The translations under genes and the position numbers were made by a program. Under the pieces are notes generated by a model. That model made no database searches. It had not been told where the DNA came from and saw nothing but the letters and a program-made list of their open reading frames with translations. This document shows positions 1 through 64,000 of a stretch of 64,000 bases of DNA, in pieces. The stretch comes from an uncultured Phascolarctobacterium sp. (GTDB taxonomy: Bacteria; Bacillota; Negativicutes; Acidaminococcales; Acidaminococcaceae). The stretch's first letter is position 1. Each line of letters starts with the position of its first letter. The stretch is from the NCBI GenBank assembly GCA_949285135.1, contig CASDXO010000006.1, positions 62,001 through 126,000 on the forward strand, read 5' to 3'.

Positions 1-588
1 ACTCTCGAAGGTTATGACAATGTACGTATCGTAAACGGCGATATATTGAAAGTTGATATTATGCAGGAGGTTGGCGCAGAAAACTTTAAGGTCTGTGCAA
101 ACCTGCCCTATTATATTACGACGCCGATAATTTTTGCCTTGCTGGAAAAACGCCTGCCGATGGAAAGGCTTGTAGCCATGGTGCAGAAAGAAGTTGCCGA
201 GCGTATGGCTGCGCAGCCGGGCGGACGCGAATACGGTGCGCTTTCTGTGGCCATTCAGTATTTTACCGAGCCGGAAATAGCTTTTATCGTGCCGCCCTCT
301 TCCTTTATCCCGGCGCCGGCAGTGGATTCTGCTGTTATCGTCTGCAAGCGCAGAAAGCAGCCTCCTGTACAGGTATGCGATGAAGCATTATTTTTCAGGG
401 TAGTTAAGGCAGCCTTTTCCATGCGCCGCAAAATGCTCAACAACGCCTTGAAGAATATGGGCATCAGCAGCGAGCAGTGCGCTAAATGGCTGGAATTGGC
501 CGGTATCGACGGCAAAAGGCGCGGCGAGACCTTGACGTTAGAAGATTTTGCCGCCCTGACTAATACCTTTGCGGAGATTAAAAAATAA
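1..588 (+). CDS. rsmA: 16S rRNA dimethyladenosine transferase, 3' part
   Basis: The open frame runs from base 1 with no start codon, so the gene is cut by the window edge. It carries the tail of the Rossmann SAM-binding fold and the catalytic NLPYY motif (in CANLPYYITTPI), followed by the basic C-terminal domain ending at a TAA. The family (KsgA/RsmA) dimethylates two adjacent adenines near the 3' end of 16S rRNA during small-subunit maturation. The last roughly 195 residues are present and intact, ending just before a strong terminator. Identification is secure; only the N-terminus is missing. Confidence 0.95.
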   Translation, partial: TLEGYDNVRIVNGDILKVDIMQEVGAENFKVCANLPYYITTPIIFALLEKRLPMERLVAMVQKEVAERMAAQPGGREYGALSVAIQYFTEPEIAFIVPPSSFIPAPAVDSAVIVCKRRKQPPVQVCDEALFFRVVKAAFSMRRKMLNNALKNMGISSEQCAKWLELAGIDGKRRGETLTLEDFAALTNTFAEIKK

Positions 589-604
589 AAATATTATAAA
601 AGTA

Positions 605-648
605 AAACGGCACTTAAATTTATTTTTAAGTGCCGTTTGATATTTTTG
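605..648 (+). terminator. Intrinsic terminator after rsmA
   Basis: A 13-bp perfect stem (605-617 with 626-638) closes an 8-nt loop and is followed by a T-rich run. It ends the rsmA transcript. Confidence 0.85.
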
Positions 649-761
649 TGAATAAGACAGGTAAAGTAGAGAATATCGTCGAAGTAAAAATAAATAGCAG
701 ATTTATTTTTGGTATGTTAATTAATTAGAAGTTAAGTATTTAAGTAAAGAGATGTGGGAAA

Positions 762-1130
762 ATGGCTGATATAATAATTCTATTATCTTGTATGTATGTG
801 ATTTATAAATTTTCTTCTAAGTTAATTAAATACAAATTTACTCTTTTTTCGCATAAAAAATATTATTATGCTAGTATAGTTAGTAATTTGATTTTTATTA
901 TTTTAGGAATATTGGTAGCTAGTAATTTGTTTTTCTCTATTGATTTTGATGCTTGGGGGATGATGCTATTTACGATAGGAGCATATTTACAATTATATTA
1001 TTTTGAAGATATGGTAAAATATAATAAAGTAAAATTCCCTATTTCGTTAAAATTATTGAAATATGCTAAAATATTCATTATTATATCTATTCTGTTTTTA
1101 ATTTTTGTTGTTATACGAGCTAAGTATTGA
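762..1130 (+). CDS. Small AT-rich polytopic membrane protein, unknown function
   Basis: This 122-residue protein has about four hydrophobic segments (roughly residues 3-17, 38-58, 66-82 and 100-119) separated by Lys-rich stretches. I do not recognise a family. The gene and its 5' flank are strikingly AT-rich, with Ile/Phe/Leu/Tyr codons mostly ending in A or T, unlike the GC-balanced neighbours on both sides. It stands alone between the rsmA terminator and a convergent terminator, and the upstream site gives only a weak ribosome binding sequence. The composition suggests acquired DNA or a fast-evolving small membrane protein. The frame is intact, so expression is plausible but unproven. Confidence 0.6.
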   Translation: MADIIILLSCMYVIYKFSSKLIKYKFTLFSHKKYYYASIVSNLIFIILGILVASNLFFSIDFDAWGMMLFTIGAYLQLYYFEDMVKYNKVKFPISLKLLKYAKIFIIISILFLIFVVIRAKY

Positions 1131-1138
1131 AGCTAATA

Positions 1139-1168
1139 AAAAAGCAGCCATACGGCTGCTTTTTATTT
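1139..1168. terminator. Bidirectional terminator
   Basis: A 9-bp GC-rich stem (1141-1149 with 1154-1162) has an A run on the left and a T run on the right, so it can serve both the rightward gene ending at 1130 and the leftward operon ending at 1171. Confidence 0.8.
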
Positions 1169-1170
1169 TA

Positions 1171-1800
1171 CTATTTATATTCCATGCGGAAACTGTTGAG
1201 AGAGTAAAGCACCTGTGGAATACAAGTCCTGTATTGGGATGAAGGAAAGATATAAAGTAGTTCATATGTTTTACCGTCGTGTACGGCCTGTGCCTGCAGG
1301 AGCAGTTTTTCGCCGTAGTAATCAGTTTGCTGGGACAGGCTGCAGTGCCAGTCCAGCCAGGCGGAATGAGTCCACTTCCAGAATACCTGTTTATTAGGAA
1401 AGTCCGGTAAGGGCTGTTCAGATTGGAAGTGTTCCTTATCTAGAGGGTCAATGATGTTGACTGCCATCAGCTGCGCATTACTGGCTGCGTGTACCAGCAT
1501 GGGCCCTTGTGCCTGGGGAAGCTCTGCCAGAGGGTCGCTGCCAAAAACTTTAGGTATTGCCAGAGCATAACCGCCTGCCTTATTTACTACCCATGTAAAG
1601 TCTGATGTTTGCGGGGGATGCAGCTCCTGTCTGGAAACAGGTGGCGTTTTAACAGCGTTTTTACGCGCGGGGATGGAGGGAGCGGTGGTAGCTGCTTTGG
1701 CAGTGTTTACAGCTGTCGTTGGCGCTGCTGCAGCACAGATCAGAGTGATTGCTGACAGAAAGGCTGACAGCAGGCAGACTAAAAATTTTTTCTTGAACAT
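1171..1800 (-). CDS. Secreted protein of unknown function
   Basis: The 209-residue product starts with a typical signal peptide (KKK then a hydrophobic core, probable cleavage in the Ala cluster near residues 22-26). An Ala/Pro/Thr-rich linker follows to about residue 65, then a compact domain rich in aromatic residues with Cys at about 154 and 193 that could pair. I do not recognise the family. It is the last gene of a minus-strand run (Rrf2, cysK, HD protein, mnmA), 21 nt after mnmA, and is followed by a terminator. The export signal points to the periplasm or envelope. No function is assigned. Confidence 0.75.
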   Translation of the reverse strand: MFKKKFLVCLLSAFLSAITLICAAAAPTTAVNTAKAATTAPSIPARKNAVKTPPVSRQELHPPQTSDFTWVVNKAGGYALAIPKVFGSDPLAELPQAQGPMLVHAASNAQLMAVNIIDPLDKEHFQSEQPLPDFPNKQVFWKWTHSAWLDWHCSLSQQTDYYGEKLLLQAQAVHDGKTYELLYIFPSSQYRTCIPQVLYSLNSFRMEYK

Positions 1801-1821
1801 CTAATCATCATACTTTCTTTA

Positions 1822-2901
1822 TTAATCGTTAAAATCGGCAATAATACCGCCGCCTACAACGTAATCACCATCGTAGAAGACAACAGCCTGACCGGGAGTG
1901 ATTGCTCGCTGTGGCTCGTCAAAAATGACATGCACACGGCCGTTTTCTGCCGGTTCGATAGCAGCAGGAACGTCTTTTTGACGGTAGCGGGTTTTGGCTG
2001 TTACTTTAAGCGGGCTGGTAAGGTGGTCAACAGTAATAAAATTGCAGTCCTGTGCCCACAGTTCCTTGCGGAACAGTGCTTCATTAGGACCAAGGATAAC
2101 CGTATTGGCAGCAATATCCTTGCGTATTACATACAGAGGATAGGCGTATGCCAGCCCTAATCCTTTACGCTGACCGACAGTATAGTGTATCTGGCCCCTG
2201 TGAGTACCGAGGACGGAACCGTCGATATGGATAAATTTACCGGGACGGGATTTTTTACGGCTGAGGCGGTTGACAACGGCAGCATAATCACCGTCGGCAA
2301 CGAAGCAGATGTCCTGACTGTCAGGCTTTTGCGCCGTAACAAGCATATTTTCCCGGGCGATGCCGCGTATTTCCGGTTTACTGAGAGAAGCCAGCGGCAG
2401 CAGGATATGGGCAAGCTGCTCCTGCGTAAGGTTAAAAAGCATGTAGCTTTGGTCTTTGGCAGGATCGAGTGCCCGTGCCAGCAGCCAGCGCCGTTTTTCA
2501 GCAGAGTATTCAATGCGGGCGTAATGGCCAGTGGCAAGATATTCGCAGCCCAGCTCACGGGCTTTATCAAATAAGATACCAAATTTAATATGTTTGTTGC
2601 AGTCTACGCAGGGATTAGGCGTGCGGCCCTGCTGATATTCGCTGACAAAATGGTCGATGACGCATTTTTTGAAGCAGGGAGAAAAATCAAGGGTATGATG
2701 TTCGATACCCAGTTTTGCAGCTACCTGACGCGCGTCTGTAATATCCTGACGCGGCTCGTCCGGAGCTTCAATGCCGATATCACTGTTGCCGAACATCCTG
2801 ACGGTAGCGCCTACTACTTCATAGCCCTGCTGCTGCAGCAGTAAGGCGGCAGCACTGCTGTCGACGCCGCCGCTCATGGCGGCAAGAACTTTCTGTTTCA
2901 T
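1822..2901 (-). CDS. mnmA: tRNA-specific 2-thiouridylase MnmA
   Basis: MnmA activates U34 of Lys, Glu and Gln tRNAs with ATP and transfers sulfur to make 2-thiouridine. The PP-loop SGGVDSS lies at residues 10-16. The catalytic pair is visible as Cys98 in NPCVDC and a second Cys in the SQDICF motif of the central domain, with a C-terminal beta-barrel after it. I chose the ATG at 2901, directly before KQKVLAAMSGG, because an upstream in-frame start would lie inside the HD gene. The resulting 359 residues are normal for the family. The start follows the HD-protein stop by one base, which suggests coupled translation. Cysteine metabolism genes upstream fit the need for sulfur. Confidence 0.95.
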   Translation of the reverse strand: MKQKVLAAMSGGVDSSAAALLLQQQGYEVVGATVRMFGNSDIGIEAPDEPRQDITDARQVAAKLGIEHHTLDFSPCFKKCVIDHFVSEYQQGRTPNPCVDCNKHIKFGILFDKARELGCEYLATGHYARIEYSAEKRRWLLARALDPAKDQSYMLFNLTQEQLAHILLPLASLSKPEIRGIARENMLVTAQKPDSQDICFVADGDYAAVVNRLSRKKSRPGKFIHIDGSVLGTHRGQIHYTVGQRKGLGLAYAYPLYVIRKDIAANTVILGPNEALFRKELWAQDCNFITVDHLTSPLKVTAKTRYRQKDVPAAIEPAENGRVHVIFDEPQRAITPGQAVVFYDGDYVVGGGIIADFND

Positions 2902-2902
2902 G

Positions 2903-3490
2903 TTATTTACCCAGTCTTTCGCAGGCTTCGTTGATGGCCGCTTCGTCTGCGCGCATGGCAAGGATGGTTTTTTCAATCAGCTCGTCCAGCGTCCAGCCGA
3001 GCGCTTCTGCGCCGTCAGTAATAACGTCGCGGCTGCAGCCTGCGGCAAAGCGTTTGTCTTTGAATTTTTTCTTTACAGATTTCAGCTCCAAATCCATAAC
3101 GCTCTTTGAGGGGCGCATGATGGCAACTGCGCCGATAAGGCCGGAAAGCTCGTCAATAGCAAAGAGAACTTTTTCCATCTGATGCTCGGGTGCAATATCG
3201 TTTTGTGCCAGACCGTAGCCGTGGCTGGCGGTAGCGCGGATTAAACGCTCGTCCAGACCATATGCGCGCATGATTTCCTGAGATTTCACGCAGTGCTGTT
3301 CAGGATATTTTTCAAAGTCAAGGTCGTGCAGCAGGCCGACGAGTCCCCAGAAGTCAGCTTCTTCGCCGTAGCCGAGTTCTGCGGCAAAATAGCGCATAAT
3401 CCCCTCTACAGTTAAGGCATGACGCAGATGAAAGGGTTCTGTATTATATTCGGTTAAAAGTTTCCAGGCATTTTCTCTGTTAAGTTCCAT
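2903..3490 (-). CDS. HD-domain hydrolase
   Basis: This 195-residue protein belongs to the HD superfamily of metal-dependent phosphohydrolases. The first metal-binding His lies in the FHLRHAL segment (about residue 21-24), and the HD pair is in LLHDLDFEKYPE (about residues 53-56). A later conserved His is in ATASHGYG (about residue 89). The substrate cannot be read from the sequence; relatives act on nucleotides or related phosphates. It lies between cysK and mnmA with short gaps (33 nt and 1 nt), so it is very likely cotranscribed. A GGAG-type ribosome site precedes the ATG. Confidence 0.85.
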   Translation of the reverse strand: MELNRENAWKLLTEYNTEPFHLRHALTVEGIMRYFAAELGYGEEADFWGLVGLLHDLDFEKYPEQHCVKSQEIMRAYGLDERLIRATASHGYGLAQNDIAPEHQMEKVLFAIDELSGLIGAVAIMRPSKSVMDLELKSVKKKFKDKRFAAGCSRDVITDGAEALGWTLDELIEKTILAMRADEAAINEACERLGK

Positions 3491-3523
3491 AATATTTTTC
3501 CTCCAAAGTATAAAAGTATCACT

Positions 3524-4453
3524 TTATTCAATAAAGCCGGGGGTGGACAGATAACGCTCGCCGCCATCCGGTAAAAGCACGATGATATTTTTACCGGCAT
3601 ATTCTGCGCGGCGTGCCAGCTGCAGTGCTCCGCAGAGAGCAGCACCGGAAGAAATACCTACAAGCAGGCCTTCACAGGCTGCCAGCTGGCGGCAGGCAGC
3701 ATAAGCGCTGTCTGCATCAATGTCGAGTATTTCATCAGCAACAGCAGCGTCGAAATTAGACGGAATAAAGTTTGCGCCGATGCCCTGCAGTTTATGTGCT
3801 GCGGCAGGCTTTCCGTTAAGAACAGGTGAATCGGCCGGTTCAACAGCAGCAATATGTATCTGCGGGTTCTGTTCTTTCAGATAACGGCCGGTGCCGGAAA
3901 GAGTGCCGCCGGTGCCGACGCCGGCAACAAAAGCTGCCAGCTGTCCTTGCGTATCGCGCCAGATTTCAGGCCCTGTTGTGCGGTAATGGGCAGCGGGATT
4001 ATTAGGATTGTCAAATTGTCCGGGTATAAAGGAGTTATCGATTTGTGCAGCCAGTTCGCAGGCTTTATCTACAGCGCCCTGCATGCCAAGTTTGCCGGGA
4101 GTGAGCACCAGCTGCGCTCCGTAGGCTTTCAGCAGGCTGCGTCGTTCCTGACTCATGGTATCTGGCATGGTAAGGATTACCTTATAGCCTTTGACGGCAG
4201 CAACAGCAGCCAGACCGATGCCGGTATTGCCGCTGGTTGGTTCAATGATGGTACTGCCGAGTTTTAGTTTTCCTTCTGCCTCCGCTGCTTCTATCATGGA
4301 CAGGGCGATGCGGTCTTTGGCGCTGCCAGCAGGATTAAAGTATTCCAGTTTGGCCAGCAGCGTGCATTCAAGTTTCAGTTGCCTGCCCAGATTATTAAGT
4401 GCCAGTAAGGGTGTATTGCCGATTAAGTCCGTAAGTTTTTCTGCTCTTGTCAT
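3524..4453 (-). CDS. cysK: Cysteine synthase A
   Basis: CysK makes L-cysteine from O-acetylserine and sulfide using PLP. The PLP lysine is Lys46 in NPAGSAKDR, the substrate loop TSGNTG lies at residues 73-78, and the phosphate-binding GVGTGGTLSG and the GISSGAA motif follow in the expected order. Length (309 residues) is typical. It lies 23 nt downstream of an Rrf2-type regulator, an arrangement like CymR- or IscR-linked cysteine genes. A cystathionine beta-synthase-like role is less likely because no CBS extension is present. Confidence 0.95.
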   Translation of the reverse strand: MTRAEKLTDLIGNTPLLALNNLGRQLKLECTLLAKLEYFNPAGSAKDRIALSMIEAAEAEGKLKLGSTIIEPTSGNTGIGLAAVAAVKGYKVILTMPDTMSQERRSLLKAYGAQLVLTPGKLGMQGAVDKACELAAQIDNSFIPGQFDNPNNPAAHYRTTGPEIWRDTQGQLAAFVAGVGTGGTLSGTGRYLKEQNPQIHIAAVEPADSPVLNGKPAAAHKLQGIGANFIPSNFDAAVADEILDIDADSAYAACRQLAACEGLLVGISSGAALCGALQLARRAEYAGKNIIVLLPDGGERYLSTPGFIE

Positions 4454-4476
4454 TTTATCATCTCTTTCACAGACGG

Positions 4477-4896
4477 TCAGTGCTGCCGACCGCGATATTC
4501 TTTAATCATGTCTTCCAATGTGGTATTGTCCACAACTTCGTTAATAGCTTCCTGCATTTTACGCCATAAACCTATCGTAAGGCAGGAATCTGTTTTATCA
4601 CAGCTGCCAGCACATTCCAGACAGGCTACGGGAGCAATGCTGCCTTCAGCCAGACGCAGGATTTCACCGGCAGTATATTGTGAGGGCTGCCTTGACAGAC
4701 GGTAACCGCCCTGGGCTCCGCGCGCACTTTGCACAAAACCGGCTTTACTCAGTATATTGATTATCTGCTCCAGATATTTATCGGAAATTTCCTGCCGTTG
4801 GGCGATTGCCTTCAGCGGAATATAATTTCCGGAATAGTTCAGTGCCAGATCAAGCATCAGACGCAGCGCGTAGCGCCCGCGGGTAGATATTTTCAT
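4477..4896 (-). CDS. Rrf2-family transcriptional regulator (IscR/CymR type)
   Basis: The 139-residue protein opens with the Rrf2 winged helix (MKISTRGRYALRLMLDLA; recognition helix near residues 36-55; wing KSARGAQGGYRL near 57-66). It carries four cysteines at 92, 95, 99 and 105. Iron-sulfur IscR proteins use Cys92, 98 and 104, whereas CymR has no such cluster, so an Fe-S sensor is plausible but spacing differs slightly. It is the first gene of the operon with cysK, which suggests control of cysteine or Fe-S metabolism and probably of its own promoter (TTGAAT-17-TAAAAT at 4955-4927). Confidence 0.88.
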   Translation of the reverse strand: MKISTRGRYALRLMLDLALNYSGNYIPLKAIAQRQEISDKYLEQIINILSKAGFVQSARGAQGGYRLSRQPSQYTAGEILRLAEGSIAPVACLECAGSCDKTDSCLTIGLWRKMQEAINEVVDNTTLEDMIKEYRGRQH

Positions 4897-4926
4897 ACAT
4901 GTGCACCGCCTTTCTTCAGTAGATTT

Positions 4927-4955
4927 ATTTTACTATGGTTCAGGTAGGAATTCAA
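4927..4955 (-). promoter_or_regulatory. Sigma70-type promoter of the Rrf2-cysK operon
   Basis: On the minus strand TTGAAT (4955-4950) and TAAAAT (4932-4927) are separated by 17 bp, about 25 nt before the regulator start. A CCTACC segment inside the spacer could be an operator but is not a clear match to a known box. Confidence 0.65.
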
Positions 4956-5010
4956 CAGGCAAGAGTGTAAGAATGCCGCGTAAAATAATTGGGCATCTTG
5001 GTCTGATTTA

Positions 5011-5019
5011 TGTTACAAT
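5011..5019 (+). promoter_or_regulatory. Extended -10 promoter candidate
   Basis: TGT followed by TACAAT at 5014-5019 forms an extended -10 element about 33 nt upstream of the next gene. The best -35 (TTGGGC, 4989-4994) is 19 bp away, so the call rests mainly on the extended -10. Confidence 0.45.
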
Positions 5020-5051
5020 AATTTATAACGTAAATTTTAGGGGGATGCCGT

Positions 5052-5390
5052 ATGGATCAGAAAAAGCTCGACAAGACTTTTAAATATTATCTGGGAGTCT
5101 TTACCGAAGATAAAGACATGGCTAAAATTTTAAATAAAGTATCTTTTCAGGATTTATTTAATCCGAAATTTTTGCAGGAAAACAGTAAGTTTACTTCTAT
5201 GGACGATATGATCTGGCGCAGCGGTTTCGGTATTATGAATCTGCTGGAAGTGGAAAATGTCAATCAGGATAAATGGAACGAATATATTGCCGCTAATACG
5301 GAATGTACTACCTGGCATGAATTTGGTAAGCTGGCAATGATTGACTGGATGAAAAATAAGCTGGATGAACTGAAAAAGGCTAAGCACTGA
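5052..5390 (+). CDS. Small soluble protein of unknown function
   Basis: The 112-residue product is Lys/Asp/Glu-rich and predicted largely helical, with several Trp residues in the C-terminal half (for example DMIWRSGFG and TTWHEFG) and no signal or membrane segment. I do not recognise a family. The start is supported by an AGGGGG ribosome site 6-7 nt upstream. The gene has its own promoter-like element and a terminator, so it forms a single-gene unit divergent from the Rrf2-cysK operon. A cytosolic accessory or stress protein is possible but nothing in the sequence identifies a function. Confidence 0.7.
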   Translation: MDQKKLDKTFKYYLGVFTEDKDMAKILNKVSFQDLFNPKFLQENSKFTSMDDMIWRSGFGIMNLLEVENVNQDKWNEYIAANTECTTWHEFGKLAMIDWMKNKLDELKKAKH

Positions 5391-5395
5391 TTATG

Positions 5396-5428
5396 ATACC
5401 GGAGCTTCTGGCTTCGGTATTTTCTTAT
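5396..5428 (+). terminator. Intrinsic terminator
   Basis: A 10-bp stem with one G-U pair (5396-5405 with 5411-5420) closes a 5-nt loop and is followed by TTTCTTATT. Confidence 0.75.
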
Positions 5429-5452
5429 TCTGCAGAATAAAGGAGTAGTATT

Positions 5453-6391
5453 ATGGAGATAATCTTGCATGCGTTTGACGGTATCCTGACAGTGATGCTG
5501 ATGATAGCGACAGGATTTTTGCTGGAAAGGCTGGGATGGTTTGGTGAGTCGAGCATCCTGCTTATTTCCAGACTGGTTACCCAGGTATGTCTGCCAACCT
5601 ATATGCTGACCAACTTACTGGCCAATTTTAAGCATGATCAGCTGCTGAGTATGAGCAGTGGCCTGATTGTACCGATTTTATCCATGCTGGCAGGCTATGT
5701 ACTGAGCAAGCTGATAGCTAAAGCTGTAAATATACCGCTGGGCAGACGAGGTGTTTTTACTACCTGCGTTTGTTTTTCCAATACTATTTTTATCGGCCTG
5801 CCGCTTGGTATCGCGTTGTTTGGTGAGGAGGGCGCACCCTATGTTATGATTTATTATATGGTTAATACTACGTTGTTTTGGACGCTGGGTGTACATGAAG
5901 TTTCCTCGGATGCAGGCAATCCATCGCCTCTGTTTAGCAGGGGGACGCTGAAAAGTGTTTTTTCCTGGCCGCTGGCAGGTTTTATTCTTGGTGTTATCAT
6001 GGTACTTTTGGAAATAGATTTGCCTAAACCGCTGTTCGATTCCTGCCGTTATATCGGCAGTATGACTACGCCTCTGGCCATGCTTTTTATCGGTATTGCC
6101 ATGAGCAAGACTTCATGGAAAGAAATTCGGTTTGATCGGTATCTGGCTGTTGCCATGCTGGGGCGCTATCTGTTAAGTCCGCTTTTGGTCATAGTGCTGC
6201 TGCCGTTTTTTAATCTGGATATTATGATGCAGCGAGTATTTGTCATGATGTCGGCAATGCCGGCCATGACCAACACTTCTATTGTTGCCAGAGCCTATGG
6301 GGGCGATTACCGTTATGCAGCCATGCTGACAGCTGTAAGTACCTGTCTGGCTATTATCATGGTGCCGATTTATATGTGGGTAATACATTAA
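5453..6391 (+). CDS. AEC-family (auxin efflux carrier-like) transporter
   Basis: The 312-residue protein has about ten hydrophobic segments in two halves, with the characteristic polar break ATGFLLERLGWF near the start and a CFSNTIFIGLPLG motif near residues 100-112 (the conserved asparagine-containing turn of AEC carriers). The C-terminal MSAMPAMTNTSIVARAYG segment is also typical. Bacterial members often move malate or other organic acids, but the substrate is not visible here. A GGAG ribosome site precedes the ATG. It is a single gene between terminators. Confidence 0.88.
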   Translation: MEIILHAFDGILTVMLMIATGFLLERLGWFGESSILLISRLVTQVCLPTYMLTNLLANFKHDQLLSMSSGLIVPILSMLAGYVLSKLIAKAVNIPLGRRGVFTTCVCFSNTIFIGLPLGIALFGEEGAPYVMIYYMVNTTLFWTLGVHEVSSDAGNPSPLFSRGTLKSVFSWPLAGFILGVIMVLLEIDLPKPLFDSCRYIGSMTTPLAMLFIGIAMSKTSWKEIRFDRYLAVAMLGRYLLSPLLVIVLLPFFNLDIMMQRVFVMMSAMPAMTNTSIVARAYGGDYRYAAMLTAVSTCLAIIMVPIYMWVIH

Positions 6392-6431
6392 ACACAAATT
6401 TTTAAATACGAACAAAAATTTGCAATAAATA

Positions 6432-6460
6432 TTGACAAAAGACTGCTCTCATCATAAAAT
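6432..6460 (+). promoter_or_regulatory. Strong promoter of the LysM gene
   Basis: Consensus TTGACA (6432-6437) and TAAAAT (6455-6460) are separated by exactly 17 bp. The predicted start of transcription is near 6467, immediately before the LexA-like box. Confidence 0.85.
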
Positions 6461-6468
6461 AAACATAG

Positions 6469-6482
6469 CGAACACATGTTTT
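6469..6482 (+). promoter_or_regulatory. LexA (DinR)-like SOS box
   Basis: CGAACACATGTTTT matches the Firmicute LexA consensus CGAACRNRYGTTYC at 13 of 14 positions. It lies at about +2 to +16 of the strong promoter, where a bound repressor would block transcription. A weaker related site occurs at 6409-6422. Confidence 0.65.
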
Positions 6483-6500
6483 TGAAAGATGGTGAAAAGT

Positions 6501-6791
6501 ATGAAAAAACTTTTAGCAATTTTCTGTGCTGCTTGCTTTGTTTATACAGCTATAAATACTATCTTTGCCGCAGAACCTGTTTATAATTATCAGCATGTGA
6601 CAGTAACCAGCGGAGATACCTTGTGGGGTATTGCCAGCCGTGCTGCTGGTGAAAATCAGGATGTGCGCGAGGTTGTTTGCCATATTTGTGATGCTAATGG
6701 CCTGACCAGTAAAAATATTTATCCGGGACAGGTATTAAAAGTGCCTGTTGCGGTCAAGGCTGCGGATGATTTAATGTTGGCGTCCAGATAA
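6501..6791 (+). CDS. LysM-domain protein, YneA-like candidate SOS division suppressor
   Basis: The 96-residue product has an N-terminal hydrophobic signal or anchor (about residues 3-24) and one LysM domain (about residues 34-84, with the SGDTLWGIASR start and the NIYPGQVLKVP end). This matches the size and layout of Bacillus YneA, which is induced by DNA damage and delays division. I placed the start at the second ATG (6501) because GGTG lies 6 nt before it; an in-frame ATG exists at 6489. A LexA-like box on its promoter supports the SOS idea. Without that context it would only be called an envelope LysM protein. lexA itself is not in the window. Confidence 0.75.
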   Translation: MKKLLAIFCAACFVYTAINTIFAAEPVYNYQHVTVTSGDTLWGIASRAAGENQDVREVVCHICDANGLTSKNIYPGQVLKVPVAVKAADDLMLASR

Positions 6792-6863
6792 AAAGGTTTT
6801 ATTGTCCTTACGGCGAATTATATTATTTACCTGATAATAATATAGTGATAGGAGTGATGGACA

Positions 6864-7295
6864 ATGCAGAACAAAAAATGGATTGCGGCCGCCTTGGTTT
6901 GCGGCTTTATTTTAGGTAGCAGCACTGCTCCTGTAAAGGCAGGTATTTTGGGAACCGTAGTGAAAGGCGGTGCAGTTGGTCTTTTGGTAGATCAGTTTGC
7001 AGAACCGCTGAATGATGCTATCAATGCTTTGACGGCGAAATACGGTGTTAAGGACGAGTATTCTACCAAGGTAGTACCGATTATTACTGTGGGTGACGGC
7101 AGCCGTGCCGGTGCTGCCCAGGTGTCCGGGCCTAAGGAACAGGTGGATAAATGTAAGGCTGCCTTGCAGATAGAAGCTTCTTTTTTCAATAATTTTCGCG
7201 CTACGGTGCTGGTGCCTATAGACAAAGTTTCTGTTACCGACGTTAACAGGGTTCAGGGAGTAGGCGTTGCTGCTTCTATTGATGTAAAAATTTAA
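6864..7295 (+). CDS. Secreted protein of unknown function
   Basis: The 143-residue product begins with a clear signal peptide (MQNKKW, hydrophobic core, probable cleavage after PVKA near residue 26). The mature part starts with a Gly-rich ILGTVVKGGAVGLLV stretch and continues with alternating beta-like segments (VVPIITVGDGSRAGAAQVSG, FRATVLVPIDKV, VAASIDVKI). I do not recognise the family. A ribosome site (AGGAG) precedes the ATG. It is likely exported to the periplasm or cell envelope and ends at a bidirectional terminator. Confidence 0.75.
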   Translation: MQNKKWIAAALVCGFILGSSTAPVKAGILGTVVKGGAVGLLVDQFAEPLNDAINALTAKYGVKDEYSTKVVPIITVGDGSRAGAAQVSGPKEQVDKCKAALQIEASFFNNFRATVLVPIDKVSVTDVNRVQGVGVAASIDVKI

Positions 7296-7311
7296 ATATA
7301 TGTGTCAAAAG

Positions 7312-7342
7312 AAAAACCGGACTATAAAGTCCGGTTTTTTTA
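7312..7342. terminator. Bidirectional terminator
   Basis: An 8-bp GC-rich stem (7316-7323 with 7328-7335) is flanked by an A run and a T run and separates convergent genes. Confidence 0.85.
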
Positions 7343-7537
7343 TCTATATTTGTTTTTGTGTTTATTACGTTTCTTTTCAGCCTCAGCTTCCTGCTGTTTG
7401 TATTCCTGATAAATATACAGGCCGGAAAGAGGAATGCCGGCACCGAAAAAACCTATCCAGCGATTGCCGAGAAAATATTCGGCAGCAAAACCGGCGATAA
7501 TTACACCGATAACTATTTTGAACATACTCATTTTCAT
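7340..7537 (-). CDS. Small membrane protein
   Basis: This 65-residue protein has one or two hydrophobic segments (about residues 5-21 and 27-42) and a highly charged C-terminal tail (KQQEAEAEKKRNKHKNK). A GGAGGT ribosome site lies 9 nt before the ATG, which supports it as a real gene despite its size. It starts 18 nt after gluQ ends and is probably cotranscribed. I do not recognise a family; a topology with the basic tail in the cytoplasm is likely. Confidence 0.65.
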   Translation of the reverse strand: MKMSMFKIVIGVIIAGFAAEYFLGNRWIGFFGAGIPLSGLYIYQEYKQQEAEAEKKRNKHKNKYR

Positions 7538-7555
7538 AAAACATACCTCCGAAAA

Positions 7556-8518
7556 TTATAGTTTGGGCAGCTGTGCAGGCACAACTATATCAGTATGAGG
7601 AATTTTTTCTGCGTCAAATATCTTTATAAGATCAGCAGCGGCAAGAGGTTCCGGTTTATCAAGCTGTCCGGCTAAGAAGGCCAGATAGCCGATAATGGGT
7701 TCCGGACTGTCATATTCCTTGCGCAGGCTGTCCAGATCAAGATCTTTATCACGTTTGGCAAGACGACGTCCGTCGGGAGCCGTCAGCAGCGGGATATGGA
7801 AAAAAGCAGGCGGATTCAGTTCCAGCAGCTGATACAGATAAAGCTGCACGGGTGTAGAGCTGAGCAAATCGCAGCCGCGTACTACCTGATTTATTCCCAT
7901 CAGGGCATCATCTACCGTTACTGCCAGCTGATAGGCGTAGACGCCATCGCTGCGGCGAATGATAAAGTCGCCGCTGTCATGGAGAAGATTATAACTGCAT
8001 GTGCCATAATGCCCGTCACAAAAACTTATGCTGCTGTCAGGAACGCGTATTCTGCAGGCAGGAGCGCGCTGCTGCAGTTTTTCCTGTCTTTGCTGTGCTG
8101 TCAGGTTACGGCAGGTACCGCCATAAATAACACGGCCATCGCTTAAATGCGGCGCTTCTGCCGCATGCAGCTCAGCGCGGCTGCAGAAACAGGGATAAAC
8201 AAGCTGCAGCTGTTCCAGTTTATGAAAATATTTTTCATATATGGCAGAACGTCTGCTTTGAAAAAATTCGTCGCTGTCAGTACCGCAGTAGGCACCTTCA
8301 TCCCAGTACAGCCCCAGCCATTCCAGATCGTGTGCCAGCAGGTCGGCATTACGCCGCGGGCAGCGTACACTGTCCAGATCTTCAATGCGCAGTACGATGC
8401 GCCCGTTGGCAGACTTGGCGTGCAGCCAGGCCAGCAGGCTGCAGAAAATATTGCCTAAATGAATGCGTCCGCTGGGCGTGGGGGCGAAGCGGCCGCGGAT
8501 ATTAGATTCTGTCATCAT
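7556..8518 (-). CDS. gluQ: Glutamyl-Q tRNA(Asp) synthetase
   Basis: GluQ-RS attaches glutamate to queuosine at position 34 of tRNA-Asp. The class I signature is HLGN at residues 20-23, and the KMSKS-like element is RRLAKRDKD near the end of the catalytic core. A zinc site typical of the family is seen in CFCSR with downstream Tyr and Cys in IYGGTCR. The protein (320 residues) lacks the anticodon-binding domain of full glutamyl-tRNA synthetases, which separates it from GltX. The start follows a GAAG-type site. It is divergent from the next gene. Confidence 0.93.
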   Translation of the reverse strand: MMTESNIRGRFAPTPSGRIHLGNIFCSLLAWLHAKSANGRIVLRIEDLDSVRCPRRNADLLAHDLEWLGLYWDEGAYCGTDSDEFFQSRRSAIYEKYFHKLEQLQLVYPCFCSRAELHAAEAPHLSDGRVIYGGTCRNLTAQQRQEKLQQRAPACRIRVPDSSISFCDGHYGTCSYNLLHDSGDFIIRRSDGVYAYQLAVTVDDALMGINQVVRGCDLLSSTPVQLYLYQLLELNPPAFFHIPLLTAPDGRRLAKRDKDLDLDSLRKEYDSPEPIIGYLAFLAGQLDKPEPLAAADLIKIFDAEKIPHTDIVVPAQLPKL

Positions 8519-8575
8519 TCTTCCATCCTTTATATCTTTTTATTTTATCATTATGTGGCTGATTTGCAAAATATT

Positions 8576-8619
8576 TGCAAAAAGAATTTTTGCAGCAGGA
8601 TTAACTTTCGATTAAAACG
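8576..8619 (+). promoter_or_regulatory. Promoter candidate with overlapping inverted repeat
   Basis: TTGCAG (8591-8596) and TAAAAC (8614-8619) are 17 bp apart. A perfect 8-bp inverted repeat (8576-8583 with 8587-8594, 3-nt centre) runs into the -35, and the arm sequence TTGCAAAA is repeated just upstream. This looks like an operator, but the regulator is unknown. Confidence 0.4.
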
Positions 8620-8657
8620 AATACATGCAGCAAATAACTGTAAACGAGGTGAAATAC

Positions 8658-9791
8658 ATGACAGCTGATAAATTGCCTGAACTTGATTTAGAATGGGAAG
8701 CCGAAAAAATTTGCCGCTGGGGTGCCGCCCGTGCCGGTGTAATAGTTGTTGCGCCGCTGGTAGGTACAATGGCTTTGATGGCTAATGAGGTATATATGAT
8801 AATACGGCTGGGTGAGCTGCGTGGCGTCAAGCTGGATGAAAGTGCGGTCATGGGACTTTTAGGCTCGCTGGGGGCAACTTTTGTAGGGCAAACTTTGACT
8901 ACGCTGATACCATTTGCTCCTGTGCAGATACCCGTAGGAATTTCGGTTACTTACGCAGTAGGACGTGTAGCCAATGCCTGGCTGAAAGCCGGCAGACCGG
9001 AGGATATAGCTTCTTTTAAGGAGATTTATGAGCAGGCACGGCAGGAAGGTTTGAACCACATAGATGATTTTAAGGAAATGCACTGTAAAGATGAACCGCT
9101 GGGTGATGAAAGCAGGCGTTTCAATCTGCAGACAGATAAGCTGCTGCAGAAAGTAATGGCTGGTGCCGATGCTGCTGAAAAGGCTTTGAGTGACGGCTTG
9201 CAGAGCATTAATGATAAATTTATCCGTCCCTTTGCTTATAAAACTGATGTCTGGCTGACAGCTCAACGCTGGCAGCAGCTTAAACGCGGCGAGATTACCG
9301 TGCCTTACAGTGAACTGGCTGATTATCTGAACAAAAATTTACAGCAGGAGGGCTGGAAGATATTAAAGCTGGCCTATCAGGAGCCGGCGTGCTTCAGTAT
9401 TTCCGTGCGTCAGCCGGAATACGGTGTTATCGACGCTGTGTTTGCTGTTGAAAGTTTTGAAATAAGCAGTAATTGCGCTGCAGCAGAACTGGAACTGAGA
9501 GATTTTTCTGTGGCTGATAATAAATTTGCCGAGATTGCTCTTGATTTTCTTGGCAGCGAGCTTATCATGGGACTGATAGATCTTTTGTTTGCCAAGATAG
9601 ATATTCCGGGAGATAAGGTTGATACCGTCTATGAGCAGCGCAGATTGAAGATAGATTTTTACAAGGCGCTGCAAAGCAGCAGGTTTGCTGAAATGACGCT
9701 GATGAACAAACCCTTGCTGGAACGGGTACAGCTGCAGCAGATGACGCCGCAGCCTGAAGGTTTGCAGATTAAGGTAAAAATCAGCAGCTGA
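8658..9791 (+). CDS. DUF697-like membrane-associated protein
   Basis: The 377-residue protein has an N-terminal hydrophobic region (about residues 22-115) with the pattern APLVGTMALMANEVYMIIRLGELRG and a second segment TTLIPFAPVQIPVGIS, resembling DUF697 domains that often follow GTPase domains. No GTPase motifs are present here. The rest is a long soluble region with an acidic helical part and a beta-rich C-terminus. The start at 8658 is chosen because GAGGTG lies 6 nt before it; an upstream ATG at 8625 lacks such a site. Function is unknown. It is a single gene, divergent from gluQ, with a terminator behind it. Confidence 0.7.
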   Translation: MTADKLPELDLEWEAEKICRWGAARAGVIVVAPLVGTMALMANEVYMIIRLGELRGVKLDESAVMGLLGSLGATFVGQTLTTLIPFAPVQIPVGISVTYAVGRVANAWLKAGRPEDIASFKEIYEQARQEGLNHIDDFKEMHCKDEPLGDESRRFNLQTDKLLQKVMAGADAAEKALSDGLQSINDKFIRPFAYKTDVWLTAQRWQQLKRGEITVPYSELADYLNKNLQQEGWKILKLAYQEPACFSISVRQPEYGVIDAVFAVESFEISSNCAAAELELRDFSVADNKFAEIALDFLGSELIMGLIDLLFAKIDIPGDKVDTVYEQRRLKIDFYKALQSSRFAEMTLMNKPLLERVQLQQMTPQPEGLQIKVKISS

Positions 9792-9804
9792 AAAATATGA
9801 AGAA

Positions 9805-9841
9805 AAGAAGGCTTGCAAATGCAAGTCTTCTTTGCTTTTTA
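9805..9841 (+). terminator. Intrinsic terminator
   Basis: A 12-bp stem with one G-T pair (9805-9816 with 9821-9832) and a 4-nt loop is followed by a T-rich run. Confidence 0.8.
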
Positions 9842-9918
9842 GGTTGTTTCGTTGTAAAATAATATAATATACAAATAATTATACTGGGCTTATTATAATG
9901 TTTTTAAGGAGGAATTTT

Positions 9919-10878
9919 GTGAAGCATAGAACTTCTGCTATGGTAGAAGCCGGTATTATGGCTGCTGTGGCTATCGTGATGGCATTGGTAAGCATGTATA
10001 TACCGGTTATCGGAGCTTTTGTAAATTTTGTCTGGCCGTTGCCAATCATTATCTGCGGTATGCGTAATGGTTTTAAATGGAGCCTTATGAGCCTGATGGT
10101 GGCAGGTATTATCATTGGTATCATCATCAGCCCGCTGCAGGCGTTTTTCCTGCTGGCTATTTTTGGTCTGTTGGGTCTGGTTATCGGCGAATGTATGCGC
10201 AGACATATGGAGCCGCTCAGACTGATGCTTTACAGCAGTATAGGAGCAGTGGCAGCACTGGTGATCAATATCGCCCTCAGCTTCTGGCTGCTTGGCATCA
10301 ATCCTGTGGAGATGATGTTCTCTTCATTTGCTCAGAGTCTGAACGAGCTGGAAGCCTACTATCGGTCCAGCGGTATGTCAGAAGCTGAAATAAAACAGGT
10401 TGTAGACGGCTATGCAGAAATGCTGAAAATGATGCGCATTATTATGCCGGGCGCTTTTCTTATCAGTGCGCCGGTGCTGGCTTTTATCAACTATATGGCA
10501 GCCAAGAAGATTTTGACCAAACTGGGAGAATCTTTTGCGGACTTTCCGCCTTTTACCAGTCTGCAGATTCCCGGCTGGGTGCTGTGGCCGTATGCTTTAT
10601 CGCTTTTTGCGGTGACATATTTTTATCAGAACGACAGAGAAAGCTGGCTGTATAGCCTGTCTGTAAACGTGCAGACGGTCTGCAGCTTTGTTTTGGTATT
10701 ACAGGGAATTGCACTGCTGTACTGGTTTGTCAGGAGCAGGAATAAACCTCTGTGGTGGGCAAATGTTGGTACCATGCTGCTGTTTTTGGTACCGGTATTT
10801 TCCCAGATTATGGTTTATGTAGGAGCTTTTGATATAGTATTTGACTTTAGAAAGATAAGACCGCGGCGTCTTAGATAA
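9919..10878 (+). CDS. YybS-like (DUF2232) integral membrane protein
   Basis: The protein (about 319 residues) has seven to eight transmembrane segments and starts with the TSAMVEAGIMAAVAIVMALVS-type first helix seen in DUF2232/YybS proteins. The GTG at 9919 is preferred because AGGAGG lies 6 nt upstream; an in-frame ATG at 9898 has none. It is the first gene of the run yybS-gdpP-rplI-dnaB, the same order as in Bacillus, which supports the assignment. The molecular role is not established; the family resembles transporter substrate-binding membrane subunits. Confidence 0.83.
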   Translation: MKHRTSAMVEAGIMAAVAIVMALVSMYIPVIGAFVNFVWPLPIIICGMRNGFKWSLMSLMVAGIIIGIIISPLQAFFLLAIFGLLGLVIGECMRRHMEPLRLMLYSSIGAVAALVINIALSFWLLGINPVEMMFSSFAQSLNELEAYYRSSGMSEAEIKQVVDGYAEMLKMMRIIMPGAFLISAPVLAFINYMAAKKILTKLGESFADFPPFTSLQIPGWVLWPYALSLFAVTYFYQNDRESWLYSLSVNVQTVCSFVLVLQGIALLYWFVRSRNKPLWWANVGTMLLFLVPVFSQIMVYVGAFDIVFDFRKIRPRRLR

Positions 10879-10895
10879 GAACGGTGGTGAACATT

Positions 10896-12974
10896 TTGTT
10901 CAATATTTTCAACCACAATATGAACTCAAAGGTAGATACGAACTTTTATCTGCTGGTGATTGTAATTCTGGCCGGTGCAGCCTGTTATTTTGAGCCGTAT
11001 TTTATTCCGCCGGCGCTGGTTATTGTTGGAGTGACATACTATTTCAGCCAGAGAAACCGTCTCTACAAGGAAATATTTTTCAGCAGCTATCTTGATAATA
11101 TTATCCGCAATATAGAACGTACCAATCATTTTGCTATCCGTAAGCTGGATATTGGGATGGCCGTATTTTCACGTGAGGGAAAACTGCAGTGGTCTAACGA
11201 CCTGTTCCAGGAATGGGTGGGCAAGAAAAATCTGGAAGGCAGAAAGCTGGAAGATATACTGCCGCTGCAGGAAAATGCTTTTGAGCTGCTCAGTGTCAAA
11301 GACGGAGAAAAAAGTATCCAGATGGATGGCCGGTATTATCTTATGAAATATTACCGGGTGCAGACACAGGAAAAACCGTCTAAAAAAGGCGAAGAAAACA
11401 ATATCAGCGGTCTGATGATCTATATGGAAGATGTGACGGAGTTTGAGCTGCTCAGGCAAAAATATGTCAATGACAGACTGTGCCTTGCCTATGCTCGTTT
11501 TGACAATTATGAAGATGTTACCAGAGGTTTGACGGAAACAAATATTGCTAATATGAACGGTGAGATTAACGAACTGCTGACTAAATGGGTTGCAGAGCAG
11601 CACGGGTTCATCTGCCGTATGAATAAGGAATTAAGCTTAATAGGTTTTTCGCAGTCGGCGGTACTTGATTTAATTGACAGTAAATTTGCCATCTTGGATC
11701 GGGTACGCGAGGTACGTGCCGGTAATAAGATTCCTCCTACTATCAGTATCGGTATTGCCTGTGATGGGCTGACGCTGGAAGATTTAATGCAGAATGCCAA
11801 TAAGGCTCTTTATCTGGCACTGGGACGCGGCGGTGACCAGGCGGTGGTAGCTCAGAACAAGAATATGCAGTTCTTTGGCGGCACCAGCGCAGTTACGGCT
11901 AAAAATACCCGTGTGCGGGCACGTATTGTGGCGCAGACCATCCATGAACAGATTCAGGCGGCAGACAGAGTATTCGTCATGGGTCATGTGATGGAGGATT
12001 ACGATGCGCTGGGTGGCTCTGTGGGTATGGCCAAGCTGGCTTTATCCCTGCAAAAGGAAACCTTTATTGTCATCAGTGGTAAAAGTGATACATACGAGAA
12101 AATCGCTGAGGTGCTCAGTCGCGAAGATGTTAATCTCAATGAAAACGACAGCAGGTATCTGGATATTACAATAGGCGAGGAAGAAGCCTTAAAGTTTATT
12201 ACGCCCAAGAGTCTGCTGATACTTGTAGACCATCACCGTGCCATGATTACGGCCAGTAAGAAAGTGCTGGAAAGCGTGCCTACCAAGATTATTATCGATC
12301 ATCATCGCAGAGCTGAGGATTTAATCAGTGATACGGTGCTGCTGTATCTGGAACCTTCTTCTTCCTCAACCAGCGAGCTGGTAACAGAACTGGTGGGATA
12401 TTTTGATGACAGGCTGGAGATAACACCCGGTGAGGCAACCGTAATGTATGCAGGTATAGTACTGGACACCAAACATTTTGCCGTGCAGACAGGTGCCCGC
12501 ACTTTTGAGGCAGCAGCTCTGCTGCGCCGCAGCGGTGCCAACATAGATATGATAAGGGTGCTGTTTAAAGACGATATGGAATCGCTGCAGCTGCGGGCAA
12601 GGCTTTTGGCCGAAGCAAAGATACCTGCAGCCGGTATTGCGGTTTCAATATATAAAAATGCCAAAAAAGAAATCAGGTCTTCTATCCTGGCGGCGCAGAC
12701 TGCCGATACATTGATTACCATCAACGGTGTTTATGTGGGTATAGCCATTGTAGAATATACGGATGGCTCAGTAGGTGTAAGTGCCCGCAGTGACGGCAGT
12801 GTTAATGTGCAGGTCATCATGGAAGAGCTGGGCGGCGGCGGACATCAGACAGTTGCCGGCGTACAGATTGATAATAAGCGGGCTGCGGATATTGAACCGC
12901 AGATTGTCGCTTTAGCAAAAAAACAGTTAGAGGAGCGAGAGAACAATGAAAGTGATACTGTTACAGGATATTAA
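10896..12974 (+). CDS. gdpP: Cyclic-di-AMP phosphodiesterase GdpP (DHH family)
   Basis: Domains run in the GdpP order: two membrane helices (about residues 18-50), a PAS-like domain (about 75-170), a degenerate GGDEF-like domain (about 175-310), then DHH (GHVMEDYDALGG and LVDHHRA) and DHHA1 (GGGGHQTVAG) catalytic domains. The family hydrolyses c-di-AMP to pApA. I placed the start at a TTG (10896) because GGTGGTG lies 6 nt before it; GTG codons at 10884 and 10887 are alternatives. The GGDEF signature itself is not conserved, as is normal for GdpP. The 3' end overlaps rplI by 29 nt. Confidence 0.9.
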   Translation: MFNIFNHNMNSKVDTNFYLLVIVILAGAACYFEPYFIPPALVIVGVTYYFSQRNRLYKEIFFSSYLDNIIRNIERTNHFAIRKLDIGMAVFSREGKLQWSNDLFQEWVGKKNLEGRKLEDILPLQENAFELLSVKDGEKSIQMDGRYYLMKYYRVQTQEKPSKKGEENNISGLMIYMEDVTEFELLRQKYVNDRLCLAYARFDNYEDVTRGLTETNIANMNGEINELLTKWVAEQHGFICRMNKELSLIGFSQSAVLDLIDSKFAILDRVREVRAGNKIPPTISIGIACDGLTLEDLMQNANKALYLALGRGGDQAVVAQNKNMQFFGGTSAVTAKNTRVRARIVAQTIHEQIQAADRVFVMGHVMEDYDALGGSVGMAKLALSLQKETFIVISGKSDTYEKIAEVLSREDVNLNENDSRYLDITIGEEEALKFITPKSLLILVDHHRAMITASKKVLESVPTKIIIDHHRRAEDLISDTVLLYLEPSSSSTSELVTELVGYFDDRLEITPGEATVMYAGIVLDTKHFAVQTGARTFEAAALLRRSGANIDMIRVLFKDDMESLQLRARLLAEAKIPAAGIAVSIYKNAKKEIRSSILAAQTADTLITINGVYVGIAIVEYTDGSVGVSARSDGSVNVQVIMEELGGGGHQTVAGVQIDNKRAADIEPQIVALAKKQLEERENNESDTVTGY

Positions 12975-13392
12975 AAGTTTAGGTAAAAAAGGTGATATTG
13001 TAGAAACAGCAGAAGGCTATGGCCGTAATTATCTGCTGCCGCGCAAACTGGCCAAAGAGGCTAATGCAGCCAACTTAAATCAGGCCAAGCAGGATAAGGC
13101 AACAGCAGCTCACCGTGCTGCGCAGCAGAAAGACGAAGCTGTGGTACTGGGTGCGCAGGTGCAGAAGGTGGTTGTAAAACTCAAGGTTCGCCTGGGTGAC
13201 AACGGTAAGATGTTTGGTTCTGTTACTTCCAAAGATGTAGCAGAAGCATTGGTAAAACAAACTGGCCTGCAGATTGACCGCCGCAAAGTAGAATTAAAGA
13301 GCGCCATCAAAGGACTGGGAGAATATACGGCAGTGGCTAAGCTGCATACTGATGTGGCTGCTGAATTCAAAGTAGTTGTAGAAGCAGAGTAA
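12946..13392 (+). CDS. rplI: Large ribosomal subunit protein bL9
   Basis: The 148-residue protein has the bL9 signature: MKVILLQDIKSLGKKGDIVE, then AEGYGRNYLLPRKLA, a long central helix (about residues 42-75) and a C-terminal RNA-binding domain (GKMFGSVTSKDV). bL9 binds 23S rRNA near the L1 stalk base. Its ATG lies inside the 3' end of gdpP in another frame with a GGAGCGAGAG ribosome site, a 29-nt overlap that suggests coupled expression. dnaB follows after four bases. Length and motifs are normal. Confidence 0.97.
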   Translation: MKVILLQDIKSLGKKGDIVETAEGYGRNYLLPRKLAKEANAANLNQAKQDKATAAHRAAQQKDEAVVLGAQVQKVVVKLKVRLGDNGKMFGSVTSKDVAEALVKQTGLQIDRRKVELKSAIKGLGEYTAVAKLHTDVAAEFKVVVEAE

Positions 13393-13396
13393 GAAT

Positions 13397-14764
13397 ATGA
13401 TGGAAGAAAAATCACCGAGGGTGCCGCCTCAGAATATCGAAGCGGAGCAGGCCGTTTTATGCGCCATGCTTATCGATAAGGAGGCTATTGCCAGAGTTAC
13501 TGAAATCCTTAACGGGGATGATTTTTACCGGGAAGCTCACAGGGTTATCTTCAATGCGATGACGGAACTGTATGGCAAAAATGAAGCAGTGGACCTGATT
13601 ACGGTTACTGATGCGCTGAAACGTGACAGCAAGCTGGAGGATGTAGGCGGTATTGCTTACATTACTGCGCTGGCAAACGCTGTTCCAACAGCGGCTAATG
13701 TAAAATATCATGCTGATATTGTGGCAGAAAAATCTGTCCTGCGTCAGCTGGTACGTGTTTCTACGGAAATTGCCGCTATGGGTTATGATGCAGATGAAGA
13801 AGTCAATGTACTTATAGATAAAGCTGAAAGCAGGATTCTGGAGATTTCCAACCGCAAGAAAAAGTCTGATTTTACGCCTATCGGCGACGTACTGATGGAA
13901 TCGGTACAGGGAATTGAAAAGCTGCTGAACAATAAGGGCGGTCTTACCGGCCTGCCCACTGGCTTTGTGGATTTGGACAAACTGACTTCCGGACTGCATC
14001 CCTCTGATTTTATTATTCTGGCAGCACGTCCTTCCATGGGCAAAACTGCCTTTGCGCTTAACGTGGTGCAGAATGTAGCGTTGCGCGCGCATAAAAAGAT
14101 AGGCGGCAGTCCGCGTTCTGTGGCTTTCTTCAGTCTGGAAATGAGCAAGGAGCAGCTTGTCAACCGTATGCTTTGTGCTGAGGCCAACATAGATTCTCAG
14201 CGGCTGCGTATCGGTGAAATGGCAGACAAGGACTGGGATGCCTTATGGGGAGCCTGCGACAGTATGAGCAAGGCTAAAATCTATATTGATGATACCCCCG
14301 GCATTACGGCGATGGAGATGCGCAGCCGTGCCAGAAGGCTGAAGGCTGAGCATGGTCTTGATTTAATTGTTGTCGATTATCTGCAGCTGATGCAGGGCAG
14401 CGGTAGACGTAATGTCAGCGGTGACAGGCAGCAGGAAGTTTCGGAAATTTCCCGTTCCCTGAAGGCACTGGCCCGTGAACTGGATGTTCCGGTTATCGCT
14501 CTGTCGCAGCTGAGTCGTGGTGTGGAAGCGCGTCAGGTAAAGCGGCCCATGCTCAGTGACCTGCGTGAATCCGGCTCTCTGGAGCAGGATGCAGATATTG
14601 TTGCTTTCCTGTATCGTGAAGATTATTATAATCCGGAAACAGAAAATAAAAATATTACGGAGCTGATTATAGCTAAGCACCGTAACGGTCCTGTGGATAC
14701 AGTAAATCTGTTTTTCCACAAACAGTTTACAAAGTTTGTTGGTTTTGCCAAAAGGCAGGAATAG
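13397..14764 (+). CDS. dnaB: Replicative DNA helicase DnaB
   Basis: The 455-residue protein has the N-terminal DnaB domain (NIEAEQAVLCAMLID near residues 13-27), a linker, and a RecA-like helicase core with Walker A ARPSMGKT at 210-217, the LSLEM-type SLEMSKEQLVNRM segment, Walker B LIVVDYLQLM and the arginine-finger region SLEQDADIVAFLYRE. It unwinds DNA ahead of the replication fork as a hexamer. No intein is present; the motifs are contiguous. It ends an operon with yybS, gdpP and rplI and is followed by a terminator. Confidence 0.97.
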   Translation: MMEEKSPRVPPQNIEAEQAVLCAMLIDKEAIARVTEILNGDDFYREAHRVIFNAMTELYGKNEAVDLITVTDALKRDSKLEDVGGIAYITALANAVPTAANVKYHADIVAEKSVLRQLVRVSTEIAAMGYDADEEVNVLIDKAESRILEISNRKKKSDFTPIGDVLMESVQGIEKLLNNKGGLTGLPTGFVDLDKLTSGLHPSDFIILAARPSMGKTAFALNVVQNVALRAHKKIGGSPRSVAFFSLEMSKEQLVNRMLCAEANIDSQRLRIGEMADKDWDALWGACDSMSKAKIYIDDTPGITAMEMRSRARRLKAEHGLDLIVVDYLQLMQGSGRRNVSGDRQQEVSEISRSLKALARELDVPVIALSQLSRGVEARQVKRPMLSDLRESGSLEQDADIVAFLYREDYYNPETENKNITELIIAKHRNGPVDTVNLFFHKQFTKFVGFAKRQE

Positions 14765-14765
14765 A

Positions 14766-14806
14766 AAAATCGGTCTGTATGAAAGATACAGGCCGATTTT
14801 GCTTGT
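14766..14806 (+). terminator. Intrinsic terminator after dnaB
   Basis: A 15-bp stem with one G-T pair (14766-14780 with 14786-14800) is followed by a T-rich run. Confidence 0.8.
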
Positions 14807-14815
14807 GAGGATAAA

Positions 14816-14887
14816 ATGTATATTGAGAGATTTTCTGCTGCAGATATACCTGCGGTGGTGCAGCTTGCAGATAATGTGTGGGGGTAG
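14816..14887 (+). pseudogene. N-terminal remnant of a GNAT acetyltransferase
   Basis: After a GTGAGG ribosome site, an ATG opens a 23-codon frame (MYIERFSAADIPAVVQLADN then VWG) that ends at TAG. The pattern is that of the first strand and helix of GNAT-family N-acetyltransferases. No continuation is found in any forward frame of the following 200 nt. I infer a gene that lost nearly all of its body. The rest of the 324-nt gap to purB holds only the purB promoter region. Confidence 0.5.
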
Positions 14888-14944
14888 CGCTGTAAGATGA
14901 AGCTCCGGAGTCAAAATAATTGCTTTTATAGGAAACTGAGCAAT

Positions 14945-14957
14945 AAATCCGAACGTT
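14945..14957 (+). promoter_or_regulatory. PurBox-like site upstream of purB
   Basis: The 13-mer centred on ATCCGAACGTT matches the Bacillus PurR box AWWWCCGAACWWT with one mismatch. It lies about 34 bp upstream of the purB -35 element. No inverted partner (GTTCGG) is seen nearby. Confidence 0.4.
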
Positions 14958-14990
14958 ATTAAAGGTAAAAGTAAAAAATATTCACAAGTA

Positions 14991-15019
14991 TTGCTATAAA
15001 TTAGATAAAATGATATGAT
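14991..15019 (+). promoter_or_regulatory. purB promoter
   Basis: TTGCTA (14991-14996) and TATGAT (15014-15019) are 17 bp apart, about 60 nt before the purB ATG. Confidence 0.6.
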
Positions 15020-15088
15020 AAAGAAGGATAATTTTTGACTTTTGCATGATTTTGTGAAAAAAGAAGTATATATGGGGGGCTTAAAAGA

Positions 15089-16381
15089 ATGATTGAGCGT
15101 TATACTCATCCTGAAATGGGTAATATCTGGACTTTGGAAAATGAATTCCGAACAATGCTGAAGGTTGAAATCCTAGCCTGCGAAGCAATGAACAAGCTGG
15201 GCATCGTACCGGATGATGCGTTAAAGGATATTCAGACCAAAGCTGATTTTCGTATTGAACGCATCAAGGAGATTGAAGCCGTAACCAATCACGATATTAT
15301 TGCTTTTCTGACCAATGTTGCTGAATATGTAGGTGATGCTTCCAAATATATTCATAAAGGGCTTACATCCAGTGACGTAAAAGATACTGCGTTGTGCTAT
15401 ATGATGGTGCAGGCTGCAGACCTTCTTCTCAGCCATCTGGAAAAATTCCATGCAGTGCTGAAACGCCGTGCAGCGGAACATAAACATACTATTATGATTG
15501 GCCGTACACATGGCATCCATGCGGAACCAATGACTTTTGGCCTTAAATTTGCGTTGTGGATGGATGAAACAGAAAGAAATATCGCCCGTCTGCAACAGGC
15601 GCGTGAGTTTGTTGCCGTTGGCAAGCTGTCCGGTGCCGTAGGTACCTATTCTAATATTGACCCTTATGTTGAACAGTATGTATGTGAAAAACTGGGGTTA
15701 AAACCCGCACGTCTGGCAACTCAGGTTATCCAGCGTGACCGCCATGCTGATTTCATTACAACGCTGGCGATTATTGGTTCTTCGTTGGACAAGATGGCTA
15801 CCGAAGTGCGCAACCTGCAGCGTACCGATATCCGCGAGGTTGAAGAATATTTTGCTCCCGGACAGAAGGGATCTTCTGCCATGCCGCATAAGCGCAATCC
15901 TATCACCTGTGAGAAAGTTTCCGGTATGGCAAGACTGCTGCGTGGTTATGCTATTGCAGCACTGGAAGATATTACTTTGTGGCATGAAAGAGATATTTCC
16001 CATTCTTCCGTAGAGCGTGTTATCCTGCCGGATGCAACTATTGCCCTTGACCATATGCTGAGAAAATTTACTAATATCGTAGATAAACTGCTTGTGTATC
16101 CGGAAGCCATGCTGGCTAACATGAATAAGACCGGCGGCCTGATTTTCAGCCAGAACCTTCTGATTGCCCTGGTAAGCAAAGGCGTATTGCGCGAGGATGC
16201 CTATAAATGGGTACAGCGCAATGCCATGGCACGCTGGCTGGAAGGTGCAGATTTCAAAACCAATGTGGAAAAAGATCCTGACATTAAAAAATATCTGACC
16301 GATGCGGAAATTGAGCATTGTTTTGATCCGAAACCAATGTTGAGAAACATTGATCTGATTATGTCAAGATTTGGATTATAA
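15089..16381 (+). CDS. purB: Adenylosuccinate lyase
   Basis: PurB cleaves fumarate from SAICAR and from adenylosuccinate in purine synthesis. The fumarase-superfamily signature GSSAMPHKRNP is at residues 261-271, with catalytic His141 in GRTHG and the TSSDVKDT substrate loop near 93-100. The 430 residues match the short Gram-positive type. A GGGGGG-like ribosome site precedes the ATG. purA follows after 17 nt, so the two genes likely share a transcript and together give AMP from IMP. Confidence 0.97.
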   Translation: MIERYTHPEMGNIWTLENEFRTMLKVEILACEAMNKLGIVPDDALKDIQTKADFRIERIKEIEAVTNHDIIAFLTNVAEYVGDASKYIHKGLTSSDVKDTALCYMMVQAADLLLSHLEKFHAVLKRRAAEHKHTIMIGRTHGIHAEPMTFGLKFALWMDETERNIARLQQAREFVAVGKLSGAVGTYSNIDPYVEQYVCEKLGLKPARLATQVIQRDRHADFITTLAIIGSSLDKMATEVRNLQRTDIREVEEYFAPGQKGSSAMPHKRNPITCEKVSGMARLLRGYAIAALEDITLWHERDISHSSVERVILPDATIALDHMLRKFTNIVDKLLVYPEAMLANMNKTGGLIFSQNLLIALVSKGVLREDAYKWVQRNAMARWLEGADFKTNVEKDPDIKKYLTDAEIEHCFDPKPMLRNIDLIMSRFGL

Positions 16382-16398
16382 GATAAGGGGAGACTATT

Positions 16399-17688
16399 AT
16401 GTCATCTGTAATTGTTTTAGGCGCCCAGTGGGGCGACGAAGGAAAAGGCAAGATCGTGGATTATCTGGCTCAGCGTGCTGATGCCGTAGTGCGCTATTCC
16501 GGCGGCTCTAATGCCGGTCATACCGTAGTAGTTGATAATGTATCCTACAAGCTCAGACTGCTGCCTTCCGGCGTGCTGTTTAAAGATAAGGTAAATGTAC
16601 TGGGCAACGGTGTCGTTATCAATCCAGGTGTTGTACTGCAGGAAATCGAAGGCATGAAGGAAAAAGGTATCGCCTGCGATAATCTGAAGATTTCTGACCG
16701 CGCGCATGTTGTACTGCCCTATCATCAGCGCCTTGACGAGCTGCAGGAGAATGCTCTTGGACAGAATAAGATTGGTACCACCAAGGGTGGTATCGGCCCC
16801 TGCTATATGGATAAGGTTGCCCGTGTCGGCATTCGTGTCTGCGATCTGATGGAACCGGAAACCTTTGCAGCTAAACTGAAAATTAATCTGGAAGCTAAAA
16901 ACCAGATTATCACCAAGATTTATGGCGGCGAACCTTTTGTTTATGAAGAAGTGCTGGAAGAATATCTCGGCTATGCGGAAAAACTGCGTCCATATGTAAC
17001 TGATACCGGTGTTATCATGGATGAGCTGTTTGAAGCTGATAAAAAAGTATTGTTTGAAGGTGCTCAGGCTACTTTCCTTGATATTGACCATGGTACTTAT
17101 CCGTATGTTACCAGCTCCAATCCGACTGCCGGTAATGCCTGCACAGGCAGCGGCATCGGTCCCAGAAATATTGACCATGTAGTAGGTGTTGTTAAAGCTT
17201 ATACTACCCGTGTAGGCGAAGGCCCGTTTATTACTGAGCTGCATGATACTGATGGCCCCGGCAATCAGATTCGTGAAACTGCCCATGAATATGGCACAGT
17301 TACCGGTCGTCCCCGTCGTTGTGGCTGGCTTGATGCATTTATGCTTCATTATAGTGCCCGTTTAAACAGTCTGGATTATCTGGCTATTACCAGGTTGGAT
17401 ATTCTTGACCAGATGCCTGTTATTAAAATGTGCGTAGGCTATAAAATTGATGGTGAAGTCCTGAAACGTATTCCGGCAAGTCTGAATGTACTGGCAAAAG
17501 CTGAACCGATTTATGAAGAATTTGAAGGTTGGATGACTGATATCAGCGCAATTCGTGAATATGATGAACTGCCTGAAAATGCAAAAAAATATCTGCAGCG
17601 CATCAGCGAAGTTGCCGGTGTAGAGCTGGGTATTGTTTCCGTAGGCCCTAACCGTGAACAAACCATTGTTTTAAAAGAATTACTGTAA
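16399..17688 (+). CDS. purA: Adenylosuccinate synthetase
   Basis: PurA joins IMP and aspartate using GTP, the first step from IMP to AMP. The GTP-binding GDEGKGK loop lies at residues 12-18, the SGGSNAGHT IMP loop near 34-42, GTTKGGIGPCY follows near 126-136, and the TTRVGEGPF active-site segment is present. The 429 residues are a normal length. An AGGGGAG ribosome site precedes the ATG. It follows purB closely and ends at a strong terminator. Confidence 0.97.
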   Translation: MSSVIVLGAQWGDEGKGKIVDYLAQRADAVVRYSGGSNAGHTVVVDNVSYKLRLLPSGVLFKDKVNVLGNGVVINPGVVLQEIEGMKEKGIACDNLKISDRAHVVLPYHQRLDELQENALGQNKIGTTKGGIGPCYMDKVARVGIRVCDLMEPETFAAKLKINLEAKNQIITKIYGGEPFVYEEVLEEYLGYAEKLRPYVTDTGVIMDELFEADKKVLFEGAQATFLDIDHGTYPYVTSSNPTAGNACTGSGIGPRNIDHVVGVVKAYTTRVGEGPFITELHDTDGPGNQIRETAHEYGTVTGRPRRCGWLDAFMLHYSARLNSLDYLAITRLDILDQMPVIKMCVGYKIDGEVLKRIPASLNVLAKAEPIYEEFEGWMTDISAIREYDELPENAKKYLQRISEVAGVELGIVSVGPNREQTIVLKELL

Positions 17689-17722
17689 AAATAAATCCTG
17701 CCCTGTGGCAGGATTTATTTTT
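17689..17722 (+). terminator. Intrinsic terminator after purA
   Basis: A 14-bp perfect stem (17689-17702 with 17707-17720) with a 4-nt loop runs into a T tract. Confidence 0.88.
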
Positions 17723-17755
17723 ATGCATTATTTATTTATAATATTAAGAAAAATC

Positions 17756-17785
17756 TTGCTCCGGTCAAGAAAGATAAGCTATAAT
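17756..17785 (+). promoter_or_regulatory. Promoter of the CofE-like gene
   Basis: TTGCTC (17756-17761) and a perfect TATAAT (17780-17785) are separated by 18 bp. Confidence 0.6.
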
Positions 17786-17863
17786 TATTTTGTATGCAAG
17801 TTTTATGAGAGGCAGGAGTATTCCTGCAGCTGATACTTATAATTTAATTCCGGAGGTAAGAAG

Positions 17864-19054
17864 ATGGAAAGAAAAGTTGGCACCGTTGTAAGAGGCATTC
17901 GCTGTCCCATTATCAGAGAAGGAGATGATGTGGCAGCTATTGTTGTAGACAGTGTCATGGCTGCAGCGCAGGCGGAAGGCTTTGCACTGCGTGACAGGGA
18001 CGTTATCTCTGTAACAGAATCTATTGTAGCGCGGGCACAGGGAAATTATGTTTCTGTTGATACCATTGCTGCCGATGTCCGTAATAAGCTGGGCGGAGAA
18101 ACTATTGGCGTTATTTTTCCGATTTTATCACGCAACAGGTTTTCTGTCTGCCTGAAAGGTATTGCCAGAGGTGCGAAGAAAATTGTGCTGATGCTCAGCT
18201 ATCCCAGCGATGAGGTGGGTAATGCACTGCTTAATTATGATCAGTTAGATGCCGCAGGCATTAATCCTTACAGTGATGTGCTGACTTTGGAGCAGTATCG
18301 GGAGCTGTTTGGAGAAAACAAGCATGAATTTACCGGTGTGGATTATGTTGCATATTATGGTAATTTAATTCGTGATGAAGGAGCAGAAGTAGAAATTATT
18401 TTTGCTAACCAGGTAAAGACTATTCTAAAATATACTGACTGTGTATTGACCTGTGATATTCATACGCGTGCACGTACCAAACGCTTGCTGCAGGAGGCTG
18501 GTGCAAGGATAGTATGCGGTCTGGATGATATTATGACTGCATCTGTAGACGGCAGCGGCTTTAACAGCCGTTATGGTTTATTGGGTTCCAATAAATCTAC
18601 TACTGAGCAGGTAAAGCTGTTTCCGCGTGAATGCCAGGATTTGGTGACCGATATCCAGAACAGGATTCTGCAGCTGACTGATAAGCATGTAGAGGTAATG
18701 GTGTATGGCGACGGGGCATTTAAAGATCCACAGGGTAAGATTTGGGAGCTGGCTGACCCCGTTGTATCTCCTGCGTTTACTCCCGGACTGGTAGGTACGC
18801 CTAATGAGTTAAAACTCAAATACCTGGCTGACAATGATTTTAAAAATCTCAGCGGCAAGGAATTACAGGCTGCGATTGCCAAACGTATCAAAGAAAAAGA
18901 TGGCAGCCTGGTGGGAAGTATGGTGTCGCAGGGGACAACTCCCAGACAGCTTACTGATTTAATTGGTTCTTTGTGCGATTTAACCAGTGGTTCCGGTGAT
19001 AAAGGTACGCCGGTGGTATTGGTGCAGGGATATTTTGATAATTTTACTGATTAA
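17864..19054 (+). CDS. CofE-like ligase (F420-0:gamma-glutamyl ligase family)
   Basis: The 396-residue protein resembles the F420_ligase (CofE) family: GTVVRGIRCPIIREGDDVA at the start, then RDRDVISVTESIVARAQGN, a recognisable CofE segment, and later LSRNRFSVCLKGIARGAKKI. It is longer than archaeal CofE (about 250 residues), with an extended C-terminal half. True CofE adds glutamates to coenzyme F420-0, but Firmicutes of this type are not known to make F420, so the substrate is unclear. A GGAGG ribosome site precedes the ATG. It is a single gene between purA and tRNA-Lys. Confidence 0.82.
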   Translation: MERKVGTVVRGIRCPIIREGDDVAAIVVDSVMAAAQAEGFALRDRDVISVTESIVARAQGNYVSVDTIAADVRNKLGGETIGVIFPILSRNRFSVCLKGIARGAKKIVLMLSYPSDEVGNALLNYDQLDAAGINPYSDVLTLEQYRELFGENKHEFTGVDYVAYYGNLIRDEGAEVEIIFANQVKTILKYTDCVLTCDIHTRARTKRLLQEAGARIVCGLDDIMTASVDGSGFNSRYGLLGSNKSTTEQVKLFPRECQDLVTDIQNRILQLTDKHVEVMVYGDGAFKDPQGKIWELADPVVSPAFTPGLVGTPNELKLKYLADNDFKNLSGKELQAAIAKRIKEKDGSLVGSMVSQGTTPRQLTDLIGSLCDLTSGSGDKGTPVVLVQGYFDNFTD

Positions 19055-19071
19055 GAAAAATAAAAAACTAC

Positions 19072-19100
19072 TTGACAAATATAGTGGGTATAAGTATAAT
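19072..19100 (+). promoter_or_regulatory. Consensus promoter of tRNA-Lys
   Basis: TTGACA (19072-19077) and TATAAT (19095-19100) are perfect matches separated by 17 bp, about 30 nt before the tRNA. Confidence 0.93.
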
Positions 19101-19129
19101 AATATTGTTGCTGATACAGCAACTGATGT

Positions 19130-19205
19130 GATCCACTAGCTCAGTCGGTAGAGCACCTGACTTTTAATCAGGGTGTCCCGCGTTCGAGTCGCGGGTGGAT
19201 CACCA
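19130..19205 (+). tRNA. tRNA-Lys (anticodon UUU)
   Basis: A full 76-nt cloverleaf is visible: the acceptor stem pairs GATCCAC with GTGGATC, the D arm holds AGCTC and GAGC, the anticodon stem CCTGA/TCAGG encloses CTTTTAA (anticodon TTT), and the T arm carries GTTCGAGTC. The discriminator A and the CCA end are encoded. It has its own consensus promoter and terminator, so it is a single-gene unit. Confidence 0.97.
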
Positions 19206-19228
19206 TTTTTATTTTAACGACAAATACT

Positions 19229-19258
19229 AAAGTCCGGCTTGATGGAGCCGGACTTTTT
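19229..19258 (+). terminator. Terminator of tRNA-Lys
   Basis: An 11-bp GC-rich perfect stem (19229-19239 with 19245-19255) is followed by TTTTTCTTT. Confidence 0.9.
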
Positions 19259-19260
19259 CT

Positions 19261-19330
19261 TTATGCTCAGAGATAGTTATACACATGGTTATCAACACTG
19301 TGGATAAGTTATTGTGGATAGAGTGGATAA
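19261..19330. promoter_or_regulatory. Cluster of DnaA-box-like sites
   Basis: Six 9-mers match the DnaA box TTATNCACA exactly or with one mismatch within 70 bp. Forward: 19261-19269 (TTATGCTCA), 19277-19285 (TTATACACA, exact), 19289-19297 (TTATCAACA). Reverse: 19299-19307 (TGTGGATAA, exact), 19313-19321 (TGTGGATAG), 19322-19330 (AGTGGATAA). The sites are arranged as three forward followed by three reverse, between two terminators in a non-coding gap. No dnaA or dnaN is adjacent. Confidence 0.7.
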
Positions 19331-19333
19331 AAG

Positions 19334-19369
19334 AAAAGCACCGTAAATTTTGGGTTTACGGTGCTTTTT
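19334..19369 (-). terminator. Terminator of the hem operon
   Basis: A 14-bp perfect stem (19334-19347 with 19355-19368) with flanking A/T runs lies just after the hemL stop on the minus strand. Confidence 0.85.
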
Positions 19370-19378
19370 GTCTGAATT

Positions 19379-20677
19379 TTATTGGTGGGCGGCTTTAACT
19401 GCTTTAAAGGCAACGGTTGCCGCGTCAATAGTTTTCTGGATATCTTCCGGAGAATGAGCCAGAGAGAGGAAATTAGTTTCAAACTGGGACGGAGGCAGAT
19501 AGATACCTTGTTCCAGCATACTGTGGAAATAAATTTTAAAAGCTTCCAAATCGCAGGCTGCTGCAGAAGCATAATCAGTAACAGGTTTGTCGCTGAAAAA
19601 AACTGTAAACATGCTGCCCAGACGATGAACCTGTACGGGAACGCCTGTCTGCAGAGCCGCTTTTTCCAGCCCGCCGGCAAGGATAGCGGTCATGCTTTCC
19701 AGTTTTTCACAGACTTTGTTTTCCTCCATATAAGTGAGAGCGGCGATGCCGGCTGCCATAGCCAGCGGATTGCCGCTAAGGGTGCCAGCCTGATACATAG
19801 GGCCTGCAGGAGATACCATTTCCATAATTTCGCGTTTACCGCCGTAAGCTGCAACAGGCAGGCCGCCGCCGATAACTTTGCCAAGGCAGGTAATATCAGG
19901 GTCAATATCATACAGGGACTGGCTACCGCCCTGAGCGCTGCGGAAGCCGCTCATAACTTCGTCGCAGATGAGCAGGCTACCGTGCTCTTTGGTAAGCTTA
20001 CGTACAGCCTCCAGATAACCTTCATGGGGCAGGACAAGACCCATATTGCCAGGTGTAGGTTCCAAGATTACTGCGGCAATTTCCTGACCGCGTTCGGCAA
20101 ATACCTGTTCCAGTGCGGGCAGGTTGTTAAAGGGAACGGTAATGGTGGTGGAAGCTACAGCTTTAGGAACACCGGGGCTGTCAGGTACACCGAAAGTTGC
20201 TGCACCGCTGCCGGCTTTAACCAGCAGGCTGTCATGGTGGCCATGATAGCAGCCGATAAATTTAACAATGCAGTCACGTCCGGTATAAGCACGTGCCAGG
20301 CGCAGAGCACTCATGGTGGCTTCGGTACCGCTGTTAACCATGCGCACCATTTCCATGGAAGGAACAAGACGGCAGACTATTTTTGCCAGTTCGCTTTCTG
20401 CCAGCGTGGGTGCACCATAAGAAGTGCCTTTATCGGCAGCAGCTTTGATGGCGCGGGTTACGCAGTCAGGTACATGTCCCATCAGAAGCGGACCATATGA
20501 TAAAACGTAATCTATGTATTCATTGCCGTCGATATCATAAATCTTACTACCCTTGCCGCCGGCAATAAACGGCGGTACGCCGCCGACACTGCGGAAAGAA
20601 CGTACGGGGCTGTTGACACCGCCGGGTATATATTGACGGGCTTCAGTAAAAGCCGCCTGTGATTTTGTTAATTTCAT
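19379..20677 (-). CDS. hemL: Glutamate-1-semialdehyde 2,1-aminomutase
   Basis: HemL converts glutamate-1-semialdehyde to 5-aminolevulinate with PLP. The PLP lysine is Lys267 in [11 protein letters not shown], with [10 protein letters not shown] just before it and YHGHHDS earlier. The ATG at 20677 is chosen because GGAG lies about 7 nt upstream; the ORF extends five codons further without a better site. The 432 residues fit the family. It is the last gene of the tetrapyrrole operon, 15 nt after hemB. Confidence 0.96.
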
Positions 20678-20692
20678 GCAGTTTCTCCTCAA

Positions 20693-21673
20693 TTATTTTT
20701 CCTGCAGCCATTTGGCAACATCCAGTGCATGATAGGTGATAATCATTTTGGCACCGGCGCGCTTAAAGGCCAGCATAGTTTCCATAACGATGCGCTTTTC
20801 ATCAATCCAGCCTTTTTCAGCAGCTGCTTTAACCATGGCATATTCACCGCTGACATTATAAACGCACAGCGGACGATTAAAGGTTTCATGTACACGTTGT
20901 ACAATGTCAAGGAAAGCCAGTGCCGGTTTAACCATGATGATATCTGCGCCTTCTTCAATATCAAGATATGTTTCACGCAGTGCTTCATCGCTGTTGGCGG
21001 GATCCATCTGATAGCCTTTGCGGTCACCGGCAGCAGGAGTGGAATCTGCGGCTGCACGGAAGGGACCGTAGTAAGCGGATGCAAATTTTGCGGAGTAAGC
21101 CATAATAGGAATGTTAATGAAACCGGCTTCGTCCAGAGCAATACGGATGGCGTGCACATAGCCGTCCATCATATTGGAAGGAGCGATAATATCAGCACCT
21201 GCTTTGGCATGGGAAACAGCAACTTTGGCCAGCAGCGGCAGAGTTTCGTCATTGTTGACGGTGCAGCCATTTTCCAGTACGCCGCAATGTCCGTGCTCAG
21301 TATATTCGCACAGGCAGACGTCGGTAGTGATGACAAGTTCGGGATATTTTGACTTAATGAGCATGCAGGCCTGCTGGACAGGTTCTTCCATATCCCAGGC
21401 GCTGCTGCCGGTTGCATTTTTATAAGAAGGGATGCCGAAAAGGATGATGGAGGGGATGCCAAGGCTGACAACCTCATCGACACATTCCAGTACACGGTCT
21501 ACCGACCAGTGGTAGTTGCCGGGCAGAGATTCAATTTCGTGTTTTATATTTTTGCCGGGAACGACAAAAACGGGATAAATAAGGTCTTTAACAGAAATTT
21601 CAGTTTCACGGATCATGCTGCGCAGATTTTCACTGGCACGCAGACGGCGGGGACGGTAAATAGGAAAGCCCAT
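20693..21673 (-). CDS. hemB: Delta-aminolevulinic acid dehydratase (porphobilinogen synthase)
   Basis: HemB condenses two 5-aminolevulinate molecules to porphobilinogen. The zinc-type cysteines are Cys120, Cys122 and Cys130 in TDVCLCEYTEHGHCG, and the Schiff-base lysines sit in YSAKFASAYYGPFR and MVKPALAFLD. The ATG at 21673 is used because AAGGAGT lies 7 nt before it. Length (326) is normal. It follows cobA/hemD with a 5-nt gap, so translation is likely coupled. Confidence 0.96.
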   Translation of the reverse strand: MGFPIYRPRRLRASENLRSMIRETEISVKDLIYPVFVVPGKNIKHEIESLPGNYHWSVDRVLECVDEVVSLGIPSIILFGIPSYKNATGSSAWDMEEPVQQACMLIKSKYPELVITTDVCLCEYTEHGHCGVLENGCTVNNDETLPLLAKVAVSHAKAGADIIAPSNMMDGYVHAIRIALDEAGFINIPIMAYSAKFASAYYGPFRAAADSTPAAGDRKGYQMDPANSDEALRETYLDIEEGADIIMVKPALAFLDIVQRVHETFNRPLCVYNVSGEYAMVKAAAEKGWIDEKRIVMETMLAFKRAGAKMIITYHALDVAKWLQEK

Positions 21674-21678
21674 GATAA

Positions 21679-23196
21679 TCACTCCTTGTAATAACTTTGG
21701 ATGGCGGACATTAAACCGTCGATAGTATATTCAGCGGCAGTAACTGCCGGTGTAAGACCGTTTTTAATGCAGGTTGCTTCGGTAACGGGGCCGATAACTG
21801 CTATGGTTGTTTTTTGCAGCAGGTCTTTTTTATCGCCTAAAATATCAAGCATGTTGGTAACGGTAGAAGAGCTGGTAAAGGTTATCATATCAGCTTCGCC
21901 GTTTTCCAGCAGCTGCAGCAGTTCATCTTTGTTTTCGCAGTCGGTTACTGTTTCGTAGGCAGTAACTACATCTACCTGTGCACCGAGCTCACGCAGACGT
22001 TCAGGCAACACCTCACGGGCAACTTTGGCACGGGCAATAAGTACTTTGTCACCGGCGGTGATGTTCTGCTGCATTGCGTCAGCAAGATCTTCTGCCTTGT
22101 AAGCAGAAGGCACCAGGTCGGCGATAATGCCGTGAGCTGCCAGAACTTTAGCAGTAGCACTGCCGATAGCGGCAATTTTTACGCCATGCAGGCAGCGGCT
22201 GTCTTTGCCTGCTTTGGTAAGCTGGTCGAAGAAGTATTCTACGCCGTTACTGCTGGTAAGTACCAGCCATTTATAGGTGTCGATAACGCTGATAGCCTGC
22301 TGCAGCGGTGCATAATCAGCGGCAGGTACGATTTTGATGGAAGGAGCTTCCAGAACGCGTGCGCCCTGTTCTTCCAGCTTTTGGGTAAGCTGGCTGGCCT
22401 GGGCACGGGCACGGGTAACAATAACGGTTTTGCCGAATAGCGGCTTGTTGTCAAACCATTGCAGCTGGCTGCGCAGTTTGACTACTTCGCCAACCAGGAA
22501 GATAGCAGGCGGTTTCAGATTATGTTTCTTAACGTCAGCGGCAGCCTGACCAAGGGTGGTTACCAGAGTGCGTTGCTCAGGACGGGTGCCCCAGCGGATA
22601 ACTGCAGCAGGACAGTCTGCACTGCGACCATTGGCAATCAGCTGACTGCTGATGCGTTCAATGTTTTCCACACCCATGAGGAAAACCAGTGTATCTACGG
22701 CAGTGGCAAGACCTTGCCAGTTGATGGTAGATTCACCTTTTGTTGGGTCTTCGTGACCGGTAATAACAGCAAAGGAAGTAGCAACATGGCGATGAGTTAC
22801 GGGAATACCAGCGTATTCAGCTACAGCGATAGCAGAGGTTACGCCGGGAACAAATTCAAAGGGCAGTCCTGCTTCCAAAAGCTCAATAGCTTCTTCGCCG
22901 CCGCGGCCGAATACAAAGGGATCGCCGCCTTTCAGACGGGCTACTACCTTACCTTCTGCTGCCAGTTTTACCAGCAGTTTATTGATATCGGGCTGACGCA
23001 TAGTATGATTGGCGCTGGCTTTGCCAACATAAACCATTTCCGCGTCTTTGCGGGCATAGGCAAGGATGCGGGGATCTGCAAGGCGGTCGTAAACAACGGC
23101 ATCAGCCTTTTCCAGACATTCCTTGGCTTTTAAACCTAACAGGCCGGGGTCACCGGGGCCTGCACCAATCAGATATACTTTACCCTGTTTTGTCAT
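21679..23196 (-). CDS. Fused uroporphyrinogen-III C-methyltransferase / uroporphyrinogen-III synthase
   Basis: Two domains are joined in one 505-residue protein. Residues about 5-245 are a CobA/SUMT methyltransferase ([39 protein letters not shown]). Residues about 255-500 are HemD, which cyclises hydroxymethylbilane ([35 protein letters not shown]). The fusion makes uroporphyrinogen III and then precorrin-2, a layout common in Clostridia and relatives. The start at 23196 follows an AAGGAGTG site; the longer open frame upstream overlaps hemC. The fusion supports flux to B12 or siroheme. Confidence 0.95.
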
Positions 23197-23209
23197 TTTG
23201 TCACACTCC

Positions 23210-24130
23210 TTATAAGATATCGGCAAGAATCTGCTCGCCGCCTTCGGTGAGCATACGATGGCCAAGCTGGCGGCCAAGTTCGGCAGCATCAGCAGCTGGA
23301 CCGGAAATATTACTGCGCAGGACGGTACTTCCGTCCAGGGAAGCAATTACTGCTTCGATTGCAACTGTATCAGCGTTCACTTCTGCGTGGACACCGATGG
23401 GAACCTGGCAGCCGCCTTCGATCAGGCCGAGAAAAGCACGTTCTGCATCAGTAGCCTGTCTGGTAGGCAGGTCGTTGAGAAAGGCAAGCATTTCACGTAC
23501 TTCCTGATTATCGCTGCGGCATTCTATTGCCAGTGCGCCCTGACCAACAGCAGGCAGACACACTGACGGGGGAATAATTTCTTTAATACGGTCGGCATGG
23601 CCGAGACGCTCCAGTCCGGCAGCAGCCAGGATGATAGCATCCATCTGACCTTCATCAAGCTTACGCAGGCGGGTATCAACATTACCGCGCAGGTCCACAA
23701 TCCTGAGGTCAGGGCGTACTGCCAGCAGCTGGGCCTTACGGCGCAGACTGGAAGTTCCGAGTACTGCTCCCTGCGGCAGCTGGCTGAAAGAAGCATATTT
23801 GTTGCTGACGAAAGCATCGCCTACATTGGCGCGTGTTGTTATGGCAGTCAGGCACAATCCTTCCGGCAGTACTGTGGGCATATCTTTTAAACTGTGAACA
23901 GCAAGATCTATGGTACCATCCAGCAGTTCAGTTTCAATTTCCTTGGTAAAAAGTCCCTTGCCGCCAATTTGCGCCAGAGGAACATCCAAAATACGGTCGC
24001 CTTTGGTAACGATTTTTTTCAGGGTTACCTGGCAGTCAGGATATTGCCTGCGCAGCAGGCTGGCAATATGATTACTCTGCCACAGGGCCAGCAGGCTCTG
24101 CCTAGTCCCAATTATCAAATTTGCTTTCAT
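23210..24130 (-). CDS. hemC: Hydroxymethylbilane synthase (porphobilinogen deaminase)
   Basis: HemC polymerises four porphobilinogens to hydroxymethylbilane on a dipyrromethane cofactor. The cofactor-binding cysteine is Cys241 in EGGCQVPIG. The N-terminal IIGTRQSLLALWQ, the HSLKDMPT loop and the LGTSSLRRKAQ segment are all present. Start at ATG 24130 is preferred over the in-frame GTG and TTG just upstream, with GGAG 7 nt before it. The 5' end overlaps hemA by 29 nt, so the genes are probably translationally coupled. Confidence 0.96.
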   Translation of the reverse strand: MKANLIIGTRQSLLALWQSNHIASLLRRQYPDCQVTLKKIVTKGDRILDVPLAQIGGKGLFTKEIETELLDGTIDLAVHSLKDMPTVLPEGLCLTAITTRANVGDAFVSNKYASFSQLPQGAVLGTSSLRRKAQLLAVRPDLRIVDLRGNVDTRLRKLDEGQMDAIILAAAGLERLGHADRIKEIIPPSVCLPAVGQGALAIECRSDNQEVREMLAFLNDLPTRQATDAERAFLGLIEGGCQVPIGVHAEVNADTVAIEAVIASLDGSTVLRSNISGPAADAAELGRQLGHRMLTEGGEQILADIL

Positions 24131-25406
24131 CACCAAACTCCTCTCCGGTTTCGTTCAATTGGAATAATTCACAAATCATCTGTTTATAATCTTCTTCGCG
24201 TTCAGTACCGGCAACGCTGTTCATGGATTTCATAGGCTCACGCAGGAATTTATGTTCCAGACGCTGAGTCATCAGATCAATAATGCGGCGTTCTTTATCT
24301 GTCAGCTCGGGCATCTTGATAAAGGCTTTTTTCAGTATTTTCTGTCGCAGAAAATTCATTTTATCATGCAGCTGTACCATGACAGGACGCATAGTATAAT
24401 AACGCAGGCGTTCCTTGAGAGCTATAATTTCTTCTTCAATAATCTGGGCTGCCATTTTTGCTTCGTTGGAACGAAAATTTTTGTTGACATCGACAACATC
24501 TTCCAGATCGTCAATATTATATACAGTTACGCCTGCCATTTCACCCAGCAGCGGGTCAACGTCACGGGGTACCGCGATATCTACAAGTATTAACGGTTTG
24601 CCGTTACGCTTTGGCAGCAGCGGACCGAGGTTTTCTACCGTAAGCACGTAATGAGGAGCACCGGTAGAGGTAATGATGATATCGGCTTCTGAGGCCTGTT
24701 CAAACATCTGCGAATAGGGTATGGCTGTACCGTTAAATTTTTTGGCCAGTTCTTTAGCGTGCTCAAGATTACGGTTGCTGACAAAGATAGTACGTGCTCC
24801 CTTGTCAATAAGATGACGTGCGGTGAGTTCACTCATGTGACCTGCGCCCAGAACCAGGATGTTCGCCTTACTCAGATCACCGATGATATCAATGGCCAGA
24901 TCAACAGCTGCAGATGATACGGAAACGCTGCTGTAGGCAATTTTGGTTTCTGTGCGTACACGCTTGCCTACGGCAATAGCCTTGTTAAGCAGGGTGTTAA
25001 GTATAGTATCAGTCATACCGTTGGTGCGTGCTATGTGATAGGCGTTCTTAATCTGGCTGAGAATCTGGCCTTCGCCGATAACCAAAGAGTCAAGGCTGGA
25101 AGCCACGCGGAACAGGTGCCGAACACACTGGGTGCCGGAAAGATTGTAGAAGTACTCCGATTTATATTGTTCGCCTGCCAAATGACGCAGCAGGTGTTTG
25201 ACAAAAGGAATGGACTCATCAGTATTTTCCATAACCATGTACAGCTCAGTACGGTTACAGGTGGAAAGCAGCATTGCTTCCGGAATGTTGTCATAATTAC
25301 GCAGACGGCGCATAATGCTGGCTATGCGGTCAGCAGTAAAATTAAAACGTTCGCGGATTTCAACAGGTGCTGTTCTGTGATTGAGTCCTAAAACTGTTAA
25401 CTGCAT
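24102..25406 (-). CDS. hemA: Glutamyl-tRNA reductase
   Basis: HemA reduces glutamyl-tRNA to glutamate-1-semialdehyde, the first step of the C5 tetrapyrrole pathway. The catalytic nucleophile is Cys50 in LSTCNRTELY. The NADPH fold shows VLGAGHMSELTARHL near residues 180-195, and a C-terminal dimerisation helix follows. Length (434) is normal. The 5' end overlaps sirC by 47 nt and the 3' end overlaps hemC by 29 nt, a tightly packed operon. Confidence 0.96.
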   Translation of the reverse strand: MQLTVLGLNHRTAPVEIRERFNFTADRIASIMRRLRNYDNIPEAMLLSTCNRTELYMVMENTDESIPFVKHLLRHLAGEQYKSEYFYNLSGTQCVRHLFRVASSLDSLVIGEGQILSQIKNAYHIARTNGMTDTILNTLLNKAIAVGKRVRTETKIAYSSVSVSSAAVDLAIDIIGDLSKANILVLGAGHMSELTARHLIDKGARTIFVSNRNLEHAKELAKKFNGTAIPYSQMFEQASEADIIITSTGAPHYVLTVENLGPLLPKRNGKPLILVDIAVPRDVDPLLGEMAGVTVYNIDDLEDVVDVNKNFRSNEAKMAAQIIEEEIIALKERLRYYTMRPVMVQLHDKMNFLRQKILKKAFIKMPELTDKERRIIDLMTQRLEHKFLREPMKSMNSVAGTEREEDYKQMICELFQLNETGEEFGDESKFDNWD

Positions 25407-26025
25407 GTAATATTTTCTCCTTTGCTGTGGTGATATTTCCCTGCTGCAGCAGTTCGAGTATTTCGGGTGTCAGGGTGTGTCGCCAAAAAGATGTACGTTG
25501 CGCAGGCGTTGACGGGATATGCTTTACTTCCTGCCGGATAGCAGACAGAAAATCGTTAAATTCTGCAAAGACAGGCGGTAATGCCCTGCTGAGATGTTTC
25601 CTGAGCAGCCGCGTATATGCCGGCATTCCTCCGGTTGCGACAGCAAGAGTAATACTGCCGTTTTTAATCGTGGAAGGGACAGTAAAATTGCTCAGATGCG
25701 GTTCCGTAATATTATTGCATAAAAATGGTGCATCCTGTGTTACCTGACGGTTTACTTCACTGTTGTCTGTAGCAGCAATCACAAGAAAAGCGTGCTGTAA
25801 CAGTTCTTTGCTGTAGCTTACACACAGCAGTCTGACCTGATGACTGGCTGCTGTTTGCAGTAAGTCGGGACAGAAGCTGGGTGCTGCTACGGTAACGCGC
25901 GCTCCGGCATCGCAGAGAGAAGTAAGTTTGCGAGCTGCTACCTTGCCGCCGCCAATGATTACACACTCTTTATCTGTCAGATTAAGCATAGCCGGATAAG
26001 CAAAAATGTTTTCTTGTTGCGACAT
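25360..26025 (-). CDS. Precorrin-2 dehydrogenase / sirohydrochlorin ferrochelatase-like protein
   Basis: The 221-residue protein starts with an NAD-binding fold (CVIIGGGKVAARKLTSLCDAGARVTVAAP near residues 21-49) followed by the FLVIAATDNSEVNRQV motif and the HLSNFTVPSTIKNGSITLAVATGG segment of the siroheme synthase N-terminal family. Such proteins oxidise precorrin-2 to sirohydrochlorin and may insert metal. The SUMT domain is separate, in the cobA/hemD fusion downstream. It is the first gene of the operon, which has no hemE or later heme genes in view. Confidence 0.92.
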   Translation of the reverse strand: MSQQENIFAYPAMLNLTDKECVIIGGGKVAARKLTSLCDAGARVTVAAPSFCPDLLQTAASHQVRLLCVSYSKELLQHAFLVIAATDNSEVNRQVTQDAPFLCNNITEPHLSNFTVPSTIKNGSITLAVATGGMPAYTRLLRKHLSRALPPVFAEFNDFLSAIRQEVKHIPSTPAQRTSFWRHTLTPEILELLQQGNITTAKEKILHAVNSFRTQSQNSTC

Positions 26026-26235
26026 ATTATCACCATATTTTTTATGTGAGAATAGATTCCATTAAAACTATATCTTAACTTAAATATAATATCATATATT
26101 GCTCATTATTACCAGTTTTTCACCGTTTGTGACGCAGGAATTGAAGCAGGAAAAATTTATTTATCGCAGAATAGATATACTGTAAAGAAATGTATCAGCC
26201 GTTGGCAACGGACTGCAGTAAAAGGGGGTAGTTTT

Positions 26236-26832
26236 ATGAATTGCGCTTTCTGCAAACATCATAACTGCTATGTAAAAGGTCAGAACTGTACGCGCTACAG
26301 TGTAGAAGAAGCTGTGGCTTTGTATGACGAAGAAGATAAAGCCATTATGAAGGCTGCTGCGGCTACTGAAAGCCGTAACTACCTGAAGATGACAAGGCTG
26401 GAAGAAAGTCTGTTCTTCCTGCAGCAGCTGGGTGTAAAGAAAATCGGTATTGCTTTCTGCATCGGACTGGCCAATGAAGCAAAATTCTGTGCTCAGTATT
26501 TTAAAGATGCCGGGCTGACAGTTGATTCGGTTTGCTGTAAAAATTGTTCGATTGATAAAGACGTACTGGAGCTGGAAAAAATTAAACCTGGTCAGCGCGA
26601 GGCTATGTGTAATCCCAAGATGCAGGCACAGCTGCTGAATGAAGCACATACGGAAATGAATTTTATTGTTGGGCTCTGCGTAGGGCATGATATGATTTTT
26701 ACCAAGGCTTCCGAAGCGCCTGTTTCCAGCCTGATTACCAAGGACAGGGTGCTGGCAAATAATCCGGCCGGAGCAGTTTATTCCCGTTACTGGCGCAGAA
26801 AGCTGGGTATCCTGGAAGAAGGAACGGTATAA
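26236..26832 (+). CDS. DUF1847 metal-binding protein
   Basis: The 198-residue protein has a Cys-rich start (NCAFCKHHNCYVKGQNCT: Cys3, 6, 11 and 17), likely a zinc or Fe-S site, followed by an alpha/beta domain with more cysteines in FCIGLANEAKFC, VCCKNCSID and GLCVGHDMIF. This is the DUF1847 pattern. The function is unknown. An AAGGGGG ribosome site precedes the ATG. A small hairpin (CCGTT/AACGG near 26193-26211) lies in the 5' region. It is a single gene ending at a terminator and is divergent from the tetrapyrrole operon. Confidence 0.88.
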   Translation: MNCAFCKHHNCYVKGQNCTRYSVEEAVALYDEEDKAIMKAAAATESRNYLKMTRLEESLFFLQQLGVKKIGIAFCIGLANEAKFCAQYFKDAGLTVDSVCCKNCSIDKDVLELEKIKPGQREAMCNPKMQAQLLNEAHTEMNFIVGLCVGHDMIFTKASEAPVSSLITKDRVLANNPAGAVYSRYWRRKLGILEEGTV

Positions 26833-26841
26833 TGCTGGTTT

Positions 26842-26882
26842 AAGAAGATATTGAGAAACCTCAATATCTTCTTAAATTTTTG
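26842..26882 (+). terminator. Intrinsic terminator
   Basis: A 14-bp AT-rich perfect stem (26842-26855 with 26860-26873) with loop AAAC is followed by AAATTTTTG. Confidence 0.75.
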
Positions 26883-26896
26883 AGGGGAGCAGAAAA

Positions 26897-28456
26897 ATGC
26901 TGGAAGAAAGAATTTTGAACATTACTAAAGAAGCAGTAGAAATTTACAGTCCTACTAATACAGCTGCAGAAAGAAAGATAGAAGATTATTTGCTGGGAGT
27001 TTTACGGGAGATGCCCTATTTTCAGCAGCATCCAGAGTTGTGCGGAGCCTGTGCGCTTGCAGATGACAGATGGCAGCGCAGCTGTATTTACGGGCTGGTA
27101 CTGGGCAAAAGCAGACGTACTGTTCTCTATATGGGGCATCACGATGTGGTGGATACTGATGTCTACGGCAGTCTGGCTCAAATTGCAACGCAGCCGGAGC
27201 AGCTGGCTCAGGAGCTGCTGAAAACAGTGCTGGATAAAGAAACTCAGGAAGATCTTATGTCCGGACAGTGGCTGTTTGGACGCGGAACCTGTGATATGAA
27301 GGGCGGAACGGCGGCCCAGCTGGCAGTAATGGAGCAATATGCCAACGATCCTGACGATGGCTGTCTGCTGTTTTTATCAGTGCCTGATGAAGAGGCTTTT
27401 TCGGCTGGGATGCGCGGATGCCTGCCGCTGCTGCAGGAGCTGCGTGAAAGGTATGGCCTTGAATATGAGTTAGCGGTAAACTGCGAGCCTAACAGCAGAG
27501 AAAATGGGCTGCAGATGATATACACCGGTACGGTAGGTAAAATGCTGCCCTGCGTGCTGGTACAGGGACGCGCCGTGCAGATAGGCAGTTATTATGAAGG
27601 TGTTAATCCTGTAGCCATTCTGGCGGAAATAGTCAGCAGGACGGAAGGTGACCGCGCTTTTACTGACTGGGAAGGGCAGGAGCAGACGGTGCCGCCGGTA
27701 TGGAATTTTATGCGTGATTTTAAAAGCGGCTATGATTTCTCACTGCCGCGGCGTGGCGGTGCTTACTGTAATATCCTCACTTTTCATAAGCAGCCGGGTG
27801 AGGTGCTTGCATGGTTACAGGACAGATGCTGCGAAGCCGCTGCAGCAGTAATGAGCAAACAGGGTACCGGTAAGTATGTGAAGGTGATAACATATGAACA
27901 GCTGCTGCAGGCAGCGGCTGCAAAAGAAGATTTTCAGCATTTTTATCGCACACTCCAGCAGGATATGAAAAAGAAACTGCTGGAAGATAAGATCGATTTT
28001 CCTGCCCTTACGTTGTGGGCAATGGAACAGGTACTTGATTTTACAGGTTACAACGAGCCGATAATTGTTGTCGGTTTTGCGCCTCCGTATTATCCGCCGC
28101 TGAACAGCAGAAAACTGACAGAAAAATTTGCTGATATAGAAAATTTTGTACAGACACTTTTACCGGTATCTGTGAAGAGCTATTTTATGGGTATTTCTGA
28201 CTGCAGCTATCTGGGAACAGAAAGTATTTCGGATGATGCTTTCAGTGGCAATGCGCCAGCATGGGGCAGGTTATACAGCTTTGACAGCGAGGTCTTAGCT
28301 GCTTTGCAGATACCTTTTCTGCTTCTGGGGCCCTGGGGCAAAGATTTGCATCAGCGTACGGAAAGAGTAAATATTATTAGCTTGTGCTGCGAGCTGCCTT
28401 CAGTGCTGCAAAAACTTAATCGATTTGTCTGGAGTAAAGGTGAAAAGCTTAAATAA
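26897..28456 (+). CDS. M20-family peptidase, RocB-like
   Basis: The 519-residue protein fits the RocB subgroup of M20 metallopeptidases: metal ligands are visible in LYMGHHDVVDT (near residue 75-85), RGTCDMKGG with the bridging Asp, and the catalytic SVPDEEAFSAGMRG. A long insertion and the C-terminal YMGISDCSYLG segment match RocB. Bacillus RocB is linked to arginine use, but its exact reaction is not settled. A GAGGGGAG ribosome site precedes the ATG. It lies alone between two terminators, so it is probably expressed from its own promoter or by read-through. Confidence 0.88.
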   Translation: MLEERILNITKEAVEIYSPTNTAAERKIEDYLLGVLREMPYFQQHPELCGACALADDRWQRSCIYGLVLGKSRRTVLYMGHHDVVDTDVYGSLAQIATQPEQLAQELLKTVLDKETQEDLMSGQWLFGRGTCDMKGGTAAQLAVMEQYANDPDDGCLLFLSVPDEEAFSAGMRGCLPLLQELRERYGLEYELAVNCEPNSRENGLQMIYTGTVGKMLPCVLVQGRAVQIGSYYEGVNPVAILAEIVSRTEGDRAFTDWEGQEQTVPPVWNFMRDFKSGYDFSLPRRGGAYCNILTFHKQPGEVLAWLQDRCCEAAAAVMSKQGTGKYVKVITYEQLLQAAAAKEDFQHFYRTLQQDMKKKLLEDKIDFPALTLWAMEQVLDFTGYNEPIIVVGFAPPYYPPLNSRKLTEKFADIENFVQTLLPVSVKSYFMGISDCSYLGTESISDDAFSGNAPAWGRLYSFDSEVLAALQIPFLLLGPWGKDLHQRTERVNIISLCCELPSVLQKLNRFVWSKGEKLK

Positions 28457-28458
28457 GA

Positions 28459-28490
28459 AAAAGATAAGGCAAGAGCCTTATCTTTTTTCT
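28459..28490 (+). terminator. Intrinsic terminator
   Basis: A 12-bp perfect stem (28459-28470 with 28475-28486), 4-nt loop and T run end the RocB-like gene. Confidence 0.85.
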
Positions 28491-28518
28491 TTTATAGACT
28501 ATAATTTTCTGAATATAA

Positions 28519-28547
28519 TTTACATATGTTCTGACAAATGTTAAAAT
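28519..28547 (+). promoter_or_regulatory. Promoter of the dhaL-dhaK-lsrF operon
   Basis: TTTACA (28519-28524) and TAAAAT (28542-28547) are 17 bp apart, about 35 nt before dhaL. Confidence 0.7.
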
Positions 28548-28581
28548 TAGATTAACGATATTGAAACTGTGAGGTGATATG

Positions 28582-29196
28582 ATGCTTAGTATGGAACTGT
28601 TACAAAAAATGCTGCTGGCAGCAGCGGCAGAACTCAAGGCACAGAGTAAATATCTGTGCGAGCTGGACAGTGTTGCCGGAGATGGTGATCATGGTATTAC
28701 CATTGGGCGTATGGCAGATGCCATGAAAGACAGGCTGGCAGAAGGCGGCAGCGATATGAAAGAACTGCTGGATGATCTGAGCATGCTGTTTATGGGAAGC
28801 AACGGCGGCAGTGCAGGCCCTTTGTGGGGAACTGTTTTTGGTGGTTTTGCCGAAGGTGTGGCAGAAGGAGTTACGGAGCTTGACGCTGAAGGCCTGAAGC
28901 AGATGTTTGCGCAGGCCAAAGAAGATTTTGCCGAAATATCCAGGGCAAAGCCTGGCGACAAAACCATGGTAGATGCTCTATACCCGGCACTGGAGGCGGG
29001 CATGACTGCTGAGGGAGACTTGAAGGACGTTATGCAGGCAGTGGCTGCGGCGGCAAGGCAGGGCGCAGATGCTACCGCTGATATGGTAGCACGCTTTGGT
29101 CGTGCCAAGAATATGGGCGAACGCAGTCTGGGAACAAAGGATCCCGGAGCGGTTTCTATCTCCATTCTTTTTACTGCCATGGCAGAAGCGCTGTAG
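28582..29196 (+). CDS. dhaL: Dihydroxyacetone kinase-like L subunit (nucleotide-binding)
   Basis: The 204-residue protein is the DhaL/DAK2 nucleotide-binding domain: VAGDGDHGITIGRM at residues 31-44 carries the Asp residues that hold magnesium, followed by MGSNGGSAGPLWGT and KPGDKTMVDAL, and the ending GERSLGTKDPGAVS. The ATG at 28582 is chosen because GAGGTG lies 5 nt before it. dhaK follows on the same strand. No DhaM (the PTS phosphodonor) is seen, so the pair may use ATP directly. The true sugar substrate is uncertain given the aldolase neighbour. Confidence 0.88.
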   Translation: MLSMELLQKMLLAAAAELKAQSKYLCELDSVAGDGDHGITIGRMADAMKDRLAEGGSDMKELLDDLSMLFMGSNGGSAGPLWGTVFGGFAEGVAEGVTELDAEGLKQMFAQAKEDFAEISRAKPGDKTMVDALYPALEAGMTAEGDLKDVMQAVAAAARQGADATADMVARFGRAKNMGERSLGTKDPGAVSISILFTAMAEAL

Positions 29197-29263
29197 TTGT
29201 ACGGAAGCGACTGGCTTCTCGAAATATATCCTTAAAGATTTATTTTTTACTGGAGGCGACATC

Positions 29264-30256
29264 ATGAGAAAATTTATCAACAATCCTGAAAATCTGACTG
29301 CTGAACTGTTGGAAGGTCTGGCACTTGCCAATCCGGATATCATTTCTCTGGAACAGGGCAACCTGGTTGTCAATAAAAAATTAAAAGATGCTGATCGTGT
29401 AACCATTGTTACCCTTGGCGGTACAGGTCACGAGCCTGCTATCAGCGGCTTTGTAGGCGAAGGCATGGTAGATATTTCCGTTGCTGGCAATATCTTTGCC
29501 GCACCGGGACCGCAGGCTTGTGTAGAAGCTATCAAAATGGCTGATAAAGGCCATGGAGTACTCTTTGTAGTATTAAATCATGCCGGCGATATGCTGACTG
29601 GTAATCTGACTATGAAGCAGGTTAAAAAATTAGGCCTGAATGTCGTTAAAGTAGTTACTCAGGAAGATATTGCCAATGCGCCGCGCGAAAACGCTGATGA
29701 CCGCCGCGGTCTGGTTGGCTGCATTCCTTTATATAAGATTGCCGGTGCTGCTGCAGCTGCCGGAAAATCTCTGGAAGAAGTTGCGGCTATTGCTCAGAAA
29801 TTTGCTGATAATATGGCTACTATTGCCGTAGCTACTGCAGGTGCTACCCATCCGGCTACCGGCATGGAGATTGCACATATTGCCGAAGGCACGATGGAGG
29901 TTGGCATGGGTCAGCATGGTGAAGGCGGCGGCGGTACTCAGCCGATGAAATCTGCTGACGAAACTGCAGAACTGATGATGGAAGCGCTGCTGAAAGATCT
30001 TAATGTACAATCCGGTGAAAAATTGCTGGTAATCATTAACGGCAGTGGTGCAACCACCCTTATGGAGCAGCTTATTGTTTTCCGCGGCTGCTGCAGATAT
30101 CTGGCGCAAAAAGGTATCGAAGTTGCTGCCAGTGCTGTAGGTGAAATCCTGACTGTACAGGAAACTGCGGGCTTCCAGATGTTTATTGCCAGAATGGACG
30201 AAGAAATGCTGGGCTACTGGAATGCTCCCTGCCGCACCCCTTATTACAGAAACTAA
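29264..30256 (+). CDS. dhaK: Dihydroxyacetone kinase-like K subunit (substrate-binding)
   Basis: DhaK binds short ketoses through a covalent hemiaminal to His218, visible here in GMGQHGEGG; GGTGHEP at 52-58 and the AGDM Asp109 are the other active-site elements. The 330 residues match DhaK without the fused kinase domain. The ATG at 29264 follows GGAGG by 7 nt; the open frame continues upstream through the dhaL end but without a good start. In the family, DHA or related four- to five-carbon ketoses are phosphorylated. The LsrF-like gene next to it suggests a phosphorylated dicarbonyl or ketose as product. Confidence 0.92.
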   Translation: MRKFINNPENLTAELLEGLALANPDIISLEQGNLVVNKKLKDADRVTIVTLGGTGHEPAISGFVGEGMVDISVAGNIFAAPGPQACVEAIKMADKGHGVLFVVLNHAGDMLTGNLTMKQVKKLGLNVVKVVTQEDIANAPRENADDRRGLVGCIPLYKIAGAAAAAGKSLEEVAAIAQKFADNMATIAVATAGATHPATGMEIAHIAEGTMEVGMGQHGEGGGGTQPMKSADETAELMMEALLKDLNVQSGEKLLVIINGSGATTLMEQLIVFRGCCRYLAQKGIEVAASAVGEILTVQETAGFQMFIARMDEEMLGYWNAPCRTPYYRN

Positions 30257-30288
30257 CTGTCTGCTGAGATAAAGGAGAACGAACTATC

Positions 30289-31170
30289 ATGGCTGATAAA
30301 GATGGCAATATTTTAGCAAAAGATTACGGCATCGGTATTGCTCCGCCCGTACATAATTTTCATGTTAAAGGCATGAACAGTGCCGGCTGGGGCATGCAGA
30401 GCCGCCTTTCCAAAATTTTTGCTGATGACGGGCATACGATTATGCTGGCTTTTGACCATGGCTATATTATGGGTTCTACCGCCGGACTGGAACGTCTTGA
30501 TCTGGCAATTCCGCCGCTGATGCAGTATGCCGACTGCCTGATGGCAACCAGGGGCGCGCTGCGTACCTGTATTCCTTCTAATCACAACAAGGCAATTGCG
30601 CTGCGCTGCACTGCTGACGGCAGCGTGCTGAAAGACGATATGAGTTTTGGCACTGCTGCTGTCGATATTGAGGACGCTATCCGTATGAATGCTTCCTGCA
30701 TGGCGGTACAATGCTTTGTTGGAGCTGATGGCGAGTTAGGTTCACTGGATAATCTGGCTTATTATGTCAATGCCGGTGAGAAATACGGCATACCTGTATT
30801 GGGAGTCGTAGCCGTAGGCAAAGAAATGGAACGGACTACCAGATATTTTGCGCTGGCTACCAGACTGCTGGCTGAGCAGGGTGCGCATATCATTAAAACT
30901 TATTACTGCGAAAATTTTGAGCAGATTACTGCTGCCTGCCCTGTGCCTATCGTTATTGCCGGAGGTAAGAAGATTCCGGAAAGCGAAGCGCTGGCCATGG
31001 CCTATCGGGCTGTAGGTGAGGGTGCTGCCGGTGTGGACATGGGTCGTAACGTACTGCAGGCAGAATGTCCCGGCGCCATGCTGCAGGCTATCAGAATGGT
31101 AGTACATGAAGGTGCTAAACCTGAAGAAGCTTACCATGCTTATGAACTTTTGAAAAAGGACGTGAAATAA
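30289..31170 (+). CDS. LsrF-like aldolase/thiolase (class I aldolase family)
   Basis: The 293-residue protein aligns by eye with LsrF, the last enzyme of AI-2 breakdown, which uses coenzyme A to split 3-hydroxy-5-phosphonooxypentane-2,4-dione. Seen motifs include MLAFDHGYIMGSTAGLERLD (residues 52-71), DCLMATRGALRT and AHIIKTYYCENF with Lys203 in the expected Schiff-base position, plus IVIAGGKKI near the phosphate site. Related DeoC/LacD-type aldolases remain an alternative. It lies 32 nt after dhaK and directly abuts the next gene. Confidence 0.87.
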   Translation: MADKDGNILAKDYGIGIAPPVHNFHVKGMNSAGWGMQSRLSKIFADDGHTIMLAFDHGYIMGSTAGLERLDLAIPPLMQYADCLMATRGALRTCIPSNHNKAIALRCTADGSVLKDDMSFGTAAVDIEDAIRMNASCMAVQCFVGADGELGSLDNLAYYVNAGEKYGIPVLGVVAVGKEMERTTRYFALATRLLAEQGAHIIKTYYCENFEQITAACPVPIVIAGGKKIPESEALAMAYRAVGEGAAGVDMGRNVLQAECPGAMLQAIRMVVHEGAKPEEAYHAYELLKKDVK

Positions 31171-31488
31171 ATGAAAGAATTTATGCATGTAGGCGTACCT
31201 ACCGATATCTCCCGTCCGGGTGAGATATATGCAGAAGGTATTAAAACCCATATTATTGATCCGGCAAGCAATGAATTCCATATCGAATACCTGCGTTTTG
31301 ACAAAGATACCCCGCTGCCGCAAGAACTGCAGACAATGGTGCATGTAGCTTATAAGGTTGACGATTTGGATAAACAGCTGCAGGAAAATCAGGTTGTAGT
31401 AGAGCCCTGGATGGCTGATGAACATACCCGGATTGCTTTCGTGATGAAAGATGGCATCCTGTTCGAGCTGATGGAAGAAGTAAAGTAG
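31171..31488 (+). CDS. Small VOC (glyoxalase-like) protein
   Basis: The 105-residue protein resembles a single vicinal-oxygen-chelate module: an N-terminal strand pair, MVHVAYKVDDLDKQLQENQVVVEPW in the middle, and RIAFVMKDGILFELME at the end, a typical VOC closing strand with its metal-ligand Glu. It starts immediately after the LsrF-like stop (no gap), so translation is coupled. In lsr operons the equivalent position is taken by the isomerase LsrG; this protein might do a comparable isomerisation, but that is inference. Confidence 0.75.
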   Translation: MKEFMHVGVPTDISRPGEIYAEGIKTHIIDPASNEFHIEYLRFDKDTPLPQELQTMVHVAYKVDDLDKQLQENQVVVEPWMADEHTRIAFVMKDGILFELMEEVK

Positions 31489-31489
31489 G

Positions 31490-32389
31490 ATGCTTACTTC
31501 TCAGGAACGCAACGATTTGATTGCAGCTGCCAAGCTGTACTATGAAGAAAATCTGACCCAGGCAGAAGTAGCCGCACGGCTGGGGGTTTCCCGTCCTACG
31601 GTGAGCAAGATGCTGACACGGGCCCGTGAGACCGGTATCGTTCATATTGAGGTCAGAACGGCAGAAGAAGGCAATGCTGAACTGATGAGCAATCTGCAGC
31701 TGCGTTATCATCTGCAGGGAGGGCTTGTCCTGCGACGGGAAGACAATCTGTGGCAGCAGGCGGCCAGATATCTTTCTCTGGAGCTGTCCGGTGCAAATAA
31801 TGTAGGTTTGGGCTGGGGCTATGGCATAGGAGAAATTGTCGGGGAATTATGCAGTAAGGGAGGAAAGCACGAAGGTGCTGCCTGTCCGCTGATCGGCAAG
31901 GCACATATTCCCAATAAAGGCTATCATCCTGACGAACTGGTTCGGCTCTGGTGCGCAGCTTGCGGCAGACAGCCATATATTATGAACTGTCCTGCTTTTC
32001 CAGACTCTGAGGAAGAACGCGAAAGCTATGAAGCGGAAGCATCATACCAAGCTATTTATGGACTGTGGCAGCAGACAGATGCAGCTGTCCTGGGTATTAA
32101 AGGCTATCCTGGCGTACCTGATGAAGCAACGGCGACACGGTTTGGTGATGCGCTGCAGCGGCAAAAAGCTGCAGGTAGTTTTCTTTCGTATTACTATAAC
32201 AGCCGCGGGGAATTTATCAGCGGCAATAATGATTTTTGCATGCATATTCCGCTGGCACTGCTCAGACATTGCAGCAAGGTTATCGGTATTTTGGCTGATG
32301 ACAATGTAAAGGCTGCTGAAGGAGCGTTGAAGACAGGTATCCTTACGCATATTATTCTGACGGAAAAGACTGCTCAGCAATTGGTATAA
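31490..32389 (+). CDS. SorC/DeoR-family sugar-responsive regulator (LsrR-like)
   Basis: The 299-residue protein has an N-terminal helix-turn-helix (NLTQAEVAARLGVSRPTVSK, near residues 20-39) and the sugar-binding SorC domain (NVGLGWGYGIGEIV, GIKGYPGVPDEA, HCSKVIGILADDNVKAAEGALKTGILTHIILTE). This is the family of LsrR, which senses phosphorylated AI-2. It begins one base after the VOC gene stop and is the last gene of the operon, so it probably controls this operon in response to the phosphorylated substrate. No clear operator was identified. Confidence 0.9.
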   Translation: MLTSQERNDLIAAAKLYYEENLTQAEVAARLGVSRPTVSKMLTRARETGIVHIEVRTAEEGNAELMSNLQLRYHLQGGLVLRREDNLWQQAARYLSLELSGANNVGLGWGYGIGEIVGELCSKGGKHEGAACPLIGKAHIPNKGYHPDELVRLWCAACGRQPYIMNCPAFPDSEEERESYEAEASYQAIYGLWQQTDAAVLGIKGYPGVPDEATATRFGDALQRQKAAGSFLSYYYNSRGEFISGNNDFCMHIPLALLRHCSKVIGILADDNVKAAEGALKTGILTHIILTEKTAQQLV

Positions 32390-32402
32390 GTTAATTATTA
32401 GG

Positions 32403-32431
32403 CCGGCATATTTTGAATATGCCGGTTTTTG
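32403..32431 (+). terminator. Terminator of the dhaL operon
   Basis: A 10-bp perfect GC-rich stem (32403-32412 with 32416-32425) is followed by TTTTTG. Confidence 0.85.
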
Positions 32432-32516
32432 ACTGTTGTGCTGTATGACAAAAATGTAAAATTTTATACAAAGTATTTAGTGAAAAGCAAAGGTTTGGCA
32501 GAATTGGTATTTTTCG

Positions 32517-32545
32517 TTTACAAGCAGTCAGGAACATCGTAAAAT
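32517..32545 (+). promoter_or_regulatory. Promoter of the ABC importer
   Basis: TTTACA (32517-32522) and TAAAAT (32540-32545) are 17 bp apart, about 60 nt before the lipoprotein gene. Confidence 0.75.
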
Positions 32546-32608
32546 AAACACAATAACCTTAACTGGTCGAATTATTTTGTAGCATTGTAGAATGGAAGGA
32601 TGATTAAG

Positions 32609-33613
32609 ATGATGGTATTGAAAAGCAAAAAAATGAAAGCGCTGACAGCAGGAATTATGCTTACCTTAGCTATGGGCCTTTTGGGCGGCTGCGGCAGCGA
32701 TAAGAAGGAAGCAGGCGACAAAAAAGTCAATGTAGGCATTGTCCAGATGGTAGAACATGAAGCGCTTGATGCAGCCAATAAGGGATTTGTAGACGGTATG
32801 GCTGCCAAAGGCTTCAAAGAAGGGCAGAATGTTGTTTATGACAAACAAAATGCTCAGGCTGATCAGTCTAATCTGCAGAATATCGCGCACCGCTTTGTCA
32901 GCAATAAAGTTGATTTAATTTGTGCTATTGCTACTCCGGCAGCACAGACGGTAGCCAATGTAACCAGCGACATACCCATCGTAGCGACGGCAGTAACTGA
33001 TTATGAAGCTGCCAAACTGGTGAAATCCAAAGAAAAACCGGGCACCAATGTTACCGGTACTACGGATATGAATCCTGTAGAGGCACAGCTTGAATTACTT
33101 TTAAAACTTGTACCTGATGCAAAAACCATTGGTACCATTTACTGCTCCAGTGAAGTTAATTCTCAGCTGCAGGTAGAACTGCTGAAAAAAGCAGCAGCGG
33201 CTAAAGGTATTACCGTAAAAGAAGCAACCGTATCGACAGTAAATGATATCCAGCAGGCTGCACACAGCCTGGCAGGAGATGTTCAGGCTATTTATGTGCC
33301 TACTGATAACGTGCTGGCTTCCGCAATGCCTACGCTGAACGTAGTAACTACAGAAGCGAAACTGCCGGTAATCTGCGGTGAAGGCGGTATGGTAAGAGCT
33401 GGCGGTCTGGCAACTTTGGGTATTGATTACTACAGACTTGGTGTACAGACTGGTGAAATGGCTGCAGATATTCTGAACGGCAAAGCAAAACCTGCTGAAA
33501 TGCCTATTCAGGCGCAAAAGGAATTTACTGTAACCATTAACAAGAAAGAAGCACAGAAAATAGGTCTGACGATTCCGGAAGACGTATTGAAAGGCGCACA
33601 GGTTGTTGAATAA
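32609..33613 (+). CDS. ABC transporter substrate-binding lipoprotein (TrpX/PF04392 type)
   Basis: The product (about 334 residues) has a lipoprotein signal with lipobox LLGGC. The mature part matches the ABC_sub_bind family: VNVGIVQMVEHEALDAANKGF, a type I periplasmic fold, IATPAAQTVANVTSDIPIVATAVTD and TGTTDMNPVEAQLELLLKLVPDAKTIG. Members include the TrpXYZ tryptophan or tyrosine importers, but the ligand here is not known. Start at ATG 32609 (GGAAGG 9 nt upstream) is preferred over 32600, which abuts the ribosome site. It has its own promoter and a terminator before the permease gene. Confidence 0.88.
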   Translation: MMVLKSKKMKALTAGIMLTLAMGLLGGCGSDKKEAGDKKVNVGIVQMVEHEALDAANKGFVDGMAAKGFKEGQNVVYDKQNAQADQSNLQNIAHRFVSNKVDLICAIATPAAQTVANVTSDIPIVATAVTDYEAAKLVKSKEKPGTNVTGTTDMNPVEAQLELLLKLVPDAKTIGTIYCSSEVNSQLQVELLKKAAAAKGITVKEATVSTVNDIQQAAHSLAGDVQAIYVPTDNVLASAMPTLNVVTTEAKLPVICGEGGMVRAGGLATLGIDYYRLGVQTGEMAADILNGKAKPAEMPIQAQKEFTVTINKKEAQKIGLTIPEDVLKGAQVVE

Positions 33614-33620
33614 TAAAAAG

Positions 33621-33656
33621 AAAATGTCTGCCATTTACATGGCAGACATTTTATAA
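33621..33656 (+). terminator. Terminator between lipoprotein and permease genes
   Basis: A 14-bp perfect stem (33621-33634 with 33639-33652), 4-nt loop and T-rich tail. Such sites let the binding protein be made in excess over the membrane components. Confidence 0.8.
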
Positions 33657-33709
33657 ATTTATGCTTAATTTGGAAGTGACAGAACTCATTTAAATGGAAG
33701 GATGGTAGT

Positions 33710-34594
33710 ATGTTGGATTTATTAGTGCCTACTGTCGCCCAGGGACTGTTATGGGCTGTAATGGCATTAGGCGTTTATGTTACGTTCAGGGTGCTGGATA
33801 TAGCGGATCTGACGGTAGAAGGCAGTTTTCCGCTGGGAGCGGCGGCAGCGGCGTCGCTGCTGGCTGCCGGATATGGACCGCTGGTCGCTGTGGCAGCAGC
33901 AGCTGTTGTCGGTATGCTGGCAGGAGTCGTTACAGGCATCCTGCATACCAAGATGAAGATTCCTGCACTTTTGGCAGGTATTCTGACCATGATTGCCTTA
34001 TACTCTGTAAATCTGCGGATTATGGGCAAGGCTAATCTGTCGCTGCTGGGAGTAGATACCACCTTTTCCCTTGTCAGAGAGATGCTGGGACTGAACAGCG
34101 CGCAAACAACCTTTGTTGTCGGCCTGGCTGTAACCTTTTTGATTGGTCTGTTTTTGTACTGGTTCTTCGGTACGGAAATCGGTGCCGCTATCCGCGCTAC
34201 CGGCTTTAACCAGCAGATGATTCGTGCTCAGGGTGTCGATACCAATGTTACCATTATCCTGGGACTGTTGCTCAGTAACGCACTGGTAGCTATTTCCGGT
34301 GCGCTTGTAGCGCAGAGCAACGGTTTTGCCGATGTCGGTATGGGGACTGGCACCATCGTCATTGGTCTGGCTTCTGTAATTATCGGTGAGGTATTGTTTG
34401 GAACCCGCAGCTTTAAAAACTGTATTATTTCTGTTATTCTTGGTTCCATTGTTTATCGTATTGTAATTGCAGTGGTACTGCAGATGGGTATGCCGCCTAA
34501 TGATCTGAAACTGTTTACTTCTGTGCTGGTAGCTTTTGCGCTGTCCATGCCGCTGCTGAAAAACAAAGTAAGTGCCAGAAAGGCGGTGCGCTGA
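33710..34594 (+). CDS. ABC transporter permease
   Basis: The 294-residue protein has about nine transmembrane segments, starting LVPTVAQGLLWAVMALGVYVTFRVLDIADLTVEGSFPLG, the pattern of BPD_transp_2 permeases associated with PF04392 binding proteins. Gly- and Ala-rich helices dominate. A GGAAGG-type site precedes the ATG. The ATPase gene follows with one base between stop and start. Substrate is the same unknown ligand as the lipoprotein. Confidence 0.9.
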   Translation: MLDLLVPTVAQGLLWAVMALGVYVTFRVLDIADLTVEGSFPLGAAAAASLLAAGYGPLVAVAAAAVVGMLAGVVTGILHTKMKIPALLAGILTMIALYSVNLRIMGKANLSLLGVDTTFSLVREMLGLNSAQTTFVVGLAVTFLIGLFLYWFFGTEIGAAIRATGFNQQMIRAQGVDTNVTIILGLLLSNALVAISGALVAQSNGFADVGMGTGTIVIGLASVIIGEVLFGTRSFKNCIISVILGSIVYRIVIAVVLQMGMPPNDLKLFTSVLVAFALSMPLLKNKVSARKAVR

Positions 34595-34595
34595 A

Positions 34596-35390
34596 ATGCT
34601 GCGAGTGGAAAATATCTATAAAACTTTTTTCCCGGGAACGATAAATGAAAAACGTGCTTTGCAGGGACTGAGCCTGCATTTACAGCCCGGGGATTTTGCT
34701 ACGGTTATCGGCGGCAACGGCGCCGGTAAGTCAACAACGCTGAATGCCATTGCCGGCGTATTTGCTGTAGACAGCGGCAAAATTATTATTGACGGGGAAG
34801 ATTTGTCCAAAAAGCCGGAGCATAAACGTGCCAAATATATAGGGCGTGTTTTTCAAGATCCCATGATGGGTACGGCTGCCGGAATGATGATAGAAGAAAA
34901 CCTGGCGCTGGCTGCACGGCGCGGTAAGACTCCCGGACTGTCCTGGAGCTTTAATGACGAGCAGCATGAACATTTTTATGAAATGCTTAAAGAGCTTGAC
35001 CTGGGACTGGAAGAGCGTATGACTGCCAAAGTAGGGTTGCTTAGCGGCGGTCAGCGTCAGGCTCTGACACTGCTGATGGCAACGCTGAAGAAGCCCAAAC
35101 TGCTGCTTTTGGACGAGCATACAGCAGCACTTGACCCCAAGACGGCGGAAAAAGTTTTGGGACTTACAGATAAAATTGTTAAAAAGGATAATCTGACGAC
35201 ACTGATGATTACCCATAATATGCGTGATGCGCTGCGATTCGGTAACAGGCTGATTATGCTGCATAATGGCAGAGTAATTATCGACGTACAGGGAGAAGAA
35301 AAGAAGAATCTGCAGATTCCTGACCTGTTGGAAATGTTTGAGAAAGCCAGCGGTGATACAATGGACAGTGACAGACTGCTGTTAGGCTAA
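34596..35390 (+). CDS. ABC transporter ATP-binding protein
   Basis: The 264-residue ATPase has Walker A GGNGAGKST near residue 39-47, the Q-loop in YIGRVFQDP, signature LLSGGQRQALTL, Walker B LLLLDEHTAALDP and the H-loop THNMRD. The ATG at 34596, one base after the permease stop, is used; the longer frame would overlap the permease. It completes the three-gene importer and is followed by a terminator. Confidence 0.93.
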   Translation: MLRVENIYKTFFPGTINEKRALQGLSLHLQPGDFATVIGGNGAGKSTTLNAIAGVFAVDSGKIIIDGEDLSKKPEHKRAKYIGRVFQDPMMGTAAGMMIEENLALAARRGKTPGLSWSFNDEQHEHFYEMLKELDLGLEERMTAKVGLLSGGQRQALTLLMATLKKPKLLLLDEHTAALDPKTAEKVLGLTDKIVKKDNLTTLMITHNMRDALRFGNRLIMLHNGRVIIDVQGEEKKNLQIPDLLEMFEKASGDTMDSDRLLLG

Positions 35391-35398
35391 GCTTATGA

Positions 35399-35429
35399 AT
35401 GCACCGGTATATTGCCGGTGCATTTTTGT
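35399..35429 (+). terminator. Terminator of the ABC importer
   Basis: A 9-bp perfect stem (35399-35407 with 35415-35423) is followed by TTTTTG. Confidence 0.85.
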
Positions 35430-35521
35430 ATGGCAGAGTTTTTTATGTGACGGTTTATTGTTGTCAGAAAATACTTTATAATAACAGATAAAATAACAGG
35501 CTTTGTTTATAGGAGGAATAT

Positions 35522-36325
35522 ATGGCTGATTTACAGCGGCTTAAACAGATAAAATGCTTTTTGTTTGATATGGATGGAACTATCAATCTTGGCAATACGC
35601 TGATTCCAGGGATGGAAGGCTTCTTTGACAAATTGAAAACAGCCGGCAGGGATTATTACCTGCTGACCAATAATTCGTCCAAAGGACACGGGCACTATGT
35701 AGAAAAAATGAACAGACTGGGAGTTCCGGTGACTTATGATGATATTCTGATTTCGTCAGATGCTTTTACCAATTATATGCGTAAGACCAGGCCTGACGCC
35801 AGACTGTTCGTGCTGGGTACGCCGCAGCTACAGGAAACTGTTATCAAGGCAGGTTTTAAACTTAGCAGCGGCCTTGAAGAAGGAGCAGACTGCGTGGTAG
35901 TAGGATTTGATATGACGCTGGCCTATGATAGACTGGCAGCTGCCTGCAGATTGATTGATAAAGGAGTGCCTTATGTAGCTACTCATCCCGATGTACGCTG
36001 CCCTATTGAAGGTGGAGAATTTATTCCTGACTGCGGCGCCATGCTGAAGCTGATTGAAACAGCTACCGGGAAAAAGCCGCAGCTGATTTTCGGTAAGCCC
36101 TATCAGTATATGGTGGATGTAGTGCTGGATAAAACAGGCTACAAAAAAGAAGAAATTGCCATGGTAGGCGACAGGCTTTCGACAGACATTGCTTTCGGCC
36201 TGAATAATAATATCCTTTCTGTTATGGTGCTTACCGGTGAAGCGACTTTGCAGGATGTTGAGCAGGGAGATATCAAGCCTGACATTATCCTGCCGCACGC
36301 GGCTGAAATACTTAAATATCTGTAA
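35522..36325 (+). CDS. HAD-IIA family phosphatase (NagD-like)
   Basis: The 267-residue protein has the HAD motifs in order: motif I FLFDMDGTI (Asp nucleophile near residue 15), motif II LLTNNSS, the C2-type cap with VLGTPQLQETV and VVVGFDMTLAYDRL, THPDVRCPIEGG, the lysine in IFGKPYQYM, and motif III MVGDRLSTDIAFG. NagD relatives act on p-nitrophenyl phosphate, UMP or phosphoglycolate; the substrate is not readable here. AGGAGGA precedes the ATG. A TATAAT (35477-35482) with TTTATT 17 bp upstream is a promoter candidate. Confidence 0.9.
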   Translation: MADLQRLKQIKCFLFDMDGTINLGNTLIPGMEGFFDKLKTAGRDYYLLTNNSSKGHGHYVEKMNRLGVPVTYDDILISSDAFTNYMRKTRPDARLFVLGTPQLQETVIKAGFKLSSGLEEGADCVVVGFDMTLAYDRLAAACRLIDKGVPYVATHPDVRCPIEGGEFIPDCGAMLKLIETATGKKPQLIFGKPYQYMVDVVLDKTGYKKEEIAMVGDRLSTDIAFGLNNNILSVMVLTGEATLQDVEQGDIKPDIILPHAAEILKYL

Positions 36326-36343
36326 AAAGGACGGCAAATATAT

Positions 36344-37585
36344 ATGGCGATTAACAGTGCAAGGTTGCAGCAGACGCTGCAGAAGCTGGCAGAATACGGA
36401 GCGGTGCCCGGCGGTGGTACTACCCGGCTTACATACAGCAGTGAATTTATGCGGGCACAGGAATATCTGCGGCAGGAAATGGAAAAAGCCGGTATGACAA
36501 CGGAGCTTGACGCTGCAGGCAATCTGATTGGCACATTATCTGGACGGCAGCCGCAGCTGCCTGCAGTAATGAGCGGTTCTCATCTTGATACGGTGCCGCA
36601 GGGCGGCAATTTTGATGGTGCGCTGGGTATTGCTGCAGCATTGGAAGTAGCTCGCAGCTGGCAGGAAGAAGGTTATGTACCTAAGCGCAGCCTGCAGGTG
36701 ATAGCTACAGCTGAGGAGGAAGGAACAGCCTTTGGTATGGCCTGTTTTGGCGTGCGGGTGCGCAGCGGCGAATTTAAAGGCAGAAAGGCAAACGAAATAA
36801 AGTGCACCAGTCGGGAAGGCACCTTATCAGACTGTCTGCAGGAAGCGGGGCTGCCGCAGGATGCCCTGACAAGTGCTGCCGCAGGTTTTGGCAATCTGGC
36901 AGCCTTTGTGGAGCTGCATATAGAGCAGGGAGCAGAACTGGTTGAACAAAAGCGTGAAGTTGGTATTGTAACGCATATAGTAGGTTATGACAGGCTGCAT
37001 ATAACTTTTCTGGGAGAAGCCAATCATGCCGGTACAACTGCGATGCACCGCCGTCGTGATGCTGCTGCTGCAGGTGCTGAGGTAGTTGTGGCAGTGCGTA
37101 ATCTGGCGCGCAATGACAGACGTTTTGTGGCAACAGTAGGCAAATTTACGGTTGAACCAAATGTGCCTAATATTGTTCCGGGCAGGGTTAGCCTTTGCGT
37201 GGAAACACGTTCCTACAGCGATAATGTTCTGCGGGAGATAAGGCAGCAGGTTCTGGAGATTATCGAAAAAGCTGCTGCTGATAACGGTGTCAGCTGGCAG
37301 ACCGACGGTGATTTTCATGTACCGGCGGTGCCTTTATCTGAGCAGATAGGCAAAGTGATGCAGCAGGAAGCGGGCAGGCTGCAGCTTGACTGTCTGCAGC
37401 TGCCAAGCTGGGCCGGACATGATACACAGATTTTTGCCGGAGCCGGCGTAGCTGCAGGTATGATTTTTGTGCCAAGTGCAGGCGGCATCAGTCACGCACC
37501 GGAAGAATACAGCACGCCGGAAAATATTTTTTCGGGCTGTTTACTGTTAGAAAGTGTCCTGAAAAGACTTACGGAAGAAATGTGA
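36344..37585 (+). CDS. M20-family amidohydrolase (allantoate amidohydrolase / N-carbamoyl amino acid hydrolase type)
   Basis: The 413-residue protein shows the subfamily pattern: SGSHLDTVPQGGNFDGALG with two metal ligands, AEEEGTAFGMACFGVR with the catalytic Glu, FVELHIEQGAELV, the dimer-domain NHAGTTAMHRRRD, VPNIVPG and the closing PSWAGHDTQIFAG and SHAPEEY segments. These match Zn-dependent hydrolases that remove carbamoyl or ureido groups. Whether the substrate is allantoate, ureidoglycine or an N-carbamoyl amino acid cannot be decided. It starts 18 nt after the HAD gene and is probably cotranscribed. Confidence 0.9.
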   Translation: MAINSARLQQTLQKLAEYGAVPGGGTTRLTYSSEFMRAQEYLRQEMEKAGMTTELDAAGNLIGTLSGRQPQLPAVMSGSHLDTVPQGGNFDGALGIAAALEVARSWQEEGYVPKRSLQVIATAEEEGTAFGMACFGVRVRSGEFKGRKANEIKCTSREGTLSDCLQEAGLPQDALTSAAAGFGNLAAFVELHIEQGAELVEQKREVGIVTHIVGYDRLHITFLGEANHAGTTAMHRRRDAAAAGAEVVVAVRNLARNDRRFVATVGKFTVEPNVPNIVPGRVSLCVETRSYSDNVLREIRQQVLEIIEKAAADNGVSWQTDGDFHVPAVPLSEQIGKVMQQEAGRLQLDCLQLPSWAGHDTQIFAGAGVAAGMIFVPSAGGISHAPEEYSTPENIFSGCLLLESVLKRLTEEM

Positions 37586-37597
37586 AAACTATAAAAT

Positions 37598-37645
37598 AAA
37601 ACCACCTTTTTGGCTGTATGATAAACCAAAGAAGGTGGTTTTACT
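37598..37645. terminator. Bidirectional long-hairpin terminator
   Basis: An 11-bp stem (37598-37608 with 37632-37642) continues after a 1x1 mismatch into TTTGG/CCAAA. A and T runs flank both ends, serving the convergent amidohydrolase and nicotinamidase genes. Confidence 0.75.
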
Positions 37646-37664
37646 GTATTTTCATGGTGTTTAA

Positions 37665-38303
37665 TTACAGTCTGGCAAGGTCGGCAGCACAGTCGACAAA
37701 GTGAACTCCGGCGGCATTCATTGCCTCCATGGCTGCAGCTACAGTATCAGGAGCTATGCCGCGGCAGGCTGCTTTGTTAAGAATGACGTCAAAACTGGCA
37801 CGCCGCAGCTGCAGCACGGTATTTTTGACGCAATAATCAGTTGCCAGACCACCACAGATAACAGTAGTGATGCCGTGACAGCGAAGATATTCGATAACAC
37901 CGGTGGAAAGTTTATCACCAAGGTCGTGATAGCAGGCTCCGTAAGGATGTTTGTCAGGCTCTATACCTTTGAAAACCTGAAAATCATAAGCGGCAGGGTC
38001 CAGTCCGGCAATAAAGTCGAAGCCTTTGCTGCCGACAATAGCATGGGCGGGCCAGCGCAGATCCAGGTCAGGGTAGCCGGTAATAGGGCTGAGTGGTGGC
38101 AGATCCTTGCTGCTCAGCCAGAGTGCTCCGGAGGGGTGTGCGTCGCGGGAAGCTATGCGCAGACTGGCGAAAGCCGCCTGCGCGTTAAGCTCGCCTGCGA
38201 TGGTGTCACCTTCAGCTACTGGCAGTTCGTCAGGGCAGACAGGTGTAAAAGTATTTTGTGCGTCAATATCAAAAGAGGCAATAAACTTTTTTTCTGGTAA
38301 CAT
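37665..38303 (-). CDS. Nicotinamidase / isochorismatase-like hydrolase
   Basis: The 212-residue protein has the PncA-type triad: Asp in FDIDAQNTF near residue 13, Lys in VFKGIEPDKH and Cys in ATDYCVKNTVLQLR. Metal-binding residues appear in SRDAHPSG and DLRWPAH. Nicotinamidase turns nicotinamide into nicotinate for NAD salvage, and the motifs fit it better than isochorismatase. The ATG at 38303 follows AAGGAGTG; an upstream extension of the frame is unlikely to be used. It is a single gene, divergent from the zinc importer. Confidence 0.88.
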   Translation of the reverse strand: MLPEKKFIASFDIDAQNTFTPVCPDELPVAEGDTIAGELNAQAAFASLRIASRDAHPSGALWLSSKDLPPLSPITGYPDLDLRWPAHAIVGSKGFDFIAGLDPAAYDFQVFKGIEPDKHPYGACYHDLGDKLSTGVIEYLRCHGITTVICGGLATDYCVKNTVLQLRRASFDVILNKAACRGIAPDTVAAAMEAMNAAGVHFVDCAADLARL

Positions 38304-38429
38304 GTCAATATCACTCCTTGTTTTAGCTGTCTCGGTCAGAGAAAGAAGAAATGTTTCTTTATTACCGTATATTGTAGTATAATAAAGAAAATTTGACAAA
38401 CTGTAAATATATATAAAAGGAGGTAATTC

Positions 38430-39305
38430 ATGAAGAAAATAGTTTTGTTTGTCTTGATGCTGGCACTGTTTGCGGGAGGTTGTTCCAGTACGCAGACAGA
38501 GCAGGATAAATTACAGGTAACAGCAAGCTTTTATCCCATGGCAGAATTTGCCAGAGCCATAGGCGGTGACAGGGTGCAGGTAACTACGCTGGTACCGGAT
38601 GGGGCAGAACCCCACGACTGGGAACCGTCGCCGCGCGATTTAACCAAGATAGGAAGATCTCAGATTTTTGTATATAACGGCCTTGTAGAACCATGGGCTG
38701 AGCAGGCTTTGCAGGCAGTTGCTGAACGTAAGGTGGTATCAGTACAGGCTGGCAGTGGCATGTACGAAAATAACGGCAGACAGGATCCGCATGTCTGGAT
38801 AAGCCCCAAAAAAGCAGCTGTGGAAGTAGAACGTATTACTGCTGCTTTTTGTGAGGCGGATGCGTCAAATTCTGCTTATTATAAAGAAAACAGCAGAAAA
38901 TATTTGCTGCAGCTGCAGGAGCTTGACCGTCAGATGCAGGAAATTGCATCTACGGCGCAGAAAAAAGTATTTATTACTTCTCATGCAGCCTTTGGTCATC
39001 TGGCAGGTGATTACGGACTGAGGCAGCTGGCTGTCAGCGGCTTATCACCACAGGCAGAACCGACACCTGCAGATTTGCAGAAACTGGCTGGTATCGTGCG
39101 GCAGGAGCAGGTGGAGTACATTTTCTTTGAAACGCTGTCAGATCCGCGCATTGCGCAGGTACTGGCAAAAGAAACAGGCGTCAGGACGGCAGTACTGGAT
39201 CCGCTGGAAGGATTAAGTGAAGAAGGGCGCAGGGAAAATCTGGATTATATTAAAATTATGCAGCGGAATATTGATAATCTGAGGATTGCTTTGGCTGCAC
39301 AGTAA
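38430..39305 (+). CDS. Zinc/manganese ABC transporter substrate-binding lipoprotein (ZnuA-like)
   Basis: The 291-residue lipoprotein has a lipobox FAGGC and the cluster A-I metal-binding fold: His in PDGAEPHDWEPSPRDL, His in DPHVWISPKKA, His in TSHAAFGHLAGDYGL and an acidic residue near TLSDPRIAQVLA. The His-rich loop typical of high-affinity zinc proteins is absent, so zinc is likely but manganese cannot be excluded. AAAGGAGG precedes the ATG. It leads a run of transporter genes with znuC- and znuB-like neighbours. Confidence 0.88.
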   Translation: MKKIVLFVLMLALFAGGCSSTQTEQDKLQVTASFYPMAEFARAIGGDRVQVTTLVPDGAEPHDWEPSPRDLTKIGRSQIFVYNGLVEPWAEQALQAVAERKVVSVQAGSGMYENNGRQDPHVWISPKKAAVEVERITAAFCEADASNSAYYKENSRKYLLQLQELDRQMQEIASTAQKKVFITSHAAFGHLAGDYGLRQLAVSGLSPQAEPTPADLQKLAGIVRQEQVEYIFFETLSDPRIAQVLAKETGVRTAVLDPLEGLSEEGRRENLDYIKIMQRNIDNLRIALAAQ

Positions 39306-39314
39306 GGAAAAAAC

Positions 39315-40034
39315 ATGGAAAATATTATCAGAATTGAAAATCTCGGTTTTGATTACGGTGAAGGCTGGGTATTTCATAAATTAAATCTGGAAATTGCTCA
39401 GGGAGATTTTGTGGCTGTAATCGGGGCCAACGGCGCAGGCAAGAGTACGCTGCTTAAGATGCTGGCTCACGTAACACAGCCTACTGCCGGCAACATCTAT
39501 TATTATGGAATGCCGGTGGAAAAGTTTGACAGCTGGGAAAAAATCGGTTACGTGCCGCAGAATCCAGCCAGACAGCAGCGGGATTTTCCTATCAGCGTAC
39601 GCGAGGTTATTGAACTGGGCCTGTTGAATAAAGCGTCGCTGCTGCATCGTCCTAATCAGGCAGACAGACAGCGTCTGGAAGAGCTGTTAAAATATTTTGA
39701 TTTACAGGAACTGCAGCACAGAAAAATTGGCGAACTGAGTGGCGGTCAGCAGCAGAGAGTGTTTCTGGCCAGAGCGATGGTGAAAAAACCGGAAATATTG
39801 TTGCTTGATGAGCCGGCTACCGGTGTCGATACAGCAGCTAAGATTTCTCTTTACGCCATGCTAAAGCGTATTAATAGGGAACAGGGCGTAACCGTTGTCA
39901 TGGTATCCCACGATTTGGAACTGGCGGCTGATGCTGCACGCAACGCTCTGTGCCTTGATCATGGTATCTGCTTCTGGGGTGAGGTACATGCTGCTTTGAA
40001 GCATCATCATAAACACGGATATTTTTACAGATAA
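39315..40034 (+). CDS. Zinc-type ABC transporter ATP-binding protein (ZnuC-like)
   Basis: The 239-residue ATPase has Walker A GANGAGKST at residues 37-45, Q-loop GYVPQNPA, signature LSGGQQQRVFLARA, Walker B LLLDEPATGVD and the H-loop MVSHDLE. The C-terminal His-rich stretch LKHHHKHG near the end may bind metal. It starts 9 nt after the lipoprotein gene and is followed by the permease after 13 nt. Confidence 0.92.
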   Translation: MENIIRIENLGFDYGEGWVFHKLNLEIAQGDFVAVIGANGAGKSTLLKMLAHVTQPTAGNIYYYGMPVEKFDSWEKIGYVPQNPARQQRDFPISVREVIELGLLNKASLLHRPNQADRQRLEELLKYFDLQELQHRKIGELSGGQQQRVFLARAMVKKPEILLLDEPATGVDTAAKISLYAMLKRINREQGVTVVMVSHDLELAADAARNALCLDHGICFWGEVHAALKHHHKHGYFYR

Positions 40035-40047
40035 GACGGAGAATTTT

Positions 40048-40914
40048 ATGTTGGAAATATTTGAAATGGAATTTATGCAGCGCGCCTGGATTGCTGGCAT
40101 GATTATGGCGGTTATCTGTCCTCTGATAGGCAGTTTCCTGGTGCTGCGTCGCCAGTCACTGATTGGTGACGGCCTGGGGCATATTGCCTTTGCCGGTGTG
40201 GCAGCAGGAGCGTTGGGAGGCTATAGCCCGGTAATCAGTGCTGCCGTGGCTACTATTTTAGGGGCACTGGCTATTGAGCGGGTAAGAAGCAGACTTGCTG
40301 CTTCTGCCGAGATGATTTTGGCTATTTTCTTTTACTGCGGTATGGGGCTGGCAGTAGTACTGACCAGTATCAATAAAGAAGGCGGCTTTAATCTTGGCAG
40401 TATCCTGTTTGGCAGCCTGATGACTGTCAGTGGCAGTGATTTAATAATTGTCGCTGTACTGGGTTTATTTACTGTGATTTTTGTGGCACTGTACTATCGC
40501 CCGCTGCAGTATCTTACTTTTGATGAGGTTTCGGCCCGGGTGGCGGGACTGCCGGTTGATAAACTTAATATGCTGCTGGCTGTACTGACAGCTCTTACAG
40601 TGGCGCTGTCCATGCGCATTGTTGGCTTGCTTCTGGTATCGGCCATGATGGTGATTCCTGTGGCCTGTGCCTTGCAGACTGCCAGGAGCTTTGCTGCTAC
40701 AATTTTGCAGGGTATTGTATACGGACTGGTTTCTGTAGCATTAGGATTGGTTATTTCCTATTATGCCAACCTGGCTCCAGGTGGTACTATTGTTTTGACG
40801 CAGACAGTTATGTTTATTTGCAGTATCTTTATGGGCAGAAAAAAGACAGGACAGCAGGCGGCGCAGCAGCATCATTGCCGCATCTGCGAAGAGGAGCAGA
40901 AAAATGAAGGCTGA
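40048..40914 (+). CDS. Zinc-type ABC transporter permease (ZnuB-like)
   Basis: The 288-residue protein has about eight membrane segments and the ABC-3 family start FMQRAWIAGMIMAVICPLIGSFLVLRRQSLIGDGLGHIAFAGVAAG, typical of ZnuB/MntB permeases. The C-terminus is Gln- and His-rich (QQAAQQHHCRICEEEQ) with a CxxC, perhaps a metal-binding tail. GGAG precedes the ATG. The 3' end overlaps the PHP gene by 11 nt, so the two are coupled. Confidence 0.92.
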   Translation: MLEIFEMEFMQRAWIAGMIMAVICPLIGSFLVLRRQSLIGDGLGHIAFAGVAAGALGGYSPVISAAVATILGALAIERVRSRLAASAEMILAIFFYCGMGLAVVLTSINKEGGFNLGSILFGSLMTVSGSDLIIVAVLGLFTVIFVALYYRPLQYLTFDEVSARVAGLPVDKLNMLLAVLTALTVALSMRIVGLLLVSAMMVIPVACALQTARSFAATILQGIVYGLVSVALGLVISYYANLAPGGTIVLTQTVMFICSIFMGRKKTGQQAAQQHHCRICEEEQKNEG

Positions 40915-41719
40915 TCTGCATATCCATACAACGGCTTCTGACGGGACCTGGACACCGGCAGAACTGATAGAGCAGGCTGGCAGTGCAGGTTTGGGTGCAT
41001 TGGCGGTTACTGACCATGACAGTGTTGCCAATGTAGCAGAGACGGAAAAACTGGCTCGAGCTGCAGGTATGCGCTTTATTCCGGCTTCGGAAATATGTGC
41101 AACCAAAAATAACATTATGTTTCATATTCTGGGTTATGGTATAGATATTGACGATAAAAATCTGTTGGCATTGCTGCAGCATAATGAACAGCTGCTTAAT
41201 GATAAGGATGTGGACAGTATTGCCATGCTGGAGCAGGAAGGCTGGCCGGTAAGCGTGCAGGAGTTTTCCCGTTATGATTATGACCGCAGGCGCGGTGGCT
41301 GGCGGGCACTGGCCTATTTGCAGGATAAGGGACTGTGTCAGGATGTAAATGATTTTTTCAGGCGTATTTTTACGAAGGAACATCACCTTGGCTTTCCGGA
41401 ATTTCCGCCGGTAAATGATGTAATTGCAGCCATTCATGCAGCAGGCGGAGCTGCTGTGTGTGCCCATGCGGCCAGCGGCTTTCATGGTCCTGGACTGGAA
41501 AATGTGCTGGAGCTGCTGGCAGAAGAAAAATTTGATGGTTTTGAATGTTATCACTCCGGGCATAGTGAAGAAAATACTCAAAAACTGCTGGAATATTGCC
41601 GCAGACGCAAGCTGTTAATCAGCGGCGGCAGCGACTGCCACGGGACTTTTGTACCGGGGCGTGTTTTGGGCAAGCCTGCTGTTACAACTGAAGATTTATA
41701 TCTGCCTGGACTTTTATAA
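40904..41719 (+). CDS. PHP-domain phosphatase (YciV/RNase AM-like)
   Basis: The 271-residue protein has the PHP metal site: DLHIHTTASDGT near residues 4-15, AVTDHDSV, FIPASEI, and later VCAHAASG, ECYHSGH and SGGSDCHG. Relatives of E. coli YciV are 5'-3' exonucleases or 3',5'-nucleoside bisphosphate phosphatases. The overlap with the ZnuB-like gene places it in the metal importer operon, which could supply its metal cofactor; that link is inference. Confidence 0.9.
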   Translation: MKADLHIHTTASDGTWTPAELIEQAGSAGLGALAVTDHDSVANVAETEKLARAAGMRFIPASEICATKNNIMFHILGYGIDIDDKNLLALLQHNEQLLNDKDVDSIAMLEQEGWPVSVQEFSRYDYDRRRGGWRALAYLQDKGLCQDVNDFFRRIFTKEHHLGFPEFPPVNDVIAAIHAAGGAAVCAHAASGFHGPGLENVLELLAEEKFDGFECYHSGHSEENTQKLLEYCRRRKLLISGGSDCHGTFVPGRVLGKPAVTTEDLYLPGLL

Positions 41720-41758
41720 GGCAGTGTAAGATAAGCCTTGAGAATTGGGGGAGATTTT

Positions 41759-42889
41759 ATGGAAAAGGCTAAAGTGTATTTTACAGATTTTCGTACCGCT
41801 TACGGCAGTCTGAGTATGCCGCAGAAGCTGCAGAAGCTGATTAAGGCTGCAGGCATAGGTAATATTAATTTTGAAAAGCAGTTTGCGGCAATCAAGATTC
41901 ATTTTGGCGAACCTGGCAATGTTTCTTATCTGCGGCCTAATTATGCTAAAGCTGTGGCAGACGTAGTTAAAGAGCTTGGCGGTTATCCATTCCTTACTGA
42001 CTGCAATACCTTGTATGTAGGTCGCAGAAAACATGCGCTGGAGCATATTACTTCCGCTTATGAAAATGGCTTCAGCCCTTTTTCTACCGGTTGTCATGTA
42101 ATTATTGCTGACGGGTTGAAAGGTACTGATGAAGCCTACGTGCCGGTGCCGGGCGGTGAACTGGTTAAAGAGGCTAAGATAGGACAGGCACTGATGGATG
42201 CAGATATCGTTATCAGCCTCAGCCATTTTAAAGGACATGAAATGACCGGGTTTGGCGGTGCGCTGAAAAATATCGGCATGGGCGGCGGCTCCCGTGCCGG
42301 CAAGATGGAAATGCATAATGACGGTAAACCTAAGGTTTCTCAGAAGAAATGCATTGGCTGTGGCCGCTGCGTGAAAATCTGTGCTCATAATGCGCCGACG
42401 ATTACAGACGGCAAAGCTTCCATTGATATTAATAAATGTGTTGGCTGCGGCCGTTGTCTGGGTATCTGCCCCATGGATGCCATTCATTCCCTGAATGATG
42501 CCAGCATGGAAAATCTTAATAAACGTATGGCAGAATATGCTTTTGCTATTCTGAACGGCAGACCGCATTTTCATATCAGTCTTATTGTAGACGTTTCACC
42601 TTACTGCGACTGTCATGCGGAAAATGATGCACCTGTAGTGCCTGATATCGGCATGCTGGCTTCTTTTGACCCTGTGGCACTGGATCAGGCTTGTGCGGAT
42701 TTAGTAAACGCGGCTCCGGTAATGGAGAATTCTGTGTTAGCAGAGCATTTGCGTGATAACGCCGAGGCTTGTGCCGGTCACGACCATTTCCATAACATTA
42801 CACCGGAATCTGAATGGAAGACATGCCTGGAGCACGCAGAAAAACTGGGGCTTGGTACGAGAAATTATGAACTGATAAAAATAAAATAA
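41759..42889 (+). CDS. DUF362 protein with two 4Fe-4S ferredoxin motifs
   Basis: The 376-residue protein starts with a DUF362 domain (KAKVYFTDFRTAYG, FAAIKIHFGEPGNVSYLRP, SLSHFKGHEMTGFGGALKNIGMG) and contains a two-cluster ferredoxin module with CIGCGRCVKIC and CVGCGRCLGICP near residues 198-240, then returns to a DUF362-like tail. The clusters suggest electron transfer, but the reaction is unknown. The ATG at 41759 follows GGGGGAG; the frame is open upstream. It ends the zinc-type operon and is followed by a shared terminator. Confidence 0.9.
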   Translation: MEKAKVYFTDFRTAYGSLSMPQKLQKLIKAAGIGNINFEKQFAAIKIHFGEPGNVSYLRPNYAKAVADVVKELGGYPFLTDCNTLYVGRRKHALEHITSAYENGFSPFSTGCHVIIADGLKGTDEAYVPVPGGELVKEAKIGQALMDADIVISLSHFKGHEMTGFGGALKNIGMGGGSRAGKMEMHNDGKPKVSQKKCIGCGRCVKICAHNAPTITDGKASIDINKCVGCGRCLGICPMDAIHSLNDASMENLNKRMAEYAFAILNGRPHFHISLIVDVSPYCDCHAENDAPVVPDIGMLASFDPVALDQACADLVNAAPVMENSVLAEHLRDNAEACAGHDHFHNITPESEWKTCLEHAEKLGLGTRNYELIKIK

Positions 42890-42892
42890 CAT

Positions 42893-42926
42893 AAAAAAAG
42901 CGCATTCACTGAATGCGCTTTTTTTA
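42893..42926. terminator. Bidirectional terminator
   Basis: A 12-bp perfect stem (42896-42907 with 42911-42922), 3-nt loop and flanking A/T runs end both the DUF362 gene and purC. Confidence 0.85.
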
Positions 42927-42935
42927 TACTAAATA

Positions 42936-43640
42936 TTATTTACCTGTCAGACGATGAATAACTTCATGGTAAGCTTCTTCCACATTACCAAGGTCACGGC
43001 GGAAACGGTCTTTATCAAGTTTTTCATTGGTATCCCAGTCCCAGAGGCGAGCAGTGTCCGGGGTAATTTCATCGGCAAGTATTACTTTGCCGTCAGCGTC
43101 GGTGCCAAATTCCATTTTGAAATCTACTAAGCGGATTTTGCGTTCGGCAAGGAATTTTTTCAGAATATCATTTATTTTTAATGTAAGAGCTTTGATTTCC
43201 CGTACCTGTGCATCAGTAGCGATACCAAAAGCCTCTGCATAATCATCGTTAATCATCGGATCGCCCAGATCGTCATTTTTATAGCAGAATTCAATAATAG
43301 GTTTTTTCAGTACATATCCTTCTTCAACACCCATTTTTTTTGCCAGACTGCCGGCAGCAATATTACGGGTAACTACTTCGAGCGGAATAATATGTACTTT
43401 TTTGCACAATGCTTCGCGTTCGGAGAGCTTTTGAATTTGATGATGCGGAATACCGTTTTTACCGAGAAGGTCAAAGAAAAAAGTGGTAATGGTATTATTC
43501 ATAATGCCTTTATCCATGATGGTTCCTTTCTTTAACCCGTTAAAAGCAGTTGCATCATCTTTATAATAGATAACTACTTCGTTAGGATTTTCCGTAGCAA
43601 AAACTTTTTTTGCTTTCCCCTCATATAACATTTCAGCCAT
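42936..43640 (-). CDS. purC: Phosphoribosylaminoimidazole-succinocarboxamide synthase
   Basis: PurC joins CAIR and aspartate with ATP to make SAICAR, which PurB then cleaves. The 234-residue bacterial form has LYEGKAKKVF near residues 5-14, KKGTIMDKG, PLEVVTRNIAAGSLAK and the LVDFKMEFG/ILADEITPD metal-site region. AGGCAGG-like ribosome sequence precedes the ATG. It is monocistronic with a consensus promoter and upstream PurBox-like sites. Other pur genes (purB, purA) are about 26 kb away. Confidence 0.96.
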   Translation of the reverse strand: MAEMLYEGKAKKVFATENPNEVVIYYKDDATAFNGLKKGTIMDKGIMNNTITTFFFDLLGKNGIPHHQIQKLSEREALCKKVHIIPLEVVTRNIAAGSLAKKMGVEEGYVLKKPIIEFCYKNDDLGDPMINDDYAEAFGIATDAQVREIKALTLKINDILKKFLAERKIRLVDFKMEFGTDADGKVILADEITPDTARLWDWDTNEKLDKDRFRRDLGNVEEAYHEVIHRLTGK

Positions 43641-43697
43641 AATTATGTACCTGCCTTTGATAGTGGATTAAGTACTTCTGAGTACTTTTATGTTAGT

Positions 43698-43726
43698 AGT
43701 TTAAATTTTTATGCGTCGTTTGTCAA
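43698..43726 (-). promoter_or_regulatory. purC promoter
   Basis: On the minus strand TTGACA (43726-43721) and TAAACT (43703-43698) are 17 bp apart. A small palindromic hairpin (43670-43676 with 43681-43687) lies in the leader. Confidence 0.75.
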
Positions 43727-43729
43727 GAA

Positions 43730-43795
43730 AAAACGGAACATTTAAATGTAAAAAATAAGAAAAACGGTAAAAAATAGCTAAAAATCCGAACATTA
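43730..43795 (-). promoter_or_regulatory. Tandem PurBox-like sites upstream of purC
   Basis: On the minus strand AATGTTCGGATTT (near 43794-43782) is an exact match to the inverted PurBox AWWGTTCGGWWWT. A second copy AATGTTCCGTTTT near 43743-43731, with the GG changed to CG, abuts the -35 element. They are direct repeats about 51 bp apart, close to five helical turns. Confidence 0.5.
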
Positions 43796-43827
43796 AAAAA
43801 GAATTAATAAAAATAGTTAAGAAAATA

Positions 43828-43856
43828 TTTACATATATGAATAGTGATGTTATAAT
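43828..43856 (+). promoter_or_regulatory. Strong promoter of the structured RNA locus
   Basis: TTTACA (43828-43833) and a perfect TATAAT (43851-43856) are 17 bp apart, oriented away from purC, with no coding gene downstream on this strand. Confidence 0.75.
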
Positions 43857-43862
43857 AATACC

Positions 43863-44080
43863 TAACAACAATGGAGTTGTAAGCAAGTGCTTTCAGTCCA
43901 TTGTTGTTTTTTTATAAGCTGAAAGCTTAACGCGTGGCTATATACTGTAAGAGAAAAAGAAAAGCACAGTATTCGCGGAAGCGGCCAATGAGGGGACATT
44001 TGGATTACATAAAGGACTGAAAACAGTCAGCTGTCACGCGCAAATAAAAAAAGCAGATGTTTTTAGCATCTGCTTTTTTT
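43863..44080 (+). ncRNA. Candidate structured non-coding RNA, unknown family
   Basis: Downstream of a strong promoter, with no open frame, the 218-nt stretch folds into ordered elements. A terminator-like hairpin has 12 bp (43864-43875 with 43897-43908) followed by TTTTT. Its loop segment 43889-43896 can pair with 43919-43926. A second domain is closed by 43931-43936 with 44035-44040 and holds a 7-bp hairpin (43942-43948 with 43966-43972), CGC-GGAA-GCG (43974-43983), a hairpin with loop AGGGGA (near 43985-44003) and GACTG-AAAA-CAGTC near 44015-44028. A second terminator ends it at 44048-44080. I checked for 6S, SRP, tmRNA, T-box and common riboswitch cores and saw none. The first hairpin may release a 50-nt RNA, with the rest made by read-through. 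Confidence 0.55.
44048..44080. terminator. Bidirectional terminator
   Basis: The stem AGCAGATG/CATCTGCT (44052-44059 with 44067-44074) is flanked by A and T runs. It can end the RNA locus on the plus strand and the kor operon on the minus strand. Confidence 0.85.
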
Positions 44081-44083
44081 AAT

Positions 44084-44611
44084 TTATTTGATAAGATTCA
44101 TGCCAACTGCCAGTGCTTTTTTATTAGCTTCTTCGGTTCCTTTGGGAACACGGTTTAAAACTGCTTTCACCAGGCTGTCTTCGGTAACGATGCCAGTCAG
44201 TTTTACCAGCGCACCAAGCGCTACGATATTGGCAAAAAGGCTTTTGCCCAATTCTTCTTTAGCGCTGTGAGTAATAGGCAGTTCGTATACCTTGCCACCG
44301 AATGCAGGGATATCTTTTACAAACAGGCTGTCGGTAATCATAATGCTGTCCTGCCCCAGGTCGTGGGAATATTTTGCAGCGGCTTCCTGACTCATGGCCA
44401 GCAGCAGATTGGGTTTGGTAACCTTGGGGAAATGAATGGCTTCTTCAGCAATGATAACTTCTGATTTGGAAGCGCCGCCCCTTGCTTCAGGGCCATAGGA
44501 TTGAGACTGGATGGCAAGTTTCTCGTCAAGCAGGGCTGCTTCTGCAAGGATGATACCGGCAAGAATCAGTCCCTGACCGCCGGTGCCGCTTAAACGTAAT
44601 TCGTATTTCAT
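44084..44611 (-). CDS. korC: 2-oxoacid:ferredoxin oxidoreductase, gamma subunit
   Basis: The 175-residue gamma subunit has GTGGQGLILAGIILAEAAL near residues 9-27 and the QSYGPEARGGASKSEVIIA segment typical of KorC/VorC/PorC. It helps build the oxidoreductase that decarboxylates a 2-oxoacid to acyl-CoA and reduces ferredoxin. It overlaps korB by one base. Subunit order and domain split fit the four-subunit 2-oxoglutarate type best, but a branched-chain 2-oxoacid enzyme (Vor) cannot be excluded. Confidence 0.9.
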   Translation of the reverse strand: MKYELRLSGTGGQGLILAGIILAEAALLDEKLAIQSQSYGPEARGGASKSEVIIAEEAIHFPKVTKPNLLLAMSQEAAAKYSHDLGQDSIMITDSLFVKDIPAFGGKVYELPITHSAKEELGKSLFANIVALGALVKLTGIVTEDSLVKAVLNRVPKGTEEANKKALAVGMNLIK

Positions 44612-45441
44612 TATTTATTACCTCCCTGTGCACGGGCAATGAGTTCATCGTAAGCTTCGGTATATTCCTTGCGGTCTGTAACTTCATACAGCAGACCGAT
44701 AGGGAATTTGCCGATGCGCTGTTCGTCTGTCAGCTTATTCCAGGCCGGCAGCATAACAGCATGGTCGCGCTGCCATTTCATCATGTCAGCAGGGCCGCCC
44801 ATTTTATTTTGTCTGCCAAAGGATATGGGGCAGGCGGAAACTGCTTCGATGATGCTGAAGCCTTTGTGCTGGATGCCTTTGGCAATCAGGTCAACCAAAA
44901 GCTGGGTATGGAAGGTAGTAGCACGGGCAACAAAGGTTGCACCTGCTGCTTTGGTAAGCTCCGCAATATCAAAATCATGTTCAATAGTAGCATAGGGAGC
45001 CGTTGTTGCTTTACTGCCATAAGGGGTCATAGGGGAATACTGACCACCGGTCATACCGTAAATACTGTTGTTGTACAATACCACAGTCATATCAATATTG
45101 CGGCGTGCAGCGTGAATCAGATGATTACCGCCAATAGCTGTCGCGTCGCCGTCACCTGTTACAACGACAACGTTCAGGGAAGGGTCGGCCAGTTTGACGC
45201 CGGTAGCAACGGGCAGGGCACGACCGTGAGCGGAGTGGACGGTGTTAAAGTCCAGATAGCCGGAAGCACGGCTGCTGCAGCCGATACCGGAAATAACAGC
45301 TACAGAATCTTTTTCCAGCGCCAGTTTGTCGATAGCTTTGACTATGGCACCGGTAACAATACCATTACCGCAGCCGGGGCACCAGATATGAGGCAGGCGT
45401 CCGGGACGGAAATATTTATCAATTAATTGTTCCATACTCAT
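44611..45441 (-). CDS. korB: 2-oxoacid:ferredoxin oxidoreductase, beta (TPP-binding) subunit
   Basis: The 276-residue subunit carries the TPP site: HIWCPGCGNGIV near residues 18-29 and the GDGDATAIGGNHLIHAARRNIDMTVVLYNNSIYGMTGGQ region with the Mg/TPP-binding GDGD...N motif. The Cys residues near the start are typical of the beta subunit. It transfers electrons from the TPP intermediate to the iron-sulfur path. It lies between korA and korC in the operon with gaps of 17 and 0 nt. Confidence 0.93.
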   Translation of the reverse strand: MSMEQLIDKYFRPGRLPHIWCPGCGNGIVTGAIVKAIDKLALEKDSVAVISGIGCSSRASGYLDFNTVHSAHGRALPVATGVKLADPSLNVVVVTGDGDATAIGGNHLIHAARRNIDMTVVLYNNSIYGMTGGQYSPMTPYGSKATTAPYATIEHDFDIAELTKAAGATFVARATTFHTQLLVDLIAKGIQHKGFSIIEAVSACPISFGRQNKMGGPADMMKWQRDHAVMLPAWNKLTDEQRIGKFPIGLLYEVTDRKEYTEAYDELIARAQGGNK

Positions 45442-45458
45442 AGATTTGTTCTCCTCTC

Positions 45459-46598
45459 TTACAGTGCCATTGCTTTTTTGAATTCTGCCAGCAGCTGCGC
45501 AGGAGTTGCCGGTTCATTATCATATTTTGCATAGCTGTATACAGGTACGCTGCCTGCTACAGCACGTTCTACTTCATATACATACTGGCCGCGATTCAGC
45601 TCATGTACAAGGATGCCCTTAACCTTACCTGCCAGTTTCTGCATTTCATTTTCGGCAAAAGGCCAGATAGTGATAGGACGCAGTAAACCTGCTCTGATGC
45701 CTTCCTTGCGGGCCATATCTACTGTTTCATAGGCAGTACGCGCAGCACCGCCGAAAGCGACGATAGCATATTCGGCGTCTTCCATGCAGTAGTTTTCTAC
45801 CTGGACGATGTCATCAAGATGGTCGTACAGTTTATGATACTGACGGTCAGCAGCGGCTTTGGTAGCGCTGCCTGCGCCTTTGGGGAAACCGGTTTCGTCA
45901 TGTACCAGACCGGTTACATGCCAGCGGTAGCCGCTGCCGAAGGGTGGCATGGGCGGTACAAGGCTTTCATCAGCAGCATACGCTTTGAAGCCTGCAGGAT
46001 CGCCTTCAGGTTGTCTGCGTTCTGCCTGCGGTATTTCATCATAGTTGTCCGGCAGTTCGATTTTTTCGCGCATATGGCCGATTACTTCATCCATTAACAG
46101 AATAACCGGTACGCGATACTTTTCGCTTAAAGCGTAAGCGCGCAGAGTAAGCTCAAAGCATTCTGGCACGCTGGCGGGAGTCAGAGCAATAAGCCAGTGG
46201 TCACCATGTGTACCCCAGCGTGCCTGCATGATATCACCCTGAGATGGGGAAGTAGGTTGCCCGGTGGACGGACCTACACGCTGTACATTGACAATTACCA
46301 GAGGTATTTCGGCAGCGCAGGCATAGCCAATAAGCTCCTGTTTCAGTGAGAAGCCGGGGCCGCTGGTTGCAGTCATAACTTTTTTGCCAGTTAAAGAAGC
46401 ACCGATAATGGCACCCATGGAAGCGATTTCATCTTCCATCTGGATAAATTTGCCGCCGACCAGAGGCAGACGTTCTGCCAGCGATTCGGCTATTTCCGTG
46501 GAAGGGGTGATGGGATAACCGCCAAAAAATTTAACTCCGGCAGCAATTGCGCCTTCCACTACGGCCTGATTTCCTTGCAGCAGTAATATTTTAGACAT
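45459..46598 (-). CDS. korA: 2-oxoacid:ferredoxin oxidoreductase, alpha subunit
   Basis: The 379-residue alpha subunit begins LLLQGNQAVVEGAIAAGVKFFGGYPITPSTEIAE, the KorA/VorB pattern with the GYPITPS substrate loop, and contains MTATSGPGFSLKQELIGYA and QRVGPSTGQPTSPSQGD. It binds the 2-oxoacid and coenzyme A. It follows the ferredoxin-like korD by 18 nt. Substrate preference (2-oxoglutarate or branched-chain 2-oxoacid) cannot be read with certainty. Confidence 0.93.
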   Translation of the reverse strand: MSKILLLQGNQAVVEGAIAAGVKFFGGYPITPSTEIAESLAERLPLVGGKFIQMEDEIASMGAIIGASLTGKKVMTATSGPGFSLKQELIGYACAAEIPLVIVNVQRVGPSTGQPTSPSQGDIMQARWGTHGDHWLIALTPASVPECFELTLRAYALSEKYRVPVILLMDEVIGHMREKIELPDNYDEIPQAERRQPEGDPAGFKAYAADESLVPPMPPFGSGYRWHVTGLVHDETGFPKGAGSATKAAADRQYHKLYDHLDDIVQVENYCMEDAEYAIVAFGGAARTAYETVDMARKEGIRAGLLRPITIWPFAENEMQKLAGKVKGILVHELNRGQYVYEVERAVAGSVPVYSYAKYDNEPATPAQLLAEFKKAMAL

Positions 46599-46616
46599 TC
46601 AGGTCACTCCTTTTGC

Positions 46617-46799
46617 TTATTTTTTCACAAATATAGCGTAATCAGGGCAGCGCATTTCGCACTGACCGCATTTGATACAATTTTCTTCAGCTACAGCTTC
46701 GATTTTTTCCACTTCATTGACGGCCAGTACCTGTTTGGGGCAGAAAGCCGCGCAGATACCGCAGCCTTTGCAGCGGTTGGTAATAATTTTCAGGCTCAT
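46617..46799 (-). CDS. korD: 2-oxoacid:ferredoxin oxidoreductase, delta (2x4Fe-4S) subunit
   Basis: This 60-residue ferredoxin-like subunit has two cluster motifs, CKGCGICAAFCPKQ and CIKCGQCEMRCPDYA, and a basic tail. It carries electrons from the catalytic subunits to free ferredoxin. GAGGAGGA precedes the ATG. It is the first gene of korDABC; a TATAAT at 46871-46866 on the minus strand is the likely -10. Confidence 0.92.
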   Translation of the reverse strand: MSLKIITNRCKGCGICAAFCPKQVLAVNEVEKIEAVAEENCIKCGQCEMRCPDYAIFVKK

Positions 46800-46824
46800 A
46801 AAGATTCCTCCTCGTTTTCAATAT

Positions 46825-46846
46825 ACAGATCCGTATCTGTGCGGAT
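46825..46846. promoter_or_regulatory. Overlapping palindromes in the kor leader
   Basis: ACAGAT (46825-46830) pairs with ATCTGT (46835-46840) around CCGT, and ATCCG (46829-46833) pairs with CGGAT (46842-46846). The site lies about 25 nt downstream of the kor -10, a position fitting repression. Confidence 0.35.
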
Positions 46847-46942
46847 AAATATATCGGCTAAATATATTATATGCAATATTAGGAAGTTAAGGAAGTATTT
46901 AAAAAAATATTCACATTTACAACATAGTTAGCTTTATAAAAC

Positions 46943-46971
46943 TGGCAATAACTTGCTATTGCGGTTATAAT
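46943..46971 (+). promoter_or_regulatory. TetR gene promoter with embedded palindrome
   Basis: TGGCAA (46943-46948) and TATAAT (46966-46971) are 17 bp apart. The palindrome GCAATA-N6-TATTGC (46945-46950 with 46957-46962) fills the spacer, a usual place for autorepression. A half-site GCAATA (46873-46878) abuts the kor -10. Confidence 0.5.
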
Positions 46972-47018
46972 AAAGATATGACTATTCAGAGTACGGTAAT
47001 CTTTAAGGAGGGGTACAG

Positions 47019-47684
47019 ATGCATGTTGATGTAAGTCTGCCTAAGGATCAGCGTATCTTGCTGGCGGCGGAACAGGTATTTTCTGCCAGAGGCTATGAAA
47101 AGGCAACTGTTGACGAAATCATTATGCTTGCCGATGTAGGCAAGGGTACGGTTTATAAATATTTCGGCAATAAGGAGCAACTGTTTTACAAACTGATTTC
47201 GGATAAAAATACGCCTTTTGTTGCCAGATTGAAAGCTGTGGTGGCTGATGCTGCGGATATTGAAGCAAAACTTGTAGCTTATATGACGACGATGGTCAGC
47301 TTTTATCGGGAACATTATGCCTTATGGCAGATTGTCTGCTTTGAAATGCTGGGTGTTAGTAACGGCTGTCGTGTGTTAAAGGAAAATGATGACTATATCA
47401 TTCTTTCACGTTACAGTAATGTGGAACCTTCTGAAAAGCTGAAAGAACAGGTACTGAGATATTACATGATAATGGAATCGGAATTCATTATTCTGTACGA
47501 AATAATTGCGGAGGGTATGCGCACAGGTTTTTTAAAAAATGGCGACTCTCAGATTGCAACCAGAGAATTATTCTGGAGCGTTGCCATGTGCGTATTTAAT
47601 CAGCGGGAGTATGACTCCAGATTTGAGGCGGAAGAAATTGCAAGCATCATAATTGATAGGTTTCTGTATGGTTCTGCAGTATAA
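47019..47684 (+). CDS. TetR/AcrR-family regulator
   Basis: The 221-residue protein has the TetR DNA-binding domain: QRILLAAEQVFSARGYEKATVDEIIMLADVGKGTVYKYFGNKEQLFYKL near residues 8-56. The C-terminal ligand domain is specific to its subgroup and gives no clue to the ligand. AAGGAGGGG precedes the ATG. It is divergent from korDABC, and palindromes near both promoters suggest that it controls itself and perhaps the kor operon. Confidence 0.9.
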   Translation: MHVDVSLPKDQRILLAAEQVFSARGYEKATVDEIIMLADVGKGTVYKYFGNKEQLFYKLISDKNTPFVARLKAVVADAADIEAKLVAYMTTMVSFYREHYALWQIVCFEMLGVSNGCRVLKENDDYIILSRYSNVEPSEKLKEQVLRYYMIMESEFIILYEIIAEGMRTGFLKNGDSQIATRELFWSVAMCVFNQREYDSRFEAEEIASIIIDRFLYGSAV

Positions 47685-47718
47685 AAAAACGCATCTGTTT
47701 AACAGATGCGTTTTTTTA
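47683..47718. terminator. Bidirectional terminator
   Basis: A 9-bp stem (47689-47697 with 47703-47711) with A and T runs on its two sides separates the convergent TetR and ppa genes. Confidence 0.85.
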
Positions 47719-47739
47719 TACTTATAATGTTACTGGCTT

Positions 47740-48267
47740 TCAGCAGAATTCGTCCTTGTAGCGTTGCTGGCATTGCAGAATTATTTCTCGCGCCCGGTCT
47801 ACGCCATGAGCTTCTTCAAGGGCAGTACTCTTACCTTCCAGAGATTTGTAGACAGAAAAGAAGTGAATCATTTCATCGCTGATATGCTGCGGCAGCTCAG
47901 TAATAGATTTATAGGAATTATACATTGGGTCGCCAAAAGGGATAGCAATAATTTTTTCATCCATATCGCCATTGTCTTCCATAATGATAACACCGATAGG
48001 ATAGCAGCGCATCAATGTCAGAGGCACAACTTCTTCTGAGCAGAGTACAAGAACGTCTAAAGGGTCATTATCAGCAGCGTAAGTACGGGGAATGAAACCG
48101 TAGTTGGCAGGATAGTGGGTAGAGGTAAAAAGTACACGATCCATTTTTAAAAGACCGGTTTCTTTGTCAAGCTCGTATTTTACCTTGCAGCCTTTGGGAA
48201 TTTCAATAACAGCGCAAAAATCATCGGGAGAAATACGTTTAGGGTCGATATCATGCCAGATATTCAT
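47740..48267 (-). CDS. ppa: Inorganic pyrophosphatase (family I)
   Basis: The 175-residue enzyme hydrolyses pyrophosphate. Family I motifs are clear: EIPKGCKVKYELDKETG near residues 22-38, the YPANYGFIPRTYA segment and the metal signature DNDPLDVLVL. Length is the normal bacterial type. GGAGG precedes the ATG. It is a single gene with an unusual inverted repeat upstream (48324-48358). Confidence 0.96.
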   Translation of the reverse strand: MNIWHDIDPKRISPDDFCAVIEIPKGCKVKYELDKETGLLKMDRVLFTSTHYPANYGFIPRTYAADNDPLDVLVLCSEEVVPLTLMRCYPIGVIIMEDNGDMDEKIIAIPFGDPMYNSYKSITELPQHISDEMIHFFSVYKSLEGKSTALEEAHGVDRAREIILQCQQRYKDEFC

Positions 48268-48313
48268 GAAAATACCTCCTCTGTATGCTTAATCTGAATA
48301 TGTTTCTATATAA

Positions 48314-48358
48314 ATTATAACAGATTTGATAAAAATAAATGTCAAATTTTTATCAAAT
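48314..48358 (-). promoter_or_regulatory. ppa upstream region with 13-bp inverted repeat
   Basis: A perfect 13-bp inverted repeat (48324-48336 with 48346-48358, 9-nt centre) encloses TTGACA (48345-48340, minus). TATAAT lies at 48319-48314, giving an unusually long 20-bp spacer. This resembles promoters that need an activator or are tightly repressed. Confidence 0.45.
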
Positions 48359-48388
48359 AAAAAGCGACTGCATGAAAGCAGCCGCTTT
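48359..48388 (-). terminator. Terminator of metNIQ
   Basis: A 12-bp stem with one mismatch (48359-48370 with 48377-48388) lies just after the metQ stop, with a T run on the minus strand. Confidence 0.75.
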
Positions 48389-48392
48389 TGTG

Positions 48393-49211
48393 TTACCAGC
48401 CGGCAACAATGGAGCCCTGGAAATGTTCGTCGATAAATTTCTTGTTTGCTTCAGATTGATAGATTTTTTTCAGCTGTGCAATGCGCGGATCATCTTTGTA
48501 TTTTTCTTTGGTAACAAAGATATTGACATATGGATTGTCGGATTTTTCCAGCAGGAGGGAATCCTTGGTAGGATTGAGACCCGCGGGAATAGCGTAGTTG
48601 GCATTGATTACAGCAATAGTCAGGTCAGGAAGACTGTTGGGGATGATTGCTGCATCCAGTTCACGGATAACATAGTTATGCGGATTCTCGGTAATATCTT
48701 TAACGGTAGTGGTAACGTCATTGATATCTTTTACCTTGATAAGTCCTTTGTCAGCCAGCAGTAAGAGAGCGCGGCCGCCGTTGGAAGGATCATTGGGGAT
48801 GCCGATGATGGCACCGTCAGGAATAGCATCTCCTTTTTTCAGCTTTTTGGAATATACTGCCATGGGGAAGTTGACGGTTTTGAATACTTCAATTAAATCA
48901 AACTTCGGTTCCTTTTCTCTGGTGGCTGCCAGATAAGGCGCATGCTGCATGCTGTTGGCAAAAAGTTCTTCCTGATACAGGGATACGTTAGGGGTAACGT
49001 AATCGGAAAACTCTACAACTTCTACCTGCAGGCCTTCCTTAGCTGCCAGTTTTTTTACGTTGTCCATGATTTCGGCATGGGGACCGGCAGTAACGCCGAT
49101 TTTCACCGGAGCCTTGCTGTCTTTTGCTTTGTTGTCATCGGAACCGCAGCCTGCTGTAAGAAGTGCCAGCAGACAGATTGCTGCGGCAAAAAGTCTGAAG
49201 ATGTTTTTCAT
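48393..49211 (-). CDS. metQ: Methionine ABC transporter substrate-binding lipoprotein MetQ
   Basis: The 272-residue lipoprotein has lipobox LLTAGC and the NlpA/MetQ fold: VKIGVTAGPHAEIMDNVKKLA, PNVSLYQEELFANSMQHAPYL and DAAIIPNSLPDLTIAVINANYA. It binds methionine (often D and L forms). The ATG at 49211 is preferred over 49217 because GGAGGA lies 6 nt before it. It is last in the metNIQ operon, 61 nt after metI, under a SAM riboswitch. Confidence 0.94.
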   Translation of the reverse strand: MKNIFRLFAAAICLLALLTAGCGSDDNKAKDSKAPVKIGVTAGPHAEIMDNVKKLAAKEGLQVEVVEFSDYVTPNVSLYQEELFANSMQHAPYLAATREKEPKFDLIEVFKTVNFPMAVYSKKLKKGDAIPDGAIIGIPNDPSNGGRALLLLADKGLIKVKDINDVTTTVKDITENPHNYVIRELDAAIIPNSLPDLTIAVINANYAIPAGLNPTKDSLLLEKSDNPYVNIFVTKEKYKDDPRIAQLKKIYQSEANKKFIDEHFQGSIVAGW

Positions 49212-49271
49212 GTTCATTCCTCCTGAAAATTATAAGATTGGATAACTTTATCTTTAAACAGCAGGGCTGCA

Positions 49272-49931
49272 TTAAAGTTTGTTTTTGTTAAGTTTTTTGG
49301 ACATCCAGTTGCCCAGAGACTGCATGGCCTGAACCATGATAATAAGGATGATTACGGTAGTAATCATAACATCAAGCTGGAAACGCTGATAGCCATAGCG
49401 GATGGCAAGGTCGCCCAGACCGCCGCCACCCAGGGCACCGGCCATGGCTGAGTAACCGATAAGGCTGATAATAGCCAGGGTAACACCTAAAACTATAGAG
49501 TGGAGTGCTTCCGGCAATAGAACTTTGGAAATAATCTGCATAGGGCTTGCCCCCATTGCCTGTGCTGCTTCAATAACGCCGGGATTGATTTCCAGCAAAG
49601 AAGATTCAATAATGCGGGCAATAAACGGAGCTGCCGAAATGGTCAGCGGAACGATTGCTGCCGTGGTACCGATGGAAGAACCGACGATGATACGGGTCAG
49701 TGGGATGATTGCTACCATGAGGATGATAAAAGGCGTGGAACGGGTTGCGTTGACAATAGCTCCCAGAATAGAATTTACTGCTGAATTGGGCAGAATATGG
49801 TCTTTGCGGGTAACGGTCAGAATTACACCCAGGGGTATGCCTATTAAAGTTGCCATAACAGTGGAAACAACTACCATATAGCAGGTTTCAAAAAAAGATT
49901 TTATTAAAAGATCAATCATATCAGGACTCAT
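49272..49931 (-). CDS. metI: Methionine ABC transporter permease MetI
   Basis: The 219-residue permease has five membrane segments and the family EAA loop EAAQAMGASPMQIISKVLLPEALHSI near residues 130-155, plus the MVVVSTVMATLIGIPLGVILT start. The start overlaps metN by 11 nt, so the two are coupled. It forms the membrane channel with MetN and MetQ. Length is normal. Confidence 0.95.
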   Translation of the reverse strand: MSPDMIDLLIKSFFETCYMVVVSTVMATLIGIPLGVILTVTRKDHILPNSAVNSILGAIVNATRSTPFIILMVAIIPLTRIIVGSSIGTTAAIVPLTISAAPFIARIIESSLLEINPGVIEAAQAMGASPMQIISKVLLPEALHSIVLGVTLAIISLIGYSAMAGALGGGGLGDLAIRYGYQRFQLDVMITTVIILIIMVQAMQSLGNWMSKKLNKNKL

Positions 49932-50958
49932 AACCGATTACCTCCGTTTTCAAATCCTGACCATGCAGATAGGCCAGGGCGTTTTCGATGCCTTCTTTGC
50001 TGCCGGAAATCTCAATAACCAGCGTACCGAAGGGTACATCTTTTAAGTGGTCGATGTTGCCGTACAGAATGCTGACATCGACATCGAATTTTTTTACCAT
50101 GCCGGATACGATAGGTTCACCGGCAGAATTACCCAGGAAGGAAATGCGGGTAATCAGCTTGCTGCCGTTGTTGTACTGCTGGGAAAGATGCATATTCTTG
50201 AGCATGGCAGCAAAATTATCATTGGTTGCGCTTTTGGTAAATTCCCTGGTTGTGGGATGCTGCGGATTGGTGAAAACGTCAATCATGGGGCCTTCTTCGA
50301 TGATGACACCATTTTCGATAACTGCAACCCGGTCGCAGACGGCTTTGACAACTTCCATCTGGTGGGTAATCATAACAATGGTAAGATTCATCTTGCGGTT
50401 GATGTCTTTCAGCAGCTCCAGAATAGATTTTGTGGTTTGCGGATCAAGTGCGGAAGTTGCCTCGTCGCAGAGCAGTACTTTCGGATTGCTGGCCAGAGCA
50501 CGGGCGATACCGACGCGCTGTTTTTGTCCGCCGGAAAGCTGGCTGGGGTAATAATCTGCTCTTGATTCCAGCTGAACCAATTCCAGCAGGGGGCGCACTC
50601 TTTTGTCAATTTCATCTTTGCCAAGACCCTGGATTTCCAGAGGGAAAGCAATATTGTCGTACACGGTGCGGGAAGCAAGCAGATTAAAGTGCTGGAAGAT
50701 CATGCCGATGCTCTGGCGTGCTTTACGCAGTTGGGTATCATTCATGGCAGTAAGATCTGCACCGTCGACGATGACCTGGCCAGCAGTCGGTTTTTCCAGC
50801 ATGTTGATGCAGCGCACCAGCGTAGATTTACCTGCGCCGGATAAGCCGATAATGCCGAAGATTTCGCCTTCTTTGATATGCAGATTAGTTTGCTTGAGGG
50901 CATGAATATCGCCCGCTTTGCTGTAGTAGGTTTTTTCGATATTAAGCAGTTCTATCAT
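49921..50958 (-). CDS. metN: Methionine ABC transporter ATP-binding protein MetN
   Basis: The 345-residue ATPase has Walker A GLSGAGKST near residues 38-46, the Q-loop IGMIFQHFNLL, signature LSGGQKQRVGIARAL, Walker B LLCDEATSALDP and H-loop ITHQME. A C-terminal NIL domain (about residues 265-345) matches MetN that is inhibited by methionine. It is the first gene behind a SAM-I riboswitch. Confidence 0.95.
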   Translation of the reverse strand: MIELLNIEKTYYSKAGDIHALKQTNLHIKEGEIFGIIGLSGAGKSTLVRCINMLEKPTAGQVIVDGADLTAMNDTQLRKARQSIGMIFQHFNLLASRTVYDNIAFPLEIQGLGKDEIDKRVRPLLELVQLESRADYYPSQLSGGQKQRVGIARALASNPKVLLCDEATSALDPQTTKSILELLKDINRKMNLTIVMITHQMEVVKAVCDRVAVIENGVIIEEGPMIDVFTNPQHPTTREFTKSATNDNFAAMLKNMHLSQQYNNGSKLITRISFLGNSAGEPIVSGMVKKFDVDVSILYGNIDHLKDVPFGTLVIEISGSKEGIENALAYLHGQDLKTEVIGYES

Positions 50959-50987
50959 AAAAACAGCATCCTTTCTTGATTTACAGA

Positions 50988-51146
50988 ATAAAAAAACCCT
51001 TCACCAGTCAGTGAAGGGTACATGTCAGTATGTTCAAGCACTTCTTCATCTGCCGGATTACTCCGTTGGATTTGGCACCGTTCACAGAAAGTGTGGTTGC
51101 CGTAGCTTCATTGGGCCAGTCCCTCGGCTACTCTTGATGAATAACT
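50988..51146 (-). promoter_or_regulatory. SAM-I (S-box) riboswitch with terminator
   Basis: On the minus strand the S-box core is seen: ATCAAGAG near the P1/P2 junction, GAGGGACTGGCCC, ATGAAGC and GGCAACC, then GGTGCCAAATCC and a closing P1 (51136-51141 with 51045-51050). A 9-bp terminator stem (50996-51004 with 51011-51019) with a T run lies before metN. High SAM should stop transcription of metNIQ. Confidence 0.93.
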
Positions 51147-51163
51147 GTTAAGTTAATGAGTTA

Positions 51164-51192
51164 ATGATACAATGCTTTTCAAATATTGTCAA
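51164..51192 (-). promoter_or_regulatory. metNIQ promoter
   Basis: On the minus strand TTGACA (51192-51187) and TATCAT (51169-51164) are 17 bp apart, directly upstream of the riboswitch. Confidence 0.8.
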
Positions 51193-51214
51193 CAAAAATA
51201 TTGATTTAAATATT

Positions 51215-51249
51215 TTTATCTTGTCTTTCACAAGATAAAGTGATAAAGT
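51215..51249 (+). promoter_or_regulatory. yerC promoter with 10-bp inverted-repeat operator
   Basis: TTTATCTTGT (51215-51224) and ACAAGATAAA (51230-51239) form a perfect inverted repeat with a 5-nt centre. TTGTCT (51221-51226) and TAAAGT (51244-51249), 17 bp apart, form a promoter overlapping it. YerC is a TrpR-type regulator, so autorepression is plausible. Confidence 0.5.
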
Positions 51250-51287
51250 AATGATAATAAAATGTATTGGACTGAGGAGGTATAATC

Positions 51288-51587
51288 ATGTCGGATAAAT
51301 TAAGAGATGAACTTACAGACCAGCTGTTTACTGCCATTTTGAGCCTGAAAGATAAGGAACAGTGCTATCGCTTTTTTGAGGATATCTGTACTATCAGCGA
51401 GCTTAAAGCTCTGGCGCAGCGGCTGGAAGTCGCCAGAATGCTTGACGAAGGTTGTATCTACGAAACTATTGTGGAAAAAACTGGTGCCAGTACGGCTACT
51501 ATTTCACGGGTAAAACGCTGCCTTGTTTATGGTGCTGACGGTTATAATTCAGTGATGCCGCTTCTGCGCCGCGGCAGCAGGGACTGA
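51288..51587 (+). CDS. YerC/YecD-family TrpR-like regulator
   Basis: The 99-residue protein fits the TrpR-related YerC family: LFTAILSLKDKEQCYRFFEDICTISELKALAQRLEVARML near residues 13-52 and the DNA-binding YETIVEKTGASTATISRVKRCL. The family is small and acts as a repressor, with ligand mostly unknown. GAGGAGG precedes the ATG. hisC follows after 10 nt, so the regulator likely controls it with an operator upstream. Confidence 0.88.
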   Translation: MSDKLRDELTDQLFTAILSLKDKEQCYRFFEDICTISELKALAQRLEVARMLDEGCIYETIVEKTGASTATISRVKRCLVYGADGYNSVMPLLRRGSRD

Positions 51588-51597
51588 GGGTAATTAT

Positions 51598-52824
51598 ATG
51601 GATGAATTCAGTGTCCGCAGCAGTATAGAGAATTTAAACAGCTACACTGTGCAGCATGTGAATGCCAGGATTATTGCCGACACTAATGAGAGCAATTATC
51701 CTATGCCGGAAACAGTAAGAGAAAAGCTGTTAAAAATAACGGAAACATTTCCATTTCACCGTTACCCTCCCATACAGGCAGAAAATCTTGCTGCAACTAT
51801 AGCTCAAGAGCTTGATTTACCGGATGATAACGTAAGAATAGGCAATGGAGCCGGTGAGTTGCTGCAGAAAGCATGTTATGTTTTCGGCGGCAGTGGCAGA
51901 AAAATAGCGTTCCCGGTACCGTCATTTGATATGTATGCTACATATATACAGTTATCGGACAGTACGCCTGCACCGTACAGACTTAGCGATGACGGTTATC
52001 TTGATGCGGAGGCGGTTATCAGTTTCTGCCGTGCGGAACAGGTAGCTTTATTGATTATCTGCAATCCAAACAATCCTACGGGCAATTACAATCCGTTACC
52101 GCAGGTAGAAAAAATTATTGCGGCTGTAAACTGCCCGGTGGTAGTGGATGAAGCGTGTATGGAATTTGCCGGAGGCAGGGATGTGGACAGCCTTGATATG
52201 CGTCCGCTTAATAAAATCTGGCTGGTAGCGGGATCGGTGCTGACTATCAGCAATAAGTACAGTAATCTGCTGTGTGTACGTACTTTTTCCAAAGCTTATG
52301 GGCTGGCAGGACTGCGCTGCGGTTATGCTGTTGGCTGCAGCAGTATCATCAGGATTTTGGGAAAGACTCTGCTTCCCTATCAGGTTAATGCCTATACGCT
52401 TATGGCTGCAAAGACCGTATATGAAAACAAGTTGCTGTACAGAGATTTAATCAAAATGGTTGTGCGAGAACGTGAGCAGTTGGCAGATTTTCTGCAGCAG
52501 CAAGGTTTTGAGGTCTGGCCGTCGGCAGCAAATTTTGTCCTTTTCAGAGCTAATGGCAATATGGCAGCTGTACTTGCTGAAAGCTATGATGAAGTTTATG
52601 GCAGGAATGAGGCAATGTCTCCTTTAGAAAAAAGCGGACATTTTATTTATCGCTATCTTTTAAATAATGGCATACTGACGGCAGATCTGGCATCATGTCC
52701 GCAGCTTGCAGGGTGCATCAGGCTTACCGTGGTACTGCCGGAGGAAAATGATAACATCAGGCAGCAGCTGCAGCTTTTATGTACGGATATTATTTTACAT
52801 GGTACTAAAAAACGGGAGGAATAA
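51598..52824 (+). CDS. hisC: Histidinol-phosphate aminotransferase-like protein
   Basis: The 408-residue PLP enzyme is of the HisC group: the Lys is in CVRTFSKAYGLAGLRCGYA, the substrate-binding NPNNPTGNY and VVVDEACMEFAGG precede it, and RTFSK is intact. It is longer than usual (about 360). There is an extra segment of roughly 19 residues between FAGG and SVLT (after residue 200) and another near residues 325-345 (ESYDEVYGRNEAMSPLEKSG). It may still act on histidinol phosphate or on aromatic amino acids. It follows yerC closely. Confidence 0.85.
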   Translation: MDEFSVRSSIENLNSYTVQHVNARIIADTNESNYPMPETVREKLLKITETFPFHRYPPIQAENLAATIAQELDLPDDNVRIGNGAGELLQKACYVFGGSGRKIAFPVPSFDMYATYIQLSDSTPAPYRLSDDGYLDAEAVISFCRAEQVALLIICNPNNPTGNYNPLPQVEKIIAAVNCPVVVDEACMEFAGGRDVDSLDMRPLNKIWLVAGSVLTISNKYSNLLCVRTFSKAYGLAGLRCGYAVGCSSIIRILGKTLLPYQVNAYTLMAAKTVYENKLLYRDLIKMVVREREQLADFLQQQGFEVWPSAANFVLFRANGNMAAVLAESYDEVYGRNEAMSPLEKSGHFIYRYLLNNGILTADLASCPQLAGCIRLTVVLPEENDNIRQQLQLLCTDIILHGTKKREE

Positions 52825-52857
52825 ATTCCTTCCGTTTTTTTATGAAAAATTTTTAAA

Positions 52858-52920
52858 TTAGCTATTGCTAACTGAGTCGAAGTATGCTAATATTACATTG
52901 TAGTTAGTGAGTGCTAACTA
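52858..52920 (+). promoter_or_regulatory. Promoter and DtxR-like operator of the DUF3793-flavodoxin operon
   Basis: TTGCTA (52865-52870) and TAATAT (52888-52893) are 17 bp apart. A TTAGC-N4-GCTAA repeat (52858-52871) overlaps the -35, and TAGTTAG-N6-CTAACTA (52901-52920) covers the start site. The TTAG/CTAA halves resemble DtxR/IdeR iron boxes. A further half-site (GGTTAGC) lies near 52993. Confidence 0.5.
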
Positions 52921-53027
52921 ATGCGGAAATTTAACCCTTCTGTATTATATATAATTGACCTTGACTATCCCTTTGCATCTTCTGTTTTGCATTGGTTAGC
53001 ACAAACTATCGTAATATGGAGGTAAGT

Positions 53028-53603
53028 ATGGAATTGTTCGGCTTCAGAAAATTTGATGAATTGCTGGCATTTCATTGTTCGCCTGTACTGATGCGTGTTA
53101 AGCCGGCCAATATGATTGCTTTGCCGCAGGCTAATACGGAAACAATAATGGAGCTGATACAAGAGTACAATAAACAGTTTGCATCAGAAGGCATTATCTT
53201 TCGCAGATTATGCTGCTGCAGCAAAAGATGCCTGCTTCTGATATATAATGAGAAAGAACTGCGGTTGCTGCTGCAGGATAAAGGCTGCAGAGCATACCTG
53301 ACAGCTGCCGGATACAGCATTGGTAATTCACTGGAAGATGATTTGCTGACACTGGAGCAGCGCTTGCAGCAGGATTGTAATTTTCCCCATGAAATTGGGC
53401 TTTTTCTGGGGTATCCGTTAGAAGATGTGTTAGGATTTGTATTGAATAAAGGCAGTAACTGTAAATACAGTGGTTACTGGAAAGTATATGGAGATGTAGA
53501 GCAGGCAAGAAAGCTTTTTAATACATATGAAAAATGCAGAGATTTTGTCCTGCAAAGGCTGACGGAAGGTTTGCCGCTCTATAATGCAGTGACAATCGGT
53601 TAA
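53028..53603 (+). CDS. DUF3793 protein
   Basis: The 191-residue protein matches the DUF3793 pattern: ELLAFHCSPVLMRVKPANMIALP at the start, RLCCCSKRCLLLIYNEKELR with a Cys cluster, then PHEIGLFLGYPLEDVLGFV and the Lys/Cys segment NCKYSGYWKVYGD. Function is unknown. The start at 53028 follows GGAGG by 5 nt. A flavodoxin follows 10 nt later, a pairing often seen in iron-limitation contexts. The metal-type operator upstream supports that idea. Confidence 0.85.
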   Translation: MELFGFRKFDELLAFHCSPVLMRVKPANMIALPQANTETIMELIQEYNKQFASEGIIFRRLCCCSKRCLLLIYNEKELRLLLQDKGCRAYLTAAGYSIGNSLEDDLLTLEQRLQQDCNFPHEIGLFLGYPLEDVLGFVLNKGSNCKYSGYWKVYGDVEQARKLFNTYEKCRDFVLQRLTEGLPLYNAVTIG

Positions 53604-53613
53604 GGAGGTCATC

Positions 53614-54039
53614 ATGGAAAAAATACCTGTAATTTACTGGAGTGCCAGCGGTAATACGAAGCTGATGGCGGAAGCTGTGGCTGAAACAATTAATAACTGC
53701 GGCTGTGAAGCACTGCTCAAAGAAGTGGGTCAGATTACTGCTGCTGAAGCGGCGCAGTATCCGGCGCTGGCATTGGGATGCCCGGCTATGGGTGCAGAAG
53801 TACTGGAAGAGTATGAGTTTGAACCTTTCTTTACTGAACTGGAAAAGATGCTTGCCGGGAAAAAAGTTGTTTTGTTTGGCTCCTATGGTTGGGGCGGTTC
53901 CTATATGCAAGACTGGGAAGCAAGAGTGACGGCAGCTGGCGGCGAACTGGCTGCTCCGGGTGTACTGGCACTTAATGCTCCTGATCAGGCGGCGATTGAG
54001 GCCTGTGCTGAAATAGGTCATCTGATTGCCGGTAAATAA
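53614..54039 (+). CDS. Flavodoxin
   Basis: The 141-residue protein is a short-chain flavodoxin: IYWSASGNTKLMAEAVAE near residues 7-24 is the FMN phosphate loop (SGNT), the YPALALGCPAMGAE segment and the GSYGWGGSYM FMN-ring loop follow. It carries electrons in place of ferredoxin, especially when iron is short. AAGGAGG precedes the ATG. It shares a transcript with the DUF3793 gene. Confidence 0.93.
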   Translation: MEKIPVIYWSASGNTKLMAEAVAETINNCGCEALLKEVGQITAAEAAQYPALALGCPAMGAEVLEEYEFEPFFTELEKMLAGKKVVLFGSYGWGGSYMQDWEARVTAAGGELAAPGVLALNAPDQAAIEACAEIGHLIAGK

Positions 54040-54087
54040 TTTATTGAATGTTTGCTTAAAATTTTAGGCAAATTAATATTTTCTCCT

Positions 54088-54135
54088 CCAAAAAATAGAA
54101 GAGGTCTGCTGTGCAGGCCTCTTCTATTTTTGGCT
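54088..54135 (+). terminator. Long-hairpin terminator after flavodoxin
   Basis: A 21-bp stem with a one-base bulge and one G-T pair (54088-54109 with 54113-54133) and a 3-nt loop. It is longer than usual for a terminator and has A and T runs inside the stem. Confidence 0.75.
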
Positions 54136-54144
54136 GGTCTGTTA

Positions 54145-54173
54145 TTTACTAATAAAATATATTTTGCTATAAT
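54145..54173 (+). promoter_or_regulatory. Promoter of the MFS transporter
   Basis: TTTACT (54145-54150) and TATAAT (54168-54173) are 17 bp apart, with a leader of about 60 nt. Confidence 0.7.
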
Positions 54174-54238
54174 ATCTAACATATTTTTCTGTATCACTTT
54201 ATTTTAATATATAAAAATATGAAGAAAGAAGCATAACC

Positions 54239-55438
54239 GTGAAAAACTGGAAGATTATTTTAGCCATACTTACTACCAATGTTGTCTTTATGTCGGCAAG
54301 TTATACCATGCTGATACCATTTTTGCCCATGTATCTGATTAAAGAGCTGGGAGTTTCACAGGCCGATGTGAAGATGTGGTCAGGAGCTATTTTTTCCGTA
54401 ACCTTTTTGATTGGTGGTATTATGTCGCCTATCTGGGGCAGGATGGCTGATAAAAAGGGTAAAAAGCTGATGGCTATCCGTTCCGGACTGGGACTTGCCA
54501 TCGTCTATTTGCTGGGCGCAGTAGTAACTTCACCGGAGCAAATGTTCTGTGTACGTGTGCTGCATGGCTTTGCTGCCGGCTTATGGTCTGTATGCCTGGC
54601 CATTGCAACTTCCAGTGTGCCGCTTGATAAGCTTGGTGTAAGCCTCGGTATACTGCAGTCCGGACTGACAGTAGGAAATGTAGTAGGACCGTTGCTGGGC
54701 GGACTGCTGGCGTCTGTGTTCGGGATGCGTGCTTCATTTTATTTTGGCGGTATCATGCTGCTGATTATTACACTGGTATTCTATGTATATATTCCGGAAC
54801 CGCCTAAAGCACCGGGTGATGCCGGCAAACCGGAGGAAAGCAACAAAGAACTGCTTCAACAGCCGGCAGTTATGGAAACACTGCTGTATGCCGGTGTGGT
54901 GCAGATGGTAATACTGCTTATCCAGCCTATCCTGAGCCTGTATGTGGCTGAATTAAATCACAGCATGGATAATATTATCTTTATTTCTGGTCTGGTATTT
55001 TCTCTGGTGGGTGTAGCAAGTGCCATAACTGCCCCGTTTTGGGGACGTTTTGGACAGCGCAGAGGCTTTTATTACTCGCTGTGTATAGCTTCTGCTCTTT
55101 CCGGTATTGCCATGATTTGTACGGCGCTGCCGGAATCGCTGTGGAACTTTGCCATTGTTAATTTTACTGTAGGCATGTTTTTTGCCGGTATTAATCCTTC
55201 TATCAGCGCCATACTGACTAATAAAACCAAGCACAGTCAACGTGGGCGTATTTTTGGCTTTATGTTTTCTGCTCAGCAGATGGGCTCTATGGTTGGGCCG
55301 TTGGCAGGCGGTGCGCTGGCTACTTATTTTCCGCTGCAGACTGTCTTTTATGTGGGCGGTATATTCCTGCTGCTGATAAGTGCGACGGTATTTATCAGGC
55401 ATCGTAATGAAGGCAGGCAAGCGGCAGAGTCAGTGTAA
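54239..55438 (+). CDS. MFS drug-efflux-type transporter
   Basis: The 399-residue protein has twelve membrane segments. The MFS motif between helices 2 and 3 is seen in GRMADKKGKKLM near residues 76-87, and helix 5 carries the GNVVGPLLGGLLAS antiporter motif near residues 143-156. The FGMRASFYFGG turn supports the DHA1 (TetA/Bmr) family. Substrate cannot be told. It starts at GTG 54239. A GNAT gene follows after 33 nt. Confidence 0.9.
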   Translation: MKNWKIILAILTTNVVFMSASYTMLIPFLPMYLIKELGVSQADVKMWSGAIFSVTFLIGGIMSPIWGRMADKKGKKLMAIRSGLGLAIVYLLGAVVTSPEQMFCVRVLHGFAAGLWSVCLAIATSSVPLDKLGVSLGILQSGLTVGNVVGPLLGGLLASVFGMRASFYFGGIMLLIITLVFYVYIPEPPKAPGDAGKPEESNKELLQQPAVMETLLYAGVVQMVILLIQPILSLYVAELNHSMDNIIFISGLVFSLVGVASAITAPFWGRFGQRRGFYYSLCIASALSGIAMICTALPESLWNFAIVNFTVGMFFAGINPSISAILTNKTKHSQRGRIFGFMFSAQQMGSMVGPLAGGALATYFPLQTVFYVGGIFLLLISATVFIRHRNEGRQAAESV

Positions 55439-55471
55439 AGGCGAAGTTAGATTTATGGGAAAGGGGTACTG

Positions 55472-56011
55472 ATGATGGAAAGTAATGCTGCTGTAATACT
55501 GGAAAAGGCAAAGCCGGAAGAGTTTTCTTTATTTACAATAAAATTACAGGAAGCATTTTCCCTTGCCGTCAGAGAAAAGCTGGGGATAAGTGAGCCTGTA
55601 CCCGACGAGAGCGATGTAAAAGCATCGCTTTACGCTGCGGATGCTGAAGTATATCATCTGGCATATAATGGGCAGCGCGTAGGCGGAGTAGTACTGAAAA
55701 TAAATCAGGATACTCATCATAATGCCTTGGATTTGTTTTTTATCTCACCGGAGTATCACAGCCTTGGATTGGGTTTGGCTGCCTGGAGAGCTATTGAACA
55801 TAAATATCCGGAAACTGTGGTCTGGGAAACCGTAACACCTTATTTTGAAGAACGCAATATTCATTTCTATGTGAATAAGTGCGGTTTTCACATAGTGGAA
55901 TTTTTTAACAGGCATCATCCTGATAACAGGATGCTTCAACAAAAAGATGCTGAGAATGAAAATATACCGGGCATGGATGCATATTTTCGTTTTCAGAAAA
56001 TTATGCGCTGA
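55472..56011 (+). CDS. GNAT-family N-acetyltransferase
   Basis: The 179-residue protein shows GNAT features: ISPEYHSLGLGLAAWRAIEHKYP near residues 90-112 (acetyl-CoA binding turn) and VWETVTPYFEERNIHFYVNKCGFHIVEFF as the closing strand-helix pair. The substrate is unknown. AAGGGG lies 5-8 nt before two adjacent ATGs at 55472 and 55475. It may be cotranscribed with the MFS transporter, but this does not by itself indicate resistance. Confidence 0.88.
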   Translation: MMESNAAVILEKAKPEEFSLFTIKLQEAFSLAVREKLGISEPVPDESDVKASLYAADAEVYHLAYNGQRVGGVVLKINQDTHHNALDLFFISPEYHSLGLGLAAWRAIEHKYPETVVWETVTPYFEERNIHFYVNKCGFHIVEFFNRHHPDNRMLQQKDAENENIPGMDAYFRFQKIMR

Positions 56012-56102
56012 ACGTTCTGCAAAGGAAATAATGCTTTTAAAAATATATCGTGCACGAAAGAGCCGGTAACTGCAAAAATGTGGTTATCGGTTTTTATATG
56101 AA

Positions 56103-56140
56103 AAAACAGCTATACCAGTTATGGTATAGCTGTTTTGCTT
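56103..56140. terminator. Bidirectional terminator
   Basis: A 15-bp perfect stem (56103-56117 with 56122-56136) with A and T runs separates convergent genes. Confidence 0.88.
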
Positions 56141-56163
56141 TTTTGTCAGGTTAAGTATATAAG

Positions 56164-56787
56164 TTATAATTTTTTGTCAGAAGGATTGTGCTGCTTGGCA
56201 GCGTCTTGTTTGTCAGCAGCATCCGGTTCAGCCATGTCTTGCTTCGCTGCTTTTACCGCCGGTTTCGGTGCGGCAGCTTGTATGTCTGTGTTTGGCTCAG
56301 CAGGTGTGCCTGCAGACTGCTGCTTCGAGTCCTGTGTTACAGTTGCAGTTTCAGTCTGCTTTTTAGATTTGTCAGTCTCTGCTTTTGCCGCTTCCTGTTT
56401 TTGAATAAATTCGTCTACGAACAGCACAAGCTTTTCAGGACCGGAACCGGGGATGACAGAAATAGTCTTGGTAACATTATTGTTCCAGACAGTTTCGCCT
56501 TTTTTGCTGTAGCCGCTTTCTTCTAATTTGGTAAGCTGAAGCCTGTCGGCAGAGAGCAGGTATTTTATTTTGATTTCCGTAATGTCATATTTGGGATTGC
56601 TGAGTACGACTTTGGCCCAGAACAGAACAGTTTTATTATCATGGACTTTCAGTGTCTTACTGTCGATATACCAGGAGGTCTCATTGGAAACATCAGTGCC
56701 TGCCAGTAGCCAGCGTTCATCGTTAGCAGCGAAAGCAGTGTTGCAGACAAGCAGCAGAATCAGCAGAAGACTGAGAAGAATTTTCAT
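56164..56787 (-). CDS. Secreted protein with charged low-complexity tail
   Basis: The 207-residue product begins with a signal peptide (MKILLSLLLILLLVCNTAFA). The next domain (about residues 21-125) includes WLLAGTDVSNETSWYIDSKTLKV and AKVVLSNPKYDITEIKIKYLL, a beta-rich pattern seen in many Negativicute surface-adaptin-like proteins. The tail (about 130-207) is Lys/Ala/Gln/Asp-rich and repetitive. Function is not recognised. The ATG at 56787 is used; a TTG at 56811 is in frame but has no better site. Confidence 0.7.
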   Translation of the reverse strand: MKILLSLLLILLLVCNTAFAANDERWLLAGTDVSNETSWYIDSKTLKVHDNKTVLFWAKVVLSNPKYDITEIKIKYLLSADRLQLTKLEESGYSKKGETVWNNNVTKTISVIPGSGPEKLVLFVDEFIQKQEAAKAETDKSKKQTETATVTQDSKQQSAGTPAEPNTDIQAAAPKPAVKAAKQDMAEPDAADKQDAAKQHNPSDKKL

Positions 56788-57059
56788 GGATATGTTTTCA
56801 CCTTTGCTCAAATAGTATTTTGTTTTATTCTGCCTATAAGTATAAAAGGCGCATGTTGCAGTGTCAAGCAGAGCAAGTGCCGAAAAAGAAGCAGCAGGCA
56901 GTGTTCACCGTTTGGACATGCTTTCTTCACAGATGTGGCGACAGTATACAGGTAAAACTGCTTTCTGCAAGAATGCCTTTAAAAGCAGGGAGGGGATGAT
57001 GAACTATTTTATATTCGTGGAAAGCACGCAGTACGGAAGGAAGATGCTTTAGTGGTACA

Positions 57060-58202
57060 TTGGAGGCTGCTTCGAGAAAAGAAGCAGCTGCAATGGTACG
57101 TGGCAGGTATGGCTATGTGGTAAAAATCCGGCTATGCAGCAAAACGTGGAAGCTGACAGACTTTTGGCACAGCAAAAGCTTTACGGATAAGCAGCGTATT
57201 ATTTTTTTCAGACAGCTGGCGGTAATTTTAAATAGCGGGATTCCTTTGCTGCAGGGGATAGAATTATTACAACGCCGACTGGATAAAGACCTTGCTCAGG
57301 TATGTGGGAGATTACAGGAAAGGTTGCGCGCAGGCAGCACGTTACATAATAGCATGATGCAGGACAGAGAGTTTTTTCCAGCACTGGCAATAACCCTTGC
57401 AGCTGCCGGCGAAAGCAGCGGTGAGCTGCAGCGGGTTATGGAAGCAGCTGCAGATTATTATGCGCGGCAGTATGAATTAAAATGTTTTCTGTATAAAGCC
57501 GCAGCTTACCCTGTCTTCCTGCTGGCAGCAACAGGAGTCGTATCTTTGTTTTTTCTGTTATATGTTCTGCCGCAGATGGCCGCAGTCTATGTTTCCATGA
57601 GGGCGGAGCCGGATGCTTTTTTACAAAGTGTATTATGGCTCAATAGTTTTTTATCGGCCTATAGCCTGATAGTGACAGGGTCTTTGCTGGGTATTGCAGT
57701 TACGTTTAAAAGCAGATGGCACATAATCAAAAAAAGCATGCTGAGATTGCCTGGAGTGAAAAATATCTTTGAACTGGTAGTGGAGATACGTTTTTGTAAA
57801 CTTCTGGCACTGCTGTTAAACAGCGGGCTGAATATCACAGTGGCAGTGGAGGAAGCGGGCAGAGTATTCACTGATGATTGGCGGCTGATGCAGCTGTATC
57901 TGTTTAAACAAAGTTTGATTCGCGGAATAGATATAGGTACTGCAGCACAGCGTTACACAGGTATCTTTTCACCGCTTACAGCAGAATTTGTTGCTGTAGG
58001 TACCGCTACAGGCTGCCTGCCGCAGATGCTGACAGAGGCTGCCGTGATTTTGGAGCAGGATTTGCAGGGACGGCTGGAACGGTTCAGAGAGCTTTTTGCA
58101 CCGATGCTGCTGCTTGTAGCAGCACTTTTTACCGCATTGGTGGTATGTTCCGTTATGGGGCCGTTGTTTGATTTATTTACAGCGTTACCGGAATATGATT
58201 GA
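57060..58202 (+). CDS. GspF/PilC-like inner-membrane platform protein with 5' frameshift
   Basis: The protein matches GspF/PilC: two T2SSF repeats (LAVILNSGIPLLQGIELL near residues 51-68 and CKLLALLLNSGLNITVAVEEA near 247-267) and three membrane helices. The listed frame begins at a TTG with no ribosome site. A strong GGAGGGG followed by ATG at 56999 starts a frame that stops at 57052, while the GspF N-terminus (YSWKARSTEGR, then SGTLEAASRKEA) lies in the next frame from 57012. Removing one base near 57011 joins ATG-NYF to this frame. So it is either a real 1-nt frameshift or a sequence error. It leads the pseudopilin cluster. Confidence 0.85.
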   Translation: MEAASRKEAAAMVRGRYGYVVKIRLCSKTWKLTDFWHSKSFTDKQRIIFFRQLAVILNSGIPLLQGIELLQRRLDKDLAQVCGRLQERLRAGSTLHNSMMQDREFFPALAITLAAAGESSGELQRVMEAAADYYARQYELKCFLYKAAAYPVFLLAATGVVSLFFLLYVLPQMAAVYVSMRAEPDAFLQSVLWLNSFLSAYSLIVTGSLLGIAVTFKSRWHIIKKSMLRLPGVKNIFELVVEIRFCKLLALLLNSGLNITVAVEEAGRVFTDDWRLMQLYLFKQSLIRGIDIGTAAQRYTGIFSPLTAEFVAVGTATGCLPQMLTEAAVILEQDLQGRLERFRELFAPMLLLVAALFTALVVCSVMGPLFDLFTALPEYD

Positions 58203-58216
58203 TGGGAGATGAAAAG

Positions 58217-58591
58217 ATGATAAGAGGAGGACGTCAGGGAGGTTTTACTTTAATTGAGATTGTGGCTGCCGCTGCACTTTTAGGTGTACTCCTGACTATG
58301 TTGATGCCTTCGTTGGAAGGTGCTAATGAAAAAGTAAAAAATGCCAAACTGAAAAATGATCTGGCTGCCGTTGATCAGGCGCTGCAGCTGTATAAGCTGG
58401 AAAATGGCAAGCTGCCGGAAGGACTTACTGAACTGGATGGAAGCTATTTGATTAAAGGCAGTGATTTTAAGGATGCAATGAATGAAGGATTGGAATATAC
58501 GGTAGAAAGCAATGGTCTTACCTATACCTTGAAAGGCAAGAATGCTTCGGGTGCTGAAGTTATTTCCGGCGGCAGTACGGCAGCGCAGTAA
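58217..58591 (+). CDS. Major pseudopilin-like protein (GspG/ComGC type)
   Basis: The 124-residue protein has a classic prepilin leader: RQGG, cleavage, FTLIEIVAAAALLGVLLTML, with Glu at +5. The body has the short ComGC/GspG pattern (NDLAAVDQALQLYKLENGKLPEGLTEL). It probably forms the main pseudopilus fibre. The ATG at 58217 follows GGGAG by 8 nt, overlapping no gene. It lies 14 nt after the GspF-like gene. Confidence 0.9.
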   Translation: MIRGGRQGGFTLIEIVAAAALLGVLLTMLMPSLEGANEKVKNAKLKNDLAAVDQALQLYKLENGKLPEGLTELDGSYLIKGSDFKDAMNEGLEYTVESNGLTYTLKGKNASGAEVISGGSTAAQ

Positions 58592-59045
58592 TAATGGCGG
58601 CTTTATCTTCACGGATATACTGGTATGCTGTCTGCTGCTGGGGGTATCAGCTGCCTTGCTGATGGCAGGTGTCAGCAGCTGGCAGAGGCAGTATTATCAT
58701 CGGCAGCTGCAGCAGGCAGCAGAGGTATTGACTGCCGATGTGAGACAGCTGCAGCGACAGTCAATGTTTGATGACAGAGCCTTGAACAGACAGATAAGAT
58801 TTATGACGGATAAAGGCGGCTATGCTTTTTATGCAGATAGAAAAGTAGTAAGAAAAATTTATTTCAGAGATTTTGGCTGCGGCAAAGTAAGTGTGGACAG
58901 TAAACTGGCATATGTGCAGTATACCAGTAGCGGCAGTCCTTCTCTGACAGGCAATATTATTTTACGGCATGAAAATTTGCCGGACGTCAGCTGCGTTTTA
59001 TCTGTGCAGCCAGTAACGGGAAGGGTGGTTGTCAGTGAAAAATAG
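58542..59045 (+). CDS. Minor pseudopilin-like protein (GspH-like)
   Basis: The 167-residue protein has a prepilin-like leader ending SNNGG, then FIFTDILVCCLLLGVSAALLMAG. The +5 residue is Asp, not the usual Glu. The body is a beta-rich GspH-like domain. The ATG at 58542 lies inside the end of the preceding gene and follows GAAAGG by 5 nt, giving a 50-nt overlap. It fits a fibre-tip or initiation pilin. Confidence 0.8.
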   Translation: MLRVLKLFPAAVRQRSNNGGFIFTDILVCCLLLGVSAALLMAGVSSWQRQYYHRQLQQAAEVLTADVRQLQRQSMFDDRALNRQIRFMTDKGGYAFYADRKVVRKIYFRDFGCGKVSVDSKLAYVQYTSSGSPSLTGNIILRHENLPDVSCVLSVQPVTGRVVVSEK

Positions 59046-59331
59046 CGGCGGCTTTCTGCTCATTGAAACGGCAGCTGTATTTTTACTTACGGGTATATTG
59101 TTGCTGGGTGCCGTAAAATTATATGGCAGCGGCATTCATCTGCAGCAGCAAAAACAGCAGGCTGAGCAGGCCTGGCAGATGGGACAGAAGCGGCTTTTCG
59201 GCGAGAAAACTGATGCAGACTGGCAGATTACAGAAAACAGCAGTACCAGTCAGGGCCTGATAATAAAAGAAATACGGATAATGGATAATGAAGGAAAAAT
59301 TTGCTGTAACATGGTCTGGGTGGAAAAATGA
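59035..59331 (+). CDS. Minor pseudopilin-like protein
   Basis: The 98-residue product has a short prepilin leader (VKNSGG), then FLLIETAAVFLLTGILLLGAV with Glu at +5, and a small soluble domain. The GTG at 59035 is chosen because GGTGG lies 6 nt upstream; a TTG at 59029 is in frame. It overlaps the preceding gene by 11 nt and the next by 44 nt, so the cluster is compact. It may be a GspI-like minor pseudopilin. Confidence 0.75.
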   Translation: MKNSGGFLLIETAAVFLLTGILLLGAVKLYGSGIHLQQQKQQAEQAWQMGQKRLFGEKTDADWQITENSSTSQGLIIKEIRIMDNEGKICCNMVWVEK

Positions 59332-59818
59332 ATATGGCTTTCTGACGGCTGAGCTACAGCTGAGTCTGGCTGCGGCAGCGCTGCTTATGGTGCTGCTGTG
59401 CAGCAGCAGTGTTACTGTTTTACGCAACTGTCAGAAAATAGTGCTTGATATCCAGCTGCAGGATGCGGCAAGATATATGCTGAATGCACTGGAAAAGGAT
59501 ATGGGATGCGACAGTCTGCTGATTAGCATCAGCAAAGATTATAAAGGCGTAGACAGAATTGGCTGCCGGACTGTATTTGGCGGTAAAAGTTATCTGTATA
59601 CGCTGGAAAATGGCGGCTTGTACAAACAGACGCAGACAGCCGGAACAAAAGGTAAAAATCCACTGTATGTTCCTGACTGTCTGGTGACGGAATGGCATGT
59701 ACGCAAGATTGATGATAAAGCCCTTCAGATAGAATTTACACTGCAGAAAAATATGCGTCAAAAGACTTTTCAGCGAATATTTTACTGTCTCAACGGGCAG
59801 GTAACGCAAGATGAATAG
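59288..59818 (+). CDS. Minor pseudopilin-like protein (GspJ-like)
   Basis: The 176-residue protein has a leader with NEYG before FLTAELQLSLAAAALLMVLL (Glu at +5), a prepilin-like helix with Tyr in place of the first Gly. The soluble part (DAARYMLNALEKDMGCDSLLI and FTLQKNMRQKTFQRIFYCL) resembles GspJ-type minor pilins. It overlaps the genes on both sides. The weak site before its ATG suggests coupled translation. Confidence 0.7.
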   Translation: MKEKFAVTWSGWKNEYGFLTAELQLSLAAAALLMVLLCSSSVTVLRNCQKIVLDIQLQDAARYMLNALEKDMGCDSLLISISKDYKGVDRIGCRTVFGGKSYLYTLENGGLYKQTQTAGTKGKNPLYVPDCLVTEWHVRKIDDKALQIEFTLQKNMRQKTFQRIFYCLNGQVTQDE

Positions 59819-60701
59819 TAGCAGAGGTAATGCTTCGTTAGTGCTGCTGTCAACAGCACTGATGCTTTTGGTAATTGCGCAGCTTTTTTTTCTTTATGTT
59901 GGACGGGAATATGAAAGACATCTCCAGTATCTTCGTGCTGAACAGTTAAGATTGCTTTGCTTTTCGGCTATGGAAAGCCTTACAGGAAAAACTGTTCGCG
60001 CAGGCAGTAAACAGTGGTTTAAAACAGTGCTTTACCCGGGAGAAATGGAAGCCTGCGTCAGCAGTACACTGACTGTCAGTGATGATCAGTGTGTAAGCTG
60101 TCTGGAAGTGCAGGCAGAATGTAACAGTGAGAGGCAGCTGCTGCGGCAGGTAAAATTTTCCTTGCCGAAATTACTGCAACAGGAAGCTGCCCAATGTGGA
60201 ATTATCAGCAGTACGGAAGTTGTGGGCGCAGAGTTTTTGCCTCAGGGAACACTATATACGGGCGGCAGGGAAGTAATATTTCCCAGAGCAAAAGACTGTG
60301 CCTGGCAGGCTGTTACCGAGCTGCCTATGGATGTATTGCGCCTTAACGGATTATGCAGACGCTTTTATTATCTGGATGATTACAGAGGTGTTTCCTTTAA
60401 CAGCGGCATGAAAATATATGGCAGCGGACTTATTGCTGCCGAGGGAAGCATTACGATAGCAGATGGCTGTGAATTTACTGATGATGTCATCCTTTTTTCA
60501 GAGCAGAAAATAAAAATAGGGAGAAATGTTAAGCTGCCGCATGCCTTGTTGCTGGCAAAAAAAGGAATCAGTGTGGGCAGCGGCTGCCGGATCGGAGGCG
60601 TGCTGCTGAGTGGCGGCAGGATTGAATTTACTGGTTCTGTTGATTTTTCGCATGATGAAAACCTTGTAGCGGGGTTTACATCTGTTTATTACATTTTATA
60701 A
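59811..60701 (+). CDS. PilX/GspK-position protein with beta-helix C-terminus
   Basis: The 296-residue protein starts with an N-terminal helix (ASLVLLSTALMLLVIAQLFFLYV) without a classic leader, as in some PilX-type accessory pilins. The C-terminal part (about residues 198-296) has short repeating strands, such as SGMKIYGSGLIAAEGSITIADGC and IGRNVKLPHALLLAKKGISVGSGC, like a bactofilin or polymer-forming beta-helix. It overlaps the preceding gene by 8 nt and ends the cluster at a terminator. Function is unknown. Confidence 0.65.
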   Translation: MNSSRGNASLVLLSTALMLLVIAQLFFLYVGREYERHLQYLRAEQLRLLCFSAMESLTGKTVRAGSKQWFKTVLYPGEMEACVSSTLTVSDDQCVSCLEVQAECNSERQLLRQVKFSLPKLLQQEAAQCGIISSTEVVGAEFLPQGTLYTGGREVIFPRAKDCAWQAVTELPMDVLRLNGLCRRFYYLDDYRGVSFNSGMKIYGSGLIAAEGSITIADGCEFTDDVILFSEQKIKIGRNVKLPHALLLAKKGISVGSGCRIGGVLLSGGRIEFTGSVDFSHDENLVAGFTSVYYIL

Positions 60702-60710
60702 CCTCAAAAT

Positions 60711-60744
60711 AAAAAGCTCTCCGCCATGCGGAGAGCTTTTTTAC
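60711..60744. terminator. Bidirectional terminator
   Basis: A 14-bp perfect stem (60711-60724 with 60728-60741) with 3-nt loop and A/T runs ends the pseudopilin cluster and the convergent metallophosphoesterase gene. Confidence 0.88.
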
Positions 60745-61433
60745 AGTATCTGATACAGTTTAAAATGCTGCGTATCGCAGGAGACAAGCTTATAACGGAC
60801 GTCCGTACGCATACCTTCATACACGGAAATGTGGTTTTCACCGTGTATGTGGCCGTACACACAGTCGGTGACCGGGTATTTTTCCAGCAGGTCAGTAAAA
60901 AGATTATGCTCACTTTCTGCAAAAAGAGGCGGATAGTGAAACACGCAGATGATTTTTTCTGCCTGCTGTGCACGTGCTGCCTGCAGAGAAAGTTCCAGAC
61001 GAATGCTTTCGCGTTGATAAATTTTCTGATCCTCCTGCGTAAAGCTGTCGGAGGATGGCAGTATCCATCCGCGGGTACCGCAGATAGCTGTATTGCCGTA
61101 CATCAGACAATTATTTTGCAAAAACAGAAAGTTGTTTTCAGTAAATTGCTGCATTTTTTTCAGACTGGTCCACCAGTAGTCATGGTTGCCTCGCAGCAGA
61201 ATTTTGCTGCCTGGCAGAGCGGCAAGCCACTGCAGGTCGCTTTTGGCTTCTTCCAGCTGCAGCGCCCAGGATATATCACCGCAGATGATGACAATATCAT
61301 CATCAGTAACAGTCTGCAGCCAGTTTGCCCGTACTTTGTCTTTATGCCCTGCCCAATGCTCACCAAAAATTTCCATGGGTTTGCTGGGAGGATCTCCTGA
61401 AAGGTGTAAATCACCGATAGCATAAATGTGCAT
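60741..61433 (-). CDS. Metallophosphoesterase
   Basis: The 230-residue protein has the calcineurin-like motifs: GDLHLS near residues 7-12, CGDISWA, RGNHDYWW, FHYPP and VYGHIHGE. This pattern is of the small YkuE/YpsE-like bacterial phosphoesterases, substrate unknown. It is a single gene opposite the pseudopilin cluster and next to the amt gene on the same strand. Length and motif order are normal. Confidence 0.9.
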   Translation of the reverse strand: MHIYAIGDLHLSGDPPSKPMEIFGEHWAGHKDKVRANWLQTVTDDDIVIICGDISWALQLEEAKSDLQWLAALPGSKILLRGNHDYWWTSLKKMQQFTENNFLFLQNNCLMYGNTAICGTRGWILPSSDSFTQEDQKIYQRESIRLELSLQAARAQQAEKIICVFHYPPLFAESEHNLFTDLLEKYPVTDCVYGHIHGENHISVYEGMRTDVRYKLVSCDTQHFKLYQIL

Positions 61434-61536
61434 AGGTACCTCTTAATTATGATTATTCTTACAATTAATATTATCATAAATTTTCAGCACTGATAGCTAT
61501 GGCAGAGAAAAAATTGTAAAGAATATTTAAAAGCAG

Positions 61537-61569
61537 AAAATAAGCCGGATTTTTATCCCGGCTTATTTT
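61537..61569 (-). terminator. Terminator of the amt gene
   Basis: A 12-bp perfect stem (61537-61548 with 61558-61569) lies 12 nt after the amt stop on the minus strand. Confidence 0.8.
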
Positions 61570-61580
61570 TAATAAAGTCA

Positions 61581-63257
61581 TCAGTTTTTGCCATTCTCTA
61601 AAGGCAGATCCTGCAGGGCATCAAAACCGTTTTCACCGGTTCTTATTTTAACTACGTCTTCCACATCATAGATGAAGATTTTACCATCGCCGTATTTACC
61701 GGTATAAAGAATTTTCTTGGCTGTGTTGACAACCGTTTCCACAGGCAGAGCGGAGACAACCAGCTCTACTTTGACTTTAGGCAGCAGGTAGGCAGCTACT
61801 TCGGCGCCACGATACATTTCTGTTCTGCCTTTTTGAATGCCATAACCGAGGACTTTTGTAACCGTCATGCCGGTAACACCGAGTTTGTCCAAGGCCGTTT
61901 TAAGTGCTTCAAACCGATTTTGAGAAGTTATAATGACTACTTTGGTCATTTTCACCTTGCCTTTGCCGGAAGAGGTGTTTGCAAAGGTGACCGGCTGGAA
62001 GGAGTCGCTGCGTGAGTGCGGCAGGTATTCCGTTACGGGCATAAAGTCAGCGTAGCTGCTGGCAAGTCCGTGTTCTTCCATATCAAGACCGGCAATCTCC
62101 TCCTGAGGAGCTACGCGCAGGCCGATAGTTTTATCCAGCAGCATGAAAATGATGGTCATGGCGATAAAAACATACAGGGCGACAGCGATAATGCCGGTCA
62201 GCTGGACTTGCAGCAGGGCGGCAGAACCACTGTAGAAAAGGCCGCCGTTTTCAGCGAAGAGTCCGACGCAGGCAGTACCGAAAGCGCCGCAGACGCCATG
62301 GACGGATATGGCTCCGACCGGGTCGTCTATCTTTAGTTTCTGGTCAAAAAATTCTACTGCCATAACAACTAAGATGCCCGCCAGAGTACCAATACAGAAA
62401 GAACCTGCAATACTTACCATATCGCAGCCGGCGGTGATGCCAACAAGTCCTGCCAAAGCGCCGTTCAGTGTCATGGAAACATCGGGCCGTCCGTATCTGA
62501 CCCAGGTGTAGAACATGGTGGCAGTAGCACCTGCTGCTGCCGCCATATTGGTAGTAACAAAGATTTTGGACATGGACAGCAGAGCGGTGTCGCCGGTAGC
62601 GCAGGCAGTGGAACAGCCGTTGAAACCGAACCAGCCAAACCACAGCAGGAAGACTCCTAAGGCACCGAGAGTAAGACTGTGCCCGGGAATGGCGTTGACG
62701 GTGCCGTCCGCATTATATTTGCCGATACGCGGCCCCAGCATTTTGGCTCCTATAAGTGCAGCAATGCCGCCAACCATATGAACGGCAGCAGAACCGGCAA
62801 AGTCGTGGAAGCCAAGCTGAGATAACCAGCCGCCACCCCAGATCCAGTGGCCGGAAATTGGATAGACAAGTGCGCTGATAACGATGCTGTAAATGCAGTA
62901 AACGGAAAATTTAGTGCGCTCGGCCATGGCGCCGGAAACTATTGTTGCTGCTGTAGCACAGAAGACGGTCTGAAAAATGATAAAGGCCATGGACGGAATG
63001 GCAGAACCGTAATCGTTGAGAATGCAAAAGTCGGGTATACCTGTAATGCCCTTAAAATCATTGCCGAACATCAGACCGAATCCTATTACCCAGAAAACGA
63101 TGGAGCCAAGAGCAAGATCCATAAAATTTTTCATAACAATATTACCGGCATTTTTGGCTCTGGTAAAACCAGTTTCTACCATAGCAAAACCAGGTTGCAT
63201 GGCGAAAACCATGAAAGCCCCGATAAGTACCCAGATGGTATCTGTTGCAGAATACAT
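61581..63257 (-). CDS. Ammonium transporter fused to a PII signal protein
   Basis: The 558-residue protein joins an Amt channel (about residues 1-405) to a C-terminal PII domain (about residues 445-545). The Amt part has the DTIWVLIGAFMVFAMQPGFAMVETG start and twin pore His in AVHMVGG and SVHGVCG. The PII part has VTKVLGYGIQKGRTEMYRGAE; the uridylylated Tyr51 of enteric PII is Val here. The domain likely gates the channel in response to 2-oxoglutarate and ATP. The ATG at 63257 follows AGGAGG. glnN lies upstream with a terminator between. Confidence 0.92.
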   Translation of the reverse strand: MYSATDTIWVLIGAFMVFAMQPGFAMVETGFTRAKNAGNIVMKNFMDLALGSIVFWVIGFGLMFGNDFKGITGIPDFCILNDYGSAIPSMAFIIFQTVFCATAATIVSGAMAERTKFSVYCIYSIVISALVYPISGHWIWGGGWLSQLGFHDFAGSAAVHMVGGIAALIGAKMLGPRIGKYNADGTVNAIPGHSLTLGALGVFLLWFGWFGFNGCSTACATGDTALLSMSKIFVTTNMAAAAGATATMFYTWVRYGRPDVSMTLNGALAGLVGITAGCDMVSIAGSFCIGTLAGILVVMAVEFFDQKLKIDDPVGAISVHGVCGAFGTACVGLFAENGGLFYSGSAALLQVQLTGIIAVALYVFIAMTIIFMLLDKTIGLRVAPQEEIAGLDMEEHGLASSYADFMPVTEYLPHSRSDSFQPVTFANTSSGKGKVKMTKVVIITSQNRFEALKTALDKLGVTGMTVTKVLGYGIQKGRTEMYRGAEVAAYLLPKVKVELVVSALPVETVVNTAKKILYTGKYGDGKIFIYDVEDVVKIRTGENGFDALQDLPLENGKN

Positions 63258-63283
63258 CTTCAAATCCCTCCTAAAATTGACTG

Positions 63284-63320
63284 TAAAAAAAGAGAGGTAC
63301 ATCCTGAAAGGATGCACCTC
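63284..63320 (-). terminator. Terminator between glnN and amt
   Basis: An 11-bp stem with one G-T pair (63293-63303 with 63310-63320 region) and a T run on the minus strand separates the two genes. Confidence 0.75.
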
Positions 63321-63341
63321 GTTGTGCAAAATATGTATTTA

Positions 63342-64000
63342 TCAGTCGTTAACACCAAAAAGCAATTCTCCGTAAGTTGGGTAAGGCAGATATTTTTCAC
63401 CCAGCAATGCTTCTGCTTTATCAGTTACTGTACGCAGCTCTTGCATGATAGCAAGCACACTGTCGTGATAGAAGTAAGCAGCTTCCTGGCTGGAGCTGAT
63501 AGCGGCCGCTGTTGACAGGGCTGTCTCCAGCTTTTCTGCAGCTGCATAGATTTCACTGCTGCTGGCAGAAATTTTTTCTGCCAGCATGCTTTCAAAACCG
63601 GCAGAGATGCCTGCTGCTTTTTTATCCAGTGCAGCCGAAACCAAATCGCTTGTATAGGTGTTAATCGCAGGCAGAATATCCTTGTAGAGCATTTCCAGCA
63701 TGGTGGAGGCCTCAATTTTTAAAACAGTGCAGTAGTTTTCCAGCAGTATTTCTACACGTGAGTGAATTTCAGCAGCAGTAAAGATACCATGCTTGGTAAA
63801 CAGAGCAATATTTTTCTTGTCCGCAAGGTGCGGCAGAGCCTCGGGAGTAGACTTGAGGTTGAGCAGGCCGCGTTTTTGGGCCTCCTGAACCCATTCGTCC
63901 GTATAGCCGTTGCCATTGAAAATAATGCGTTTATGGGTCAGATAGGTTTCGCGTACCAGTGTGTAAACAGCTTTTTCTATATCCTCGGCCTGCTCCAGCT
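63342..64000 (-). CDS. glnN: Type III glutamine synthetase (GlnN), C-terminal part
   Basis: The open minus-strand frame runs off the window end. The visible C-terminal 219 residues include THKRIIFNGNGYTDEWVQEA, KKNIALFTKHGIFTAAEIHSR and the helical tail of the GSIII family (LEMLYKDILPAINTY), which is unlike GlnA types I and II. The family makes glutamine from glutamate, ammonia and ATP. The Amt-PII gene follows after a terminator, a nitrogen-assimilation unit. The 5' part and promoter are outside the window. Confidence 0.9.
   Translation of the reverse strand, partial: LEQAEDIEKAVYTLVRETYLTHKRIIFNGNGYTDEWVQEAQKRGLLNLKSTPEALPHLADKKNIALFTKHGIFTAAEIHSRVEILLENYCTVLKIEASTMLEMLYKDILPAINTYTSDLVSAALDKKAAGISAGFESMLAEKISASSSEIYAAAEKLETALSTAAAISSSQEAAYFYHDSVLAIMQELRTVTDKAEALLGEKYLPYPTYGELLFGVND

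Follow-up and report, generated by a model that had tools for sequence, protein, structure and literature searches.

The closest described counterparts of the locus studied here are the DnaA-box clusters (DBCs) of Bacillus subtilis, which are non-coding, hold several close boxes, lie outside oriC and occur several to a genome (PMC4447404). A strong DnaA-binding cluster is present at gcp, and the gcp–ydiF DBC is flanked on each side by the 3′ end of a gene (PMC4447404). According to PMC5295017, removal of six clusters leads to early initiation, an effect that is strong only with all of them gone and is partly relieved when one is restored. Two further systems are described in Escherichia coli. 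The datA region is situated 3′ of the tRNA genes glyVXY and converges with queG. It has a tRNA terminator and DnaA boxes in series and is controlled by read-through (PMC10950094); it requires IHF and is inhibited when moved into a strongly transcribed region (PMC5742627). The DARS1 and DARS2 loci have equal box spacing, with box I opposite to boxes II and III (PMC5742627). A 2026 review (PMC13220808) states that B. subtilis lacks datA and DARS loci, and that it is not known whether this species has any regulator balancing ATP-bound against ADP-bound DnaA.

We analysed a window of 64,000 nucleotides (C6:62001–126000; the term denotes the whole stretch of DNA), in which a cluster of DnaA-box-like sites separates tRNA-Lys from hemL. 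Judged by gene content and sequence, the organism probably belongs to the Negativicutes, close to Acidaminococcus and Phascolarctobacterium. Like the B. subtilis DBCs, the cluster is non-coding, holds several close boxes, lies outside oriC and is one of several in its genome, and like the gcp–ydiF DBC it has the 3′ end of a gene on either side; unlike them, it is absent from the B. subtilis sites in Table 1 of PMC4447404. The DBC kind itself is already known, and the hemL cluster is a new, lineage-specific site. The features are given below in window positions.

12946–13392, + strand: open reading frame that we take, from its sequence, to be rplI
13397–14764, + strand: dnaB, replicative helicase (profile match)
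17864–19054, + strand: protein with an F420_ligase domain (CofE-like), the upstream neighbour
19072–19100, + strand: promoter of tRNA-Lys, perfect consensus TTGACA-17-TATAAT
19130–19205, + strand: tRNA-Lys (TTT)
19229–19256, + strand: intrinsic terminator of the tRNA-Lys unit, with a 12-bp stem and a T-rich tail
19261–19269, + strand: DnaA-box-like site 1, TTATGCTCA, one mismatch; absent from the sister genome G001
19277–19285, + strand: DnaA box 2, TTATACACA, perfect; TTATCAACA in G001
19289–19297, + strand: DnaA box 3, TTATCAACA, one mismatch; left half of the inverted core
19299–19307, − strand: DnaA box 4, TTATCCACA, perfect; right half of the inverted core, with a 1-nt spacer to box 3
19313–19321, − strand: DnaA box 5, CTATCCACA, one mismatch; unchanged in G001
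19322–19330, − strand: DnaA-box-like site 6, TTATCCACT, one mismatch; two mismatches in G001
19334–19368, − strand: intrinsic terminator of hemL, a strong hairpin on both strands
19379–20692, − strand: hemL, glutamate-1-semialdehyde aminomutase, convergent with tRNA-Lys

A scan with the consensus TTATNCACA, allowing at most one mismatch, recovered the six sites at 19261–19330 just as the earlier note had described them, three forward followed by three reverse; two of the six match perfectly and the other four differ at one position. The number of such sites in the window as a whole was not in excess (69 observed against 68.8 expected in 64,000 nt at ≤1 mismatch), and the signal is therefore one of clustering. 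No second stretch with six sites in 70 bp was found on contig C6 (178,638 bp), where only three places hold at least four sites in 120 bp: 16305–16428, 81261–81330 (the hemL cluster) and 137766–137871. Sixty simulated contigs of the same length, generated by an order-3 Markov chain, reached a maximum of two sites per 70 bp in 52 runs and three in eight, and none of the 60 contained a four-site cluster in 120 bp. The six-site clustering is thus far above chance, in agreement with the low chance probability proposed earlier. Its inverted core is TTATCAACA-C-TGTGGATAA, and the inverted-pair offsets across the cluster are 10, 22, 24, 33, 36, 38, 45, 52 and 61. Because G001 does not retain site 1 and has a degraded site 6, four sites rather than six are well supported; judged from the comparison, site 1 (TTATGCTCA) is probably incidental.

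The gene order upstream of the cluster is rplI (named from its sequence), dnaB, purB, purA, the CofE-like gene and tRNA-Lys; downstream, hemL converges on it and is followed by hemB. The earlier note had reported rplI–dnaB nearby, of which dnaB was confirmed by profile and rplI presumably corresponds to the open reading frame read as such. It had also placed the sites beside tRNA-Lys in a non-coding gap between terminators, and this description holds: tRNA-Lys occupies 19130–19205, the cluster fills the gap from the tRNA-Lys terminator to the hemL terminator, and the flanking hairpins (19229–19256 and 19334–19368) gave fold z-scores of −6.5, −6.2 and −7.7 against shuffles, all −6.2 or lower. 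The RNA structure of the 70-bp cluster itself did not exceed that of shuffles (z 0.66). Within 18900–19700 the sole promoter-like site was that of tRNA-Lys, which makes a transcription-factor role at the hemL cluster unlikely. A phage source for the site was considered and set aside: with 19131–19400 as query, a phage collection gave 307 matching records, and the 20 listed cover the tRNA part only. The CofE-like neighbour (17864–19054) was tried as a conservation marker and proved not to be a useful one, since just one of 80 loci from named genomes of many different Firmicutes (L080) had any four-box cluster and that locus lacks hemL. As a separate observation, relatives of this protein from a range of Firmicutes (80 loci) fall within 77–84% identity, an unusually even level.

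About 65 kb of one chromosome arm separates the hemL cluster from oriC. The origin was located on the same contig by the following features.

C6:15070–16188: open reading frame that we take to be dnaN
C6:16432–17820: dnaA (profile TIGR00362)
C6:18246: 44-aa open reading frame, presumably rpmH

GC skew on C6 is negative until about 16 kb and then positive almost throughout, across the cluster and further, with the sign switching at dnaA–dnaN. The distance from the cluster to the dnaA–dnaN gap is about 64.8 kb. The check that the earlier note had proposed, to locate dnaA and the skew minimum, thus places both away from the cluster, and its remark that no dnaA/dnaN is adjacent was correct. In the dnaA–dnaN gap, two boxes are perfect and several have one mismatch; the box 3 variant TTATCAACA occurs twice there, and the boxes adjoin a TAG-repeat stretch (GTAGTAGACGTAGTAGTAATAG).

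Conservation was assessed by aligning the window genome (G000) with one congener, G001. The tRNA-Lys–hemL gap of G001 also holds the cluster, there with four sites at ≤1 mismatch. Boxes 2–6 are identical at 42 of 45 positions against 20 of 39 other block columns (Fisher p = 1.3 × 10⁻⁵), in an alignment whose flanks are AT-rich and gapped and with gaps counted as differences. This sequence comparison indicates that the boxes are preferentially retained in the congener while their surroundings drift. Thirty hemL loci were then read from the 34 genomes of the family with an orthologue listed. The cluster was found at four (G000, G001, G038 and G040) and was absent at 26, and is therefore not essential to the clade. 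In G038 and G040 (genus g15) the gene facing hemL encodes a rubrerythrin and is not tRNA-Lys, and the cluster 3′ of hemL shares the inverted core. G037, which belongs to the G038 genus, has no cluster at its hemL, and carries one with the hemL-type core between asparaginase and solute-binding-protein genes (C2, L190:5370–5432); the next spacing (23) is also as in the hemL type. The G037 cluster looks as if it had moved from or to hemL. In G028, tRNA-Lys adjoins hemL without any boxes. The presence at four of 30 hemL loci, the differing neighbours and the location elsewhere in G037 together indicate a lineage-specific element whose neighbours have changed. Common to five genomes of two genera (G000, G001, G037, G038 and G040) is TTATNNACA-N-TGTGGATAA, inverted boxes with a 1-nt spacer. 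Loss from close relatives, which the earlier note had counted against its reading, is therefore seen in part: the one congener keeps the sites, but most of the family (26 of 30 hemL loci) lacks them.

Whole-genome pattern scans, which target pairs of near-perfect boxes and could miss looser clusters, identified three extra-oriC clusters in G000 beyond the one at hemL.

C6:137766–137871: third cluster on C6, beside a permease gene
C7:74820–74946: gcp cluster, seven boxes in one orientation, directly 3′ of tsaD (gcp)
C13:2573–2879: uxaE array, about 13 boxes between rarD-like (EamA) and uxaE-like genes, upstream of the uxaE-like gene

Two more tandem pairs of imperfect boxes were noticed on C4 and C11 of the same genome. 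The C6:137766–137871 cluster is also present in G001 (L187:7758–7800), where it has two perfect boxes between permease and hsp20 and is better preserved. For the gcp cluster, a tsaD match was present in 355 genomes; we read 70 of these loci, 37 in the family and 33 selected elsewhere in the class, and scored a cluster where at least four boxes with ≤1 mismatch lay within 150 bp just 3′ of tsaD. It was present in 26 of the 70 loci, 19 of 37 within the family and seven of 33 outside it, the latter belonging to six families (G061, G079, G082, G084, G292, G309 and G314); in family f20 none of the 19 tsaD loci read had it. Box spacing is strongly kept, for example at 18, 30, 39, 82, 94 and 103 from the gene end, all on one strand. 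Since it occurs both in B. subtilis and in several of the class's families, the gcp site may be an old control site. We read it as an old extra-oriC cluster that Bacillus has in common with this class; an independent origin at the same gene is also conceivable.

The hemL cluster might instead be a second or alternative replication origin, in line with the unusual origin element that the earlier note had offered as an option. Six boxes in 70 bp, with sequences identical to those of oriC, fit that proposal. Against it, the skew stays positive across the cluster and changes sign only at about 16 kb of C6, where a normal dnaN–dnaA–rpmH origin is found, and no dnaA/dnaN or other initiator gene adjoins the cluster. 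Unlike oriC with its TAG-repeat stretch, the cluster region (C6:81201–81400) contains no TAGTAG on either strand; a stricter DnaA-trio scan was weak there, and is uninformative because it found nothing even at oriC, missing the repeat seen there by eye. We therefore reject a second origin on GC skew and gene context and regard it as extremely improbable. The cluster could also be a relic, or a set of drifting sites without present function, as its lineage-specific distribution and the two of six sites that are no longer at ≤1 mismatch in G001 would allow. Box positions, however, change far less than their neighbours, and the 1-nt spacer of the inverted core is unchanged across five genomes from two genera, so that decay appears an unlikely account.

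Two further explanations draw on the transcription units around the site. The E. coli datA lies about 470 kb from oriC, against about 65 kb for the hemL cluster, and shares its anatomy of boxes 3′ of tRNA genes and a convergent protein gene. If the hemL cluster worked like datA, a DnaA complex would promote DnaA-ATP hydrolysis and would be tuned by tRNA read-through. The serial arrangement of tRNA terminator and boxes supports such a parallel, as does a tandem 12-bp spacing common to both (19277/19289 here; 2233/2245 in L235, where 2233 qualifies only at two mismatches). The box arrangement of the datA region is nevertheless not found at hemL, since overall box order and spacing differ, and a strong-looking terminator separates tRNA-Lys from the cluster; datA depends on IHF, and for B. 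subtilis the review leaves it open whether any regulator of the ATP/ADP balance exists. Taken together, a datA-like function seems quite improbable. The position exactly between two terminators would also suit a DnaA roadblock or insulator acting on converging transcription rather than on initiation, but both terminators look strong on their own and the tRNA-Lys–hemL gap of G028 exists without boxes, which leaves this role with very little probability.

The best-supported reading is that of a Bacillus-type extra-oriC DnaA-box cluster that would draw DnaA from oriC, and we hold it with moderate confidence. The boxes are clustered beyond chance outside oriC, lie in non-coding, intergenic DNA and are retained in the congener, in a genome that also has the gcp cluster; the site is one of a set of four, some of them origin-proximal (hemL at about 65 kb and C6:137766–137871 at about 121 kb from oriC). 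Of the two interpretations in the earlier note, the DBC-like titrating cluster is thus favoured by the set of four, the kept boxes and the shared gcp site, and the origin element is not. By analogy with B. subtilis we infer DnaA binding, its cooperativity and a titration effect at the hemL cluster. Cooperative DnaA binding would be organised around the inverted core TTATCAACA-C-TGTGGATAA, which is flanked by additional boxes at distances of 12 bp and 14 bp. Being about 65 kb from oriC, the cluster would be duplicated early, soon after initiation, and its fresh copies would hold DnaA that otherwise refills oriC; free DnaA would fall and the next initiation would be delayed. The two terminators and the converging units would keep RNA polymerase off the sites and so protect the complex. 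The effect of the single hemL site may be small. A search for the B. subtilis regulator YabA, with controls that were positive in B. subtilis and Lactococcus, gave no match in the window's genome. A genome without detected YabA offers a new lineage for titration tests, and the four clusters are defined, removable elements with which to test titration, bearing on how replication is timed outside the two model species.

DARS geometry was also compared. The E. coli DARS1 and DARS2 cores resemble the hemL cluster in having clustered intergenic boxes outside oriC and an inverted pair, but their layout is + 14 − 12 −, whereas the hemL cluster has no inverted pair 14 apart. A three-box core with box I inverted and spacings of 14 and 12 is thus not present at hemL, and this candidate was rejected for the site. 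The layout does occur upstream of uxaE. Of 31 uxaE loci of the family taken, 30 had readable upstream sequence, and 29 of these carry, between the rarD-like and uxaE-like genes, at least six boxes within 600 bp upstream of the gene, in arrays of 6–15 boxes; the exception, G058, has one box. In 13 of the 30 loci (genera g1, g9, g10 and g15), three boxes with ≤1 mismatch followed by a weaker fourth show the + 14 − 12 − layout, with the same orientation and offsets as both E. coli cores. Across the class, the pattern was found at 20 places in 19 of 380 genomes and at none when read backwards. The uxaE site accounts for twelve of these places and the dnaA–dnaN gap for two (G024 C48 and G135); two more are beside other genes (genus g2) and four elsewhere. 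Because of the dnaA–dnaN matches the layout is not specific to DARS, and since in genera g4, g6, g14, g17 and g18 the first box of the uxaE array is not at 14, a DARS-like reading of uxaE is a minority view. In G034, an incomplete genome, two uxaE loci and two dnaA genes were seen (C81, C99, C179 and C214); two species may be mixed in it.

A broader proposal is that the family runs a multi-site circuit, in which the hemL, gcp and hsp20 clusters would titrate DnaA and would be countered by nucleotide exchange at a DARS-like site upstream of uxaE. Both known kinds of control would thus be combined, and the uxaE site would be the first of its kind outside Proteobacteria. The hemL cluster, behind a tRNA as datA is, would serve as the brake and uxaE as the accelerator. 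We put this forward as a speculative idea that is unlikely to hold. If true, it would place a DARS-like site in relatives of B. subtilis, where DARS is stated to be absent. Among the titles and abstracts listed from an open-literature library, none reported DARS in Firmicutes or DnaA-box sites in Negativicutes/Acidaminococcus. The wider pattern, with a gcp site shared across the class and a DARS-like spacing at uxaE, is of greater interest than the hemL site itself.

Two observations concern genus g2. In four of its genomes (G002, G005, G006 and G010) the origin carries two dnaA-type genes separated by about 3 kb, and inverted box pairs occur both between these genes and around them. A DnaA-box pair also lies about 10 kb from dnaA (L260:5606–5751, G002 C1), and recurs in G003–G008 and G010 at a nearly constant distance.

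Follow-up and report, generated by a model that had tools for sequence, protein, structure and literature searches.

The observations described below suggest that RNA-A, a 218-nt locus in the genome of an uncultured Phascolarctobacterium, is a non-coding RNA under the control of an ANTAR regulator, which would be produced through nitrogen-linked antitermination and would pair with, and titrate, a second small RNA, RNA-B. The probability of this reading is put at roughly 0.6.

The RNA-A locus and its conservation

The window analysed, a continuous stretch of 64,000 nt, belongs to a 1.89-Mb genome (G000) of the Acidaminococcaceae. RNA-A occupies positions 43863-44080 of the plus strand between purC and korC, both of which are encoded on the minus strand. 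It is preceded by a sigma-70-type promoter, TTTACA-17-TATAAT (43828-43856, plus strand), which agrees with the consensus at 11 of 12 positions and carries a TG before the -10 hexamer (extended TG), and promoters of this type are likewise found upstream of the RNA-A homologues. No open reading frame of 30 amino acids or more is present on the plus strand inside RNA-A. The fold of 43863-44080 has an energy of -74.2 kcal/mol, versus -46.7 +/- 3.8 kcal/mol for 200 shuffled sequences (z -7.2, 0/200).

Several elements can be distinguished in this fold, all on the plus strand. The first is a 12-bp hairpin with a U run (43864-43913), AACAACAAUGG.../...CCAUUGUUGUU, an intrinsic terminator at which a short form of about 50 nt is predicted to end. 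It is followed by a lineage-specific linker hairpin, AAGCU-GAA-AGCUU (43916-43928), and by the body (43931-44040), a closed multi-hairpin domain in whose closing helix, CGCGUGGC/GUCACGCG, six of the eight pairs change on both sides. A second intrinsic terminator with a 17-pair stem and a T run (44045-44081) is the predicted 3' end of full-length RNA-A. The promoter, the missing open frame, the first hairpin with its T run, the closed domain and the second terminator had all been recognised in the original prediction, and each of them is borne out. The 8-bp loop-to-3' pairing that it also described, GCUUUCAG/CUGAAAGC, did not hold up: it is found in the window and in the nearest relative and is absent from the other genera.

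The first homologues in other genera were found by combining a covariance model (R1) with a motif search, and a second covariance model (R2) covers the whole of RNA-A. With R2, RNA-A is detected in 12 of 59 genomes of the family, in 4 of 18 genera, at E-values of 2.6e-20 or better and with a clear gap to all other matches. The copy in the sister species (G001) is 85% identical. Changes on both sides were seen in 15 of 29 tested pairs, compared with 8.1 +/- 1.7 in shuffles (0/500), in an alignment of the 12 sequences that was fitted to the structure, so that the counts lean towards it; sliding the pair partners removes the signal. The checks suggested with the original prediction, a search for relatives with compensatory stem changes and an Rfam scan, thus came out in favour of its novel structured RNA. 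No Rfam family matches RNA-A at its gathering score, and the best sub-threshold matches align mainly to the terminator. Searches of other phyla gave no match convincing as RNA-A except in Phascolarctobacterium records. RNA-A is almost certainly a real conserved small RNA, apparently undescribed so far, of which conservation and structure are observed and transcription is predicted.

The surroundings of the gene are conserved in part. In genera g1 and g9, RNA-A is flanked by purC and kor. The g17 context differs: three genomes have RNA-A after another form of purC, with DUF362/PHP genes beyond, and a fourth has this form of purC nearby. A PurBox-like box, CCGAACATT, lies between purC and the RNA-A promoter (43786-43794). 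A similar box occurs upstream of RNA-A in G058 and G060, in which purC is not divergent. Elsewhere in the window, a SAM riboswitch (RF00162) is located on the minus strand at 51043-51143 with 89.4 bits. An identity of RNA-A with 6S RNA was considered and rejected: the 6S RNA of this genome is at G000:C8:28178-28361, and RF00013 does not match RNA-A.

A probable 5' attenuator

The weaker R2 matches consist mostly of the 5' hairpin alone, situated in the leaders of glnN (glutamine synthetase III), glmS and dapL. The genome of the window is itself an example, as the leader of its own glnN-amt operon has the same attenuator as RNA-A. The 3' part of glnN is found at 63342-64000 on the minus strand and the amt-PII fusion gene (ammonium transporter-PII) that follows it at 61581-63329, both identified from open reading frames and Pfam; the attenuator lies just beyond the window, at about 65541 in window numbering. 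In genus g13, one locus (L187) groups dapL, glmS and glnN, of which dapL and glmS are each preceded by an attenuator. The suggestion of a 50-nt RNA with a read-through form agrees with these findings, the first hairpin being a terminator that occurs alone as an attenuator before glnN and glmS/dapL. Among the 12 RNA-A sequences, its 11 pairs are formed in 94.7% of cells and four pairs show changes on both sides. That the 5' hairpin of RNA-A (P1) is an attenuator is very probable.

A competing mini-hairpin, ACAAC-[AAUGGA]-GUUGU (43865-43880, plus strand), is mutually exclusive with the terminator. Its loop, AAUGGA (43870-43875, plus strand), is a hexaloop of the ANTAR type, in which A1 is position 43870 and G4 is position 43873. 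In every copy of the attenuator, which is a terminator, the proximal arm together with the loop can also form CAAC-[6 nt]-GUUG. The search pattern set the stem only and left the six loop bases open (three second-register matches were dropped), and in the loops so collected G4 is present in 32/32 copies and A1 in 27/32, while positions 3, 5 and 6 are free. Over 33 sequences, 98.8% of the cells of the mini-hairpin stem are paired; the inner stem, being enforced by the pattern, is not independent evidence, and the outer pair is seen as A-U, G-U and G-C. Since G4 pairs in the terminator as well, part of its constraint may come from there, but at loop position 3, the paired neighbour, compensated variation is seen (C-G, U-A, A-U).

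An A1/G4 hexaloop overlapping a terminator is what ANTAR regulators recognise, as defined experimentally (PMC3369931, PMC3369936), and for this reason the attenuator is read as ANTAR-type. One hexaloop has been argued to be the minimal ANTAR binding motif (PMC8934654), and antitermination by EutV needs a dual hexaloop motif (PMC3369931, PMC8934654). Inspection of the leaders by eye found no second A1/G4 hexaloop that would give a P1 + P2 arrangement with fixed spacing, and the apical hairpin loops are mostly 4-5 nt long. The element is therefore not filed as a canonical ANTAR target, although it probably acts in the manner of an ANTAR-target leader.

The genome encodes a suitable protein. A REC-ANTAR response regulator is found beside a HisKA_2 kinase, and it matches EutV (6wsh) with an E-value of 9.8e-47. 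Of the residues by which EutV contacts RNA (roles from PMC8934654, numbering read from the alignment), R142, K143, K149, E160, Y164, M172 and R175 are kept. An ANTAR protein was found in 46/59 genomes, among them every one of the 12 that have RNA-A; the 12 genomes of genera g12 and g15 yielded neither ANTAR nor glutamine synthetase III nor a credible attenuator. The known ANTAR targets are concentrated at nitrogen genes (PMC3369931). It is thus likely that the RNA-A attenuator is controlled by the ANTAR regulator, which would bind the hairpin in response to nitrogen.

RNA-B and its complementarity to RNA-A

Sub-threshold matches of R1, in the same genome and in further genomes, proved to lie antisense to another predicted gene, RNA-B. 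This second small RNA, of about 55 nt, is on another contig (G000:C11:44765-44784; about 1520-1585 of locus L047), where a predicted promoter of its own is followed by AUCAAAACAGCCCCUCAUUUGGCCCUUCUUCGCAAGGGCUUUUUUU; it also has its own terminator. RNA-B falls well short of the gathering score of every Rfam family. Its core is nearly invariant: 45 of 59 genomes, in 13 of 18 genera, contain a match with at most three mismatches, a few of these being due to chance, and in most genomes the site is conserved downstream of an LCP-family gene. RNA-B is apparently another undescribed small RNA, with transcription predicted, and is more widespread than RNA-A. It was not found in G057 (92% complete), whose RNA-A and glnN leader keep the complementary segment. 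In g12 it persists without RNA-A and without ANTAR, and other targets are therefore expected.

A palindrome centred on GTATAC, often TTGTATACAA, is present in the RNA-B promoter region at 20 of 29 loci (L116-L145, L047). Upstream of RNA-A in G055, G056 and G057, ATGTATACAT is found exactly 68 bp before CAAC. Perhaps one transcription factor serves both genes.

The near-invariant segment of the RNA-A body, GGCCAAUGAGGGGA (43983-43996, plus strand), was located from invariant alignment columns and from the antisense matches to RNA-B, and it is complementary to RNA-B CCCCUCAUUUGGCC. Its general form, GGCCAA(N)UGAGGGG, matches in reverse complement the stretch of RNA-B with the highest conservation. 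The RNA-A:RNA-B duplex has energies of -19.0 to -27.8 kcal/mol, with p values of 0.001-0.07 against dinucleotide shuffles in eight genomes, which are related and not independent. In the genome of the window the duplex contains a one-base bulge, and RNA-A ranks ninth by energy among the sites of the 64 kb. The complementarity might be a coincidence between a Shine-Dalgarno-like and an anti-Shine-Dalgarno-like run, the role of the body being unrelated; GAGGGG does look Shine-Dalgarno-like, and other sites in the window reach similar duplex energies. However, the match does not end with the G run, several genomes having GGCCAAAUGAGGGG, and the matching part is the most conserved one in both RNAs, so that coincidence is somewhat unlikely. 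Pairing of the RNA-A body with RNA-B in cells is predicted with fair, not high, confidence.

The motif UGAGGGG/GAGGGGC also occurs in several leaders of glnN or dapL operons, and such a leader in G057 has the identical GCCAAAUGAGGGG. When the pairing of RNA-B with glnN leaders was tested alone, leaving out some leaders that could not be parsed, p was 0.002 in G057 and 0.038 in G066, and 0.05-0.2 or worse in most others, so that these pairings are mostly weak and at best suggestive. Drift in genus g9 has affected all three sequences, namely the core of RNA-B (seen in G009), the segment of RNA-A and the motif of the glnN leader, and no compensatory change between RNA-B and RNA-A was found there, both having decayed. 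A candidate for a compensatory RNA-B in g9 was rejected: the pattern of the expected partner matched only the antisense of RNA-A, and the syntenic RNA-B is a diverged copy, AAGCCUCUAAUUUGG. In nitrogen-gene leaders of genus g13 (L160, L165, L167, L169, L171, L244), a hairpin ACAGCCGC...GCGGCUGU is located 3' of the attenuator; its loop is G-rich, often GAGGGGC, and resembles another scaffold for the RNA-B site.

A possible sequence of events

By combining these observations, it is possible to outline how RNA-A might work. By default, RNA polymerase would stop at the first terminator (about 43913), releasing an RNA of about 50 nt. When the HisKA_2 kinase and REC-ANTAR pair is active, the ANTAR protein would hold the nascent ACAAC-[AAUGGA]-GUUGU mini-hairpin, the terminator would be blocked, and the full 218-nt RNA-A would be produced alongside glnN-amt, which has the same switch in its leader. 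RNA-A has the regulatory elements of the glnN leader but lacks the gene. Its body would then offer GGCCAA(N)UGAGGGG for pairing with the single-stranded CCCCUCAUUUGG of RNA-B, and this titration would keep RNA-B from its mRNA targets, which may include glnN leaders with UGAGGGG. The most economical account is that RNA-A, under antitermination control, provides additional binding sites for RNA-B while nitrogen assimilation is switched on. Sponging of RNA-B as the net function of RNA-A has a chance slightly below even. The complete two-RNA nitrogen circuit, in which a single-hexaloop ANTAR attenuator drives a glnN-leader-mimicking RNA that titrates a small RNA with the core CCCCUCAUUUGG, is proposed tentatively.

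The direction of control might be the reverse, with RNA-B as the regulator and RNA-A as the effector, so that RNA-B opens, blocks or destabilises a body that has some other function. The position of the complementary segment inside a structured domain would fit this, as would the wider spread of RNA-B, but outside the near-invariant segment the body is poorly conserved and no further conserved functional element was found in it, which makes the reversed arrangement unlikely. It is less likely still that RNA-A, full or short, mainly soaks up the ANTAR regulator, the body serving only for stability. RNA-A does carry an ANTAR-type hexaloop, and EutX and Rli55 are precedents for such decoys of EutV (PMC8934654); however, every copy has its hexaloop within reach of a conserved, overlapping terminator with a U run, for which a decoy has no need, there is one hexaloop only, and the conserved segment of the body would be left unexplained.

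RNA-A as a small mRNA under ANTAR control, in which (A/G/U)UG AGG GGA of the conserved segment starts a micropeptide and RNA-B blocks the start, is very improbable. AUG, GUG or UUG is found at that position in every RNA-A, and G058 and G060 have retained the start and stop codons, with one silent change in a Leu codon. The start codon opens only 10 codons in the window, though, and across the homologues the frame length varies between 4 and more than 25 codons, sequence conservation does not reach beyond the third codon, an insertion of 2 nt is present in G055 and no Shine-Dalgarno sequence is conserved; the micropeptide was rejected because its frame is not conserved. Titration of CsrA by the several GGA-bearing loops, as the original prediction had suggested, is refuted for this genome, since CsrA (PF02599) was not found in the genome in searches with positive controls and the GGA loops are better explained by the hexaloop AAUGGA and the segment complementary to RNA-B.

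If RNA-A is an ANTAR-controlled RNA that titrates RNA-B and the circuit exists, one antitermination event would switch both the transcription of glutamine synthetase and a whole small-RNA regulon. If the pairing occurs, antitermination would feed a base-pairing small-RNA network, an arrangement not found in a search of the literature. Both small RNAs, apparently undescribed, would belong to common gut anaerobes, Phascolarctobacterium and its relatives.

Comparison with known systems

The 2022 study of the EutV-RNA structure redefined the minimal ANTAR site as a single hexaloop and asked how common the use of such sites is (PMC8934654). The present set consists of about 30 natural single-hexaloop elements coupled to terminators in one bacterial family, before nitrogen genes and a non-coding RNA.

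The attenuator resembles the ANTAR-target leaders of nasF, amiE and eutP, which respond to NasR, AmiR and EutV, in having a short hairpin with an A1/G4 hexaloop and a mutually exclusive intrinsic terminator, in the two-component ANTAR regulator encoded by the genome and in the link to nitrogen genes. It differs from them in that a single hexaloop is situated at the very 5' end, that the proximal stem and loop of the hexaloop hairpin, not the distal stem, are part of the proximal arm of the terminator, and that a non-coding RNA would be controlled. Like EutX and Rli55, which sequester ANTAR proteins, RNA-A is non-coding and has an ANTAR-type site; unlike them, it has no Rfam riboswitch match, its one hexaloop would act as an attenuator of RNA-A itself, and an additional body is complementary to a small RNA. 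RNA-A is about as long as 6S RNA and, like it, has a domain that is closed and structured, but it does not match the 6S family. As in small-RNA sponges and decoys, a small-RNA core finds its reverse complement in the conserved segment of RNA-A, whereas the synthesis of this putative sponge, unlike theirs, would be set by protein-controlled antitermination.
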